Positions 1 to 64,000 of a stretch of 64,000 bases of DNA are shown one piece after another (positions within the stretch are counted from its first letter, which is position 1; each line of letters starts with the position of its first letter). The stretch comes from Nevskiaceae bacterium (GTDB lineage: Bacteria > Pseudomonadota > Gammaproteobacteria > Steroidobacterales > Steroidobacteraceae). The stretch is taken from contig VEQP01000012.1 in the NCBI GenBank assembly GCA_018883185.1, positions 1 through 64,000 on the forward strand, given 5' to 3'. A program made the translations under genes and the position numbers. Under the pieces are notes generated by a model, which ran no database searches, was not told the DNA's origin, and saw only the letters and a program-made list of their open reading frames with translations.

Positions 1-1
1 G

Positions 2-1003
2 GGCACCATCTTCCTCGGCGGCCCGCCGCTGGTTAAAGCGGCCACCGGCGAGGAAGTGTCGGCCGAAGATCTCGGCGGAGGGGACGTGCACACCCGCCTC
101 TCCGGTGTTGTCGACCACCTCGCTGCCACGGATGCCGAGGCCCTCGGCCGCGCGCGGCGCATCGTCGCCGCGCTGGGCTCCGCAGGTCCGCAGGATGCGG
201 CGCGACCGGACAGCCCGCAGCGGCGCGCGCCGCGGCAGCCACGCCATCCCGCCGAGGACCTCTACGGCCTCATACCCAGCGACCTGCGCTCCCCCTACGA
301 TGTGCGCGAGGTGATCGCGCGGCTGGTCGACGACAGCGACTTCGACGAGTTCAAGGCGCGTTTCGGCACCACGCTCGTCACCGGCTTCGCGCACATTGAG
401 GGCATGCCGGTCGCCATCGTCGCCAATAACGGCATCCTGTTCTCCGAGTCCGCGCAGAAGGGCGCGCACTTCATCGAGCTCGCCTGCCAGCGCCGCATCC
501 CGCTCGTGTTCCTGCAGAACATCACCGGCTTCATGGTCGGCAGGAAATACGAGAACGAGGGCATCGCGCGCCACGGCGCGAAGATGGTGACCGCGGTGGC
601 CTGCGCGCAAGTGCCGAAGTTCACCGTGGTCATCGGCGGCAGCTTCGGCGCCGGCAACTACGCCATGTGCGGCCGTGCCTATTCGCCGCGCTTCCTCTGG
701 ATGTGGCCGAACGCGCGCATCAGCGTGATGGGCGGCGAGCAGGCGGCGCAGGTACTGGCGCGCGTGCGGCGCGACGGCATCGAGGCCAAGGGCGGCGCCT
801 GGAGCGATGCCGAGCAGCAGGCCTTCATGGAACCGATCCGCCGCCAGTACGAGACCCAGGGCGACCCGTTCTACGCCACCGCGCGGCTCTGGGACGACGG
901 CGTGATCGATCCGGTCGACACCCGCCGCGTGCTCGCGCTCGGGCTCGCCGCCTCGCTGAACGCCCCCATCCCCGAGACGCGCTTCGGCGTCTTTCGCATG
1001 TGA
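2..1003 (+). CDS. acyl-CoA carboxylase carboxyltransferase (beta) subunit, methylcrotonyl/geranyl-CoA type, C-terminal part (5' end outside window)
   Basis: Frame 2 is open from the window edge ([35 protein letters not shown]); motifs [39 protein letters not shown] and [16 protein letters not shown]. Confidence 0.93.
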
Positions 1004-1011
1004 GGTCTAAC

Positions 1012-1806
1012 GTGTCGACTTCGTGCAACTTCATCGAATGCGATATCGCGGCGGGCATCGCCCGCGTCTGGCTGGCTCGTCCGGAGCGGCGTAACGCACT
1101 GCATCAGCCGCTGCTTGACGAACTCGGAACGCTGTTGCGCAAACTTGATGCCGATCCGGCCGTGCGTGTCATCGTGCTCGGCGGACGCGGCAAAGCATTT
1201 TGTGCGGGTGCGGACCTACAGTGGATGTCCAAGGCCGTGAACTATGATCGCCAGCAAAATTTGGAAGACGCGGGCGGTATTGCCCGCTTGCTGCAACAGA
1301 TGGATGCGTACACGACGCCCGTCATTGCGCGAGTTCATGGCGCGTGTTACGCAGGCGCGACCGGGCTTGTAGCCGCGTGCGATATCGCAGTGGCTGCCGA
1401 CGACGCGCGCTTTTGTTTCTCGGAAGTGAAAATCGGTCTCGTGCCAGCCACGATTGCTCCCTACGTCCTGCGCGCCATGGGATATCGCGCTGCGATGCAA
1501 CATATGCTCACCGCGGAACCGTTCGATGCGTCAATGGCGCTGCGTAGCGGCCTTATCAGCGAGGTAGTCGCTTTAGATCAATTGGACCTACGCATCGACG
1601 CACTTGCACGGATGCTCGTCAATGCGGGGTCCCGTGCATTGGGCGAAACTCGAATGCTGCTGCGCCAGTTGGTCGGCAGACCGATTGACGCCAATGTCAC
1701 CAAGCTCACGATAGAGTGCATCGCTGATGCCAGAGTGTCCCCGGAAGGCATAGAGGGCATGCGTGCAGTGCTTGCGGGCGAATCACCGCGTTGGCGCCAG
1801 CAATGA
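1012..1806 (+). CDS. enoyl-CoA hydratase/isomerase family protein (methylglutaconyl-CoA hydratase-like)
   Basis: In-frame GTG at 1012; crotonase motifs RPERRNALHQPLL, GRGKAFCAGADLQWM, GACYAGATGLVAACDIAVAADDARFCFSEVKIGLVPA; lies between carboxylase subunits. Confidence 0.88.
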   Translation: MSTSCNFIECDIAAGIARVWLARPERRNALHQPLLDELGTLLRKLDADPAVRVIVLGGRGKAFCAGADLQWMSKAVNYDRQQNLEDAGGIARLLQQMDAYTTPVIARVHGACYAGATGLVAACDIAVAADDARFCFSEVKIGLVPATIAPYVLRAMGYRAAMQHMLTAEPFDASMALRSGLISEVVALDQLDLRIDALARMLVNAGSRALGETRMLLRQLVGRPIDANVTKLTIECIADARVSPEGIEGMRAVLAGESPRWRQQ

Positions 1807-3785
1807 GCTCATTGCCAGCTCGACTGCTGATCGCGAACCGGGGTGAAATCGCCTGCCGCATCATTCGTACCGCACGTCGACTCGGCATTGAAACGATTGC
1901 CGTATATTCGGACGCCGATCGTCACGCGCTGCATGCACGCCTGGCGGATCGTGCCTTGCGGATCGGCCCGCCGAGCGCCCGCGAGAGCTACCTGAATATC
2001 GAGGCCTTGCTGCAGGCTGCTCGCATCAGCGGCGCGGAGGCCGTACACCCCGGGTACGGCTTTCTCTCAGAAAACGCCGAATTCGCCGAAGCCTGCACGG
2101 CGGAAGGCCTGCAATTCGTCGGTCCTCCCGCTGCAGCGATTCGCGCGATGGGATCGAAGTCGGCATCGAAGCGGATCCTGGAAGAAGCAGGAGTACCGTT
2201 GACGCCGGGCTATCACGGGGACGCGCAAGATTTGACCCGGTTACACGCAGAAGCTGAGCGCATAGGCTATCCGCTGCTCATCAAAGCCAGTGCAGGAGGT
2301 GGCGGCAAGGGCATTCGACGGGTCGATCGTGCGACGGATTTTGCTGCGGCGCTGGCGGCGTGCCAGCGTGAGGCAAACGCCAGCTTCGCCGATCCGAGTG
2401 TTCTGCTGGAACGGTACATCATCCAAGCCCGCCACATCGAAATACAGGTGTTCGCAGACATTCACGGCAATGCGATACATCTCGGCGAGCGCGACTGCTC
2501 CATCCAACGTCGCCACCAGAAGGTCCTCGAAGAGGCGCCGGCGCCCGGGATGACATCCTTGCGACGCGACGCTATGGGCCAGGCGGCAGTCAATGCGGCG
2601 CGGCGCGTCGGCTACGTAGGCGCTGGAACGGTCGAGTTCATTGTCGAACCGGACGGCACGTTCTATTTCATGGAGATGAATACCCGACTGCAGGTGGAAC
2701 ACCCAGTCACCGAAATGATTACCGGGATTGATCTCGTCGAATGGCAGTTGCGCATTGCGGCAGGCGAACCTCTACCGGTGTCTCAAGACGAGGTGCGTCT
2801 TACGGGACATGCAATCGAGTTACGTCTTTACGCCGAGGATCCCTCACGCGGGTTTCTGCCCTCCCCAGGCCGAGTGCGCCTGTGGCACCCGCCGCAGGCG
2901 GCGGGCCTACGCATCGATGCGGGCATTGAATCCGGCGACGAAATCACCGGCTTTTACGATGCGATGATCGCCAAACTGATCGTCCACGGTGACGACCGCG
3001 AGCAAGCACTTGCAAGATTACGCCGCGCGCTGCGCGAAGTTTTTTTGGTCGGCCCGCGCAACAACCTCGAATTTCTCGCGCGGCTGATCGATACCCGCTC
3101 AGTGACGGAGTCCAGACTCGACACGCACCTCATCGAACGCGAGCACGATTACTTGATGGCGGACGCACCTCCGCTAGAGGCGACACTATGGCTCGCTGCT
3201 GTCGCTTCGTTGCTACTACACGAAGCAACTTCGCACCCCACGCTGCTGCCGTCGCCTTGGGCGTCCCGTGATGGCTTCAGGATCGCCGGCCGATACCGCC
3301 GCAGATTGACACTCGAAGCGGGTACGGAACGACGGGATATCAACATTGAGTATGCTGCAAGCGAGTGGTGTGTGACGCTAGACCGCGCCTATGTCGTGCA
3401 GGCACAGCAACTCGATACGCACCGTATCGCACTGTGCGTCGACGGCATTTCGCAGCCGGCATTCGTCCATCTGGAGCTGCCCGTAGTTCACGTGCGCACC
3501 AGCGGCAGACAGGTGGCCGTGGGCATCATCGATCCACATCAACCGGGCGATGCACATGACGGCCCCGACGAGAGTTTGCGCGCGCCAATGCCGGGGCGAG
3601 TCGTTTTCGTCAACGTTCGAGCAGGCGATCGCGTCAAGCGCGGCGCCGCGCTGCTCGCAATCGAGGCGATGAAGATGGAGCACGTCGTCTGTGCCCCGGC
3701 AGACGGCGTGGTCGAGGCCATTCACGTCACCGAGGGCGCCCAGGTAGCGGAAGCGATCGCGCTCGTCGATTTCGTTGCGGACTAG
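1803..3785 (+). CDS. acyl-CoA carboxylase biotin carboxylase/BCCP (alpha) subunit
   Basis: LLIANRGEIACRIIRTARRLG, KASAGGGGKGIRRV, MEMNTRLQVEHPVTEMITG; C-terminal biotinyl motif AIEAMKMEH; ATG overlaps the upstream stop. Confidence 0.95.
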   Translation: MSSLPARLLIANRGEIACRIIRTARRLGIETIAVYSDADRHALHARLADRALRIGPPSARESYLNIEALLQAARISGAEAVHPGYGFLSENAEFAEACTAEGLQFVGPPAAAIRAMGSKSASKRILEEAGVPLTPGYHGDAQDLTRLHAEAERIGYPLLIKASAGGGGKGIRRVDRATDFAAALAACQREANASFADPSVLLERYIIQARHIEIQVFADIHGNAIHLGERDCSIQRRHQKVLEEAPAPGMTSLRRDAMGQAAVNAARRVGYVGAGTVEFIVEPDGTFYFMEMNTRLQVEHPVTEMITGIDLVEWQLRIAAGEPLPVSQDEVRLTGHAIELRLYAEDPSRGFLPSPGRVRLWHPPQAAGLRIDAGIESGDEITGFYDAMIAKLIVHGDDREQALARLRRALREVFLVGPRNNLEFLARLIDTRSVTESRLDTHLIEREHDYLMADAPPLEATLWLAAVASLLLHEATSHPTLLPSPWASRDGFRIAGRYRRRLTLEAGTERRDINIEYAASEWCVTLDRAYVVQAQQLDTHRIALCVDGISQPAFVHLELPVVHVRTSGRQVAVGIIDPHQPGDAHDGPDESLRAPMPGRVVFVNVRAGDRVKRGAALLAIEAMKMEHVVCAPADGVVEAIHVTEGAQVAEAIALVDFVAD

Positions 3786-5596
3786 GCGTCTCGAGCGCGC
3801 ACGGTCTCGAGCAGAGCGATAGGCACGCGAACAGGGAACTCGAGCAACTGCTGTGCGAAGGCCTTGCCCTGTGGATCCATTCGCAGACTGGCTATTCCAC
3901 CGCCGCCCAAGGCGTTGCACAGCAAAAAGTTGAACGCGCCGAGACCGGGCAGCTCCCAGCGGATGACTCGTCCCGTCGCTGGGTCGAGCACGTGAGCCAT
4001 GAAACGGGCAACGGCCGCGCCGGTCAACGCGGCTCGTAGCCATGGCATATAGCGTCGGTCGCGAGAAATAACGCCGATGTTGGCATGGTTGCCCTTGTCG
4101 CCGGAGCGGGCAACCGCAAGTTCAACCAACGGCACGGTGCAGCATTCGAGGGCGTGGTCCACCGGCCGTTCCTCCTCTGCCGCTGCGCACGGGAGCATCA
4201 CCGGGTCGAACCCACCGTTCGCGGGTATAGGGCATTCACTCACCTCGCCATCGAAATCCACCGCGACCCGAAGCAGTGTTTTTGGCACAAGGCAGGAGTA
4301 CAGCCGGACCCGCGGACTGTCTTTTGGACGTCCGCCGAGCAGCCCGGTGAGACCGGGCGCCATCGCGGTGCTCGCCTGCGCGATTTCCCGGGCAAAGATC
4401 CGCAGGGCGTGCGACTCGTCGTGCACGCAGGCGATTTTCACCACGACCTCTCGGGTCGCGCCGATGCGAGCCTGTGCCCCGTAAGTCGACTCCATGCCCA
4501 ACAATTCGACATGGGTGTCGCAAAAATCCCTCATCCCTCGCTCAGCAAGCAGGCGACGCACGCGATCGAGAATAGCGTCGGCAACCCGGGCACCTTTGCG
4601 CGCCGCATCGATGCCAGCCATCATGAAAGTGGCGGTGATGCGATGTCCGTCGAGCCAAGTGGCACTACACTTGTATGTCGTTGTCGGCGGCATACCTCGC
4701 GCACCGCTGACCCGGACGCGATCGCAGCCGTCCTGTTCGACGACCACGGCAGTGAAGTCGCACACGACGTCTGGCAGCACATAGGCGCGTGGGTCGCCGA
4801 TCTCGTACAGGATCTGCTCGGCAACCGTCAACGGCGAAACGAGCCCGCCTGTTCCCTCCGGTTTGCTGACGACGAAGCTGCCGTCAGCAGCGCACTCGAT
4901 GATGGGAAATCCCATATCCGCATATCCGGGCACACATTGCCAATCGGTGAAGTTTCCACCTGTACATTGGGCGCCGCACTCGATTACGTGCCCGGCAAGC
5001 GAGCCTTGCGCGAGGCGGTCGTAGTCGTCGGGTGCCCAACCAAATTCATGCAGCAATGGGCCGAGTACGAGCGCACTGTCTGCAACCCGGCCGGTCACTA
5101 CAACATCGGCGCCGCGAGCGAGTGCGAGAGAGATGGGCAGCGCACCGAGATAGGCGTTCAGACTCAAGGTCTGCGGGGGCAACGCCGATCCATCATCAAT
5201 CGCGTACTGCACCGCATCTACAGCGGCCCGGTGGGGTTGGAGGTCATCGCCCACGACAACGGCCACGCGTAATTTCACCCCTACAGATTCGAAGGCGCGC
5301 TCCAACGCTGCACGACAGGCGTGAGGATTGACCCCGCCTGCATTGGCGATAACGCGGATGCGACGCGCGAGGATCTCTTTGGCCAACGGCGCCATGACCT
5401 CGGTGACGAAGTCGGTGGCATATCCTGCGGCAGGGTCGCGAGCCCGCGCGGAGGCGAGAATCGACATCGTGATTTCTGCAAGATAGTCGAAAACCAGATA
5501 GTCGACTCCGCCGCGCCTCACGAGTTGCGCCGCGGCTGCATTAGTGTCGCCCCAAAAGGCCGCCGCGCAGCCGATGCGAATCTTGCGGTGCTCCAC
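3782..5596 (-). CDS. acyclic terpene utilization AtuA family protein (DUF1446) with C-terminal AtuA-like domain
   Basis: GCAAAFWGDTNAAAAQLVRRGGVDYLVFDYLAEITMSILA, ANAGGVNPHACRAAL, C-terminal VARSGDKGNHANIGVI; GTG start with AGGTGGGG upstream (ORF extends to a TTG at 5617). Confidence 0.88.
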   Translation of the reverse strand: MEHRKIRIGCAAAFWGDTNAAAAQLVRRGGVDYLVFDYLAEITMSILASARARDPAAGYATDFVTEVMAPLAKEILARRIRVIANAGGVNPHACRAALERAFESVGVKLRVAVVVGDDLQPHRAAVDAVQYAIDDGSALPPQTLSLNAYLGALPISLALARGADVVVTGRVADSALVLGPLLHEFGWAPDDYDRLAQGSLAGHVIECGAQCTGGNFTDWQCVPGYADMGFPIIECAADGSFVVSKPEGTGGLVSPLTVAEQILYEIGDPRAYVLPDVVCDFTAVVVEQDGCDRVRVSGARGMPPTTTYKCSATWLDGHRITATFMMAGIDAARKGARVADAILDRVRRLLAERGMRDFCDTHVELLGMESTYGAQARIGATREVVVKIACVHDESHALRIFAREIAQASTAMAPGLTGLLGGRPKDSPRVRLYSCLVPKTLLRVAVDFDGEVSECPIPANGGFDPVMLPCAAAEEERPVDHALECCTVPLVELAVARSGDKGNHANIGVISRDRRYMPWLRAALTGAAVARFMAHVLDPATGRVIRWELPGLGAFNFLLCNALGGGGIASLRMDPQGKAFAQQLLEFPVRVPIALLETVRARDA

Positions 5597-5695
5597 GTTT
5601 ACCCCACCTGCCTGCAATCACCCCAGAAGATTGCGCCGTCTCGTGTCCAGCAGCTCGAACAGGGGCTGGTGGCATCGAGCGACGCCGACTAAACT

Positions 5696-5713
5696 ACCAA
5701 GCAAGCGCTTGGT
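5696..5713. promoter_or_regulatory. predicted TetR-family operator (ACCAAGC-AAGC-GCTTGGT)
   Basis: Perfect 7-bp inverted repeat with 4-bp spacer in the divergent AtuA/TetR intergenic region; contains AGCAAGCGCTTGGT, fitting a KstR2-like AnCAAGnnCTTGnT pattern. Confidence 0.55.
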
Positions 5714-5745
5714 TTAGCAATCAATCCTCATAAAGAAACCACTGC

Positions 5746-6372
5746 ATGTCATACCACTTGGCATCCGCCCGCCGAAAATCCCGTCGCCTGCCACTCGTAA
5801 AGGGCATGGACGATACGCCCCGTGGCAAGGTGCTCTCGGCAGCTGGCCACCTATTCCGCGAGCATGGCTACGAACGCACGACGGTGCGCGATATCGCCGC
5901 GGCCGTCGGCATTCAGTCGGGCAGCCTCTTCCATCACTTCGCCAGCAAAGAGGACATCCTCAAGGCCGTGATGATCGACGTGATCCGCTTCAATACCGCA
6001 AGAATGCGCAACGCGCTCGCCGAGGCACATGATCCACAAGCCAAGCTTCGGGCGCTGATCACTTGCGAACTTGAGTCCATTGTCGGCGACACCCGCGAAG
6101 CGATGGCAGTGCTGGTGCATTGCTGGGACTCGCTGTCCGAAGACCGGCAGGCGGAGGTTCTGGCCCTGCGCAAGATTTACGAGGAGCTATGGCTGGACGC
6201 CTTGCGGGAAGCCGCGAAGCTGAATTTGATTACGGTGGACCCGTTCATCTTGCGTCGACTGATCGCCGGCATGATCAGCTGGAGCAACACCTGGTTCGAT
6301 CCTCGCGGCTCGATGTCCTTCGCTGAACTGATAGACACGATTCTGCAACTGGTAACGAGGTCCGCCCGATGA
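5746..6372 (+). CDS. TetR/AcrR family transcriptional regulator
   Basis: GKVLSAAGHLFREHGYERTTVRDIAAAVGIQSGSLFHHFASKEDILKAV helix-turn-helix; alternative ATG at 5806. Confidence 0.9.
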   Translation: MSYHLASARRKSRRLPLVKGMDDTPRGKVLSAAGHLFREHGYERTTVRDIAAAVGIQSGSLFHHFASKEDILKAVMIDVIRFNTARMRNALAEAHDPQAKLRALITCELESIVGDTREAMAVLVHCWDSLSEDRQAEVLALRKIYEELWLDALREAAKLNLITVDPFILRRLIAGMISWSNTWFDPRGSMSFAELIDTILQLVTRSAR

Positions 6373-7991
6373 ATCGCTTCGAATCGACTGTCGTCACCAC
6401 CTCGACGGCCTTCTCGAGCGGCCGCGATTACATGCTTGGGCAACTGTCACGACTGCGCGCCCTCGAGCAGCGCACACGCGATGCCTCGGCTGCATCGGCC
6501 GCGCGGTTCGAACGGCGCGGCCAGTTATTGCCCCGCGACAGACTCTCGCTGCTGCTGGATCCCGGCGCACCGTTTCTGGAATTCAGCACGCTGGCAGGCT
6601 TCGGTCTCGATGTACCCGACCTTGATAAGAGCGTGCCGGGCGGGGGTGTGATCACAGGCATCGGCTACGTTGCGGGCACCCGCTGCATGGTGGCGGTCAA
6701 CGACAGCGGCATCGATGCCGGTGCACTGCAGCCACGCGGACTCGACAAACAGCTTCGCGCGCAGGAGTTGGCTCTCGAGAACAAATTGCCCTACGTGCAG
6801 CTGGTCGAGAGCGCCGGCGCGAACCTGCTGTCCTATCGCGTGGAGGAGTTCGTGCATGGCGGCAATCTGTTCCGCAACCTGGCCCGACTTTCTGCCGCCG
6901 GGTTGCCGGTGGTCACGGTGGTGCATGGATCCTCCACGGCCGGCGGCGCCTATCAGACCGGACTTTCCGACTACATCATCATGGTCCGTGGTCGCTCGCG
7001 AGCATTTCTCGCCGGACCACCGCTTCTGCTCGCAGCGACCGGCGAAGTAGCTAGCGAAGAGGAACTCGGCGGTGCGCAGATGCACACCACGGTATCCGGC
7101 CTCGGACACTATCTGGCGGAGGATGATCGGGAGGCCATCGGCATGGCTCGCTCACTGGTCGATTCGCTTGGCTGGAGTCGTCACGACCCCGTGCACGATG
7201 TCGCATTCGCCGCGCCACGACATGACCCTGCGGAGTTGCTCGGCATCATGTCCAACGATCAGCGCAGACCGGTGGACATGCGCGAGGTGATCCTGCGACT
7301 GGTTGATGACTCTGTCTTCCTTGAGTTCGGCGCGGGATACGGCTCGGCTACCGTCTGCGTGAACGCGAAGCTGGAGGGCCATCCTCTCGGCATCATCACC
7401 AACAACGGGCCCATTGATGCCGATGGAGCCGCCAAGGCAACACGTTTTATCGAAGCCTGCTGCCAAGCGCGGGTGCCGATCCTATATCTGCAGAACACCA
7501 CAGGATTTCTGGTCGGGCGCGCGCAGGAGGAAGCCGGCATCATCAAGCAAGGTTCAAGAATGATCCAGGCTGTCACCAACGCGACCGTACCGCAAATCAC
7601 GGTTCACTGTGGTGCAAGCTACGGGGCAGGCAACTACGGCATGTGCGGTCGCGGCTTTCATCCCCGCTTCTGTTTCTCCTGGCCGAATGCACGCATCGCA
7701 GTCATGGGAGCGGAACAGGCCGCAAAGACCATGGGTAATGTGATGCGCGCACAGGCAGCCAAGGGCCGAAGTGTCGACAGCGCACAGATCGAAGCGATGG
7801 AGCAGCGCATCATTGCGAACTTCGCGCGGCAAGTGGACGTCTTCGCCACCAGCGCCCACCTGCTCGACGATGGTGTGATCGATCCGCGCGACACACGAGG
7901 GGTACTGGCATTCGTTCTTGCCGTCTGTCGCGAGGCAGAGCGCCGCACACCAGCGCGGAATTCTCGCGATGTCGCGAGGACCGCTCTATGA
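6369..7991 (+). CDS. acyl-CoA carboxylase carboxyltransferase (beta) subunit, second copy
   Basis: RDRLSLLLDPGAPFLEFS, GAYQTGLSDYIIMVRGRSRAFLAGPPLLLAATGEVASEEELGGAQMHTTVSG, CGASYGAGNYGMCGRGF. Confidence 0.94.
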   Translation: MNRFESTVVTTSTAFSSGRDYMLGQLSRLRALEQRTRDASAASAARFERRGQLLPRDRLSLLLDPGAPFLEFSTLAGFGLDVPDLDKSVPGGGVITGIGYVAGTRCMVAVNDSGIDAGALQPRGLDKQLRAQELALENKLPYVQLVESAGANLLSYRVEEFVHGGNLFRNLARLSAAGLPVVTVVHGSSTAGGAYQTGLSDYIIMVRGRSRAFLAGPPLLLAATGEVASEEELGGAQMHTTVSGLGHYLAEDDREAIGMARSLVDSLGWSRHDPVHDVAFAAPRHDPAELLGIMSNDQRRPVDMREVILRLVDDSVFLEFGAGYGSATVCVNAKLEGHPLGIITNNGPIDADGAAKATRFIEACCQARVPILYLQNTTGFLVGRAQEEAGIIKQGSRMIQAVTNATVPQITVHCGASYGAGNYGMCGRGFHPRFCFSWPNARIAVMGAEQAAKTMGNVMRAQAAKGRSVDSAQIEAMEQRIIANFARQVDVFATSAHLLDDGVIDPRDTRGVLAFVLAVCREAERRTPARNSRDVARTAL

Positions 7992-9964
7992 GCCGTGCCA
8001 CGCCGTTCCACAAGATACTGATCGCCAATCGATCGGAGATCGCCGTACGCATAGCCCGTACGGCCCGGGAACTCGGTTATCGCACGGTCGCCGTGTACTC
8101 AGACATCGATGTCGATGCAGTTCATGTTGCTGCATGCGACGAAGCCATGCACATCGGCGGCACGGCGGCGCAGCAGTCATATCTCAACATCGACAACCTG
8201 CTCGCCGCAGCGCGCCGCAGCGGCGCCGATGCAGTGCATCCCGGCTACGGATTCCTCGCAGAGAACGCCAGCTTTGCAGCCGCATGCCGCGATGCCGGGC
8301 TTGTGTTCATCGGACCGTCACCGGAAGCAATCGCAGCCATGGGTGACAAAGCACGTGCGAAGCAGCGAATGCGCGAGGTCGGCATTCCGTGCATACCAGG
8401 CTACGATGGCGACGCGCAAGACGATGCCGCGTTAGCGGCCGAGGCACAGAAAATCGGTTACCCGCTGATGATCAAGGCTTCCGCCGGCGGCGGAGGCCGA
8501 GGAATCCGCCGGGTGATTTCACCTGGCGAATTTTCCGTGGCACTGAAAAGCGCCCGCTCCGAGGCGCAGACTGCCTTCGGCGACTCCCGCATCATTCTTG
8601 AAAAGATCATTGCTGCGCCGCGTCACGTCGAAATCCAAGTGTTTGGCGATCGATACGGGCGATTGATACACCTCGGCGAGCGTGACTGTTCCGTACAGCG
8701 TCGTTACCAGAAGGTAGTGGAAGAAGCCCCCTCGCCCGCCGTCAATGCAAACTTGCGCGAAACCATGGGGCAAGCGGCACTGCGGGCAGCCGAAACGTTG
8801 CACTATGAAGGTGCCGGGACTGTGGAGTTTCTTCTCGACTCCGATCAACGTTTTTACTTCATGGAGATGAACACCCGGCTCCAGGTCGAACATACGGTAA
8901 CCGAAGAAATCACCGGGCTCGATCTAGTCGAACTTCAGTTGCGTGTCGCCGCCGGAGAGCCGCTGGGAATCGAACAAAAGGACATCCACTATACCGGGCA
9001 CGCTATACAAGTCCGAGTCTGCAGTGAGGATCCGCAGGAAAACTTCCTGCCTCAAGGCGGGCGCATGCACGCGTGGCAACCACCTCGTGGTATTCGCGTT
9101 GAACACGCACTGAAAAATGGAGTCTTGATTGCATCGAACTACGACTCCATGATTGCCAAGCTAATAGCCAAGGGTCGTCATCGGGATGACGCAAGACGGC
9201 GATTGATTCTGGCCTTGGAGGATCTCGTCGCACTGGGTCCGCCTACGAATCAGTCCTTCCTCGCCCAATGTCTGCGGCACCCGGTATTTGCGTCGGGTGC
9301 TGCGACGACTTCCTTCATAGACGACGCAATCGATGAATTGACCATTGTGCCGGAATCACAGCGCCGGTGCGCAGCCATCATTGCTGCAGTGCTGCTGGCG
9401 TCCGCGGGTGAGCGGCGCAAGACGGCCAGAGCCACCGCCGACGGGCTGCTGTCTCGGCATCCTACCCGCTGGGAGTTAGAGCTTGATGGGGCGCTGGTCG
9501 CAGCAACTTTGCATTCTCTGACTCCGCACACGACCGAGGTACGACTAGAGGGACACACGCAACGGGTAACGCTGCGCAGCATCGACGCGGACTTGTCTCG
9601 TTTCGATATCGAGGGGCATTGCTTCGATGTTCCGTATGTTTTCACTGAGGGCGAACTGCAGTTCCGTCTGTCCGGACAGGTCCACCGTGCGCACGACCGC
9701 AGCCACCACTCCGTGATGCGCGAAGAGGGGTCTCATGATGGACGCATTCATGCTTACATGGCCGGACGCGTTGTCGCAGTGCACGCTCACGCCGGCGAAA
9801 ACGTCTCTCGCGGTCAAGCTCTCGTCACTATCGAGGCAATGAAGATCGAACACACTCATATGGCCCCGACTGATGGCACGCTCGCCGCTGTTTTGGTTGA
9901 AACCAATCAGCAAGTCACGCTACGACAGGTGCTGGCTGAAGTTTCTACACAGGCTACGGCATGA
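7988..9964 (+). CDS. acyl-CoA carboxylase biotin carboxylase/BCCP (alpha) subunit, second copy
   Basis: ILIANRSEIAVRIARTARELGYRTVAVYSD, KASAGGGGRGIRRV, MEMNTRLQVEHTVTEEITG; biotinyl motif TIEAMKIEH. Confidence 0.94.
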   Translation: MSRATPFHKILIANRSEIAVRIARTARELGYRTVAVYSDIDVDAVHVAACDEAMHIGGTAAQQSYLNIDNLLAAARRSGADAVHPGYGFLAENASFAAACRDAGLVFIGPSPEAIAAMGDKARAKQRMREVGIPCIPGYDGDAQDDAALAAEAQKIGYPLMIKASAGGGGRGIRRVISPGEFSVALKSARSEAQTAFGDSRIILEKIIAAPRHVEIQVFGDRYGRLIHLGERDCSVQRRYQKVVEEAPSPAVNANLRETMGQAALRAAETLHYEGAGTVEFLLDSDQRFYFMEMNTRLQVEHTVTEEITGLDLVELQLRVAAGEPLGIEQKDIHYTGHAIQVRVCSEDPQENFLPQGGRMHAWQPPRGIRVEHALKNGVLIASNYDSMIAKLIAKGRHRDDARRRLILALEDLVALGPPTNQSFLAQCLRHPVFASGAATTSFIDDAIDELTIVPESQRRCAAIIAAVLLASAGERRKTARATADGLLSRHPTRWELELDGALVAATLHSLTPHTTEVRLEGHTQRVTLRSIDADLSRFDIEGHCFDVPYVFTEGELQFRLSGQVHRAHDRSHHSVMREEGSHDGRIHAYMAGRVVAVHAHAGENVSRGQALVTIEAMKIEHTHMAPTDGTLAAVLVETNQQVTLRQVLAEVSTQATA

Positions 9965-10788
9965 GCAGTGCGTCCGACGAATCGCGAAGTATGAGCCAAC
10001 TCTGCGAAGATCTCCGCGCCGAATGCCAGGAGCTCGACGAGTTGCTTAGCGCTAGCAAAGATGAGTCGATCTGGAATTTAGTCACTCGCTTCCACAACTG
10101 GAGCGTGTGGGACGAAATCGCGCACCTCCATTTGTTCGACGGATTGTCAGTTCTAGCGGTCGCCGATCGGCATGACTTCATGGCGGAGCGCGGGCGTATT
10201 GAGACTCGCCTCGCAGCAGGAGCCGAGATAAGCGTTATCGCTCGTGAGCGCTTCGCAAGTCTGGCAGGCGCTGCGATCGCGCCGTTCTGGCGGTCAGGAT
10301 GGCAGGCTCAGGCAGACGCGTTGGCGAAGATGGACCCGCGAGCCCGATTACCATGGTTCGGACCGGACATGAGCGCGCGCTCCTTTGCCACGGCTCGACT
10401 GATGGAGACTTGGGCGCACGGACAAGACATCTGGGACGCACTCGACCGGCGCAGACCACCGAGCTCGCGGCTCAGCCATGTTGCGCAACTTGGCGTATTG
10501 ACCTTCGGCTGGTCCTTTCTCAATCGCGGACTGGATCCTCCGGGCCTGCCGCCGTACGTGCAACTCGAGGGTCCCAACGCTGAACAGTGGCACTGGGGCG
10601 AGGCGTCGGATCGCAATACCATTCGCGGCTCGGCACTCGACTTTTGTCTTGTCGTGACACAGCGCCGTCACGTCAAGGACACTCATCTCGAAGTGCGTGG
10701 CGATACGGCCAAAGCGTGGATGCTCATCGCCCAGTGCTTCGCCGGACCTGCGGCCGCGGGACCTCCCGCAGGATCATTTCCGCGGTGA
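9961..10788 (+). CDS. TIGR03084-like family protein (DinB-like metal-binding fold)
   Basis: N-terminal LCEDLRAECQELDELL, NLVTRFHNWSVWDEIAHLHLFD and central ARSFATARLMETWAHGQDIWDAL pattern; 4-bp overlap with the carboxylase alpha gene. Confidence 0.68.
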   Translation: MSSASDESRSMSQLCEDLRAECQELDELLSASKDESIWNLVTRFHNWSVWDEIAHLHLFDGLSVLAVADRHDFMAERGRIETRLAAGAEISVIARERFASLAGAAIAPFWRSGWQAQADALAKMDPRARLPWFGPDMSARSFATARLMETWAHGQDIWDALDRRRPPSSRLSHVAQLGVLTFGWSFLNRGLDPPGLPPYVQLEGPNAEQWHWGEASDRNTIRGSALDFCLVVTQRRHVKDTHLEVRGDTAKAWMLIAQCFAGPAAAGPPAGSFPR

Positions 10789-11672
10789 ATGGCGGGGGTC
10801 GACCGCTTGACGACTCGCTACGCGAGGTGATCGAGGCGCGACTGCGCGGATTGCGCGAACCACTCGGCGAGTATTCACCCTCGGAATGGAGCTTCGACAA
10901 CCTTTATCTTTTTCGCCGCGCACGCAACTGGTGCTTCGCGGATACACCGCTTCCCCACCTGCGCGGTCGCGGGTATGACGGTAGCCTGCAGTTGATTGCG
11001 CTTTGCGAACTCGGACAGGCCGACAAAGAAGCGCTGCGAGATCTTCAAGGCGAGGACAGTTGGTTTTGTCCGATCCCAGAGTCGTCGTTGGAGCGACTCG
11101 ATCCGACCGCCTTCGAATGGCATACGATGCGCGACGACGCCGACTACCTCTACCAGGCAGCCTCGTTTCGAGAGTACGCGGGAGTTGGACTTGGCAGTAA
11201 GCGTGCTGCCGTCGAGCGGCTACGCAATCGATTCAGCTTGCAGGTTCGCAATCTCGATGGGTCTGCACGAGACATGGCCATGGATGTGCTCGAAGGGTGG
11301 TGTCGTGACAAGGGCTCTCAAGCCGATGGCGCCGACGCAATGGAGTGCCGGGAGGCGCTGAACCTACTAGGGCAGCCGGCAGCGAACCAAAGTTTTTTTG
11401 GCTACCTGCACATTGCCGACGACTCACCCGCAGGGTTTGTGCTGTGCGAACAAATCAATCCGGCAGTGGTGGTTGTCAGATTTTCCAAGGGATTGCAGAG
11501 ATTCGACGGCATTTTTCCGCTGATGTACCAGCACCTTGCACGACAGACTGATCGCGTCGTACGGTGGATCAACTTCGAGCAGGACCTTGGTCGCGGGAAT
11601 TTTCGCCGTTCCAAACTTTCGTTTCATCCTGCACGACTTTTGTACAAATACCGGGTGCGCGTCAGATCGTGA
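10785..11672 (+). CDS. DUF2156 domain protein (LPG synthase C-terminal-like, without flippase region)
   Basis: GLGSKRAAVERLRNRF, C-terminal NFEQDLGRGNFRRSKLSFHPARLLYKYRVR; GTGA overlap with previous CDS. Confidence 0.68.
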   Translation: MNGGGRPLDDSLREVIEARLRGLREPLGEYSPSEWSFDNLYLFRRARNWCFADTPLPHLRGRGYDGSLQLIALCELGQADKEALRDLQGEDSWFCPIPESSLERLDPTAFEWHTMRDDADYLYQAASFREYAGVGLGSKRAAVERLRNRFSLQVRNLDGSARDMAMDVLEGWCRDKGSQADGADAMECREALNLLGQPAANQSFFGYLHIADDSPAGFVLCEQINPAVVVVRFSKGLQRFDGIFPLMYQHLARQTDRVVRWINFEQDLGRGNFRRSKLSFHPARLLYKYRVRVRS

Positions 11673-11711
11673 CGAGCCGAGTAGTAATCGATCGCTAGCA
11701 GGTGTCACAGA

Positions 11712-12644
11712 ATGCGTAAGTCATGGTTAGTGGGCTTCGAGTTCAGGGTTCTTGCGTTATTAGTTGTGAGCTTTTCGATGGCGGGCGCTGCGGTCGGCAG
11801 CGGCACCGAAGCCGCACCCGTACCGCGCATAATCAAGACGGGTGATATCGACACCTACGTCCTCGACTATGCGCCGTCGGCGCCCGGAAAACCGATCCTG
11901 CTGTTGCACGGCGGCTTCGGCTCGACCCGTCTTTGGGAAGGCGTGGCAAAGGAGTTGTCGCCCTGTCATCGTGTGATCGTTCCCGACATGCGGGGCCGCG
12001 GTCGCACTGCGCTCGGCGAGCAGAGTCTGTCGCCGAAGCAACTCGCAAACGATACGTTCTTGCTGCTTGACGCGCTGGGCATATCTGCCGTCCATGCGAT
12101 CGGTCATAGCGCCGGATCCATCGCACTGCTGCAGATGCTGCAGCAGCATCCTGATCGCATCCTGACGGCCAGCTTGGTCGGTTCACCGGCGATGGTTATC
12201 GGTGAAACCTCCGGGCCTATGGCAGACCTGACCGCCGACTTGAACCGGCTAGCGGCTGGGCAGGATGCCATCGACCCCACGCTTAATCAATTTCGCGAGC
12301 AGTGGAAGCGCCTGTCTCCAGAGCCACATCGATTCACCGAACTAGCCTCCCGCCTGACGGAGCGCCAGTCCTTCGAGATCGATCCGGCTGACTCAGCCGG
12401 CAAGCGGCCGGTCATGGTGATACGCGCGGGGAAAGACCCGTTGATCCCACCTTCAGGTTTCGACCGCCTCGCGCAACGCGTGCGCGCGGATCGTGTCGAA
12501 GACTTTCCAGATGGTACGCATCAACTGCCCCGCCAACATGCCTCGGGTCTTGCTGCGGCGATCACTACTTTCATCGAGCAGTCGGAAGCCCAACTAAAAT
12601 CAGACGATCGAAGCTTGTCTTCTCTGCCACCGCAATGCCGGTAG
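11712..12644 (+). CDS. alpha/beta hydrolase, secreted
   Basis: N-terminal signal sequence; LLLHGGFGSTRLWEGV, nucleophile elbow GHSAGS, C-terminal DGTHQLPRQH. Confidence 0.88.
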   Translation: MRKSWLVGFEFRVLALLVVSFSMAGAAVGSGTEAAPVPRIIKTGDIDTYVLDYAPSAPGKPILLLHGGFGSTRLWEGVAKELSPCHRVIVPDMRGRGRTALGEQSLSPKQLANDTFLLLDALGISAVHAIGHSAGSIALLQMLQQHPDRILTASLVGSPAMVIGETSGPMADLTADLNRLAAGQDAIDPTLNQFREQWKRLSPEPHRFTELASRLTERQSFEIDPADSAGKRPVMVIRAGKDPLIPPSGFDRLAQRVRADRVEDFPDGTHQLPRQHASGLAAAITTFIEQSEAQLKSDDRSLSSLPPQCR

Positions 12645-13784
12645 CACGCAAATCAGCGCGAGACACAACGAGACCATGCAGGAAAATAATATGCGGCTGT
12701 AGTCGTTTGCCTCGCCGAGCAACCGCGCTGCCATGGCTGGCCCGATGGCGACACCGCACATCTGCGCTACCGTCGCATACACAACCAGCCTGCCCCGGGA
12801 ATCGAAACTGGAGATTGCCGACAAGAGATATGGGTGGGTGTGATTCCAGAAAAACGCGAAGATGAACGCGCTTACCGCGAAAGCGAGCACACCAACAGAC
12901 CCGGCAAGTAATTGCAGCGATCCGATCGTCGCCAACAAGCCGATCGAAATCGGCCATACGCGACCAAAACGGTCGCCGGATACCACGACCAGTAATCCGC
13001 CGAAGATGCCAAACAACTGCGAAGTGGCTAACACCGTCGAGATCGACGCCTGCGGCACACCGCCCGCTGCAGCGATCAAGGAAAAGTATGCCCAAGCCCC
13101 CATCATGCCAACGAAGTAAAAGCCTAGCGTCAACACAGTAATCGGCTGCAGCGCTCGGGGTAGGATGGTGGGCGCCTGCGAAATGCCCAAACCTGCTTGC
13201 ACGTCACGATCGCCGCCACTGGCTGGAACTGCCGTCGTAAAAACGAGTCCGAGCACGGCGAACGAGGCGTAAAACGACAAGCCGCCAGCCAATCCGAAGC
13301 GCTCGAAAAGCCAGGGCAGGATACTGAAGGCAAGCGCGCCGTACGTCAGAAGCGTCGTCAGCAACCACCCGAAGTTACGTTCGCGTTTAGTCGTCAACCC
13401 CACCATCGCATAAGCGATGGGCACGACCATGCCGGGGGCCATGCCACAAATGAAACGTACCGCCACGAGCGCATTGAAGTCGCTGATCCAGATCGTCAAC
13501 AGGTTGCCCAAGACGAGTATCGTCAACGCCGCACGCACCATGCTACGCCAAGCGACTCGGTGAACCAGGAATAGCAGACTGATCGCGGCCACCGCCTTGC
13601 CAAGGCTCTCCGCCGCTTGTACGTATCCCGCTTCAGCAGGCGTCAGATGCGCCCACTTCACGAGCGCCTCAACGAAAACAGGTGCCGTGATGAACGCCTG
13701 CGGCGCACTCAGATGGATGATGAGTGCTGCGATAAGGAATCTCAGCGTATCGGGCCCGTCACGCATCGGCGCGGTAACACTCAC
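12600..13784 (-). CDS. MFS transporter
   Basis: 12-TM-like hydrophobicity with MFS loop residues; 45-bp convergent overlap with the alpha/beta hydrolase. Confidence 0.85.
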   Translation of the reverse strand: MSVTAPMRDGPDTLRFLIAALIIHLSAPQAFITAPVFVEALVKWAHLTPAEAGYVQAAESLGKAVAAISLLFLVHRVAWRSMVRAALTILVLGNLLTIWISDFNALVAVRFICGMAPGMVVPIAYAMVGLTTKRERNFGWLLTTLLTYGALAFSILPWLFERFGLAGGLSFYASFAVLGLVFTTAVPASGGDRDVQAGLGISQAPTILPRALQPITVLTLGFYFVGMMGAWAYFSLIAAAGGVPQASISTVLATSQLFGIFGGLLVVVSGDRFGRVWPISIGLLATIGSLQLLAGSVGVLAFAVSAFIFAFFWNHTHPYLLSAISSFDSRGRLVVYATVAQMCGVAIGPAMAARLLGEANDYSRILFSCMVSLCLALICVLPALRWQRRQASIV

Positions 13785-15502
13785 GGCAACGATCTGATCT
13801 TGGGTGCACGACCCGGCGGGTAAAGCGAAGAGATGCGTAGACCGCCGAAGAGTTCGTAGGCGATCAGTTCATTCGGGTCTTCGACGATCACTTCGAACAG
13901 CACTTCCTTGGTGGCGTGATCGTACTCGCGAATTCTTCCGTAACTCGGAACCTCACTGACATACTTCTGCGCAGTAAATTCGTCCACGCTGAGCCCCATT
14001 TCGCGATCGGCGCAGATAGCGTCGATGATAAGGATATTACCGGTCTTGGGCAGTTGCCGAGCGTCACTCATCGCCCAAGAGAAACAGGAGTCCGCTACTG
14101 GTCCCTCATGTGACGCCCAGAGTTGACGGACCGTCATCGTTTTCTCGTCGACTTTGTACTCGACGCCGCGACTGAACGACTTTTCAGGTGCCATCCAAGG
14201 CTCCGGAGGACGGGCGCGCAGAAATCCGTTGTCATACACCACGATAGAGCCGGAGGTCGAAATGTGCGGATTGTGTTGGTGCGACGGCCAACGGAACGGC
14301 TCTCCGACGGGACGCAACACCTTGCTCTCAAGTTTGCCCCAACCCCCCGGCCGCCCTAGGATCCACTTCACTTGGCTGCTCTTACGATCGATCTTAAGGA
14401 TGGCTTCCTGATGGCGGAAGGACACCAGCACCGAATCGTCGGTGGGGTCGTAGGTCACGCCGTTGCCGTGGGTCCAGTCGGCATGATCGGGAAATCCTCG
14501 CGTCGGCCAGTAAGCGTTGGTCGCCTCGTAACCGATACGAAACGGGTCAAGATGATCCCAAGCACTCCAGCGCCAGAGCACCTTGCCAGTTTTGCGGTCG
14601 ATTTCGACGATATCATCGCCCATCACCATCCGGTCGCGTCGCTTGGAGAGATCGAACGCATCGTCGTAGTAGCCCTTCACCATGCGCGCGTTGGCGGTCA
14701 GTGCGAGGAAGTTGCCATTCGGCATCTCGTGGGGCTGGTGATGCAGCGTTTCGACTTCGATGCCCACGCCAGCACTCGAGGTGATCTCGGGGTTTCGGGC
14801 TGCATACCATTGGTTCACGATGTTGCCGAAAAGATCGACCTCGAGAGTTCGATTATCCGCTCGATGGAACAAGATGTTGCCATCTTCGAACTGGTCGACG
14901 CCGGCGATGCGCGAGTCCGACTCGTAGCGCCACACGATACGACCGTGGTCGTCGACGATGACGAGCGCGCCCCACTGTCGCATGAAGTTGAACTGACCGG
15001 CGCTGCGATACGGCGGACGAATCGGCACAGCGCGCCGCAGCACGAACAGCGTGTACCCCGGCTCGGTGCGTTGCGGAGATATCTTCGTAACGCGGATCCG
15101 CGGATTATCTCCGGTGGCGCTGACCATAGGCTGAGGCACGAACACGAGCTTGTTCGGGAAGCGGGTAATTTCTCCAGCGGAATTGCGCACCGACACGAAT
15201 ACCTCGTGACGTACGTCGGCTTCAAGGCCGATCAGCGGAATGCCTTTGCTAGGGTCCCACGAGGAGTCGAACTCCATTTCCCAGCGCCGCGAGCGATCGT
15301 TGATGCTGACGATGGTCGTCACAGGCTGATCGACGGTGAAACGCAGCATTCCAACCATCGGCGCGCGCAGATTGGAGTTCGGCCCGAGTGTCGGTCGCTT
15401 AGTGAAGGTCGGCGGAGCTGCCTCGAGACTTGCGACCGACAACAACAGCCCGAGAGTCATGACCGCTGAGGTCACCCACTTGCAGTACTTCGGCAACTTC
15501 AT
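13781..15502 (-). CDS. aryl-sulfate sulfotransferase (ASST) family protein
   Basis: GRIVWRYESD, HHQPHEMPNGNFLALTAN, DDIVEIDRKTGKVLWRWSAWDHLDP, HQHNPHISTSGSIVVYDNGF; signal peptide; start at 15502 chosen for SD-like GGAG (ORF extends to 15553). Confidence 0.85.
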   Translation of the reverse strand: MKLPKYCKWVTSAVMTLGLLLSVASLEAAPPTFTKRPTLGPNSNLRAPMVGMLRFTVDQPVTTIVSINDRSRRWEMEFDSSWDPSKGIPLIGLEADVRHEVFVSVRNSAGEITRFPNKLVFVPQPMVSATGDNPRIRVTKISPQRTEPGYTLFVLRRAVPIRPPYRSAGQFNFMRQWGALVIVDDHGRIVWRYESDSRIAGVDQFEDGNILFHRADNRTLEVDLFGNIVNQWYAARNPEITSSAGVGIEVETLHHQPHEMPNGNFLALTANARMVKGYYDDAFDLSKRRDRMVMGDDIVEIDRKTGKVLWRWSAWDHLDPFRIGYEATNAYWPTRGFPDHADWTHGNGVTYDPTDDSVLVSFRHQEAILKIDRKSSQVKWILGRPGGWGKLESKVLRPVGEPFRWPSHQHNPHISTSGSIVVYDNGFLRARPPEPWMAPEKSFSRGVEYKVDEKTMTVRQLWASHEGPVADSCFSWAMSDARQLPKTGNILIIDAICADREMGLSVDEFTAQKYVSEVPSYGRIREYDHATKEVLFEVIVEDPNELIAYELFGGLRISSLYPPGRAPKIRSLP

Positions 15503-15549
15503 TTCGCATCTCCAATTCCGCATTGGTGTTGATTCCGTTACAAAAACCT

Positions 15550-16881
15550 TCATAACGCTCCGAGGGCAACGTCGATTCGCCGCAATGCATCGTCCAACTC
15601 GGCGTCACTCAGCACCGTCGAAACGAAGTATCGGTCGCCCCGGCCGGGATAGAGTCCTTCCTGGATGAGCAGTTGGCGAAAACGACGTGCTTTCGACAAG
15701 TCGGCATGCCTCGCGAGCTCGCTCGGCGCATGGGCAACGCTCAACTCGGTGAAGTGGACGCAGAACACGCCGCGCACGCCCTGCACGAGCACGGGGTGCC
15801 CGTGTCTGCGCGCGATGTCATAGATACCCTCCATCAACGCCGACTGCTTGGCGTCGATGCGCCGAAATGCTGCCCCGTCGTCGCGCTCGAGCATGGTCAG
15901 CGTCGCGACCGCCGCCGCCATACTGGCAGGCGCGGCATTGAACGTACCTGCGTTGACAACTCGATTGGTCCGCAGCAACTCGAGCACATCTCGACGACCT
16001 GCGACGGCCGCAAGCGCCATTCCTCCCGCCAGTGCCTTGCCGAAGGTGGAAAGATCGGGCGTTACGCCGAAATGCTGCTGCGCACCACCCAAGCCCATAC
16101 GAAAACCAGTGATCACCTCGTCAATGCACAGGAGTACGCCATGGCGCGTGCACAACTCCCGAACGCGTTCAAGGTAGCCGGGGCGAGGCAGGCAACACCC
16201 GCCATTGGTCATCGCCGCCTCCATGATCACCAGAGCGATCCGCTCGCCGTGCTGATTTAGCAGAGTTTCCAAACGCTCGATGTCGTTCCAAGGAATCTTG
16301 TACGACTCTGCAAAAGCCGAAGCCGATCGACCCTCGGTGTGCATCGGGTCTTCGGTGCTCTCGATGGCGTAGGGTACGGCTCCGAGATCAGGGTTGCTTC
16401 GGCCGCCGAGCACGTTATCGATCCAACCGTGATAATTACCATCAAAACGCACGAAGTGCGTACGCCCGGTGAATGCTCGCGCCAAACGAATCACCAGTTG
16501 CACCGCTTCGGAGCCGCTGGTCAGAAACCTGACCTGCTCGGCGCAAGGAACATGTTCGACGATCTTCTCGGCGAGATAGACCTCGTTCGGGGTCTGTAGC
16601 ATTCCCGCGGCGATATTAAAAATCTGATCTAGTTGTGTGTGCACGGCGGCGAGGTACTCGCGGTTCCCATGGCCCCAGATGTTGGGCCCCATGCCAAGCG
16701 CAAAATCGAGCAACTCGCGCCCGTCGACATCCCACATTCGCTGTCCTTCGCCGCGCACCACGAACACCGGTGGCTCCTCGGCCGCGCGCAGATTGCTCTG
16801 TCGACCAGGCATGACCCGTCTGGCGCGCTCGGCGAGTTCACGAGTCTTCGAACCCACCAACCAATCGTCCATTTGGGACAT
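15550..16881 (-). CDS. class III aminotransferase (glutamate-1-semialdehyde aminomutase-like)
   Basis: RVMPGRQSNLRA, GMGPNIWGHGN, GNYHGW, CIDEVITGFRMG, FGKALAGGMALAAVAG (PLP Lys); GGAGGTGA SD upstream of ATG. Confidence 0.9.
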   Translation of the reverse strand: MSQMDDWLVGSKTRELAERARRVMPGRQSNLRAAEEPPVFVVRGEGQRMWDVDGRELLDFALGMGPNIWGHGNREYLAAVHTQLDQIFNIAAGMLQTPNEVYLAEKIVEHVPCAEQVRFLTSGSEAVQLVIRLARAFTGRTHFVRFDGNYHGWIDNVLGGRSNPDLGAVPYAIESTEDPMHTEGRSASAFAESYKIPWNDIERLETLLNQHGERIALVIMEAAMTNGGCCLPRPGYLERVRELCTRHGVLLCIDEVITGFRMGLGGAQQHFGVTPDLSTFGKALAGGMALAAVAGRRDVLELLRTNRVVNAGTFNAAPASMAAAVATLTMLERDDGAAFRRIDAKQSALMEGIYDIARRHGHPVLVQGVRGVFCVHFTELSVAHAPSELARHADLSKARRFRQLLIQEGLYPGRGDRYFVSTVLSDAELDDALRRIDVALGAL

Positions 16882-16986
16882 CTTCGTCACCTCCCCCATC
16901 TTTTGATGCGTCCCGAATGTAGAGCCTGCTGTGATCCCGGGAGGCATCCAACACGGTGGAACTTTTTCGTTTCCCGGCAAAGTGCT

Positions 16987-17015
16987 TGGCTGGCGAATCC
17001 GAGCTTCGCCAGCCA
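16987..17015. repeat. perfect 11-bp inverted repeat, 7-nt loop (TGGCTGGCGAA-TCCGAGC-TTCGCCAGCCA)
   Basis: Read directly; lies between divergent aminotransferase and VOC genes; no T-tract on either strand. Confidence 0.85.
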
Positions 17016-17041
17016 CGACGCCGCACTGCTATTCTGGGACG

Positions 17042-17503
17042 GTGTCGCGCATTCGATTCGAACACGTCGGTCTAACGGTCAGCAACCTCGACCAGATGGT
17101 GGCTTTTTTCACCGAACTACTAGGTTTTTCTGTGAAGGCACGCGTGCAGCCTTTTGATCCGTTAGCCGTCTCCGGGATCACCGGAATCGACGGGGCCAGT
17201 GCACGCGAGGTAGCCTATCTTGCGCGCGGCGAGATGACTTTCGAACTGCTCGAGTACCGCACGCCACCGCCGCAACGCTCCCATCTGCGTCCCTGCGACC
17301 CGGGGTACATGCACTGGCTGGTAGAAGTGGAGGATGTGCCGAACACTACAAAGCGTGCAGCCCAGTACGGATTCGTGGCAGTCAACGCACCGTACCGAGT
17401 AGCCATGGGTCCGAACGCCGGCAAGCTCGGCACCTACTTGCGTCATCCTGACGGATTTTCGCTGGAGGTGATCGGCGCCGACGTAATCGGCTCAGTTCTC
17501 TGA
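17042..17503 (+). CDS. VOC (glyoxalase/extradiol-type) family protein
   Basis: IRFEHVGLTVSNLDQMVAFFTELLGFSVKARV, LRHPDGFSLEVIG; GTG start. Confidence 0.88.
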   Translation: MSRIRFEHVGLTVSNLDQMVAFFTELLGFSVKARVQPFDPLAVSGITGIDGASAREVAYLARGEMTFELLEYRTPPPQRSHLRPCDPGYMHWLVEVEDVPNTTKRAAQYGFVAVNAPYRVAMGPNAGKLGTYLRHPDGFSLEVIGADVIGSVL

Positions 17504-18604
17504 GGCTGCGGAACCCTCGAGAGCCCAGGGGGCTGTCTTGCCCTCCGCAGCCATCGCCTCAGCGTACAGCCGGCGAAATGGAAAACTCTGTCGATCGGCG
17601 CGGATCACGAAGGGCGTTGCGAGACCACCGGGACCCTGCGCTTCGGGCACCAGCTCCCCGAGAATTTTCGAGTCTTCGGCAGTCAGCGCCGGCATATACT
17701 GCTTAAAGAGCCAGTCGGCGACCGAATTCAAAGAATGATTTCGCGTCACCCCACCGAAAAGATAAGTGTGCTCAGCATCGGATGGCGTGAAGAACGCAAA
17801 CGTATGATCGCGCGGTCCGCTGGCATCTGTAGTGGTGATGCAAACAAGACCGGAGAGCCGATAGTGATAAGCCTTGTGCGTCGGCTTGAGGTTATCCATC
17901 GCCAATCGCGCAAGCCAATCCATCACTCTGCTGCCGGTTGCGACATCGGCTACCGCCGGTGACTCCGCTACCATCGATCCCATCTCTGCGATGCCACCGT
18001 AGCCACGTCGATCCGCGTCGGTGGTGATCTTAAATGGCGCTACACGTTCGCTTGCACCGGGAATGGTAGCCTGATGCACGAACGCCAAATGCGCATCATC
18101 CAAAGCATTTTCCATCGCGTTCAAATAGCTGCCGGCAGACAACTGGCCCCGCGGCAACATCGTCATCCGCCATGGAGTCCCGTAGCCTAGAAACTCCGGC
18201 ACCTCCGGCTCACATGTCGGCGTATCGCCCGGCTCGGGCCACACCCATACGAAACCGGCCTTTTCGATCACCGCATATGAAGGCACCCGCAGCGCGCGCG
18301 GAATCGGCGCTTCAGAATCCTGTGACGGGATGCGAGTGCACGCGCCCCCGCCATTGAAACGCAGACCATGAAACGGGCACTCGACGCTGTCACCAACCAC
18401 CTTGCCGCGGGCAAGATCCGCGCCACGGTGGGGACAGGTGGCCGCTAAGGCTTGTACGCGACCGTCCGGATTGCGAAAAAAAACGATCCGCCTCCCGCAG
18501 ATCATGCGACCTAGCGGCCTGTCGCGCAGTTCTGCGGAGATGGCACCAACGTACCAGTTGCGGGTGACGAAGATACGGCTTGCCGCCGACGTCTCGGTGG
18601 TCAT
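17492..18604 (-). CDS. Rieske non-heme iron oxygenase alpha subunit
   Basis: CPHRGADLARGKVVGDSVECPFHGLRF Rieske motif; NALDDAHLAFVH mononuclear iron motif. Confidence 0.92.
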   Translation of the reverse strand: MTTETSAASRIFVTRNWYVGAISAELRDRPLGRMICGRRIVFFRNPDGRVQALAATCPHRGADLARGKVVGDSVECPFHGLRFNGGGACTRIPSQDSEAPIPRALRVPSYAVIEKAGFVWVWPEPGDTPTCEPEVPEFLGYGTPWRMTMLPRGQLSAGSYLNAMENALDDAHLAFVHQATIPGASERVAPFKITTDADRRGYGGIAEMGSMVAESPAVADVATGSRVMDWLARLAMDNLKPTHKAYHYRLSGLVCITTTDASGPRDHTFAFFTPSDAEHTYLFGGVTRNHSLNSVADWLFKQYMPALTAEDSKILGELVPEAQGPGGLATPFVIRADRQSFPFRRLYAEAMAAEGKTAPWALEGSAASEN

Positions 18605-18618
18605 GGGCTGAGGCCTCG

Positions 18619-19374
18619 TTAAGCGACGACCGTCAGACCGCCGTCCACCGGCAGCGCGACGCCCGTCAGATATGAAGATTCGTCCGAACAAAGCCACACG
18701 GCGGCGCGCGCGATCTCCGCGGGATCGGCGCCCCGCCGCAGCGGGGTACGCTCGATGCGCTTCGCCGACAGCGATGCCGGCGCGGCCTGGATCGCGTCCG
18801 TCATGTCGGTCATCACGATGCCGGGACAGACGGCGTTGATGCGGATGCCGCGCTCGCCATAGTAGCTGGCGGCGGCGCGCGTGAGTCCGACGACGCCGTG
18901 CTTGGTGGCACCGTATGAGGGGTTCAGTGTCGCCGCGCGCAGGCCAAGGATGGAGGCGTTGTTGACGATCGAACCGCCGCCGCCGGCGAGCATCGCGATG
19001 ATCTCGTGCTTCATGGAGAGCCAGACGCTCTTCAGGTTGATGTCCATTATCCGGTCCCAGTCGGACTCGGCGAGTTCGTGCAGCGGCGTGCCCATCGGAC
19101 CCAGGACGCCAGCGTTGTTGAAGGCGAAGTCGAGGCGGCCGAGCTCGGCGACCGTCCGCTCGACCATGCCTTGCACATCGGCCTCCACGGCAACATCCGC
19201 GCGGACCGCGATGGCGCGCCCGCCGCCGGCCTCGACCTCGGCGACGACGCGCTCGGCGGCGGCGAGGTCGATGTCGGCCACCGCCACGGCGGCGCCGCAG
19301 CGGACGAACTCGAGCACCGCTGCGCGACCGATCCCGCGGCCGCCGCCCGTCACCAATGCTGCCCGACCCTGCAT
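18619..19374 (-). CDS. SDR family oxidoreductase
   Basis: ALVTGGGRGIGRA, NNAG, YGATKHGV, PGIVMTDM, C-terminal SYLTGVALPVDGG. Confidence 0.95.
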   Translation of the reverse strand: MQGRAALVTGGGRGIGRAAVLEFVRCGAAVAVADIDLAAAERVVAEVEAGGGRAIAVRADVAVEADVQGMVERTVAELGRLDFAFNNAGVLGPMGTPLHELAESDWDRIMDINLKSVWLSMKHEIIAMLAGGGGSIVNNASILGLRAATLNPSYGATKHGVVGLTRAAASYYGERGIRINAVCPGIVMTDMTDAIQAAPASLSAKRIERTPLRRGADPAEIARAAVWLCSDESSYLTGVALPVDGGLTVVA

Positions 19375-19495
19375 ATTTTCAGACTATATCTCTGCCCATG
19401 GATCGTCGATTGCCGAGGCGTGACCAATGCAGACGCCTGTCGGATTTCGAAAGTGTTTAGTCGATATTCACTGTGCGTTACGACAAGTGCACAAA

Positions 19496-21595
19496 TCAGT
19501 TACCGTCCCGCCTAATCCGATTGGTCCAGCGCGCCTCATGGATGCGCTCGCCGTTGTGCCAGCCCTCGATCCGCTCCTCGACGACGAAGTGGGTCGGCGT
19601 GGAGGTCATGGTGGTGGCCACCTTCGCGGCGACCTTCCAGCCTTCGCGCTCCGAGGCGTTCTCAGAGGTGAAGGCGATGCGGTAAGAGTTGATGTCGCTC
19701 TCGTCGATGGTCGCCTCGGCCGAAAAACCTTTACCGTGACGCATCGCCACTGCGTCGTAGGTGCGCATCTCGACCGTGCGGGCCGCGCCGAATTTCGCGC
19801 GGCGGGGGCCGGCGGGCCCTTCGTAGGTCACCCTGCGCTTCGTGGGATCCGCGGGCGCAGGCATCTTGCCGCTCTTGTCGGACAGCACCTCGACGGGCAT
19901 GTCCGGCTCGCGCGCGCGCGCGGGCCGTATCGGGATGTCGATTGCGGTCGCGCCCGCCACCAGCTGCAGCGATACCTGCTCGGGCGCAGGCCACACGATG
20001 GGCCATTGGCTCTGCGACACCGACAACCGCAGCCGCGAGCCCTTCCTCACACGGCGCGAGGTGAAGTTCAGCAGGATGTCCTGCGTCTGCTCCGCGCCGG
20101 CGACGATCGGCGTCCACGCCGTATGGTCGGCATTGTGGGCGAGGTTGCGCACGCCGTAGGTCAGCAACCATGACCGGCCGTCTGCCGCGATCTCGTTAAG
20201 GCGCACCGCGAGCTTGGCGATCGGCTTGTCCGCGACGAACACGAGCCGCAGCGTCGGCCGCCCGACGATGTCGATGTCGGCGTTCAGCGGCTCGCTGTCG
20301 AACACCAGCGACAGCTTGTCGTCGTCCGATTGCTCGGTCGGCGCCATCGAGGACATGTCCGTCGGCGACAGCACCGGGATGCAGCCGCCGATCGTCAGCG
20401 CCGACGGCACGGCGATCCGCGTGCGCGGCGCCGCCGCGGCCTGCAGGGCCTTGCCGGGCGTCAGGTGCAGACGGCGCGCCGCGATCGAGGGCGCAGGCCA
20501 CCGCTGCTCGGCGACCCACCGGCCCGGGATGTCCGCCGGATGGCGCTGCGCGACCGTGGCATCCGCGATGAAGCTGCGCAGCATCGGCTCGTCCATGATC
20601 CCGTTGTCGTTGCCGTTGAGCCAACGGTCCCACCAGCGCGTCTCCTCGACCGCCCAATCGAGGCGCGGACCGGGATCGCCTTCGTGCGGCCAATGGTGGC
20701 CCCAGGGTCCGACGAGACCCTTGCGCGGACCGCCGAGCCGCTCAAGCGTGCGCGGCACTGTGTTGATGTAGGAGTCCTCAAGACCTCCGACCACGTAGAC
20801 CGCGCACTTCACCTTCGAGAGGTCGCTGACGATGCGGTCTCGCCAATACTGGTCGACCAACTGGTGACGCATCCACTCCGACACCAGCGGCTGTTGCGCC
20901 TGCAGCCGCTCCAGCCACATCCCGCGCCAACGGTCACCGACCAGTTCGGGGTCCGGCGGATCGATCATGGTCTGCTTCCAGATCGTGCCCCAAACGACCT
21001 TCTCGTTGATCACGCAGCCGCCCAGCGTGTGCACGTCGTCGGTGTAGCCGTTCTCGGTGCCCATCGCGGCGACGATCGCCTTCAGCTCGGGGATGCCCTT
21101 GGCCGCGGCCTGGAAGGCGTTGATGGAGCCGTACGAGATGCCGCGGATGCCGACCTTGCCGTTGCACCACGGCTGCCGCGATATCCAACGCACCAACGGC
21201 GCCACATCGGCCTGCTCCGGCAGGTCGTATTCATTGACGATGATGCCGCCGGATTCGCCGGTGCCGCGGACATCGACCCGCACCAGCGCGAAGCCCCGCG
21301 GCACCAACCAGGCCGCAGTGCGATCGTCCGACCGACGGTAGCCGACCCGTTTGCGGTAGGGCAGCATCTCGAGGATCGCGCCCACCGGTGCGGCCTCGGC
21401 GTCCTCCGGCATGAAGATACGGGCGGCGAGCTCAATGCCGTCCGGCATCGGGATCCAGGTGTTCTCAATCACCTTCAGCTTGCGGACCGGCGGCGGCGCC
21501 CACACCGGCGTCGCCGACCAGGCCGGCCGGTGCCATCCGGCCACGGCGACGGCACTCGCGGTAGACCCGATGAACTCACGTCGTGACGGCGCCAT
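19496..21595 (-). CDS. CocE/NonD family hydrolase (S15-like), Tat-type signal
   Basis: RREFIGSTASAVAVAGW; MPDGIELAARIFMP, VRVDVRGTGESGG, GIRGISYGS nucleophile, HHWPHEGDPG. Confidence 0.92.
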   Translation of the reverse strand: MAPSRREFIGSTASAVAVAGWHRPAWSATPVWAPPPVRKLKVIENTWIPMPDGIELAARIFMPEDAEAAPVGAILEMLPYRKRVGYRRSDDRTAAWLVPRGFALVRVDVRGTGESGGIIVNEYDLPEQADVAPLVRWISRQPWCNGKVGIRGISYGSINAFQAAAKGIPELKAIVAAMGTENGYTDDVHTLGGCVINEKVVWGTIWKQTMIDPPDPELVGDRWRGMWLERLQAQQPLVSEWMRHQLVDQYWRDRIVSDLSKVKCAVYVVGGLEDSYINTVPRTLERLGGPRKGLVGPWGHHWPHEGDPGPRLDWAVEETRWWDRWLNGNDNGIMDEPMLRSFIADATVAQRHPADIPGRWVAEQRWPAPSIAARRLHLTPGKALQAAAAPRTRIAVPSALTIGGCIPVLSPTDMSSMAPTEQSDDDKLSLVFDSEPLNADIDIVGRPTLRLVFVADKPIAKLAVRLNEIAADGRSWLLTYGVRNLAHNADHTAWTPIVAGAEQTQDILLNFTSRRVRKGSRLRLSVSQSQWPIVWPAPEQVSLQLVAGATAIDIPIRPARAREPDMPVEVLSDKSGKMPAPADPTKRRVTYEGPAGPRRAKFGAARTVEMRTYDAVAMRHGKGFSAEATIDESDINSYRIAFTSENASEREGWKVAAKVATTMTSTPTHFVVEERIEGWHNGERIHEARWTNRIRRDGN

Positions 21596-21638
21596 ACGAA
21601 CCTCAATTCAACGAACTGCGAAATTCCAATCCAGCAAG

Positions 21639-21659
21639 TACTTGAGGATGTTTCAAGTA
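21639..21659. promoter_or_regulatory. inverted repeat TACTTGA-N7-TCAAGTA, candidate operator
   Basis: Perfect 7-bp arms in the divergent CocE/AraC intergenic region. Confidence 0.45.
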
Positions 21660-21753
21660 TAGCAATAATCCATATCGTTTAGGTTGCCTACAGTTATTTT
21701 TGCGCTTAGATTCAAGCCATGCGTCTTCAGGCCGAAGCGGACGAGGCAAAGGC

Positions 21754-22845
21754 ATGCTGGATCACATCAACAAAGCCGAACGTCTCGCCAAAGGTGTCGA
21801 CACCGGGCAACTTGGATTATTCCGCTCGCTTATCGGCGGACACGACCGCCGTCTGACGACGGTGTTTGACAACCTCCTCAATCACCCTGACTCAAAAATC
21901 ATCGCCCTCTCGGCTGACCACCGCACTATGGCAGCAAGGGTCGAAGTTGCCCGGAATGCCGGTCATGGCCGCTGGGAATTTTATTGTCTCGGAGACGACA
22001 CGTTTTTGATCGCAGGCGACTCCCTGTTCGATCAACCTTGCGTCGAGCAGGTCCCAGGCGAGGATATTGTGGAATTCCATCTACGGTTGTCGGGGACGAT
22101 GCGCTTGCGAGATCCAAGCCACTCGAAACCTTTAGTTATCGAGCCGAATTGCCTTCTAGTGTGGCGACAACCACCCGACGTCGAGGTTCAGGATCGGGTG
22201 GAGGCTGGTAAACGAGACACCTTCGTATCGCTGTACTGCCGTCCTGAACGGCTCGCTGCGCTGGCGACGAAACATGACATCAGAGTCCCCGAGTCCTTGC
22301 GTTTCGCTGTTGGTCTCTGCTCAACGCCTACGCGACATCTGCTGCTGCCACTCGACCCTAGCCTCACGCTAATAGGCCACGGTTTGCTGGATAGCCCGTT
22401 TGTCGGTGGCCTGCGGCTCTTGCATGCGGAAACCAAGGCAACGGAACTGCTTTGCGAAGTGCTCCACTACACAATGCGCCCCCCTCCCGGACCGCAGCCC
22501 GTAAGTGCAGAGGATTTGCGGCGGCTTGACGTGGCACGGCAAATCGTCGTCACGCAGCACGCCCCGCCGCCATTGATCGGCGAGATCGCGCGCCGCATCG
22601 GCATGAGTGAGACGAAACTCAAGCGGGCGTTCAAGTTGCGCTTCGGCTCCACCATTTTCCACATGAGCCTCGACGCACGAATGAGGCACGCGCTCGAACT
22701 GCTGCGCTGCAAGCACATGCCGGTAAGTCGTGTGGCCGCCACGGTGGGCTACAGCCACCAGACGAGTTTTGCGTCGGCTTTCAAGAAGCATTTCGGATTT
22801 CTGCCAGGAGCTGCTCGCCACGAACGCGGCAGAATGAACGGGTAG
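21754..22845 (+). CDS. AraC family transcriptional regulator
   Basis: C-terminal tandem HTH: PPLIGEIARRIGMSETKLKRAFKLRFGSTIFHMSLDARMRHALELL...VAATVGYSHQTSFASAFKKHFGFLPG. Confidence 0.93.
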   Translation: MLDHINKAERLAKGVDTGQLGLFRSLIGGHDRRLTTVFDNLLNHPDSKIIALSADHRTMAARVEVARNAGHGRWEFYCLGDDTFLIAGDSLFDQPCVEQVPGEDIVEFHLRLSGTMRLRDPSHSKPLVIEPNCLLVWRQPPDVEVQDRVEAGKRDTFVSLYCRPERLAALATKHDIRVPESLRFAVGLCSTPTRHLLLPLDPSLTLIGHGLLDSPFVGGLRLLHAETKATELLCEVLHYTMRPPPGPQPVSAEDLRRLDVARQIVVTQHAPPPLIGEIARRIGMSETKLKRAFKLRFGSTIFHMSLDARMRHALELLRCKHMPVSRVAATVGYSHQTSFASAFKKHFGFLPGAARHERGRMNG

Positions 22846-22985
22846 CGAAGATCATTTCGCCACTGATCTGCAGACAGGAAAGCCAAATGATCAACTTCGA
22901 CTGAAACTACTTCATGAACATCTAGGGCCGCCTCGTCGGATCGGCTCAGCGCCTGCGTGCCGCTCAACTAAGGGAGTACATCACC

Positions 22986-24080
22986 ATGAAACGACGCGAT
23001 CTGCTCACCGCCTCGGCGCTTGCCGGCGGCGCCCTGCTTACCAGCCGTGCATACGCCCACGTCGGTGAGCCGGGAGCCGAACTTCGATACTGGGACAACC
23101 ACACCGGCTTCGGCTACGAGGGGCCGCAGGATGTCGCACTGCTCGACCACTGGCGCAAAGCGGGCGCGCACTACGTCTGCGTTAACGTCGGCTTCGACAT
23201 GATGCCTTGGAGCACCACCATTCTCGCCATAGCCGACTACACCAAAGCCATCGAGGCGCGTTCGGACCTCAGGTTGTGCGCAACGCTCGCTGACGTGCGC
23301 GCAGCGTGGCGAGCAGGGCAGATGGCCGTGACTTTCAATATCGAGGGCATGGGAGCACTGAACGAAAACCTGCGGATGGTCGAGCTTTACTACAAGCTCG
23401 GCATTAGGCAAATGCTCATCGCTTACAACGCCAACAACGCGGCAGGCGGCGGCTGTCACGACAAGGACGAAGGTCTGACAGATTTCGGCCGCGCCGTAAT
23501 CCGCGAGATGAACCGTGTCGGAATGGTCGTCGACTGCGCACATAGCGGCATCCGCTCGAGCCTGGAGGCAATGCGTCTGTCAGACAAGCCCTGCATCTTC
23601 AGTCACGCCAATGTTCGCGCCCTACGCGACCATGAGCGAAACATCACCGACGAGCAGATCAAGGCGGTGGCGGCGACTGGCGGTGTCGTGGGCATCAATG
23701 GCCTGAACCTGTACCTTGGCGAAGGACCCGCCACGGTGGAAGGCGTGGTCCGGCACATCGACTACATCGCGAAATTGGTCGGCACCGCTCACGTCGGCGT
23801 TGCGCTCGACAGCGACCCGAGCGGGTGGACAGCCCCACCTGCGGAGAGCCTCACTCCAGAGATGGCTGCGCTGTTCGAAAAGTATTGGCCGGCACGCCAA
23901 TACCCGTCTTCGGTGAAAGACGACTTCTTGCAACCCAAAGCGCTGCCGTTGATAGCCCATCGACTTTCCGCCATGCGTTACGCGGAGAAGGACGTCCGCG
24001 CGATCATGGGTGGCAACTTCATGCGCATCGCCTCGCAGGTTTGGGCTCCGTCCCGCGTCGTCGGGCAAGAGGCACCATAA
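22986..24080 (+). CDS. membrane dipeptidase (peptidase M19), Tat-type signal
   Basis: MKRRDLLTASALAGGALLTSRAYA; GMVVDCAHSGIRSSLEAMRLSDKPCIFSHANVRALRDHERNITDEQIKAVAATGGVVGIN; HVGVALDSD. Confidence 0.92.
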   Translation: MKRRDLLTASALAGGALLTSRAYAHVGEPGAELRYWDNHTGFGYEGPQDVALLDHWRKAGAHYVCVNVGFDMMPWSTTILAIADYTKAIEARSDLRLCATLADVRAAWRAGQMAVTFNIEGMGALNENLRMVELYYKLGIRQMLIAYNANNAAGGGCHDKDEGLTDFGRAVIREMNRVGMVVDCAHSGIRSSLEAMRLSDKPCIFSHANVRALRDHERNITDEQIKAVAATGGVVGINGLNLYLGEGPATVEGVVRHIDYIAKLVGTAHVGVALDSDPSGWTAPPAESLTPEMAALFEKYWPARQYPSSVKDDFLQPKALPLIAHRLSAMRYAEKDVRAIMGGNFMRIASQVWAPSRVVGQEAP

Positions 24081-24182
24081 ACCTTGACGACCGATAGCTC
24101 GCGAGCAACCGCGCCGTGACAACGGCTTGTTTGCTCGGAACTCCGGCCGAAACCCGGCTGTGGTGGCCGTCCGTTTGAACGC

Positions 24183-25397
24183 TCATAGACCTTGACGCAA
24201 CGACTTGGAACGCAATACCGCCACGGCGGTCAGCACCAGAGCAGCCGCCAATGCCAGATACGTGACGGCTACGCCCCAACGCTCGACCGCGTAACCCGTC
24301 GCGACCATTCCGAGTGGCGGACCCGCATAGAATGCCGAAATCTGCGCACTGTAAACCCGCCCATGCTGGTCTGCCGGCACTCGCTGCTGAACAAGAGTGG
24401 TAACGAGCGGATTCAGTGGTCCCCAAAAAAACCCGAGACAGAACGCCGCCGCTGTGAGCCACGGCAACGGCGGCAGCAATGCCATCGGCACGATGCTTGA
24501 TGCGGTACCTGCCATGATCATCCGCAACAACCTCGCGGGTGAAAGGCGCTCGCCCATCCAACCGTACCCGAAGGCACCCAGGGTCGCCCCGGCGGACAGC
24601 GCTGATATCACCACACCAAAACCGCGCGGATCACCCTGCTGCTCAAAAAAAGCGGTCAGCACAATTGATTCGCTGGGTAGATAGATCATGGCTATGCCGA
24701 CCAGTGCAATCGTCAACGTCCGCAGCACACGATCGCGCCATAACACTGCGAATCCGCGCAGAATTCCGCGATCATCAGCGACGCTGCGACCGTCACCTGT
24801 ATTTCTCCCGTCGAGACCCAGATCACCGACGCGTAGAAATGTGATGCAAAACGCTGACACCATAAATAGCAGTGCAGCACACCAGAACGGACTGACCACA
24901 CCGAACCCGGCGATCAGCCATGCTCCGATGGCAGGGCCAGTAACCCATGCGACACCAAATACCCCGTCGTGAATGCCGTTGAGGCTTTTCTGCGCGATCC
25001 CGGTGGCGTGCGCAGCGTCAGTCAGTAACGCCTTGCGGGCTGTGTAGCCAGCCGGATCAAACAGTGCACCGAGCATGGCGAAGAGGAACACGCTCGTCGG
25101 TGTAAGACCAAAAAGCGCGGCTGAGACGGGAATTGCCAATACAGACAGCGCAGACAAAACATCCGCGCCGATGCTCACTTGGCGACGCCCGATATGGTCC
25201 ACCAACCAACCACCAAACGGGGTGATCAGAAGCGGCGACAATGACGAAGCAGCTAAAACGAGACCCGCAATCGTCGGCGAATCGAAACGCGCCATCACCA
25301 GCCAAGGAATCGCAATGGTTACTATGGCGTTGCCCAGACCCGAACAGAGATTCGCGGCTTGCAGCAGCACTACATGCGATGGCGGCCGGTATCGCAT
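24183..25397 (-). CDS. MFS transporter
   Basis: Multi-TM; PFGGWLVDHIGRRQVSIGADVLSALS MFS loop motif. Confidence 0.9.
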   Translation of the reverse strand: MRYRPPSHVVLLQAANLCSGLGNAIVTIAIPWLVMARFDSPTIAGLVLAASSLSPLLITPFGGWLVDHIGRRQVSIGADVLSALSVLAIPVSAALFGLTPTSVFLFAMLGALFDPAGYTARKALLTDAAHATGIAQKSLNGIHDGVFGVAWVTGPAIGAWLIAGFGVVSPFWCAALLFMVSAFCITFLRVGDLGLDGRNTGDGRSVADDRGILRGFAVLWRDRVLRTLTIALVGIAMIYLPSESIVLTAFFEQQGDPRGFGVVISALSAGATLGAFGYGWMGERLSPARLLRMIMAGTASSIVPMALLPPLPWLTAAAFCLGFFWGPLNPLVTTLVQQRVPADQHGRVYSAQISAFYAGPPLGMVATGYAVERWGVAVTYLALAAALVLTAVAVLRSKSLRQGL

Positions 25398-25460
25398 CGT
25401 TTAATCCGCGTTGCTGAATGGAGTCGGGTTAACGGCAGCCTACTGCAGTAGAAATGCGCT

Positions 25461-27065
25461 TCAGGCCGAACGATGGGCCAGCGGCAGCACGTCAATCATC
25501 TGCAATCGGGCCCGGAGGAGGCTTTCCGTGAGGCGAGATCGCGCGTCGGCCGCACTTGGTTCGCTCCAAAGATTCCGCAGCTCGTGCGGATCGGATTCCC
25601 GGTCGAACAGTTCGCCCTGCTCGTCACCATGCCAAAGCGTAAGTCGCCAGCGGCTATCTATATAGCTCGTGAGTCGTACCGGACCAAGCTCACCCATATG
25701 GATGGGCAGTTCGTCCTCCTCAATGACGACGCCTTCGCGGTCGATTGAAGAAGCCATGATGTTGACTCCCTGCATGCCAACAGGTATGCCGAGCCCCACT
25801 CGGCAAAGAATGGAGCGGGCCAGATCAAGAGTGCTTACAACCTGACCGCGTACGGCCGGCTGCGCAGAAGCAGGATCGCGCCACAGCAGCGGTACCCGAA
25901 TCACACCCTCGTAATGAAACCCCTGCTTGAAGATCAAAGAATGGTCTCCCATCAGATCGCCATGATCGGATGTGAACACCACCACGGTATTTTCTTCGAG
26001 GCCGAGACGACGCAATGCGCCGAGGATACGTCCAACCGCATCGTCGATCATGCTGATTGACCCGTAGCTGAGTGCGATTGCTTCGCGAAGTGCCGACTCA
26101 CTGACGAACTGCGTGCAAAAGCGGCCAGGCAGGAAATCAGGCTGCGCACTGAAAGCCCGCAACCGCCGTAGAAGCGCGACTTCTTCAGAATCAACATGAC
26201 CGAAGGAGGCGGGCAGTTCGACTTCACGCGGATCGTACATGCCCCAGTAGCGACCCGGCGGCGTAAACGGATGATGGGGGTCCGGAAAAGAGCATTGCAG
26301 CAGAAACGGCGTGGTAGCGCCTTGGGCCGCAAAGCGTTCCAGCGCCGCTACAGTCCGCTCTTCGACGAAGGATGTCGGATACGCCGCCTCGGGCACGGCC
26401 GTTCGCCAAGCCTGCGGCGCCCTCGTAGAACCGGGCAAAGCATTGGTGGGCCCGATGAGCTGATCGATGTTTGGTACCCGCGCGCGCGCCCACGTGCGGT
26501 AGTGACCGCCGACTTGATCGCCATGTCCGCACGCAAACTCCACGTGCTCGAAGCCGTAGTAAGGCAAGGCGATCTGGCGATGAGGATCAGCAGCCCAAAG
26601 CTCCTCCCGTTCAGCCAAGTAACGCGAGTCGTTCGTCACGTCAGGCAGAGCGGTTGGCCAATTTTCCCGGCGATCATCATTGGGTCGCATCGAGGAAAAC
26701 AGCAACGGGTCAGGCACTTCACGACGCGACTGAGACTGCAGATGAGCCTTGCCGATCAGCGCCGTCCGGTACCCAGCACGACGCATGACTTCGGCAAAGG
26801 TCATTGACTCGATTGGCAACGGCACCCCGTTATGACGTACCCCATTTACGGAGGGCATACGACCTGTCAGCAACGTTGCCCGGTTTGGCATGCAGATCGG
26901 GTTGGCCACATAACAACGTTCGAACCGCTGTCCGCGCGCGGCAATGCCGTCAATGTGCGGCGTACGGAGCTGACGATTACCGTAGCAGCCGAGGTGGTCC
27001 GCCCGATGCTGGTCGGTGACGATGAGCAGGACGTTTGGTCGGTTCACATCCGAACCATAAACCAT
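25461..27065 (-). CDS. type I sulfatase
   Basis: RPNVLLIVTDQHRADHLGCYGN, CMPNRATLLTG (CxPxR formylglycine signature), VVFTSDHGDLMGDH. Confidence 0.94.
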   Translation of the reverse strand: MVYGSDVNRPNVLLIVTDQHRADHLGCYGNRQLRTPHIDGIAARGQRFERCYVANPICMPNRATLLTGRMPSVNGVRHNGVPLPIESMTFAEVMRRAGYRTALIGKAHLQSQSRREVPDPLLFSSMRPNDDRRENWPTALPDVTNDSRYLAEREELWAADPHRQIALPYYGFEHVEFACGHGDQVGGHYRTWARARVPNIDQLIGPTNALPGSTRAPQAWRTAVPEAAYPTSFVEERTVAALERFAAQGATTPFLLQCSFPDPHHPFTPPGRYWGMYDPREVELPASFGHVDSEEVALLRRLRAFSAQPDFLPGRFCTQFVSESALREAIALSYGSISMIDDAVGRILGALRRLGLEENTVVVFTSDHGDLMGDHSLIFKQGFHYEGVIRVPLLWRDPASAQPAVRGQVVSTLDLARSILCRVGLGIPVGMQGVNIMASSIDREGVVIEEDELPIHMGELGPVRLTSYIDSRWRLTLWHGDEQGELFDRESDPHELRNLWSEPSAADARSRLTESLLRARLQMIDVLPLAHRSA

Positions 27066-27234
27066 TTTGCGCCGTACGGTTTAGAGCCAATCGGCGAAAA
27101 ACCGCGGTGATGCGGTAGCGGGCGAGTTGCGAGAGCAGGTTATTGTTTTTGGAATTGGGACCCTCGGTCCACCGTAGCGTCCGCGACAGCACGAAAAAGG
27201 CGAAAATGACAAGCCCGACAGGAGTCCGCGCTGC

Positions 27235-28515
27235 TTGATTCGTAACCTTACAGATCGACTTTCGGCTGAAGAGTGGCTCGCGCGCGCCGCGCGGGTGATG
27301 CCTGGCACGCAGTCGAATTTGCGCGCTGGTGCCAACGCACCGCCGCCGCTCGTGCTGACTTCGGCTCTTGGCGCACGGGTTCGTGATGCAGATGGGCGTG
27401 AGTACATCGACTACACGCTGGGCATGGGACCGGCCATTTTCGGTTACTCAAACCCGATCTATTTGGAGGCCATCCAAGGGCAACTGCACCAACTTTTCAG
27501 CGTGACTTCGGCACGTGCACACACGACAGCCGAAATTGAACTGGCCGAAACGATCTCGGCATTGCTTCCCTGCGCCGAAAACGTTCGTTTCGCCATATCC
27601 GGCACCGAAGCGGACCAACTCGCCATCCGCATCGCGCGAGCCTATAGCGGTAGACGCCGGTTCGTCCGTTTCGTTGGGCATTACCACGGCTGGATGGACA
27701 ACGTCTCAGTGAGTTCCAGCGAAGGGCAGTGGCAGCCGTCCGCTGATGAGTCCTTCTGCATCGCCTGGAACAACGCTGAGGCCCTCGAGGCATTGCTACG
27801 CGAACACTCCAGCGACATCGCTCTGGTGCTGATGGAACCCGTTATGTGCAACTTTGCATGTTGCCCACCGCGGCCGGGCTATTTGCAAACCGTGCGACAA
27901 CTCTGTGACCGATACGGGGTTCTGCTCTGTTTTGATGAGGTCATCACTGGATTTCGCGTCGGTTTAGCCGGTGCGCAGGGAGCCTTCGGCGTCACCCCGG
28001 ACCTGGCCGTGCTCGGAAAAGCACTTGCCGGAGGGCTGCCGCTTGCTGCGGTAGCAGGACGGCGGGAAATACTCGACGTGCTTCGTACGCAACGCGTGAC
28101 CGGCGCTGGCACGTTCAACGCTTTTCCGCTCGCCATGGCCGCGGGACTCGCCACCTTACGACTGCTGCAGTCGACAGAGTTCGCCCACTACCAGCGAATC
28201 GACCATCTACAGGCAAGACTGACACGAGAACTGGGGGTATTGCTCCGAGGGCACGGCATACCCTGCCTGCTGCAGGGGCCGCGTGGCATTTTCAGCCTGC
28301 GCATCATTGATCGTGACACGGCGTATTCCCCCCACGATCTACAGACGGAAGATCTCGGCATCGCGGCCCGGCTGTCGGTGCTTCTGCAAGAGGAGGGAGT
28401 TCTGATGGCCGGTGGAGCACGTTTCAACCTTTGCTCCGCCATGACGGATGCGGACGTCGATGAAACAATAATGCGATTCGAGCGCGCTCTGGTACGTCTG
28501 CCGCGGTGCGATTGA
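27235..28515 (+). CDS. class III aminotransferase (GSA aminomutase-like), second paralogue
   Basis: RVMPGTQSNLRAGA, GMGPAIFGYSNP, GHYHGWMDNV, CFDEVITGFRVGLAGAQ, LGKALAGGLPLAAVAG; TTG start with AGGAG upstream. Confidence 0.88.
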   Translation: MIRNLTDRLSAEEWLARAARVMPGTQSNLRAGANAPPPLVLTSALGARVRDADGREYIDYTLGMGPAIFGYSNPIYLEAIQGQLHQLFSVTSARAHTTAEIELAETISALLPCAENVRFAISGTEADQLAIRIARAYSGRRRFVRFVGHYHGWMDNVSVSSSEGQWQPSADESFCIAWNNAEALEALLREHSSDIALVLMEPVMCNFACCPPRPGYLQTVRQLCDRYGVLLCFDEVITGFRVGLAGAQGAFGVTPDLAVLGKALAGGLPLAAVAGRREILDVLRTQRVTGAGTFNAFPLAMAAGLATLRLLQSTEFAHYQRIDHLQARLTRELGVLLRGHGIPCLLQGPRGIFSLRIIDRDTAYSPHDLQTEDLGIAARLSVLLQEEGVLMAGGARFNLCSAMTDADVDETIMRFERALVRLPRCD

Positions 28516-28546
28516 CCGAACGGGAATCAGCGAGGACTCCTGAACC

Positions 28547-29512
28547 ATGACACGTGATCAACTACTCTGCGCTTACCGTCGTCTGCGACTGCTACGCGAG
28601 TTCGAAGAACGCACCCGGATTGAGTTTCAGACCGGACAGATTGCCGGCTTTACCCATCTCTATGCCGGTATGGAGGCCATCGCGGTAGGCGTTTGCGAGC
28701 ACCTGACCGACGAAGACAAGATCATCAGCACTCATCGTGGACACGGTCATTGCCTCGCGAAAGGTTGCGACCCCGTTGCCATGATGAAGGAGCTATGGGG
28801 GTCGAGTGAGGGGCTGTGCGGCGGCAAAGGAGGCACAATGCATATCGCCGACTTCAGTCGCGGCATGCTGGGCGCCAACGCGGTGGTTGGCGCAGGGGCG
28901 CCTATCGCCGTCGGCGCAGCGCTTGCCGCCTCGATAACCGGTGCATCGTGGGTGGCGGTTTCGTTCGTCGGCGATGGCGGTACCAACATCGGCAGCGTCT
29001 ACGAGGCCATGAATATGGCGGTCGTGCTTCGCCTGCCCAAGATTTTTGTCATAGAAGACAACGGGTGGGGTGAAATGACACCCATCGGCAACGCCGCCGG
29101 AAATCGGGATCTGGCGGCGCGCGCAGCGGCGATGGGCATGCCCGCAGTAAGCGTGGACGGAACCGATTTCTTTGCAGTCCATACCGCAGCCGGCGTTGCC
29201 ATCAGCCGTGCGCGACGTGGTGAAGGTCCGTCGACAATCGTGGCGAGCGCCCCCCGGTTTTACGGTCACCATGAAGGCGATCCGCAGTTGTATCGCAGCC
29301 GCGAAGAGGTGGCGGAACTGCGGCGCAAGGATGACTGCCTGCCGCGATTTATCGAACGAGTGACGGCCACCGGTGACGTGACAATGGAAGATCTCGGCAT
29401 CATTGACGCAGATATCGCGCGCCTTATGGATTCAGCCGTCGAACAGTCAAAGGCCGCGCCGCGGCCTACGGCCGACGACGTGCTGCAGCACGTTTACATC
29501 CGATATCGGTGA
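28547..29512 (+). CDS. TPP-dependent 2-oxoacid/acetoin dehydrogenase E1 alpha
   Basis: STHRGHGHCLAKG, GGKGGTMHIADFSRGMLGANAVVGAG, GDGGTNIGSVYEAMNMA TPP motif, EDNGWGEMTP. Confidence 0.93.
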   Translation: MTRDQLLCAYRRLRLLREFEERTRIEFQTGQIAGFTHLYAGMEAIAVGVCEHLTDEDKIISTHRGHGHCLAKGCDPVAMMKELWGSSEGLCGGKGGTMHIADFSRGMLGANAVVGAGAPIAVGAALAASITGASWVAVSFVGDGGTNIGSVYEAMNMAVVLRLPKIFVIEDNGWGEMTPIGNAAGNRDLAARAAAMGMPAVSVDGTDFFAVHTAAGVAISRARRGEGPSTIVASAPRFYGHHEGDPQLYRSREEVAELRRKDDCLPRFIERVTATGDVTMEDLGIIDADIARLMDSAVEQSKAAPRPTADDVLQHVYIRYR

Positions 29513-29524
29513 GGTCCCGGGATC

Positions 29525-30529
29525 ATGACCATCAAGAGCATGCGCGATGCGTTGAATGAAGCTCTCCATCACGAGTTCGCGCGCGATCCACGCGTGTTCC
29601 TGATCGGAGAGGATGTCGGCGGCTTTGAGAAAGACGGCCAACCGGTCGAGATTGGCGGTGTATTTGGAGTGTCGAAAGGGCTCTACCGCAGCTACGGTCG
29701 TAAAAGAGTCATCGACTCGCCGATATCGGAGGCCGCCATCATCGGCGCAGCCTCAGGCGCTGCGCTGTGCGGGCTGCGCCCCATCGCGGAGATAATGTTC
29801 GCCGACTTGACGGCTGTTTGTTTCGACCAGATCGTCAATCAGATCGCCAAGTTCCGCTACATGTTCGGTGGCCAGTGCGCCTGCCCGGTGGTGATCCGGA
29901 TGACCACCGGTGGCGGGCGCAACGCGGGCGCCCAGCACTCGCAGACGTTCTATCCGATCTTTACCAGTTTCCCTGGGTTGAAGGTCGTTGTGCCATCAAA
30001 TGCCTACGATGCCAAGGGCTTGCTGATCACAGCCATCCGCGACCAGGACCCCGTGCTCTTCTTCGAGCCCAAGGTTCTCTACACCGAAAAATGCGAAGTC
30101 CCCGATGAGGCATACAGCATCCCGTTCGGCGAGGCCGCAATGCCCCGCGAGGGGGAGGACGTCACCATAGTGGCCTTCGGACAAGCCGTAAATTGGTCTA
30201 TTCAGGCTGCCGATGAATTGCGCCAGGCGCACGGCATTCGTTGTGATGTGATTGACCCTCGTACGCCGTCACCGCTCGATGAGGAAACCATCCTAGAAAG
30301 CGTTGCTGCAACCGGACGCCTTGTAGTAGTGGACGAGTCTCCGCCGCGCTGCGGGTTGACGGCAGACATCGCGGCGCTTGTGGCGGACAAAGCGTTCCGT
30401 TACCTCAAGGCGCCGATCAAAGCAGTGACGGCGCCGCATACGCCTGTACCCCAGGCTCGCGAACTTGAACGCGCCTACCTGCCCAACCCGCGGCGTATCA
30501 TCGCCGCCGTCGAAGAGGTTTTACGATGA
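29525..30529 (+). CDS. TPP-dependent 2-oxoacid/acetoin dehydrogenase E1 beta
   Basis: ALNEALHHEFARDPRVFLIGEDVGGF, DSPISEAAIIGAASGAALCGLRPIAEIMFADL, VDPRTPSPLDEETI. Confidence 0.94.
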   Translation: MTIKSMRDALNEALHHEFARDPRVFLIGEDVGGFEKDGQPVEIGGVFGVSKGLYRSYGRKRVIDSPISEAAIIGAASGAALCGLRPIAEIMFADLTAVCFDQIVNQIAKFRYMFGGQCACPVVIRMTTGGGRNAGAQHSQTFYPIFTSFPGLKVVVPSNAYDAKGLLITAIRDQDPVLFFEPKVLYTEKCEVPDEAYSIPFGEAAMPREGEDVTIVAFGQAVNWSIQAADELRQAHGIRCDVIDPRTPSPLDEETILESVAATGRLVVVDESPPRCGLTADIAALVADKAFRYLKAPIKAVTAPHTPVPQARELERAYLPNPRRIIAAVEEVLR

Positions 30530-31734
30530 CTTCAAAAATTTCCGCTGTGGTCGTTCCGAAGTGGGGACTGGAAATGACCGAAGGCACGATTTCCTCTTGG
30601 CTAAAAATGCAGGGCAACGCCGTCGACCGAGGCGAACCGCTGCTTGAAGTGGAATCTGAAAAAATCGTCAACAGTGTCGATGCACCTGCCGACGGGGTGT
30701 TGCGTCGTATTCTGATCGATGCCGGAAACGCGGGCGCCGTCGGAACTTTAGTGGGTATCGTCGCCGACACAGACGTATCCGAGCAGGACATCGACGCATT
30801 TATCGCCGGCTTCCGTTCACCTGTTATCGACGATAAGGTTGCACCATCGACAGAGGTGCCCGCTGCGGTCGAAACCCGGGTTAATACGGTCGTTGACTCA
30901 GAGCCTCCGGGAAACAGCCCCGTCCGCATCAGCCCACCAGTGCGCCGGCTCGCCGAAAGCCTTGGCGTATCGCTCGCAAGCCTGCGCGGCACGGGCCCCA
31001 ACGGCCGCATCCTGCAGCAGGATGTGGAGCGCGCGGCTGCAGGCTCCGCCACGATCTCAGCAGCAAGTCCGACTCCCGAAATATCCGGAGGTGTGGAGCA
31101 GCCGCGTCTGCAGCCTTGGAGTGCAACACGTCGCGCCATCGCGAAAAAAATGGTCGACTCCGCCCGCGGTGTTCCCCACTTTTATATCGTTATGGATGTC
31201 GACGCTCGGCCGCTGCAAACCTTACGCGAGCGATATAAGGCTGCCGGCACTTCCGCGTCAATCAACGATCTTATCGTGCAGGCAACAGCTCGCGTGCTGC
31301 CGCGACATCCCGCCGTCAATGCCAACCATGCCGATGACGGTCTGCTGAGCTTTGCTCACGCACACATTGCCGTTGCCGTTGCAACCGACGAGGGTGTACT
31401 GGCGCCGGTTCTGCGCTTTGCGGACCGTTTACAGTTGCCGGAATTGACCGTTGCGTTGGCAGGGCTGCGCGAGCGTGTGACTGCACGGCGAGTCGGCAAA
31501 GGTGAGCTCGATGGCGCATCGTTCACGGTCTCGAATCTCGGCATGTACGGGGTGCGCGAGTTCACTTCGATAATCACGGCACCGCAGTGCGCATCGCTTG
31601 CGGTCGGCGCAATTCGTTCAAGCGGCGATGCGATGACGCTCACTTTGACTCTGTCTTGCGATCATCGCGCGATAGACGGCGCGACCGGAGCCGCGTTTTT
31701 GCGCGAATTGAAGGACGCGCTGGAAACAGCCTAG
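30526..31734 (+). CDS. dihydrolipoamide acyltransferase E2 component
   Basis: Lipoyl domain with VESEKIVNSV, peripheral-subunit binding region SPPVRRLAESLGVSLASLRGTGPNGRILQQDV, catalytic DHRAIDGATGAAFL. Confidence 0.94.
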   Translation: MTSKISAVVVPKWGLEMTEGTISSWLKMQGNAVDRGEPLLEVESEKIVNSVDAPADGVLRRILIDAGNAGAVGTLVGIVADTDVSEQDIDAFIAGFRSPVIDDKVAPSTEVPAAVETRVNTVVDSEPPGNSPVRISPPVRRLAESLGVSLASLRGTGPNGRILQQDVERAAAGSATISAASPTPEISGGVEQPRLQPWSATRRAIAKKMVDSARGVPHFYIVMDVDARPLQTLRERYKAAGTSASINDLIVQATARVLPRHPAVNANHADDGLLSFAHAHIAVAVATDEGVLAPVLRFADRLQLPELTVALAGLRERVTARRVGKGELDGASFTVSNLGMYGVREFTSIITAPQCASLAVGAIRSSGDAMTLTLTLSCDHRAIDGATGAAFLRELKDALETA

Positions 31735-33092
31735 TTTTTCCGGGCCGTCGGTTGCAGCCGAGCGATCAATAACATCACGAAGCAGCATACAGCGGCCGGA
31801 ATCGCCAGCGTCGAGATAATCGAATCCACCGTATATCCCGCTGCCAGAGCTGCGCCACCTAGTAGCGGACTGGAAATCGAACCCACACGACCGATGCCGA
31901 GCCCCCAGCCTACACCGCGGGCCCGTACGGTGTCGGCGTAGCAACTCGAAGCAAACGCGCCCAGACAAAAAGAGGCACCAACAACTCCAAATCCCACGCA
32001 GAACGCGAGTATGTACGCCGCCGTTACGCTGCTGACTTCCGCTCCGAGGGTTAGCAGACTCAAGGTGGCGAGTAAATAGAGCAGCGCAAGCAGACGTGAC
32101 AATGGATAGCGTGCCGCCAACCACGATGTGACAAGTCCGCCGAACACGCTGCCAAAGTGAAATAGCCCCGTAGCCTGGATCGCAACCTGCAAGGAAAATC
32201 CGGCTTCGCGCAGCAGAGTCGGCATCCAGCTCGAATTGAAGAACACCAGTGCCTGGGTACCGATGAACGCGACCCAGAGCAACGGAGTCCCCCAGCGCAA
32301 CCAGCCAGCAAACAGTAACCTCGAAGATGACGACGCGGCTGGCGATTCTGCCATGTCGGGCAACGGCACTCGCAACGCCCGCTCCAGCACCGGGTCACCC
32401 GCGGCACGACCGCTCAGTCGTTGCAACAAATCCGCCGCGGCACTCGGTTTCCTGCCGCTGGCGATCAGGAACTTTATCGACTCGGGCAACTTGAAAAATG
32501 CCGCCACGCCGACAATCAAGGGCAACACACCGCCGACGATGAACATTGACTGCCATCCCCAGTTGGCAATGAACGGACCGGCGATCACGCTTGCACCTGT
32601 GGAGCCGAGTGCCGCCATTGAATACACCATAACGACGAGAAACGAGCGTCGCCGACGCGGTGCGAACTCCGTGACGAGCGCTATCACGTTCGGAATCGCA
32701 CCGCCCATGCCGAAACCGGTGATGAAGCGGCAGATGGACAAGCTGGCGAGGTCCGCGCACAACGCGGTCAGCAAGCTTCCCGCTGCCCCTATGACAAACA
32801 TCCACAGCAGTGCCGTGCGTCGACCAAGTCGATCACCCATCCAGCCGGCGATGGTGGATCCGAAGGCGACGCCGATCAGCGAGGCGGACAGCGCGAAAGC
32901 GAAACTCGAAGGCGGCAGCGCCCAGTCGGCCGCCATGGCAGGAACCACAAAGCCGAGCAGACCGAGATCAAAGCCGTCGAGCGACATGATCGCTGCACAA
33001 ATCAGAAAGATGCGCCAGTGCAAGCGTCCGATCGGCGCCTCGTCGATAACGACGGCAACGGGGTCGTTGGCCGAAGCGGTGGCCGGAGTCAT
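31731..33092 (-). CDS. MFS transporter (AAHS-like)
   Basis: DGFDLGLLGFVVPAM, GWMGDRLGRRTALLWMFVIGA, GFGMGGAIPNVIALVTEFAPRRRRSFLV. Confidence 0.9.
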   Translation of the reverse strand: MTPATASANDPVAVVIDEAPIGRLHWRIFLICAAIMSLDGFDLGLLGFVVPAMAADWALPPSSFAFALSASLIGVAFGSTIAGWMGDRLGRRTALLWMFVIGAAGSLLTALCADLASLSICRFITGFGMGGAIPNVIALVTEFAPRRRRSFLVVMVYSMAALGSTGASVIAGPFIANWGWQSMFIVGGVLPLIVGVAAFFKLPESIKFLIASGRKPSAAADLLQRLSGRAAGDPVLERALRVPLPDMAESPAASSSSRLLFAGWLRWGTPLLWVAFIGTQALVFFNSSWMPTLLREAGFSLQVAIQATGLFHFGSVFGGLVTSWLAARYPLSRLLALLYLLATLSLLTLGAEVSSVTAAYILAFCVGFGVVGASFCLGAFASSCYADTVRARGVGWGLGIGRVGSISSPLLGGAALAAGYTVDSIISTLAIPAAVCCFVMLLIARLQPTARKN

Positions 33093-33856
33093 CAGGTGTT
33101 GACCGAACCGCCGTCCACAGCCAGCGTCTGCCCGGTAACGAAGTCACTCGCCGAAGAAGCGAGAAACACCAAGGCACCCAAGAGGTCCTGCGGCACCATG
33201 TCTCGCTTGAGTGCGCGCTGCTGGATCGCGAATTGATGGTAACGCTGCATGTGTTCGACGTTTTGCACGATTGTGTCACTCATGACTGCGCCAGGCGCCA
33301 ATGAATTTACGCAGATGCCGAACGCACCAAGCTCGCGCGATAGCGCACGAGTCATCGTTGTCAGCGCGCCCTTGGTGGTGGAGTAGTGGACCATGCCCGG
33401 CAATCCCTTGTAAGCGGCACCGGAGGTGATGTTGATTATCTTGCCACCGCCACGCCGCTTCATCGTTGGCACGACATGCTTCACCATTAGGAAGCATCCA
33501 CGAACGTTTACCGCCATCACCTTATCCCAAAGCTCGACATCGATATCGGTCACGTCCACAGGCGGCAATGTCGCAAAAATTGCTGCGTTATTTACGAGAA
33601 TGTCTATTCCGCCTGCGAAATCGGCAGCGGCGGCGACAGCCCTGATAACCTCGGGTTCGCTGCTCACATCGAAACGCAGCCCGTGCACGCGAGCCTCGCC
33701 GTGCCCTGATCGCAACCGCTGAACCACCGACTCGGGATCGACAACGTCTGCCACCACCACGGTCGCTCCCGCCGCAAGCAAAGCTTCACAGTACGCAATG
33801 CCGATACCCTTCGCACCGCCTGTCACGAAAGCCACCCGTCCAGCAAGCACCGTCAT
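33092..33856 (-). CDS. SDR family oxidoreductase
   Basis: VAFVTGGAKGIGIAYC, NNAAIF, YSTTKGALTTMTRAL, C-terminal DFVTGQTLAVDGG; SD AGAGG before ATG at 33856. Confidence 0.94.
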   Translation of the reverse strand: MTVLAGRVAFVTGGAKGIGIAYCEALLAAGATVVVADVVDPESVVQRLRSGHGEARVHGLRFDVSSEPEVIRAVAAAADFAGGIDILVNNAAIFATLPPVDVTDIDVELWDKVMAVNVRGCFLMVKHVVPTMKRRGGGKIINITSGAAYKGLPGMVHYSTTKGALTTMTRALSRELGAFGICVNSLAPGAVMSDTIVQNVEHMQRYHQFAIQQRALKRDMVPQDLLGALVFLASSASDFVTGQTLAVDGGSVNT

Positions 33857-34024
33857 GTCGACCTCTTCTTCCACGCCTCGAAATTTTCAAGACTATGCCG
33901 TGAAACCCGGCGCAATTCGGGATTGTTTCTTCGGGAATCAGGCCTGGGGCAGCAGGACCATTGCCGCGCGGATCCGCATTCGGGATTCTATCCTCCTCGG
34001 GAGCTAACGACGGAGTTTCTGCGA

Positions 34025-35482
34025 ATGGAAAGCTTTGCCAGGCATTGGATCAATGGCGTGTGGGTCGACTCCGTCGATCGCAGCGAAGCGGTCACGACGA
34101 ACCCGGCAGATGGCAGCGAAGTCTGCCGATACGCCGATGGCTCGCTGCCCGAAGCAGAAGCATCAATTGAAGCCGCGCGTACGGCGTACGAATCCTCGTC
34201 CTGGGCCCATGACCCGCGACGCCGGGCTCGGGCGTTGCTTGAAATGGCCGATGCGCTCGATGCCCGTCGAGACATCATCGGCAGAATGCTCTGCCTCGAG
34301 AACGGCAAGCCGATCGGCGAGTGTCTGCACGAGGTGGCGATCTCATCCGCGGAGCTGCGGTTTTACGCGGGTCTTACCCGTGCCAACTTTGGCCGTGTCA
34401 TGGAAACCGAACCTGGTCAGATGTCCATGATCGCGCGCGAGCCGATGGGGGTGGCAGGGATCATCGTTCCGTGGAACGCGCCACTCATCCTGCTCGTGCG
34501 ATCGCTGGGGCCGGCCCTTGCAGCAGGTTGTACCACCGTGATCAAGCATGCTGCTCAAACCGCAGGAACGAGCGCGCTAACCAATGAAGCATTCGCCGGA
34601 TGCGCCTCCTTGCCTGCCGGCACCGTGAACGCCTTTGCCGAACGAGGCATCACGGGTGCCAAGCGAATAGTCGCATCACCGGACGTCGATGTCGTCAGTT
34701 ACACAGGCAGTACACACGTCGGGAAGATGATCATGGCGGATGCGGCGGTCACCTTGAAGCGGCTTAACCTGGAACTCGGCGGTAGCGCACCCTGCGTGAT
34801 CTTCGCGGATGCCGACATCGATCGCACCGTCGGCGCACTCGTGAAGGCGGGAATGATCATGGCGGGCCAGCAGTGCGTGGCAGCCTCGAGGCTGATCGTT
34901 CAAGAGTCTATCTTCCCGCAGTTTTCGCAACGTCTGGTCGCCGCACTGGAGGCGATGGTAGTGGGGCCCGGCCTGCAACCCAACACCCAACTTGGTCCAC
35001 TCATCGACCATCGCAGTCGCGAACGTGTCGAAACGTTAACGGCAAGTGCTATTGCGGCTGGCGCAAGGGCGACACTGGCACCACGTCGGCCCGGCGGGTC
35101 ACTCGCAAAGGGATCGTTTCTTTCGCCGGGCGTGCTGGAAATTGACGACCCTACTAACCCTATCCTGCATCAAGAGACCTTTGGGCCAGTATTGACGCTA
35201 CAACGCTTCGCCACCGAAGCCGAAGCGGTGCGCCGCGCCAACGACAGCCGGTTCGGTTTAGCCGCCAGTGTCTGGACCGCTGACCTGCAGCGCGGACAGC
35301 GAGTTGCACAAAAAATCAAAGCAGGTACCGTGTGGCTCAACATGCACGGTCGGCTCGCCGCAGAAATTGAAACCGGTGGGTACAAGGAGAGCGGTATTGG
35401 TCGCCTACACGGAGTCCAAGGCCTCGAAGAGTTCCTCCAAAGCAAGCACGTTGCCTGGGAGCTCGGCAAAGCGGGGAACTGA
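34025..35482 (+). CDS. aldehyde dehydrogenase family protein
   Basis: GIIVPWNAPLILLVRSLGPALAAGCTTVIK, LELGGSAPCVIFADADID, GQQCVAASR, KESGIGRLHG. Confidence 0.95.
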   Translation: MESFARHWINGVWVDSVDRSEAVTTNPADGSEVCRYADGSLPEAEASIEAARTAYESSSWAHDPRRRARALLEMADALDARRDIIGRMLCLENGKPIGECLHEVAISSAELRFYAGLTRANFGRVMETEPGQMSMIAREPMGVAGIIVPWNAPLILLVRSLGPALAAGCTTVIKHAAQTAGTSALTNEAFAGCASLPAGTVNAFAERGITGAKRIVASPDVDVVSYTGSTHVGKMIMADAAVTLKRLNLELGGSAPCVIFADADIDRTVGALVKAGMIMAGQQCVAASRLIVQESIFPQFSQRLVAALEAMVVGPGLQPNTQLGPLIDHRSRERVETLTASAIAAGARATLAPRRPGGSLAKGSFLSPGVLEIDDPTNPILHQETFGPVLTLQRFATEAEAVRRANDSRFGLAASVWTADLQRGQRVAQKIKAGTVWLNMHGRLAAEIETGGYKESGIGRLHGVQGLEEFLQSKHVAWELGKAGN

Positions 35483-38400
35483 TTGGATTTACGCCGCGAC
35501 GGCGGGTTGCTTCGTTGTTTCCGGTATCGCGGGACTGCTCTACCAGACTATCTGGTCGCGGCAGTATTCGCTGGTACTTGGCACTTCGGAAGCTGCTGTT
35601 TCCGTCGTGCTCGCAGTCTATATGTTGGGGCTTGCGCTCGGCGCGGCCATTATCCCGCGGTGGCTGCGCGCAGCGTCGGGCCGCTCGCTGCGAACCTTTG
35701 CTCTGCTCGAGCTTGGAATCGCGGCGTGTGCGGTACTGATTCCGCTGCTACTGGCTCAACTCGGCGAGTGGTATGTGGCGATCGCAGGAGATCTGCCCGC
35801 CCCCCCCTCGGCGACGGGACTTCTGCCGCGACTCTATTTCGCCTTAACCTGTCTGTTGCTGCTGGTACCTACCATGCTGATGGGTGCCACGTTGCCCGTT
35901 TTGGCTGGGTTCGCCATCCGTGTGGTTGAACAGACAGGACCGCGTATCGCTACGCTTTATGCGGCGAACACACTCGGTGCAGCCGCTGGGGCACTCGCCG
36001 GAGGTTGGTGGCTTATCCCGGATTTAGGCCTACGTCAAAGCACCCTCGTCGCGATCGCGCTGAATCTGCTTGTGGTAGTGATCGCGTATTCGATCAGCAA
36101 AAACTCTGAACGGGCGCAAATCGAAGCCTATAAGGCGCAAGCTGCGAGCCGTGTTGCGCCCGCGGGCTCATCGGAATGGCATAACCGCAGGGCTCTGCTG
36201 ATGCTGGCTATGACCAGTGGCTTCGTAGCCCTGACATACGAGGTGCTATGGACACGTATGTTGAGTCATGCATTGGGCAGCAGTCTGGCTGCTTTTTCCA
36301 CGATGCTGGCAACTTTTCTTCTGGGCATCAGTCTCGGCAGCCTGCTCTCCACCCGCCGACTGACTAGACCGTTGGCGGGAATCGCCTATGCGACCTCACA
36401 GCTCTGTGTCGCTGCCGCTGCGGCAGGTGCGCAGCTGTGGTTGGGCCAACTGGCAACGGGCCTCAATACAACGGAACTTGCCACACGCGCCATCATCGCC
36501 ATGTTGCCGGCCACGCTGTTCATGGGCGCCGCCTTTCCGCTGCTTATCCGACTCATGAGCGATCATGGCGTGGAGTCGGCGCGCGCTACCGGACAGGTAT
36601 ATGCCTTCAACACGATCGGTGCGGTATGCGGCGCACTCGCCTCCGGCATGTGGCTGATTCCAACTTTTTCTTTCGAAGGTGTTGCGCGCTTCGCTGTTGC
36701 GCTGAGCTTGATAGCGGCAGTGGTCGCAACGTGGCGTCTCACCACCTTCGTCGCATGGCACAAGAGTGCAGTCTCAGCCGCTGCATTGATACTGATCGTT
36801 GCCTTCCGGCCACCGCTGCCCGCTGCCATCATCGACGCATCGCTGGTGGATGACTCCACCGAGGGCGTGCAACGATTTTTGGCCGTCGGCCGATCTGCCA
36901 CGGTGCTCGTCAAGGAACGGGACGACGGCAGCTTCTACCTGCGCACAAACGGACTTCCCGAAGCAACGGTACGACGTATCGGCATGCCGCCTGTGCGTCA
37001 CAGTCAGCGATGGCTGGCCGCTCTGCCAATGACTGCGCGACCTGAGGCGCGCAGCATGCTTGTCGTAGGCCTCGGCGGCGGCGTCGCCGTCGAAGACGTT
37101 CCCGATCAATTCGATGTTATCGACGTCGTCGAGCTCGAACCACAGGTGATAGCAGCTAATGCGAGTTATGCGCGTTGGCGCGCTGCCGATCCGCTCGCTG
37201 ACGAGCGTATACGCCTAATCGAAAACGACGCGCGTAATGCCTTGACGCTCACCCAACGTCAATACGATATCGTGGTCTCTCAACCTTCGCACCCTTGGAC
37301 ATCGGGGGCAGCCAACCTCTATTCGCGCGAGTTCATGCAAATCGCGCGCTCCCGTCTGACGACTGATGGTGTGTTGCTGTTGTGGATAAACGCCCAGTTC
37401 ATCAACGAGTCGCTGTTGCGATCTATTGCCGCAACGCTCTCAAGCGTTTTTCCTCATGTACGTCTTTATCGCCCCGAACCCTTGGAGTTGATGTTCCTTG
37501 CTTCCGAAACGCCACTCGAGCCCGAGCGAAGTACGCTGCAGACGAGATCGATACTGACTCGCTATCCCGAGTACTTTTCCGCCGCTGGCATCAACGTGAC
37601 AGAAGACCTCGCCGCCTGTCTTGCCGCCACGGATGAAGGGATCTCCGGATTGGCCGGCAACGCTGCGGTACTCACCGATGATCGCAATCTTTTGGCTACG
37701 AACAGCTCTCCGGCACGCGGTGGAATGACACCGGACGAACTCGAGCGCCTGCTCGTAAGCTTCAGTCCGTTCACTGCTACGACAGGGACGGAAGTTATCG
37801 GGAAGACGGCTGTGGCACGACTCCCTCTAGACCTGCACTACCTCGGCAGTCGAATCGCACTACTCGGATTCACGCAGACCGCAGCGCAATTTGCCCGTCA
37901 TCACCGCGACGAAGCTGCGGGGGTTTACACCCTCGCCATCGGACTGGAGTCCGCCGGCCGGGTAACCGAGGCGGCAAGGCTACGTGAAACCGCCGTCCAA
38001 CGCTTCCCGACGGACGCCGACCTCGCCTTTGCGCACTTGCGTCCACGCCTGTTGGAAACTTCCAGGGAATTAGAGAAAAGCAATCTCCCATACTACGTTC
38101 GTGGTCTTCCCGACTCGGCACAAGCGGTAGTCCTTGGCTGGCGTCACGCCGCCGAGGGTGACTGGGCTGCCGTGCGCAGCTTGGAGCCGCGATTGGCAAA
38201 AACCATCCAAACAGACGATTGGTATCGGGAGGCTATGCAGTTGCGGGTTGAATGGAGAACGCGCATGAATGCCGGCGAACGCGCGACGCATGGGCGCGAA
38301 GCTTTGCAACTCGTCGATCGGATAATAGCTCTGCAGCCATCCAGTGATCTTTATGTGCTGCGCGCAGCAGCATCGTTGGCACTTGAAGATCCAGTGCTTT

Positions 38401-38600
38401 TTCTGGAATCAGCCAGTGCGTTCTCGACCTACGAGATACAACAAAGTAAAGAATCTGCGACTAATCTTGATTCTGTAGGCGTTCGTAGTATTCGTGACGC
38501 TCGCCGGCGGGGCTTCATGCAGGCCATCGAAACACGCTTATTGCCATTTGAAGAAAACCGCTCTGCCGCCGTCCTTCGTCAGCTGGCAGCGTTTCCCTAG
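35451..38600 (+). CDS. fused MFS-like/spermidine synthase-like protein with C-terminal repeat-like extension
   Basis: N-terminal multi-TM (AGLLYQTIWSRQYSLVLGTSEAAVSVVLAVYMLGLALG); MLVVGLGGGVAVEDV...YDIVVSQPSHPWTSGAANLYSREFM; TTG start inferred. Confidence 0.82.
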   Translation: MPGSSAKRGTDWIYAATAGCFVVSGIAGLLYQTIWSRQYSLVLGTSEAAVSVVLAVYMLGLALGAAIIPRWLRAASGRSLRTFALLELGIAACAVLIPLLLAQLGEWYVAIAGDLPAPPSATGLLPRLYFALTCLLLLVPTMLMGATLPVLAGFAIRVVEQTGPRIATLYAANTLGAAAGALAGGWWLIPDLGLRQSTLVAIALNLLVVVIAYSISKNSERAQIEAYKAQAASRVAPAGSSEWHNRRALLMLAMTSGFVALTYEVLWTRMLSHALGSSLAAFSTMLATFLLGISLGSLLSTRRLTRPLAGIAYATSQLCVAAAAAGAQLWLGQLATGLNTTELATRAIIAMLPATLFMGAAFPLLIRLMSDHGVESARATGQVYAFNTIGAVCGALASGMWLIPTFSFEGVARFAVALSLIAAVVATWRLTTFVAWHKSAVSAAALILIVAFRPPLPAAIIDASLVDDSTEGVQRFLAVGRSATVLVKERDDGSFYLRTNGLPEATVRRIGMPPVRHSQRWLAALPMTARPEARSMLVVGLGGGVAVEDVPDQFDVIDVVELEPQVIAANASYARWRAADPLADERIRLIENDARNALTLTQRQYDIVVSQPSHPWTSGAANLYSREFMQIARSRLTTDGVLLLWINAQFINESLLRSIAATLSSVFPHVRLYRPEPLELMFLASETPLEPERSTLQTRSILTRYPEYFSAAGINVTEDLAACLAATDEGISGLAGNAAVLTDDRNLLATNSSPARGGMTPDELERLLVSFSPFTATTGTEVIGKTAVARLPLDLHYLGSRIALLGFTQTAAQFARHHRDEAAGVYTLAIGLESAGRVTEAARLRETAVQRFPTDADLAFAHLRPRLLETSRELEKSNLPYYVRGLPDSAQAVVLGWRHAAEGDWAAVRSLEPRLAKTIQTDDWYREAMQLRVEWRTRMNAGERATHGREALQLVDRIIALQPSSDLYVLRAAASLALEDPVLFLESASAFSTYEIQQSKESATNLDSVGVRSIRDARRRGFMQAIETRLLPFEENRSAAVLRQLAAFP

Positions 38601-38618
38601 CAAAGAGGCGACGGAGGG

Positions 38619-39998
38619 TCACCTCACTGATGGGATCTGCAGCGCGATCCCATAACGGGTCAATACATCGAGCGCGGCCTCTATCGACCCCAGCCGCTTG
38701 ACCTTGGCAAACCGCTCGCCCGTGGTCGTGTCGTGGAAGATTGAGAGCGCTGCATCCGTCTCTCCCAACTGATACCGAATCGTCTCGACTGCAGCAAAGA
38801 TTTCCCGGCTACGGGCGTCGCCCGACTCGTGTGCACGGTGCAGCATCCACAAGGACTCATGCAGCACTATATTCGGCGACGGATCTCCGCGTACGCACCA
38901 GAACTCGACTCGGCCCGGATAAGTGGCAAGGGTCCGAAGAGCGCCTTCGACACCCGTACCGCTGCCGGTCATATTCAGCACATAGAAATCGGGTACGTGG
39001 CGTCGATCCAGCACGGGATAACTCACGCCCGGCTTGAGCCGGGAAATCCCCCCAACGCGATATCCGCCCGCTGCATCGGCGGCTCGCAACTCGCGCGAAT
39101 AAGGCAAGCGGGCTTTACGCTCGGTGCAGTAATCGATCGCCTCGTGATACGAGTAACCGTAGTTCGGCGAGCCCGGGTCGGTCCGCGCGGGATTGGTTGG
39201 CATGGCGATCCATTCGAGCTCGCTACGCGCTTCGTCCCAACCCGGGTAAACGTTCGACTGGAAGTAGTCGAATACGCGGCTCGCCAATACCTCTACAGTT
39301 CTAGTCAAAGTGCCGCGAGTCGAGAAACTGCGGTTCGTACCCGTCTTAAAGTTCTGAATATGCAGCGTGAGTTGGAACTCGTTGCCACCCATCGAAGTGA
39401 AAGAGCCGTAGGCCGTAAAGTCGATCTGCCGGTAGACGCGTACCGCCTGGTCGAGCCGTGCGGGTTTGTCCTTGGCACGACCCTCGATATAAGCACGAAA
39501 TCCCGCCGGATCCGATCCGGCGGAGAACTGCAGCCGACGCTCATTCGGTCGCAGTTGGTGCACCACGTACATTCGATCGAGCGCGGCTTTGAACTGGTTC
39601 TCCAGCAACACGTCGATCGCTTTTTCGTCGCGCGCTCGATGCAGGTCACGCATCATGTCGAAGGTGAGCAGGATGTTCGCCAAGGGCTCGCTCATGGCCG
39701 AGACATCCGCACCGGAAGCCGCGAGATTCTCCAAAGTCGCACTCAGTTCGCGGAAATTCTCGCGACGCACGCGATCGCGTCGAGTCGCAAGTGTGGCTTC
39801 GTATTGGGCGACGTCGGCAGCCGGGTAGAATGGCACCGTGCTCCATAAGACGAGCGGTTGCTTGCCTTGAGTCATGAAGCCGTCATCGACGGCATTACTC
39901 GATGCTGCCATTGCTGAGGAACAGGCCAACGACAGTAGCCAGAGCAAGCCAACGCAGTGACGGATGCGAAATGAATTTCGAAGTGGCATGCAGGTCAA
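38619..39998 (-). CDS. secreted protein of unknown function with weak FGE/DUF1566-like C-terminal pattern
   Basis: Signal peptide (GLLWLLSLACSSAMAA); YGYSYHEAIDYCTERKARLPYSRELRAADAAGGYRVGG...VEFWCVRGDPS. Confidence 0.6.
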   Translation of the reverse strand: MTCMPLRNSFRIRHCVGLLWLLSLACSSAMAASSNAVDDGFMTQGKQPLVLWSTVPFYPAADVAQYEATLATRRDRVRRENFRELSATLENLAASGADVSAMSEPLANILLTFDMMRDLHRARDEKAIDVLLENQFKAALDRMYVVHQLRPNERRLQFSAGSDPAGFRAYIEGRAKDKPARLDQAVRVYRQIDFTAYGSFTSMGGNEFQLTLHIQNFKTGTNRSFSTRGTLTRTVEVLASRVFDYFQSNVYPGWDEARSELEWIAMPTNPARTDPGSPNYGYSYHEAIDYCTERKARLPYSRELRAADAAGGYRVGGISRLKPGVSYPVLDRRHVPDFYVLNMTGSGTGVEGALRTLATYPGRVEFWCVRGDPSPNIVLHESLWMLHRAHESGDARSREIFAAVETIRYQLGETDAALSIFHDTTTGERFAKVKRLGSIEAALDVLTRYGIALQIPSVR

Positions 39999-40546
39999 GG
40001 CAGCGTCGAGGTGTCGCAGGAGCGTGATGATGAGCGCGACAGAACGGTCCCTACGAAAGCCAGCCGATCATCCGCCATCCGGACGATCGCCACGCGCTCC
40101 GTGATTCGGTCACGCAACTGCGTCGTTGTACTGCCGGGAGCAGCCATCGACAACTCGGTGGTGAATTGCTTGAGGGGCTGCGGCAACATTTGTGACAGCA
40201 ACGCAACCTCAGTCTCGCCTTGCTCTTCGAGATAATGGGTGAACTCACTGGAGCGAAATACGGTTTCATTGAGGCCGAATCGGTACTGCAAGATCACACT
40301 CGCCTTGGCGATACACACCTCGGTGGCGGCGAAGGCGCTTTGCATCTCGCGCTGCTCGCCGAGCACGCACTGCTCTAGCGCAGGCAGTAGATTACGCTGC
40401 AGCATGAAGCGTTCGATGTGATGCTCGTTGCGGATCAACTGAAGATCGACGCGGCGCGCCGAATCCTGAGCAGCAGCAGTCGCCGACCAACCTGTGCTGC
40501 CCATCATCAGGATCACACACAATATTGATCGCTTGGGGTATCGCAT
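39995..40546 (-). CDS. secreted protein of unknown function
   Basis: MRYPKRSILCVILMMGSTGWSATAAAQ signal; GGGAGG SD before ATG at 40546; 4-bp overlap with next gene. Confidence 0.7.
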   Translation of the reverse strand: MRYPKRSILCVILMMGSTGWSATAAAQDSARRVDLQLIRNEHHIERFMLQRNLLPALEQCVLGEQREMQSAFAATEVCIAKASVILQYRFGLNETVFRSSEFTHYLEEQGETEVALLSQMLPQPLKQFTTELSMAAPGSTTTQLRDRITERVAIVRMADDRLAFVGTVLSRSSSRSCDTSTLP

Positions 40547-40636
40547 GCCGTCCTCCCGAACCACGGTGGCAACCCGCCTTCCAGTGTGGGGCGGATGCGT
40601 CGCCCTGTCATGCGGGCAACTACTTATGCCCGCCGC

Positions 40637-41410
40637 CTATCGACCGCCACGCAAACCCCGCAACCAGCCTGCGGCATCCTCGCCACGCTCGAGTACCTCG
40701 ACGAGTGCCGAACCCACCACGACGCCTTCGACATGACCCCGAAGCCGCTCGATCTGGTCGGCTGAACGGATGCCGAAGCCGGCGCATACCGGAACCGGGG
40801 AGGCAGCGCGAACTCGGGCCAAATACTCGATCACGGCCTCCGGAACCGCCACGCTCTTGCCCGTGGTGCCGGTCATGGTGACCGCATAGACAAAACCCTC
40901 ACTGGCGGCGCAAACACGTGCGAGGCGCTCTGGCGTGGTCACCGGAGTCACCATCTGCACGAGGGCAACGCCTTCCGCGGCCAGTGCCGCGCGAAACTCG
41001 TCACCCTCGTCGAATGGCAAATCCGGAACGATGAAACCGCAAACGCCTGCAGCCGCTGCGTCGCGGGCGAGCCGTACGTAGCCGTATTGCAGCAGCGGAT
41101 TGAGATAGCTCATCAACACGAGCGGCGCCTCGGGGCGTTGCATCGCGGCAAGTTCGGCGAGGATCCACTTCAGACTTACGCCCTGCTTCAATGCCGACTG
41201 ACTCGAACGCTGTATCGTCATGCCATCGGCCATCGGATCCGTGAAAGGCACACCGATCTCGACGACGTCGGCAACGGAAGCCACGGCTTGCAGATGCTCG
41301 GAGAACTTGTCGATCTGCGGAAACCCTGCAGTCATGAACGCTACGAGTGCGGGCTCACCGCGATCGACGGCAGCGCGAATAGCACTGCTTAAACGGGCAT
41401 GAGGCTTCAT
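40637..41410 (-). CDS. trpA: tryptophan synthase alpha chain
   Basis: [56 protein letters not shown]. Confidence 0.97.
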
Positions 41411-42660
41411 GGCTTCGCTCCGGCAAGCAGAGTACGCTGCAAAGTCGGCATGTCTTTATCGCCGCGTCCCGACATACAAAGAATGGCCGTCTTGCCGGGG
41501 TTCGAAGCGGCCCAGCGCTTGGCACCGTGCAGCGCGTGCGCCGTTTCCAAGGCAGGCAGAATACCCTCGAGACGCGAGCACTCCTGCAACGCCGCGAGTG
41601 CTTCGGCATCGGTCGCCGACTCGTAATGCACTCGCCCGGCCGCTAACAGTAGCGCGTGCTCAGGTCCGACTCCGGGGTAATCCAGCCCCGCGGAGATCGA
41701 ATCCGTTTCGTGGATCTGGCCGTTCTCATCCTGCAGTAGCAGCGAGTAGCAGCCCTGCAGAACACCAGGCCAACCATAGGAGAGACTCGCGGCGTTCTCG
41801 CCGAGACCCGTGCCACGCCCGCCGGCCTCGATACCGATGATGGCGACGGAACTATCGGGCACGAACGCATGAAACATACCGATCGAATTGGAGCCGCCTC
41901 CCACACATGCAAATACGGCATCAGGCAGCGCCCCGGTGCGCTCCAAGAACTGCGCGCGCGCCTCGCGACCGATGATCGCCTGCAACTCGCGTACGAGGTA
42001 AGGATAAGGATGCGGGCCGACCGCCGAGCCGAGTAGATAGAACGTGCCATCGGGATCTGCGACCCAATCGCGCAAGGCTTCGTCGATGGCAGCGCGCAGC
42101 GTTTGGTCGCCGCCCGTCACCGGCACCACCTCGGCACCGAGCAGACGCATGCGCCCGACGTTGGGCGCCTGTCGTTCCATATCGATCGCACCCATGTACA
42201 CCGTGCAAGGCAGACCGAGGCGGGCGCAGGCTGCCGCACTCGCGACACCATGCTGACCCGCGCCGGTTTCGGCAACAATGCGCCGGGCACCGAGGCGCTG
42301 TGCGAGCAATGCCTGCCCGAGCGCGTTGTTGATCTTGTGGGCCCCCGTGTGCGCGAGGTCCTCGCGCTTGAACCAGATGGACGCGCCCCAAGCCGCCGAC
42401 AATCTCGGTGCGTACGACAGGGCCGTGGGCCGACCGACCCAGTGCAGCAACTGGTCGCTGAGCTCGGCCTGAAAGTCCGCGCGGTGCAAATGCTCGCGCA
42501 TGCCCGCCTCGAGGCGCTCGAGCGCAGGAATCAAAGTCTCCGGCACATAACGGCCACCATAGGGTCCGAACCGACCCCGCGCATCGGGGAAGCGGCCGGC
42601 GAGTTCCTGCTCGAGCAAAGCATTCTTCTCGGCAACCGAAAACTTGACGTTGGCATTCAT
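41407..42660 (-). CDS. trpB: tryptophan synthase beta chain
   Basis: [85 protein letters not shown]. Confidence 0.98.
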
Positions 42661-43253
42661 GCTGGGTTCTCCGCAGCGGCTGCACGCGCAGCACGCACAA
42701 ATTCTTGGATACGCGTGGCGCATTTGCGCCCAGGCTCCGACTCGATGCCGCTCGATACGTCGACGCCGAATGGCTGCACTGCACGGATCGCCGTAGCGAC
42801 GTTACCCGAATGCAGTCCGCCCGCAAGGATCAGTTGCGTCGTCGACGCAAGCGATCGCGCCCTCGTCCAGTCCGCGGCCTCACCGGCACCGCTGACTGGC
42901 CCCTCGAATAGCACTCGGCTGGGCAGTGACTCGGGCAACGCTTGGCCGCTGCGCAGTACGGGCCACCACCTCCGCTTCGCCTCGAGCGAGAGCGCCGCTT
43001 CGTCAGCCAGATCGGTTTGCAGCGCATCCGGTACGAACTCCTGCATGACCTCACTCACCTCGGCCGCAGTCGGGTGCAACATCACCGCCACACAGCACGC
43101 GCGACCTCGCGCAGGTGTCGCGAGCCGCCGCGCCTCGGCTGGCGAAACGCGTCGGATCGACGGCGCGAACACGAAGCCAAGCGCATCAGCTCCGGCCTCA
43201 AGAGCCGCCGCGACGGCCGCTTCAGTGTTCATGCCACAGAGTTTCACGAACAT
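42657..43253 (-). CDS. trpF: phosphoribosylanthranilate isomerase
   Basis: [66 protein letters not shown]. Confidence 0.97.
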
Positions 43254-43259
43254 CGTCCT

Positions 43260-44156
43260 TCACGCGCTCCTTAAGAGCCCGGTTCGGGCCCGGTGTCCGC
43301 GCGCAGTCCGGCCGGACTGCAACATGTCTTCGACGAGGTGCTGTGGCGTCGGATGCGTCATCAGCGCACCGCCTACGAGCGCGAGGTCGTAGCCCGCTGC
43401 TGCTGCCGCTGCCGCATCGGCCGCGGATAGCACACCGCTCTCCGCGACGCGCGCAATCCAACCCGGCAAATACGGTGCCAGTGTTACAAACCGATCGGGA
43501 ATCACCTTCAAGCTGACGAGGTCGCGACAGTTCACGCCGAGCAGCAGACGCAGGCCACCGTTCCGCGTGTGCATGTCGGCTTGACGGGGTTCAAGCAGAG
43601 CGATAGCCGCCTCGATGTCATGTTCATCGAAGGCCTCGAGCAACACGAACAAGCCCTGCGCCAACGCCACCTCGAGCAATGCTTCCAGCTCATCACGCGA
43701 CAACATGCGCACGATCAGCAACACTCCGCCTGCGCCTGCGGCACGTGCCTCGAGTACCTGATACGGATCGACCAGAAAATCTTTGCGCATAGCTGGGACC
43801 GCACGCGGACCACGAGCCTCAAGGCGCGCTGCGGCCTGCTGCAGATGGTCGAGCGCGCCATCAAAACGCGTGGGTTCGGTCAGCACCGAAATCGCTGCAG
43901 CACCACCGTCCGCATAGGCGTCGATGCGTGCCTCCGCAGCGAAATCAGTCGAAGCCTGCAACGCGCCGAGCGCCGGTGAGCGCAACTTCATCTCCGCGAT
44001 CAGATCGAACCCCGCGCTCGACAGGCGCAATTCGACTGCAGCTGGCCGCGTTGCGATTCGCTCACGCAGCACCGATTCTGGCGTTATTTCTTTGGCGAAA
44101 GCGACCCGCAAACGCGAGCTTTCCGCCATGCCAGCGAGAAAATCTCCGCTCTTCAC
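43260..44156 (-). CDS. trpC: indole-3-glycerol phosphate synthase
   Basis: IAEMKLRSPALG, ISVLTEPTRFDGALDHL, RKDFLVDPYQVLEARAAGAGGVLLIV, GVNCRDLVSLKV, VAESGVLSAADA. Confidence 0.97.
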   Translation of the reverse strand: MKSGDFLAGMAESSRLRVAFAKEITPESVLRERIATRPAAVELRLSSAGFDLIAEMKLRSPALGALQASTDFAAEARIDAYADGGAAAISVLTEPTRFDGALDHLQQAAARLEARGPRAVPAMRKDFLVDPYQVLEARAAGAGGVLLIVRMLSRDELEALLEVALAQGLFVLLEAFDEHDIEAAIALLEPRQADMHTRNGGLRLLLGVNCRDLVSLKVIPDRFVTLAPYLPGWIARVAESGVLSAADAAAAAAAGYDLALVGGALMTHPTPQHLVEDMLQSGRTARGHRARTGLLRSA

Positions 44157-45199
44157 GGCTTGCGCACCCCGTGACCGAACGCCGCGAGTTCCTCGAGCAC
44201 TTGGGCGGCCCGGCCCGAATCGATCGCATCGGCGGCGACTTGCAGACCTGCCATAGGATCAGCTGCGACCCCGGCGCACTCTAGAGCCAGCGATGCGCCG
44301 AGCAGCAGTGCATCACGATGCCCGCCCCGATCCTCACCGCGCAGCACAGCACGCAGCGCAGCAGCGTTGACGATGGCATCACCGCCTGCGAGTTCCTCGG
44401 CACGGCAACGGCTCAAACCATAGTCCTCGGGGCGCCGCAGGCTACGGCGCACCTGCCCGGCGTATACATCGAAGAGCGTGAACTCGCAGATCGGCGTGGG
44501 CTCATCCCAGCCATTGGCCGCATGCACGACGAACGCCCGCTTGAGTCCCGGCATGCGTGCCAGCGCATCGGCCATCAAGGAGGCCACCGGCTCGCTGAAC
44601 GCCCCGGTGAGCTGATATGCCGGTGCGGCAGGGTTAGTGAGTGGTCCGAGAACGTTGAATATGGTGCGAATCCCGAGAGCCTGTCGTACCGGCGCGATCG
44701 CCTTCATCGCCGGGTGGTAGTAGGGCGCGAACAAAAATGTAAAGCCGCTGCGCGCCAGACACTCGCCCGCCTGCAAATCATCAAGCGGCAGCGGCAAGCC
44801 GAGTTGCTCAAGCACATCAGCACTGCCGGAGCGACTCGATACCGAGCGATTGCCATGCTTGATGACGGGCGCACCGCAGGCGGCGACGAGCAGAGCCGTA
44901 CCGGTAGACACATTGACGCTGCCCGAAGCGTCGCCGCCGGTGCCGACGATATCTATGGCACGGCCTGCGAGTTCGGCATCGATCGCAGGACGACGGGCAA
45001 GCGCGCGCATCGCTCGGGCAAAACCGCGCAACTCGTCCGCCACTACGCCCTTGGCACGCAAGGCGGCCAGCAGCGCGCCGGCCAGCGCAGGCGGCACTTC
45101 GGTGGTCAGCGCAGTGAGCACCGTCGACGACTGTGCCTCAGTCAGATCATGCCGCTCCAGCAATTGCTCGAGCGTCGCCCGCAGCGCCTTGTCATCCAT
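44153..45199 (-). CDS. trpD: anthranilate phosphoribosyltransferase
   Basis: [66 protein letters not shown]. Confidence 0.98.
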
Positions 45200-45818
45200 G
45201 GCCGGGCGTTCCCTCGCGCCGTGCGCTGCGTTGGCGCAGGAAATTCGCCATCAGCGCAGGCCCATCGGGCGTCAGTACGCTCTCCGGGTGAAATTGCACG
45301 CCTTCAACCACGAGCGTTCGATGGCGCAAACCCATGATTTCACCTTCAGCGGTGCGCGCCGTAACGACGAGCTCCAGAGGCAGCGACTCCGGCTGGGCAA
45401 TCAAAGAATGATACCGGCCGACTTCGCAAGGGTCAGGCAGGCCCGCAAACAGACCTTGTCCGTCGTGCGTGACCATCGAGGTTTTGCCGTGCATCAATCG
45501 CCCCGCGCGCACCACTTTGCCACCGAACACCTCGGTGATCGATTGGTGACCCAAGCAAACGCCGAATACCGGCACGACGCCTGCGAAGGCACGAATCATA
45601 TCCATCGACACACCAGCGTCATAGGGCGTGCCTGGCCCCGGGGAAATGCACAGATGCGTCGGTGCCAAGGCCATCGCCTGCGGCACGCTCAGCGCATCGT
45701 TGCGATGCACGACCACCTCGGCACCGAGCACGAGAAAAGCCTGCACCAGGTTGTAGGTGAAAGAGTCGTAGTTATCGATGAGCAGCAGCCGCACGCCCTG
45801 CCCGGCCGCACCGGTCAT
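45192..45818 (-). CDS. trpG: anthranilate synthase component II
   Basis: [53 protein letters not shown]. Confidence 0.97.
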
Positions 45819-47209
45819 AACCCTTCCCCCGCCATGGCAAGCGCACGCGCGGCCGATCCGCTTTTCGCCAGCACCTCTTCGTACTCGCTCTGCGGATGGC
45901 TGTCGGCCACGATGCCGGCACCCGCTTGGTAGCTGTACTCGTCGCCGCGGAACACCAGCGTACGAATAGTGATGGCCTGATCCATGTCGCCTTGCGCGCC
46001 GAAGTATCCGACCGTTCCGCCGTAGAGACCGCGCCGCACGGGTTCGAGTTCGTCAATGATTTCCATGGCGCGCACCTTGGGGGCGCCCACCAGCGTGCCG
46101 GCAGGGAACGCAGCGGCGAATAAGTCGAACGCATCACGCCCGGCGGCCAGTTCACCGCGCACGCCGCTCACCATATGCATCACATGGCTGTAACGCTCGA
46201 TGGAACGATACGGTCCGACGTGCACGCTGCCCGGTTTCGCCACGCGACCGAGATCGTTGCGCGCGAGATCCACCAGCATGACGTGCTCGGCATTTTCTTT
46301 GGCATCGGCCAGTAGCTCGCGCTCGCGACGCTGATCCTCCGCCTCGTCGGCAGCGCGCGGCCGGGTACCTGCGATAGGTCGCAGCTGCGCCTGGCCGTGC
46401 GAAAGTTTCACCAGTGCCTCAGGTGACGAACCCACCACGGTGACGTCATCCATGGCGCAGTAGTACATGTACGGCGACGGATTGATCAGTCGCAGCGCCC
46501 TGTAGGCCTCAAAAGGATCGATATCCGCACGACCACCGAAACGCACGGAGAGCACCAACTGATAGACGTCGCCTGCGGCAATGTATTCCTTGGTGCGCGC
46601 CACACCGGCAAGAAACTGCGCCTCGGACATCGATGCCACGGCGGGGGAGAATGCCCCTCTTGCCTGCCCCGTCGGCACGGCCCCGCGCAGCGCCGAGATC
46701 ACCTCGCGGCGCAAGGACTGGCGCTCGCTCTCACTTCCGGCATGCAATAACGCAATGCCTCGCGTGAGGTGATCGAACACGAGTAACGAGGCGGGAGCGA
46801 CGTAGTGCAGGTCGGGCATCGCATCAGGCGCGGGCGTCATCGGTCGCAGACGCTCGAAGTAGCGCACGATGTCGTAGGACGAGTAGCCCACGAGTCCGCC
46901 TGCCAGCGGGAAATCGGCCCCGGCGCCCGGCGCCTGCGGCCGCGGTGCCCGGCTCAGCGCGGCGCGTAACGCTTGCAGCAACTCGGTCTGATCGGCGGGC
47001 ACCTTCCAACGCTCGCTGCCACTCCAGAACCCTTGTGCATTGAGCTTGACGCGGAACGACGCGTCACCGAAACCAATGAACGAATAGCGGCCAACCCGCT
47101 CGCCGCCTTCCACACTCTCGAGCAGAAAGTGTGGGCGGAACGCACGCAGTTTCAGAAACGCCGAAACGGGCGTATCGAGATCACCGGCAATGTCGAATGG
47201 TGCCTTCAT
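45815..47209 (-). CDS. trpE: anthranilate synthase component I
   Basis: [72 protein letters not shown]. Confidence 0.97.
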
Positions 47210-47210
47210 G

Positions 47211-47248
47211 AAACAAAAAACCCATCCCGGAGTGCGTCCGGAGATGGG
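47211..47248 (-). terminator. trp attenuator terminator hairpin
   Basis: Minus strand CCCATC-T-CCGG-ACGCACT-CCGG-GATGGG followed by TTTTTTG; ends just before trpE ATG. Confidence 0.9.
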
Positions 47249-47310
47249 TTTGGGTTGCTAGATCCTGTTTGTACTGTTCGTTGCCGAACGCAGCGTCCCA
47301 CGCCCACTCC
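47240..47310 (-). promoter_or_regulatory. predicted antiterminator pairing of the trp attenuator
   Basis: Minus strand GGAGTGGGCGTGGG (47297-47310) can pair with CCCAAACCCATCTCC (47240-47254), which includes the terminator 5' arm. Confidence 0.7.
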
Positions 47311-47311
47311 T

Positions 47312-47359
47312 TCAGGAGCGGCGCCACCAATGCAGCCAAGGACGAGCGATACCGGTCAT
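47312..47359 (-). CDS. trpL: trp leader peptide MTGIARPWLHWWRRS
   Basis: Codon-by-codon reading of ATG ACC GGT ATC GCT CGT CCT TGG CTG CAT TGG TGG CGC CGC TCC TGA; three Trp codons upstream of the attenuator. Confidence 0.9.
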   Translation of the reverse strand: MTGIARPWLHWWRRS

Positions 47360-47365
47360 GGCTTG

Positions 47366-47395
47366 AGTATCGCCGTCGGCTCAAAGCGCCGTCAA
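47366..47395 (-). promoter_or_regulatory. candidate trp operon promoter (TTGACG-N18-GATACT)
   Basis: -35-like TTGACG (47390-47395), 18-bp spacer, -10-like GATACT (47366-47371), 6 nt before trpL ATG. Confidence 0.55.
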
Positions 47396-47468
47396 GGCCC
47401 GCTGCACAAATCAAGGCCAAAATCAGGGTTTCTTGAATAGATACGCTAGACAGCGTTAAATCTCGCGC

Positions 47469-48155
47469 GTGCGCCGCTACGGACTGATGCTATTTGCGAT
47501 TGCCGCGACATTAATCGTCGTATTTCAATCCAATGCGCGAGAGAGCTATTTCGAACCTGCGCCCCTCGCCCGCGACACGTTGGAGACCCTCGAGGTCAAA
47601 GGAAAGGCGCCGAAAACGGGTTACTCGCGGGAAGCATTTGGCCCGAGATGGGCGGACACTGACCGAAACGGCTGCGATACGCGCAACGACGTCTTGAGGC
47701 GAGACCTGGCCGACTCCCTGATCAGAACAGCGAACAGGAACTGCGTTGTGCTGGAGGGGGTTCTGCAGTGCCCATATTCCGGTGAGAAAATTGTTTTCAG
47801 ACGTGGACCCGGCAGCAGCGAGCAAGCGCAGATCGATCATGTGGTATCGCTGTCCAACGCTTGGCAAACGGGCATGCTGCAGCGAACGTCGAGTGAGCGG
47901 CGTAATTTTGCGAACGACACGCTGAACCTGCTGGCAGTCAAAGGGTCACTCAACTCGCAAAAAGGCGATGGCGACGCTGCGACCTGGTTGCCGCCAAGAC
48001 GGGCCTACCGTTGCGACTTCGTGGCGCGCCAAGTAGCCGTGAAAAAACGCTACCGTCTCTGGGTCACCCCCGCTGAAAAAGAAGCCATGCTTCGGGTTTT
48101 GAAAACCTGTCCTAATCAACGGATTCCCACGGATCGCGTCGGCGTATCGACTTAG
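47469..48155 (+). CDS. HNH endonuclease family protein (DUF1524), secreted or anchored
   Basis: IDHVVSLSNAWQTG, FANDTLNLLAVKGSLNSQKGDGDAATWLPP; N-terminal hydrophobic segment; GTG start. Confidence 0.85.
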   Translation: MRRYGLMLFAIAATLIVVFQSNARESYFEPAPLARDTLETLEVKGKAPKTGYSREAFGPRWADTDRNGCDTRNDVLRRDLADSLIRTANRNCVVLEGVLQCPYSGEKIVFRRGPGSSEQAQIDHVVSLSNAWQTGMLQRTSSERRNFANDTLNLLAVKGSLNSQKGDGDAATWLPPRRAYRCDFVARQVAVKKRYRLWVTPAEKEAMLRVLKTCPNQRIPTDRVGVST

Positions 48156-48215
48156 GCGTAGCTGACCCCGCGCCCCGACGGAAGCCGGTGCGCGAATGCA
48201 CCTATAATCGCTGCC

Positions 48216-49466
48216 ATGCGACAACTCTACTTCTTATTACTCTGCTTGCTCATGACCTCCTGTACTCGAACCGACCCGGCCTCTGCCTCCTTGCAGGAAG
48301 GCACATGGCGCGCCGTGCTGCAGATACCCGGTGGCGAGTTGCCTTTCACCTTCGAGGTGACCACGTCCAACGACACGCAAGTCGTCACGCTGGTCAACGG
48401 CCCCGATCGAGTAGCCATCACGGAAGTGAAGTGGCAAGGGAGCGAGCTCACGCTACGCATGCCGGGTTTCGAAAATCGCATCGTCGCAACGCTCGAGGGC
48501 GATCAGCTTCGCGGTACGCTCACCATGATCAAGGCGAAGGGCGCACACCAACAAATCCCCTTCACAGCGAAGTTTGACGACACCTGGCGCTTCAGTCGCG
48601 AGGCTGCGGCAACCACCACAACGGCGGTCAATCTCACGGGCCGTTGGGCCGTCACCTTCGATGGTAATGGCAAGCCTTCGCCAGGCGTGGGTGAATTCAC
48701 GCAGACCGGCGAACTCGTCACCGGCACCTTTCTTACTACCACCGGCGATCATCGCTTCCTCGCTGGCGAGTGGCGCAACGGCGAACTGCGACTCTCCAAG
48801 TTCGACGGCGGTCACGTGTTTCTGTATCGCGGCACGCTTGACGCCAACGGTCAGCTGCAAGGCAAGTTCTGGTCGGGGCTCGCCTGGGTCGAAGAGTGGA
48901 GCGCTCGGCGCGACGAAAAGGCCTCGATCGGCGAAGCGGAAAACGCCACGCAACTCAAAGCGGGCAGCCAGCGACTCGACTTCCGCTTCCCTGATGTCAG
49001 TGGCGCTAACATCTCCCTGTCCGACCCGTTTTTCCGCGGCAAAGTCGTGATCGTCACCCTCGCCGGCAGTTGGTGCCCGAACTGCCACGACGAAGCGGCG
49101 TTTCTCGCTGAGCTGCACCGACAAAAGCGTGCGGCGGGTCTTGAAATCATCTCGCTGATGTTCGAGCAATTCGGCGATTTCCCGCAGGCGGCCGAAGCCG
49201 TCTACCGCTTCCGCGACCGCTACAACATCGACTACACCACGCTGATCGCCGGCACCTCCGATAAAGACGATGCCGCCTCGCGACTTCCACAATTGAACGG
49301 CGTGTTCGCCTTCCCGACGACGCTGTTCATCGATCGGACCGGCGTGGTGCGCAAGATCCACACTGGGTTTTCGGGTCCGGCCACCGGCAAACACTACGAG
49401 AAGCTGGTCACGGACTTCACCGCAACGGTCGATACCCTGCTCGCTGAACCCGCACCACGGAGCTGA
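48216..49466 (+). CDS. TlpA/AhpC-TSA-type thioredoxin-fold lipoprotein
   Basis: Lipoprotein-like N-terminus [32 protein letters not shown] (CPNC); C-terminal [20 protein letters not shown]. Confidence 0.88.
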
Positions 49467-49470
49467 CGCC

Positions 49471-49959
49471 ATGCCCTCGTTCGATGTGGTCTCCGAAATC
49501 AACATGCACGAGCTGACGAACGCGGTAGATCAGGCCAACCGCGAACTGTCGCAGCGTTTTGATTTCAAGGATACGGGCTGTGCCTTCGAGCTGAAGCCCA
49601 AGGAAGTCATCGTTCACCTCAAAGCCGAAGTCGACTTCCAACTCAAACAAATGCTCGAGATCCTCAAACTGAAGGTCGTCAAGCGCGGTATCGACGTCGC
49701 CTGCCTCGAGGTCAAGGACGCGCAGACCAACCTCGCCGAAGCACGGCAAGATGTGCTGCTGCGCCACGGCATCGATCAAGACTGCGGCAAGAAGATCGTC
49801 AAGTTAGTGAAGGAATCGCGCCTCAAAGTGCAGGCCGGCATCCACGGCGACAAGGTGCGCATCACCGGCAAGCAGCGCGACGATCTGCAGGAGGCCATCG
49901 CACTGCTGCGGCGGGAGAAATTCGACCGGCCGTTGTCGTTCGAGAATTTCCGCGACTGA
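49471..49959 (+). CDS. yajQ: YajQ family nucleotide-binding protein
   Basis: [57 protein letters not shown]. Confidence 0.96.
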
Positions 49960-49960
49960 T

Positions 49961-51493
49961 TCAAACGTCCTGCAGTCGAAGCTGTCGCTCGCTACGGACC
50001 ATGGAGTCAGCCTTGCTCGGGTTGTCGACGACCATGAAGTCGCTCCGCCAACCAGCCGAGTCGATTTCGCAGCGTAGGTATCCACGCCGCTCGCCGTTCA
50101 GATGATCCACATGCGGGTTATCCGGCAACGCAGCTCGCATTGCGCCGGCCCAAGGACAGTGAGACGAGATCGACGTGCCGCAAAAGTTGTAGCCCACGCG
50201 ACGGCTACGAATATTCCATGGATCCTGATACACGCGCATGGCCGCGGCGGCATGCCAGTCTCCACTCAATACGACCGGATTTCGGACTCCGGACGCCAGC
50301 AGGTCGATAATCCTTTGACGCTCGAGCGGATAGCCGTCCCACTGGTCCATATTGACCTTCGGTGCGGCTGGAGGCGCGTTGTAGCGGAACGGCGCGAACC
50401 AAGTTTGCGAGGCCAGCACGTTATAGACCGCCGAGGATTCGCGCAGTGACTTCGTGAGCCACCGCTCCTGAGTGCTGCCGAGCATCGTCAGTCGTGGATC
50501 AGTCAGCTCGGCGCAGGATTCGTCACCCGGAAAGCCCTGACCGCAGACCTGATCGGAGCGGTATTGCCGAGTATCGAGCAAGTGGATCTGTACGGGGCCA
50601 AGCCGGTAGGCATCGTAGAGTTGGAGGTGGGCATCGAGTCCGTCGAGGATCGGCGGCCGCTCTATCGGCATATGCTCATAGTAGGCTCGCAGCGCCGCTA
50701 ATTTGCGGACTTTGAACTCGGTCTTCGTCTGCGCCCATGGATCCTGCGGGGCGTCACCAGCCCAGTTGTTGTCGATTTCGTGGTCATCGAGCGCCACGAT
50801 CCACGGGCTCGCGGCATGCGCCGCCTGCAACCCCAGATCGCTTCGATACAGCGCGTAGCGATTGCGATAGTCCCAAAGCGTGACGGTCTCAGGTCCGTCG
50901 TGCTGCCGGACGGTCTCGAACGACAGCTCGGTGCCGCCAACGACGCGTGTGCTCAAACCCAAAGTGGCGGCAGCGCCTTCGTAGATGTAATCCCCTACAT
51001 GGATCACGCAATCGGGAGCCCATCGGGCCATGTCAGCGTAGGCTGCAAAATATCCGGACTCGAATGAGTTGCAACTCGCCAAGGCCACGGTCGTACGCGT
51101 CGCGCTCCGATCGGCGGTACGGGTTCGACCGACCGGGCTACTGGCTTCTCCGTACCGGAAGTCGTACCAGTACTCCCTCCCCGGCTCCAGCCCCTGCGCA
51201 ATGACGTGAACGGAATGCGCCTTATCTCCGGAAGTTGTCACAACTCCTTCCCGCACCACCTTGCGCATCGCCTGATCGGCACACAATCGATAGCGAACTT
51301 CTGCGACGGTTTGGCCCATGCCGCCGCCGTTGAGCGGATCCGGCGCGAGCCGCGTCCACAGCACGACACTGGACTCGCGCGGAGATCCCGATGCGACCCC
51401 GAGAGTGAAAGGGTAGCGAGTTTCGACCGCAGTAGCGCGACCCACCATCACGACAGCACCGGCGGCTGCGAGGAACTGACGACGGCTGCTCAT
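49961..51493 (-). CDS. PhoD family alkaline phosphatase, Tat-type signal
   Basis: SRRQFLAAAGAVVMVG; FTLGVASGSPRESSVVLWTRLAPDPL, ALDDHEIDNNWAGDAP, VVLSGDWHAAAAM. Confidence 0.94.
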   Translation of the reverse strand: MSSRRQFLAAAGAVVMVGRATAVETRYPFTLGVASGSPRESSVVLWTRLAPDPLNGGGMGQTVAEVRYRLCADQAMRKVVREGVVTTSGDKAHSVHVIAQGLEPGREYWYDFRYGEASSPVGRTRTADRSATRTTVALASCNSFESGYFAAYADMARWAPDCVIHVGDYIYEGAAATLGLSTRVVGGTELSFETVRQHDGPETVTLWDYRNRYALYRSDLGLQAAHAASPWIVALDDHEIDNNWAGDAPQDPWAQTKTEFKVRKLAALRAYYEHMPIERPPILDGLDAHLQLYDAYRLGPVQIHLLDTRQYRSDQVCGQGFPGDESCAELTDPRLTMLGSTQERWLTKSLRESSAVYNVLASQTWFAPFRYNAPPAAPKVNMDQWDGYPLERQRIIDLLASGVRNPVVLSGDWHAAAAMRVYQDPWNIRSRRVGYNFCGTSISSHCPWAGAMRAALPDNPHVDHLNGERRGYLRCEIDSAGWRSDFMVVDNPSKADSMVRSERQLRLQDV

Positions 51494-54066
51494 CAGAAGC
51501 GATACTCGTACTGCAGGAAGAAAGAGCGCGGCTTGCCGACGAAACCATAGGTGTAGAAGTACGCGGGATTGAGCGTCGTGATCTCACCCCGGACACCTGC
51601 GCGGGACACCGCTCGATCAGTCGCACCGCCGCGCTCCCAGTAATACTTATCGAAGACGTTCACCGCTCGCAGCATCAGGCGGTGCTGTCGCTCGGCGCCC
51701 ATGAAGTACTGCACTGAGGCATTCAGTACGAAGTAGTCGCCGAAGTTCAGATCGGGATTCGTCCGCTCGCCGTTCGCGTCGACAAGTCGTGCAGCGTTGT
51801 TTTGCACGTATTGCCACTCCGGTCCTTGCCAACGCGGGTTCAGCGCGATGATCCACCGATCGGAGGGCTGGTAGGTCAGAAGGGCCGACGCCAGCCACTC
51901 CGGACGCTCGCCTGACTGGCGGTACGCATCCCCGCCCGCGCGGCCCGGAACGATCGAGGTCAAGGCCTGCCCGGTGTTCGCGCGGACCGCCGTAAGCCCG
52001 AAGACCGGATTCGGCTCCAAAGATTCTTGCTTGGTGAAGCTAAAATCAAGCGTCCACTTTTCGATATCAAGAGAAAGATCGACGGTGTAGCCCTTGATCT
52101 GCTGCACCGCCTTGGTATTGAAGGTTGCATTATCAAGGGGCGTTAGACCCAGGCTCTGCCACGTCGAACAAAATTCGGTCGGCGTGATGATATTCGCGTT
52201 GATGACACGGGTCGGATCCACACCCGGACAGACATCGCGTATTGCCGCGTTGCCAAAGAGATTGCTGATATCCGTATCAAAGTAGCCTAACTCGACATTG
52301 AACGTACCGCCGAGTGCCTCCCCGTTGACTCCTGTACCTAGCGCGAAAGTCTCGACCTCCTGAGTCTTAAGTGTCGGGTTATTGACTGTGGTGCGGCCGA
52401 ACAGCCCCAACTCCTGAGCACGCGGATTGTTGTAGGACGTTCCGGCACTGCCACGCAGGTAGAACCCACCCGCAAATTCCTGACGCAGGCTGCCGCGCCA
52501 GATGAACGTGTCATTGAACAGGTTGTTGAAGTCCTGCCGTCCTGCCAAAGAAATCGAGGTACCGGCCAGAAAGTCGAATTTTCCACGCAGGTCGGCGTAA
52601 ACCCCGTTGGTTTGGATTACCTTGTCCGACACACCGTACTCCGGGGCGGAGTTGTCTTGCGATGAAACCGTTTGCGCACCTACGACCAGCTCGAAGTTTT
52701 CGTTGAAGCGATACTTTCCACGGGCGTTGGCGCCGTACTCCTTGTAACCGGCCTTGAACTGCGTACCCTCGCCGAAGCCCTTGTTCGGGACTCCCGTTCC
52801 GAAGGAGGTGACGGTCTGGATTACATAGCCCATGGGCGCACCGACGGGGAACGGATTCTGCAAGGTTCCGTAAAGCCGCCCCTGCGAGTCCACGTAAAAC
52901 CCCGTTCGAGATGTCCGATCGGCCTTGGTATCCGTCTCGGGGTTGGTCACACAGCCGGCCGGTATGTTGTTGGCCCGCGCATACACCTCGAATTCGGAAG
53001 CCAACGTGAAGGGGCGACGCGTAGCTGGATTGATCACACTCTGCGGAATGCGACAGAGTTGGGCATCGACCTCCGAATTCCAGAGAACCGGCGCTTGATA
53101 GAACGCTTCTGCCTCGAAACTCATCTGATCTGAAAACTTCGTCGAGAACTCAGCGTGAATCCTCGGGAAGCGCACGTAGTTCGGGTTGTAGATGTGATCG
53201 TTCGGAAACGCGTCACGGAAATCGGTGGACGCGTAGTCCACGGCTGCGCGCAGCGACGTGTTGTCGTCGAGGTTCCAAAGATACTTGGCGCCGACACTCT
53301 GGTAGACATACGGGAACGGATGTCTGCCACCGAGTTCCAGCACGACGTCGTTGTAGGCGGACTTCTCGAAAATCTCGTTGCTGTCGGTGTTGTAGGCGCG
53401 TCCGTAGAAAAGGATGCTTTGACTGCCGTCGTCCGTGAGCGGAAACGACATGTTGCCGTACACTTCTCGGGTCTTGAACGCGCCGTAGTAGACACCGAAC
53501 TCGCCACGCTGTTCGGCGCTCGGCTCCTTGTACAAGACGGACACGACGCCCAGGCCGCCGTTACCGCCGTAGTAAAGGCTTTGCCCGCCACGCAGTATCT
53601 CGACGCTCTTGATCATTCGCGGGTCGATCGACGTGGCGCCCCAGATGTCCTCAAGCGGTGTGCCGCGATCAAACGTCGGAACTCCGTCTAGCAGCAACAG
53701 CGTATCGCGATCAGACCCACCGTCGATCCGGATAGTGAATTCACCCTCGTCCGGCGAGTACCCGACGTTCGCGCCGCGAATCAGACCGCTAGCCAACTCA
53801 GCAAAATTGGTGAACCCGCCCGTATCGATCTCCGCTGAACTGATCAGCTGAACTTGGCTACCGTAACGGGCAGCGTCCACTGCGGTGGTGGTCATGCGCT
53901 CATCGACACGACGACCCTCGATGATGACCTCTTCCAATTGGTCTGCGGAGTTTTCAGCAGAAGCGGGGCCGGCAGAGTAAGCGTGGCTGCCGATAAAAAA
54001 GGACATCGCTCCGGCGACGATTACGCCGAAAAGCCGACGTGCCCAACCCGTTTTTTTCGCACTCAT
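51493..54066 (-). CDS. TonB-dependent receptor
   Basis: EEVIIEGRRVDE, plug domain RIDGGSDRDTLLLLDGVPTFDRG...IKSVEILRGGQSLYYGGNGGLGVVSV; C-terminal SFFLQYEYRF. Confidence 0.94.
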   Translation of the reverse strand: MSAKKTGWARRLFGVIVAGAMSFFIGSHAYSAGPASAENSADQLEEVIIEGRRVDERMTTTAVDAARYGSQVQLISSAEIDTGGFTNFAELASGLIRGANVGYSPDEGEFTIRIDGGSDRDTLLLLDGVPTFDRGTPLEDIWGATSIDPRMIKSVEILRGGQSLYYGGNGGLGVVSVLYKEPSAEQRGEFGVYYGAFKTREVYGNMSFPLTDDGSQSILFYGRAYNTDSNEIFEKSAYNDVVLELGGRHPFPYVYQSVGAKYLWNLDDNTSLRAAVDYASTDFRDAFPNDHIYNPNYVRFPRIHAEFSTKFSDQMSFEAEAFYQAPVLWNSEVDAQLCRIPQSVINPATRRPFTLASEFEVYARANNIPAGCVTNPETDTKADRTSRTGFYVDSQGRLYGTLQNPFPVGAPMGYVIQTVTSFGTGVPNKGFGEGTQFKAGYKEYGANARGKYRFNENFELVVGAQTVSSQDNSAPEYGVSDKVIQTNGVYADLRGKFDFLAGTSISLAGRQDFNNLFNDTFIWRGSLRQEFAGGFYLRGSAGTSYNNPRAQELGLFGRTTVNNPTLKTQEVETFALGTGVNGEALGGTFNVELGYFDTDISNLFGNAAIRDVCPGVDPTRVINANIITPTEFCSTWQSLGLTPLDNATFNTKAVQQIKGYTVDLSLDIEKWTLDFSFTKQESLEPNPVFGLTAVRANTGQALTSIVPGRAGGDAYRQSGERPEWLASALLTYQPSDRWIIALNPRWQGPEWQYVQNNAARLVDANGERTNPDLNFGDYFVLNASVQYFMGAERQHRLMLRAVNVFDKYYWERGGATDRAVSRAGVRGEITTLNPAYFYTYGFVGKPRSFFLQYEYRF

Positions 54067-54088
54067 GATTCACCCGTGATCGTTGTAA

Positions 54089-54124
54089 GTAATTGCACCG
54101 CTGTGGAACAGCGGAGCGCATTAC
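54089..54124. repeat. interrupted inverted repeat in TonB-receptor 5' region
   Basis: GTAAT..GC..CCGCTG-TGGAA-CAGCGG..GC.ATTAC read directly. Confidence 0.7.
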
Positions 54125-54169
54125 ACGCGGTCACGATGAATGTGGGATTGCTCGTTTGTTATATGTTTC

Positions 54170-55492
54170 TTACGGCGTCACGCTGATGAGCGGTTGCGTC
54201 CATGCCATCTCACGGTCTCCTTCCGCATACGGATTGGGATGCAGACGTGAAGATGTGATTCGGGCTCGCACGTAAAGTTCATCGCCTTTCAATGTGTAAG
54301 TCGCTTTGATCCCCTCGACTCGCAGGAGAACCTCGCCAACCGCGGCGTCGTACGTCTGGGACGCACGGCCACCATCGAACTTGGATTCGACGTGAACGGC
54401 GTTACCGGCTAAGTTGGTCTTGCGTCGTGTACCCACGAACTCGATAACGTAATTCGTTCCGGGGTCAGCTTTAATGTCAACGGCGAGTGTTGAGTTGCTG
54501 CGCTCAACGGAGTTCAAGGTAACACCGGTGCTGTTGTAGAAGTCGCCACGTTTCATCGCTGCAGCAATGCTGTCGGGGGTCAAGCGCTTGGCACGCACCA
54601 TTACCCAGCCTCGTCCGGGGTTGACCGAACGCAGTCCCCATTTGGTGTATTCGTGCGCATCATCGGTCGCGATTCCGTAGGTAATGCTGGTGTTGCGCTC
54701 GCCGAGCCGGCGGGACAGAACGATGTCCCACATGCGCTCCACGGAAGGGAACCGCGCATCCCCCTCGTTGCGTACGCCCGGATGACCGTTGTACACCTCA
54801 AAAAAGCCTTCACCCGCGTCGTGGTTTAGGGAAACCAAGTCTTCAGCCGTGATGGCCTGATAGAAATTCGGATGGTTGACGTGCGCGAACATCGGACGCC
54901 CGCTGCGGCGTCCTTGCTCGCGGACGGCATCGATATTGCGCTGCAGCATCTCGCCCACAGTCTTTCCACCTTGCGGAATGATCGGACGTTCGAGGTTGAC
55001 GCCGTTTACGTGAACCGGATGGGTATCGAAACGGTCGGTGATTTCCATGCCGCGCATGAATATGAAAGTGTCGCGCTTCTCGAAGAAGCTACGGAACTCG
55101 TCCAGCGTTTTCAGTTTGACCTCTGTAAATCCACCCACTTCGCGCCTTTCGATCCAGTCCTCGCCGAAGCCCTGACGGTAGCTCTCAAAAGCGGCACGCT
55201 TGGCATCGGTATCGAGCCGGTACCACAGTTCACCCTCCTGCATTCGATTGTGATCGCTCAAGACCAGAAAGTTGTAATCGCGCTCGCGATACCACGCGGC
55301 AACAAGTTCGGGCGGGCTGTCTCCGTCACTCCACCAAGTGTGGGTATGAGTGTTTCCCTTCCACCAACCCGCCGGAGCGGCAATGCGGCGCTCGGCCGAT
55401 GGACCATGCGAAAGGGTACTTTCATGTGACGAAAGCGAACCCGATCCCAGGAACAACGCAGCCGAGACCAGTAAGACTTTCAAGTGTTTCAT
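54170..55492 (-). CDS. PHP domain / CehA-McbA-like metallohydrolase, secreted
   Basis: WWKGNTHTHTWWSDGDSPPELVAAWYRERDYNFLVLSDHN; FAHVNHPNF; signal peptide. Confidence 0.85.
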   Translation of the reverse strand: MKHLKVLLVSAALFLGSGSLSSHESTLSHGPSAERRIAAPAGWWKGNTHTHTWWSDGDSPPELVAAWYRERDYNFLVLSDHNRMQEGELWYRLDTDAKRAAFESYRQGFGEDWIERREVGGFTEVKLKTLDEFRSFFEKRDTFIFMRGMEITDRFDTHPVHVNGVNLERPIIPQGGKTVGEMLQRNIDAVREQGRRSGRPMFAHVNHPNFYQAITAEDLVSLNHDAGEGFFEVYNGHPGVRNEGDARFPSVERMWDIVLSRRLGERNTSITYGIATDDAHEYTKWGLRSVNPGRGWVMVRAKRLTPDSIAAAMKRGDFYNSTGVTLNSVERSNSTLAVDIKADPGTNYVIEFVGTRRKTNLAGNAVHVESKFDGGRASQTYDAAVGEVLLRVEGIKATYTLKGDELYVRARITSSRLHPNPYAEGDREMAWTQPLISVTP

Positions 55493-55587
55493 CGCGCAGG
55501 CCCCTTCAAGCAGTCATGGGTCACGAACGCTGCGCGAGCCTCATGGCGAAAACATGACGGGGTGATGAATATTCGGCGAATCGGCCT

Positions 55588-56955
55588 CTAGCGCCCTGCG
55601 AGCGGCAAGGATTCTCGGTCGATCAGCTTGCCCGCCTTCATCACCTGTTCGATCTCGCGGGCGTTACGGATGTCTTTCGTCGGGTCCTTGCTGAGCAGCA
55701 AGGCATCGGCTTCTTTGCCCACCTCGATGGAACCGGCCTGCTCTGCGCGGCCGAGAAAAATCGCGCCATTCAGCGTCGCAATCCTCGTCAGAGCGAGCGG
55801 CGGAATGCCCGCCTGTTGCAGCAGCTCGAGCTCGCGGTGCACGGCAGGCCCCAGGGTCTGATCGGTGCCGAGCACCAGTACTCCGCCGGACTCGTGCAGC
55901 TTGCGCAGATTCTTCATCGCCACCGGCGTCATCAGCTTCATCCAATGGGTCCACAGCGACTCGCGCCACTCGTCGCGGGTGCTACTGCGCAGCGTACGAA
56001 TCTGCTCGGCGCTCAGTGACTTGCGGTAGAGCGGCTCATCGAGATACTCGGGATGCTCGACAAGGCGCGAATAGTTCTCACCGATGGTGAGCGTAGTCAC
56101 GACCGGAGTTCCCTTGGCCGCAAGCAAGCGAAAGTACTGCTCGCTCGCCGGGCCTTGGATCACCGGATGGGCCAAGGTGTCGGCGGCGGCGAAGATCGCC
56201 TGAGTCGCGCGCAACTCGCTCGACACATGCACCGTAGTGCGAAAGCCCGCTTCGTTGATGCGCCGGATCAGCGAGCGCAGCAGATCATCGGGTAGCGCCG
56301 GAATCATCGGTCGGGCACCCCAACCGCGCTCCTCCAGTGTCAGTTTAACCACGTCGGGTCGGCGCGCCAGCAACGCATCAAGACGCTCGCGCCCCGCAGG
56401 CCACGCGTCGATGTCGACCGACCCTGGACCAGAACCATGACTGCCGGGATAGGTGACGATGCCGCCGGTAGCGAAGATCCGCGGTGCGGCGATGCGTCCG
56501 GCACGTTCGTCGTCCCGCAGACCAAAGATATAATCCGGCACGTTGCCGGCATCGTAAATCGAAGTCACGCCGGCATAGAGATAGCTCGCCAACGCCGCCG
56601 CACCGCGCGCGCGATCGTTGCCCGCTTGGCGCAAGCCCTCGGCAGTCACCACCACTCCGCCATCGAGGTGCACGTGCATATCGACGAGCCCGGGCATCAG
56701 GTAGCGGCCACGGCTATCGATGCGTTGTGCGCCGGCCAAGTCTGCGGCCGTCACCAGCGCTGCGGGCTTGACCAGGGTGAACCGACCGCCTTCGACGATC
56801 ACGGTCATCTCGGCTTGCACCGGACCGCCACGACCATCGACGAGGTGCACTCGCTCGAAGGCCATCTTGCCGGCATCAGCGGCAAAGCCCGCGTTCGTGG
56901 TAACGAATGCAGCGAGCAAGCCAAGGCAGAGCGATCGTAAGGATGTCAGGCTCAT
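55588..56955 (-). CDS. amidohydrolase family protein, secreted
   Basis: RYLMPGLVDMHVHLDGGVVVTAEG, GVTSIYDAGNVPDYIFGLRD, LVLGTDQTLGPAVHRELELLQQAGIPPLAL, ATLNGAIFLGRAEQAGSIEVGKEADALLL; start at 56955. Confidence 0.92.
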   Translation of the reverse strand: MSLTSLRSLCLGLLAAFVTTNAGFAADAGKMAFERVHLVDGRGGPVQAEMTVIVEGGRFTLVKPAALVTAADLAGAQRIDSRGRYLMPGLVDMHVHLDGGVVVTAEGLRQAGNDRARGAAALASYLYAGVTSIYDAGNVPDYIFGLRDDERAGRIAAPRIFATGGIVTYPGSHGSGPGSVDIDAWPAGRERLDALLARRPDVVKLTLEERGWGARPMIPALPDDLLRSLIRRINEAGFRTTVHVSSELRATQAIFAAADTLAHPVIQGPASEQYFRLLAAKGTPVVTTLTIGENYSRLVEHPEYLDEPLYRKSLSAEQIRTLRSSTRDEWRESLWTHWMKLMTPVAMKNLRKLHESGGVLVLGTDQTLGPAVHRELELLQQAGIPPLALTRIATLNGAIFLGRAEQAGSIEVGKEADALLLSKDPTKDIRNAREIEQVMKAGKLIDRESLPLAGR

Positions 56956-58358
56956 GGCATCTTTTTCCTGAAGAAGACCAAGTAAAGCAGCGATACACCT
57001 GCCAACCAAGGCAAACCGACCAGCAGCGTGACGCGCATCGCGGGCACCCACCAGGTCGTGATCATCACGGCGACGATCGCCAGTGCGCCGAACAACGACA
57101 GTCCCCAGCCGCCGGGGAGCCGCAGCGGTGGCGCGGCATCTTCACGCCGCGCCCAGACTTGACGGAAACGCAGATGACTCACGAAGCAGACCAGCCAAAC
57201 AAAGAGCGCTGCGAACAGCGCTACGCCGAAAAGATAGAAGTACGCGCCTTGCGGCAACACGGTCGCGAGAACCACCGCCACCAGCAGACCCGAGCCTGTG
57301 GCCAGCAATGCCGGTAAGGGGATGCCCGTCTTCGAGACGCGACCGAGAAATGCAGGTGCATAGCCACCGCGCGAAAGCGAGAACAAGGTGCGCGTTGCCG
57401 TGTAGAGATTGCAGTTCATGCTCGAGAGCGCCGCGATCACGACGACGAGATTGATCAGGTGCGGCGCTGCGGGCACGCCAACCCGCTCGAACACTTGCAC
57501 GAACGGACTGCCCGTGATGTCTGCACCGGCGGGTTCACTGTTCCAGGGTACGAGCGCAACGAGCACAAAAACGGCGGCCACGTAAAAGAGTGCTAAGCGC
57601 AAGATCACATTGCGCAAAGCGCGCGGGATGGCCTCGGACGGCTCCTGTGCTTCCCCTGCCGTCACCGCCACCACTTCGGTGCCCACGAAACCGAACATCA
57701 CGAACGACACCGCGAGCCAAGCACCCGCAAGACCCATCGGCAAAAAGCCGCCATGCTCAGTGAGATTGCTGAACCCGATCGCCGGCGTACCGGGAATGAG
57801 TCCGGTCAGCAGCAAGCCACCGAAGACGACGAAGCAGCCGATCGCCACAATCTTGATCATCGACAGCAGGTATTCGACCTGGCCGAACTGATACACGTTG
57901 CGTGCATTCAGCACGAACAAGGTCGCACCCGCTGCCGTGATCCACACCCAAGGGTCGACATTCGGAAACCACCAACCGCAATAGATGGAAAGGGCCACAG
58001 CATCGCCACCGATCACCACAGCTTGCGCGAACCAATAACTCCATCGGCTTGCGAAACCCGCCCAGGGCGACACGTAGAGTTCGGCGTAAGCACCGAAAGA
58101 ACCCGTGGTCGGATGCGCAACCGCCATCTCAGCAAGCGCTCGCGTCAGCAGCCATGCGAGCAGTGCACCGAACAGGTAACTCAGGATGATGCCGGGGCCC
58201 GCCATGCGGATCGCCAGGGCACTACCGAGAAACAGGCCAGTGCCGATCGCCCCGCCGAGCGCGATCATGGTCAATTGATCGGCGGTCAACTGACGCTCGA
58301 GACCCGCCTCGCGCGCCAACAGATCGGCCGACCGTTCATCGAGCCCCTTCCCCTCCAT
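56952..58358 (-). CDS. APC family amino acid permease (AAT/GABA permease-like)
   Basis: LTMIALGGAIGTGLFLGSALAIRMAGPGIILSYLFGA, ALAEMAVAHPTTGSFGAYAELYVSPWAGF, FGFVGTEVVAVTAGEAQEP. Confidence 0.92.
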   Translation of the reverse strand: MEGKGLDERSADLLAREAGLERQLTADQLTMIALGGAIGTGLFLGSALAIRMAGPGIILSYLFGALLAWLLTRALAEMAVAHPTTGSFGAYAELYVSPWAGFASRWSYWFAQAVVIGGDAVALSIYCGWWFPNVDPWVWITAAGATLFVLNARNVYQFGQVEYLLSMIKIVAIGCFVVFGGLLLTGLIPGTPAIGFSNLTEHGGFLPMGLAGAWLAVSFVMFGFVGTEVVAVTAGEAQEPSEAIPRALRNVILRLALFYVAAVFVLVALVPWNSEPAGADITGSPFVQVFERVGVPAAPHLINLVVVIAALSSMNCNLYTATRTLFSLSRGGYAPAFLGRVSKTGIPLPALLATGSGLLVAVVLATVLPQGAYFYLFGVALFAALFVWLVCFVSHLRFRQVWARREDAAPPLRLPGGWGLSLFGALAIVAVMITTWWVPAMRVTLLVGLPWLAGVSLLYLVFFRKKMP

Positions 58359-58414
58359 CCCACCAGTCTAACCCGATGGTGGAGCACGGATCGGTCGCAT
58401 GACATGATCGACGC

Positions 58415-59521
58415 ATGACTCTGGCCCCGCACGTCGCCTCCGCACGGATCCTGCTCCCCTGCCGTGATCTTCCCGCCCTGCTCGCCTTCCTCACCGAGAC
58501 GGTGGGTCTGCAACTCGAGCGCATTTTCCCGGCCGAAGAGCCGGCCGTGGCCGATTTACGCGGCTTCGGCCTCGCGCTGCGGCTGAGCACGCAGTCGCCT
58601 GCGGGCGCCACTCCACCCGTGCTGCAATTATTCTGTGATCGTGCTGGGTTGCCTGCGGGCACCGCCGACGTGCTGCACGGACCCGAGGGCTGGCAAGTCC
58701 TGCTGCTCGATGGCTCGACCAGCATCGAAGTACCCGAGGGCCGGCAGTCGTTCGTCATCAGCCGCTTGCCTCCCGCCGCGGCGAACTCACGCTACGAGGG
58801 ACCCGCATGGACGATCGGCCGCGCGGGCATGCGCTATCGGGATCTGCTGCCTGACCGCTATGGCGGGCGGTTCGTCGCCTCGCATATCGCTATCGTCGAG
58901 GGCGGCGTAGTACCCGATTACGTGCACTACCACCACGTGCGCTTCCAGATGATCTACTGCCTCGCCGGGTGGGTCCGCCTCGTGTACGAAGATCAGGGCG
59001 AGCCGTTCATTCTCAATGCTGGCGATTGTGTGCTGCAGCCGCCCACCATCCGGCATCGCGTGCTCGAAGCATCGCCCGGTCTCGAAGTGCTCGAGATCGG
59101 CTGTCCCGCCGTGCACGAAACCTGTGTCGATTCCGAGCTGACATTGCCTAATGGTGCCGCGCGAACCGGCCTTCGGTACGGCGGACAGCACTTCGTGCAC
59201 CATGTCGAGGCCAACAGTGCCGCGCGATGGCGTCCCGGCGAGTCGACGGTCGGTACCGACGCCTGCGACCTTGGCATCGAGGCGGCAACCTCGGGCCTCG
59301 CACGGGTTCACGCGGTGCGCGCTTCAGCCGGGTATCGCGCGTACGCACGGCACGACGGCGAATTCCGCTTGCTCTTTCTGCGTGAGGGATCGCTGGAGCT
59401 GCGGCACCCCACGCTCGGCCAACACACCTTGGCCGCGGGCGACTGCGTGACAATGCCCGCGGGCGAGGAGTTTGCCTTGCACTCCGCCGAGGGTTTCGTC
59501 GCGGTGGAAGTCAGCCTTTAG
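58415..59521 (+). CDS. VOC-like plus double cupin fusion protein
   Basis: N-terminal ARILLPCRDLPALLAFLTETVGLQLERIFPAEEPAVADLRGFGLALRL (VOC-like); cupins DYVHYHHVRFQMIYCLAGWVRL...AGDCVLQPPTIRHRV and EFRLLFLREGSLEL...LAAGDCVTMPAGEEFAL. Confidence 0.75.
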   Translation: MTLAPHVASARILLPCRDLPALLAFLTETVGLQLERIFPAEEPAVADLRGFGLALRLSTQSPAGATPPVLQLFCDRAGLPAGTADVLHGPEGWQVLLLDGSTSIEVPEGRQSFVISRLPPAAANSRYEGPAWTIGRAGMRYRDLLPDRYGGRFVASHIAIVEGGVVPDYVHYHHVRFQMIYCLAGWVRLVYEDQGEPFILNAGDCVLQPPTIRHRVLEASPGLEVLEIGCPAVHETCVDSELTLPNGAARTGLRYGGQHFVHHVEANSAARWRPGESTVGTDACDLGIEAATSGLARVHAVRASAGYRAYARHDGEFRLLFLREGSLELRHPTLGQHTLAAGDCVTMPAGEEFALHSAEGFVAVEVSL

Positions 59522-59523
59522 AT

Positions 59524-60924
59524 TTATTCTTTGAGATCGTTCGCCGAGCGGCGAGACCAGTACAAGTAAAAAGGCACGCCTAGCAGGATCACGCCAAGAC
59601 CCAGCAGCGCTTGCTGCGGCGTGGCGATCAGCGCACTCAGCAGCAAGGCCACCGACACGATCACGAAGATCACAGGCGTGTACGGGTATCCCCAAGTGCG
59701 AAAGGGTCGATGCAGATCAGGCTCGCGACGACGGAACACGATGACCGCGCCAGCGCTTAAGGCATAAAACAGCCACGATGCGAATACCACCGAATCGGTG
59801 AGCGTGTCGTAGGTACCGCTGATCGCGAGCACGCTCGCCCAAGCGCACTGCGCGAGCACCGCATTCACTGGCACACGAGAGCGCTCCGACACCTTGGCGA
59901 GCGGCTTGAAGAACATGCCATCTTGCGCCATCGCATACGGCACGCGTGAATTGGCGAGCACCGACGCGTGCAGCGACCCGAGCGAAGACATCATGAGACC
60001 CGCGGCCATCAGGCTCACAGCAAGCGGGCCTGCGAAGGTGGCGAGCACCTCGGTCGCGACCGACGACGTCGCCGAGACGCTGCCGATCTGCTGTGGGCTC
60101 AGCACGTAGAAGTAGGCGGCGTTGACGCCGACGTAGAGCACGATGACGAGCAATGTGCCCCAAATGAACATACGCGGCAGGTTGCGCTGCGGATCTTTCA
60201 CTTCGCCGCAGAGCGGCGCTACGTTGTTCCAGCCATCGTAAGCCCACAGCGCGCCGAGCATCGCAGCGCCAATGCCGGCGAGACCGCCGATGGCGCTCGC
60301 TTGCACGCCCTCACAGCTCGCACCGCCCGCCGACTGCGTGAAGTGCGATAAATCGCCCGTGCCAAGCACGAACGCCCCGACACCGATGCCTATGACGGTG
60401 AGCACCTTCAGCACCGTAAGCACCGTAGCCGCGCCACCGGTGGCGGCCACAGAGGCGCAGTTGAGCAAGGTCACGAGCCACAACGCGAGCAACGCCACCA
60501 CCGTCAGACCACGTACGTCGATACCGTCACCCAAAGGCACGGTGAGCCAAACGCCATCGAGTGCGCCCCCGAGTGCGGTATTCAAAAATATCGCAAACCC
60601 TACGGCGAGTGCGGCCTGCGAGCCGGTCTTCATGATGGCGAATACCGTCCAGCCGTAGAGAAATCCCGTGGCGCGGCCATACGCCCGCTGCAGGAACACG
60701 TAGTCCCCACCCGCCGCCGGCATCATCGATGCGAGTTCCGCGTAGCAGAAGGCCCCCGCGAGCACGAGCAAGCCCGCGGCCAGCCACACGATCATCACGA
60801 TCATGGGATCGTCGACGTTGCAGGTCATGACTCGGGTCTTGAGGAACACACCCGTGCCGATGACGTTGGCCACGTTGATGGCGATGCCGGCCCAGAGGCC
60901 GAGACCGCGCGATAATTGGATCAT
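59524..60924 (-). CDS. APC family permease
   Basis: IAINVANVIGTGVFLKTRVM, AGAFCYAELASMMPAAGGDYVFLQRAYG, LWAYDGWNNVAPLCGEVKDPQRNLP. Confidence 0.93.
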   Translation of the reverse strand: MIQLSRGLGLWAGIAINVANVIGTGVFLKTRVMTCNVDDPMIVMIVWLAAGLLVLAGAFCYAELASMMPAAGGDYVFLQRAYGRATGFLYGWTVFAIMKTGSQAALAVGFAIFLNTALGGALDGVWLTVPLGDGIDVRGLTVVALLALWLVTLLNCASVAATGGAATVLTVLKVLTVIGIGVGAFVLGTGDLSHFTQSAGGASCEGVQASAIGGLAGIGAAMLGALWAYDGWNNVAPLCGEVKDPQRNLPRMFIWGTLLVIVLYVGVNAAYFYVLSPQQIGSVSATSSVATEVLATFAGPLAVSLMAAGLMMSSLGSLHASVLANSRVPYAMAQDGMFFKPLAKVSERSRVPVNAVLAQCAWASVLAISGTYDTLTDSVVFASWLFYALSAGAVIVFRRREPDLHRPFRTWGYPYTPVIFVIVSVALLLSALIATPQQALLGLGVILLGVPFYLYWSRRSANDLKE

Positions 60925-62012
60925 CGCGGTACGTTGCGCAGCAGTTTGCAGAGACCCTCGACGGCGTCGATAGCCGAGGGCCCCATGCGATTCAAGCGCG
61001 GCTCGATATACGGCAGCAACTGGCGATTAGCGACCGCCTTGACCTCGGAGAACTGAATCCAGCGTTCCCGCCAGTCCCGCGCGGTGATCGGCTGCGCCTC
61101 CATCAAGATGACATCGGGGTTGCGTTTCTTGATGTCTTTGAATTCGACGATGGGCGCAGGGAAATCGATGTCGGCGTAGATGTTCCGACCGCCGCAGCGG
61201 GCGATCGCATCGGACATCAAGTGTCTGCTGCCGACGGTGTAGAGCGGTGAGTCGAGCATCATGTAAAACACGCCGAGTGTCGAAGGCTTGCTCGGTACTT
61301 TGGGTAGTTTCGCCACCCGCGCATCGAGCTCACGCACTGCCGCAGCAGCCGTGGCGGAGGTACCTGCGAGTACTGCGAGGCGCTCGACCGAACGCGGGAC
61401 GTCGGCCATCGTGCGCACGCTGACGTAGTAGATCGGCAGCTTGAGCTTCTTCAGGCTGTCGATCACGAGCTCGTTGGTCAGATCCTTCCACGCGACGATG
61501 ACATCGGGCTTCAACGACTGCAGTCGCGGATAAACGAGCGCATTGGCATCACCGATACGTTCGATGCGCTTGGCAGCCTCAGGCACATCGGCCTGCGCGA
61601 CGGTCGCCACGATTTTTGGGCCCGCGCCGGCGCTGAACAACATTTCCGTAGCGCCCGGCGCAAGGCTCACGATGCGCATCGCCGGCCCGGGCAAGGTCAG
61701 CACCGCACCAGTGTCGTCGGTGACGCGCAATGTCGCGGCAATTGCGGGAGAGGCGCTCCACAAACCAAGCACACCGAGTGCAATCAGCCCGACGATAGAC
61801 GGCGCAGCAGACTTATGAGTACTGCAGGCTTTGCAGCCTGTGGCCGCGTGTAGCCGCGCACGTAGTGACTGCAATGGGCGGTGCAGCAGCGGCAGGCGGC
61901 GCAGGCCGAAATCGACGAGTCGAAGTTGCAGGCTGATACCCGCCAGGGACCATGCGGCATACCCCGCCGCGGCCATCACGCACGCCGCTACCAGCCACTC
62001 TTGCATGCCCAT
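60921..62012 (-). CDS. small FeoB-associated Cys-motif membrane domain (DUF6587-like) fused to BtuF-like helical-backbone metal receptor
   Basis: N-term MGMQEWLVAACVMAAAGYAAWSLAG...GCKACSTHK then second hydrophobic segment and RIVSLAPGATEMLFSAGAGPKIVATV...LQSLKPDVIVAW; TGATG overlap with feoB. Confidence 0.75.
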   Translation of the reverse strand: MGMQEWLVAACVMAAAGYAAWSLAGISLQLRLVDFGLRRLPLLHRPLQSLRARLHAATGCKACSTHKSAAPSIVGLIALGVLGLWSASPAIAATLRVTDDTGAVLTLPGPAMRIVSLAPGATEMLFSAGAGPKIVATVAQADVPEAAKRIERIGDANALVYPRLQSLKPDVIVAWKDLTNELVIDSLKKLKLPIYYVSVRTMADVPRSVERLAVLAGTSATAAAAVRELDARVAKLPKVPSKPSTLGVFYMMLDSPLYTVGSRHLMSDAIARCGGRNIYADIDFPAPIVEFKDIKKRNPDVILMEAQPITARDWRERWIQFSEVKAVANRQLLPYIEPRLNRMGPSAIDAVEGLCKLLRNVPR

Positions 62013-63883
62013 CACCCCGCCACTGCCAGCGTCACCCGATAGGTGACGAAGGCTGCAAGATAAGCCAGAGCGAATAGATATACGAGCATCAGCAGCGGAT
62101 AGCGCCAGCCGTTGGTTTCTCGACGAACAACGGCGAGCGTCGCGAGGCACTGCGGTGCAAAGACGTACCACGCGAGCAAAGCGAGGCCCGTGGGCAAACC
62201 CCATTCGCTTGCGATGACCGAAGAAAGCGCCGTGGTCACGGCCTCTTCGTCACCCGATAGCGCATAAACGGTACCGAGCGCGCCGACCGCGACCTCGCGC
62301 GCCGCCAGCCCCGGTATCAGGGCGATCGCGATTTGCCAGTTGAAACCAATGGGCGCGAGCACGACCGCGAGCGCTTTGCCGAGTTGCCCCGCGAAGCTGT
62401 ACTCGATGGCGGCACCGGTGGCGCCTACCGGCGGCGCAGGATAGGTGGAGAGAAACCACAGCAGCACCATCAGCGCGAGGATGATGCCACCGGCTCGCGC
62501 AAGAAAGACGCGGGTTTTTTCCCAAAGACCCAGCGCCAGATTGCGCCAGTTTGGCCACTGGTAGTCCGGCAACTCGAGCATCAACAAATGGTTATTTTGA
62601 CCGCCGGCGATGAGCTTCGCGACCCAAGCCACGAGCAGCGCACTTGCCACACCCGCAAAATACAGCACGAACAGCACGAGACCTTGCAAGTTGAAGACGC
62701 CGAACTCGCGCTGCGGGATGAACGCAGCGATCAGCAGCGCGTAAACTGGCAGGCGCGCCGAGCAGGTCATCAATGGCGCGACCAGTATCGTGACGATTCG
62801 ATCGCGAAGATTGGGAATGGTCCGCGTCGCCATGATCCCGGGGATCGCACAGGCGAACGAGGACAACAACGGAATGAACGCCCGACCCGACAGCCCCACG
62901 CTACCCATCACTCGATCGAGCAAGTACGCCGCGCGCGGCAAGTAGCCGCTGTCCTCGAGGGCGAGGATGAACGCGAACAGGATGACGATCTGCGGCAGGA
63001 ACACGATCACGCTGCCGACGCCGGCGATCACGCCGTCCGCCAACAGGCTGCGCAGAGGCCCCTCGGGCAGCGCGCCGCGCACCAGCTCCGCGAGCGCCGT
63101 GACTCCGGCATCGATGAGATCCATCGGCCACGCCGCCCAACTGAACACGGCCTGGAATACGAAGAACAGCAGCGTCGCCAGAATCAGCATGCCAGAGAGC
63201 GGATTCATCAGTATGCGATCGGCCACCGCCACTGCCCGACTGCGCAGCGGTTCGCGGTAGCCCGAAAGTTCCAGCAGCCGCGCGGCTTCCGCGTGCGTAG
63301 CGGTCACATCTTCGGCCGTCGGTTCCTGCCAAGCGCTCGCAACCAGCGCAGGCTGAGTGGGTACGGCGAGACGCTCGAGTTCGGCGATCAATGCGTCGGC
63401 ACCGCCACTGCGCGTGGCCACGGTCTCGATCACCGGCGCACCCAACTCGCGCGACAAAGCCTCGCGGTCGATGGCGAAGCCACGCCGTCGCGCCACATCG
63501 CTCATGTTGAGCACCATCACCATCGGCAGGCCGAGGCGGCGCACCTCTAGAGCAAGGCGCAGCGACAATGGCAGGTGCGTGGCGTCAGCCACGAGCACGA
63601 TAGTTTCGGGTCGCGGTTCCTGAGCTACGCGACCCAGTGCGACATCGCGCGTGATGGCCTCATCGAGCGTGGTGGGTTTAAGGCTATAAGTGCCTGGCAA
63701 GTCGAGCAGTCGATAGCGGCGACCCGACGGTGCCGCGAACACACCCTCTTTACGCTCGACCGTGACGCCCGGGTAATTCGCCACCTTTTGCCGGCTGCCG
63801 GTGAGCCGATTGAAGAGCGCCGTCTTACCGCAGTTAGGCAAGCCGACAAACGCTACGCGCAGCTCCGCGGTTTCGGCGTTCAT
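62012..63883 (-). CDS. feoB: ferrous iron transporter B
   Basis: RVAFVGLPNCGKTALFNRLTGSRQKVANYPGVTVERKEG, LDLPGTYSL, SFACAIPGIMATRTI, TCSARLPVYALLIAAFIP. Confidence 0.96.
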   Translation of the reverse strand: MNAETAELRVAFVGLPNCGKTALFNRLTGSRQKVANYPGVTVERKEGVFAAPSGRRYRLLDLPGTYSLKPTTLDEAITRDVALGRVAQEPRPETIVLVADATHLPLSLRLALEVRRLGLPMVMVLNMSDVARRRGFAIDREALSRELGAPVIETVATRSGGADALIAELERLAVPTQPALVASAWQEPTAEDVTATHAEAARLLELSGYREPLRSRAVAVADRILMNPLSGMLILATLLFFVFQAVFSWAAWPMDLIDAGVTALAELVRGALPEGPLRSLLADGVIAGVGSVIVFLPQIVILFAFILALEDSGYLPRAAYLLDRVMGSVGLSGRAFIPLLSSFACAIPGIMATRTIPNLRDRIVTILVAPLMTCSARLPVYALLIAAFIPQREFGVFNLQGLVLFVLYFAGVASALLVAWVAKLIAGGQNNHLLMLELPDYQWPNWRNLALGLWEKTRVFLARAGGIILALMVLLWFLSTYPAPPVGATGAAIEYSFAGQLGKALAVVLAPIGFNWQIAIALIPGLAAREVAVGALGTVYALSGDEEAVTTALSSVIASEWGLPTGLALLAWYVFAPQCLATLAVVRRETNGWRYPLLMLVYLFALAYLAAFVTYRVTLAVAG

Positions 63884-64000
63884 GTGATGACGATGCGCTC
63901 GGCTTCGTGGCGGCGCAGCGCGAAGGTGGATCCACCCACTCGGATGGCCAATGGATCGGCCGCCGGCCACATGCTCGCGATCACTTCGATGAAGGCACCG
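63880..64000 (-). CDS. feoA: ferrous iron transport protein A, C-terminal part (5' end outside window)
   Basis: GAFIEVIASMWPAADPLAIRVGGSTFALRRHEAERIVIT* on the minus strand; ATGA overlap with feoB. Confidence 0.85.
   Translation of the reverse strand, partial: GAFIEVIASMWPAADPLAIRVGGSTFALRRHEAERIVIT

Follow-up and report, generated by a model that had tools for sequence, protein, structure and literature searches.

A probable ribosome-mediated trp attenuator upstream of the trpEGDCFBA operon in Steroidobacteraceae, with a trpL mRNA predicted to be leaderless

In Escherichia coli, trpL is preceded by a 5' UTR with a Shine-Dalgarno (SD) sequence, the operon is subject to TrpR repression, and trpE has its own SD downstream of the terminator. 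Leaderless trpL mRNAs have been documented in Sinorhizobium meliloti, where the trpL peptide and sRNA also have known functions in trans (PMC7298713), and in Streptomyces lividans (PMC8079986). We found no gammaproteobacterial report of a leaderless trpL in the open literature, which does not show absence. Here we analyse a 64,000-nucleotide stretch of DNA (the window) from the 2.8 Mb metagenome-assembled genome (MAG) of a freshwater member of the Steroidobacteraceae. The reading that we favor, with a probability of about 0.93, is that a ribosome-mediated transcription attenuator controls trpEGDCFBA and acts on a leaderless or nearly leaderless trpL mRNA. The features on which this reading is built are collected in Table 1.

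Table 1. Features of the attenuator region and of the trp genes behind it (positions in the window).
Feature	Position	Strand	Basis or remark
-35 box TTGACG, trpL/trpE promoter	47390-47395	-	TTGAC[GCT] kept in nearly all relatives
-10 box GATACT	47366-47371	-	18 nt past the -35 box; 6 nt before the trpL ATG
trpL leader ORF, MTGIARPWLHWWRRS and stop	47312-47359	-	sequence; WW/WWW in orthologues
Segment 1, CGCCGCTCC / CGCCGCUCC	47315-47323	-	pairs with segment 2 (anti-antiterminator); 1:2 hairpin -15.9 kcal/mol
Segment 2, GGAGTGGGCGTGGG / GGAGUGGGCGUGGG	47297-47310	-	partner is segment 1 or segment 3
Segment 3, CCCAAACCCATCTCC / CCCAAACCCAUCUCC	47240-47254	-	pairs with segment 2 (antiterminator) or segment 4
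Terminator 5' arm, CCCATCTCCGG / CCCAUCUCCGG	47238-47248	-	alignment and folding
Segment 4, terminator 3' arm CCGGGATGGG / CCGGGAUGGG (47230-47221) and U6 (47220-47215)	47215-47230	-	
trpE, anthranilate synthase component I	45815-47209	-	NCBIfam; ATG 5 nt past the U run
trpG	45192-45818	-	NCBIfam
trpD	44153-45199	-	NCBIfam
trpC	43260-44156	-	NCBIfam
trpF	42657-43253	-	NCBIfam
trpB	41407-42723	-	NCBIfam; mechanical start, 67 nt overlap with trpF
trpA	40637-41410	-	NCBIfam

Upstream of trpE, as far as the divergent gene at 47469, the minus strand reads as a promoter-like pair of boxes, six bases, trpL and segment 2; after a further 42 nt come segment 3, segment 4 with its U6, the bases GTTTC and the trpE ATG at 47209. 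An intrinsic terminator thus lies between the leader ORF and the first structural gene, and it ends 5 nt before the trpE ATG, as the preliminary description of this locus had it. The same description placed a single trpEGDCFBA operon behind the attenuator, and all seven genes were indeed matched by NCBIfam; they form one compact run with several overlaps of 4-8 nt, and they make the very amino acid that the leader would sense. The true trpB start is probably further downstream than the mechanical one. The TrpE of the order scores 486 bits (window gene 45815-47209), under the TIGR00564 cut-off of 517.7, and shares only about 40-50% identity with TrpE of other Gammaproteobacteria; it seems to form a TrpE lineage of its own. 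Directly downstream of trpA, two ORFs of 459 and 189 aa (38619-40564, minus) are without Pfam or NCBIfam match and may be either unknown genes or spurious. The divergent neighbour of the operon (47469-48155, plus) encodes a small protein in which Pfam recognises a GmrSD_C domain (72.9 bits).

The leader ORF begins with an ATG at 47359 and ends with a TGA at 47314-47312. Its Trp codons are at positions 8 (47338-47336), 11 (47329-47327) and 12 (47326-47324), and the earlier reading of the attenuator proved correct base for base. It is therefore a short, predicted-translated leader ORF with tandem Trp codons, as in the attenuator class, and these codons, on whose conservation in orthologues the proposal hung, are conserved. 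In nearly all intact loci of relatives, the leader upstream of trpE ends in WW(W)RxS or similar and is followed by GGAGTGGGCG and then by CCAGAACCCATCTCCGG...CCGGGATGGGTTTTTT; the N-terminal half of the peptide varies in sequence and length while the Trp codons are kept. Across the order, nearly every relative examined has the same combination ahead of trpE: a leader of the WW/WWW(R)xS type, segment 2 and the terminator. These relatives include named Steroidobacteraceae contigs (L034) and, at a greater distance, Woeseiaceae. In other sampled Gammaproteobacteria, a rough scan that yielded few leaders showed mostly the WRW type near trpE, with no promoter at 6-11 nt.

Short ORFs with three Trp codons do arise at random (a mean of 0.77 per randomised window), and a constitutive intrinsic terminator, or an unrelated hairpin, might in principle stand next to a Trp-rich ORF by chance. 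We searched the 64 kb window for short ATG-initiated ORFs with at least three Trp codons, including WW, and with a hairpin and T5 within 130 nt. One such ORF was found, namely trpL, whereas none appeared in 60 first-order Markov randomisations. The attenuator is not a product of chance, and its conservation across the order is a stronger argument for this than the randomisation; together with the compensatory changes described below, it contradicts the chance explanation and leaves it very improbable. A covariance model built from 54 loci gave one match in the host genome (E 2.7e-16) and matches in 45 of the 60 relatives, directly upstream of trpE in those compared for position; among 185 genomes sampled class-wide it matched three, all from the same order. 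This compact model is offered for annotating the attenuator in the order.

Covariation, suggested earlier as a check, is evident in both competing helices, which show compensatory changes in the relatives. In alignment A1, 90.4% of cells are paired in the terminator (3:4) and 83.5% in the antiterminator (2:3), with 8 and 22 cells, respectively, changed on both sides; these values were reached by 0/500 and 1/500 shuffles, controls that ignore relatedness and that related sequences can exceed without structure. Slid controls gave 22-67% paired. The exchanges among relatives include A-U to G-C and C-G to U-A in the terminator helix, and, in the distal helix of the antiterminator, C-G / U-A at columns 51-129 (U-A in the window, C-G in sister species) and G-C / U-A at columns 52-128. 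Outside its CUCC/GGAG core, the 1:2 pairing is conserved only partly.

Segment 2 had been proposed to pair either upstream, with codons of the leader, or downstream. Both the 1:2 and the 2:3 helices do fold, the latter with the compensatory changes just described, and antiterminator and terminator are mutually exclusive; segment 3 uses its part 47248-47240, plus GG, to pair with segment 4. With its flanking A-U pairs, the terminator hairpin reaches -21.7 kcal/mol. When the alternative states were folded, ribosome-free RNA adopted 1:2 and 3:4, and a ribosome at the stop codon left 3:4. A ribosome positioned on Trp12 would shield the RNA to about 47312, the Trp12 codon being at 47326 and segment 2 starting from 47310. 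To represent this state, an RNA was folded that begins at 47311 and stops in the 3:4 loop, short of segment 4; it adopts 2:3 (-28.3 kcal/mol). In an equilibrium fold of the full RNA with segment 1 masked, 3:4 is still preferred (-36.1 versus -31.3 kcal/mol with 2:3 enforced). As 3:4 is slightly better than 2:3 at equilibrium, the antitermination choice must be kinetic; such a kinetic decision is the textbook case, as in the E. coli trp attenuator.

From the sequence, its conservation, the compensatory changes and the thermodynamic feasibility of the folds, we infer a transcription start, termination, stalling and a response to Trp that would operate as follows. Transcription would begin with the first base of the trpL ATG or within a few bases of it, and ribosomes would load onto the leaderless, or nearly leaderless, trpL mRNA. 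With ample Trp-tRNA, the ribosome would reach the stop codon and cover segment 2, so that the 3:4 terminator forms before trpE. With scarce Trp-tRNA, it would stall at Trp11/Trp12 and cover segment 1, so that segment 2 can pair with segment 3 and RNA polymerase continues into trpE. Should the ribosome be absent, 1:2 and 3:4 would form and transcription would stop. The conserved Trp codons, the compensatory changes, the folding energies and the way the Trp codons are placed with respect to segments 1 and 2 all support the stalled-ribosome model of the preliminary description. Reinitiation at trpE from trpL was set aside, the trpL stop codon being 102 nt upstream of trpE.

The start of the mRNA is placed by the match to the promoter consensus. 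With six bases between the -10 box and the ATG, transcription is expected to start on the A of that ATG, and the message from which trpL is translated would have no 5' leader, or almost none. Distances from -10 box to start differ by a few bases, and transcription might instead begin further upstream and the ribosome load on an ordinary 5' UTR. Several observations make this quite improbable. No other stretch of the upstream DNA matches the promoter consensus well; in 49 of the 60 loci, a promoter with a score of 9/12 or more stands 6-11 nt before an in-frame leader start (at 6-8 nt in 36 of these), and only one other promoter-like site of that score occurred in 18,000 bp. The distance from the ATG to the tandem Trp codons ranges from 21 to 75 nt across loci, unlike the near-fixed distance between promoter and ATG. 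Finally, pairing energies with the anti-SD gave no convincing SD before trpL, with a median of -2.3 kcal/mol there versus -6.25 kcal/mol before trpE. The near-fixed promoter-ATG distance turns leaderless translation of the leader peptide into a sharp prediction for Gammaproteobacteria.

At the other end of the attenuator, the only SD-like pairing before trpE is GGGAUGG (-7.0 kcal/mol), which lies inside the terminator 3' arm, and it is plausible from this arrangement that the arm also blocks trpE translation. Within the genus of the window, as in the close relatives L001-L012, 0-6 nt lie between the end of the U run and trpE; other lineages mostly have a longer spacer there, often with an SD. 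The attenuator might then act on translation too, with a hairpin re-formed on read-through RNA hiding the only SD-like bases. One relative, L024, may have taken this course: upstream of trpE (about 1350-1500) it keeps the leader MSFHAQTASIRWWWTLS and antiterminator segments, segment 2 included, and just before trpE it has a hairpin without U run over the ribosome-binding region, a possible shift to translational attenuation. On the other hand, about 12 nt separate the SD-like bases from the ATG, a longer distance than is optimal, and the arm is equally conserved where trpE has a separate SD downstream, so that the terminator alone explains its conservation. Moreover, the terminated transcript does not contain trpE, and any translational block would therefore matter on read-through RNA only. 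On balance, we consider a translational layer unlikely, and transcription attenuation remains our preferred reading.

A different loss is seen in L019 / L035, a 1.4 Mb Lake Baikal MAG, where the leader seems to have been deleted naturally: upstream of trpE the promoter TTGACG-18-CATAAT survives, trpL and the attenuator are gone, and a segment 3 relic, ACCCTATCTCTGG, remains before trpE. The natural losses in L019 and L024 are ready-made comparisons.

Since no TrpR was found above cut-off in the 60 relatives, where matches were sub-cut-off only, attenuation may be the main Trp control in these bacteria. An E. coli-like operator is not evident, the promoter spacer, read by eye, varying between relatives. 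The weak TrpR match in the host genome is a TrpR-related protein of the YerC/YecD family (68.7 bits, cut-off 42.2) and not TrpR; its gene is at contig C61:6931-7368 of the genome G000 (L146:632-1069, minus).

The mechanism is an ordinary, well-known kind of switch, and the lineage is new. These findings carry the textbook trp attenuator into an order with few cultured members, where the Rfam model misses it at its own threshold, and they seem to add a modest twist, in that the leader-peptide mRNA would start directly at the first codon. A far bolder reading would have a whole gammaproteobacterial order govern the entire trp operon with no TrpR, by means of an attenuator with a leaderless leader-peptide mRNA. 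In the genus of the window, the terminator arm would double as the trpE ribosome-binding region, so that attenuation would be transcriptional and translational at once, and the RNA set free (about 145 nt) and the peptide might have functions in trans like those in Sinorhizobium. Taken as a whole, we hold this to be a long shot.

Among known attenuators, the Rfam family RF00513 (Trp_leader) scores 29.1 bits over positions 1-100, below its gathering score of 41, and a search at gathering scores gave no match in the window or in 20 relatives. Comparable scores turn up at unrelated places, in 74 of the 185 genomes sampled class-wide and once more elsewhere in the host genome, so this sub-threshold score is weak evidence for an attenuator. 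By the family's own threshold the element is not a member of RF00513, yet it would operate in the manner of its E. coli counterpart, with which it shares tandem Trp codons in a leader of 14-15 aa, segments 1-4 that form mutually exclusive 1:2, 2:3 and 3:4 helices, and a U-tailed terminator before trpE. Unlike in E. coli, here the promoter abuts the trpL ATG, no TrpR is found above cut-off, and the terminator abuts trpE. With trpL/rnTrpL of S. meliloti it shares an mRNA leaderless from the ATG (predicted here), an attenuator before trpE, a short peptide (14 aa there) with consecutive Trp codons and no transcriptional repression by Trp (likewise predicted here); however, S. meliloti is an Alphaproteobacterium, and its attenuator controls only trpE(G) of three trp operons (PMC7298713). 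The trpL1-trpE locus of S. lividans likewise has a leaderless leader peptide (predicted here), theirs being MFAHSTRNWWWTAHPAAH with WWW, as well as hairpins and a U-rich stretch before trpE, but belongs to an Actinobacterium with a monocistronic trpE (PMC8079986). The trp attenuators predicted in Corynebacterium and Streptomyces, although of Actinobacteria, share the double or triple UGG, the GC-rich U-run terminators and overlapping segments conserved across large distances (PMC1262725).
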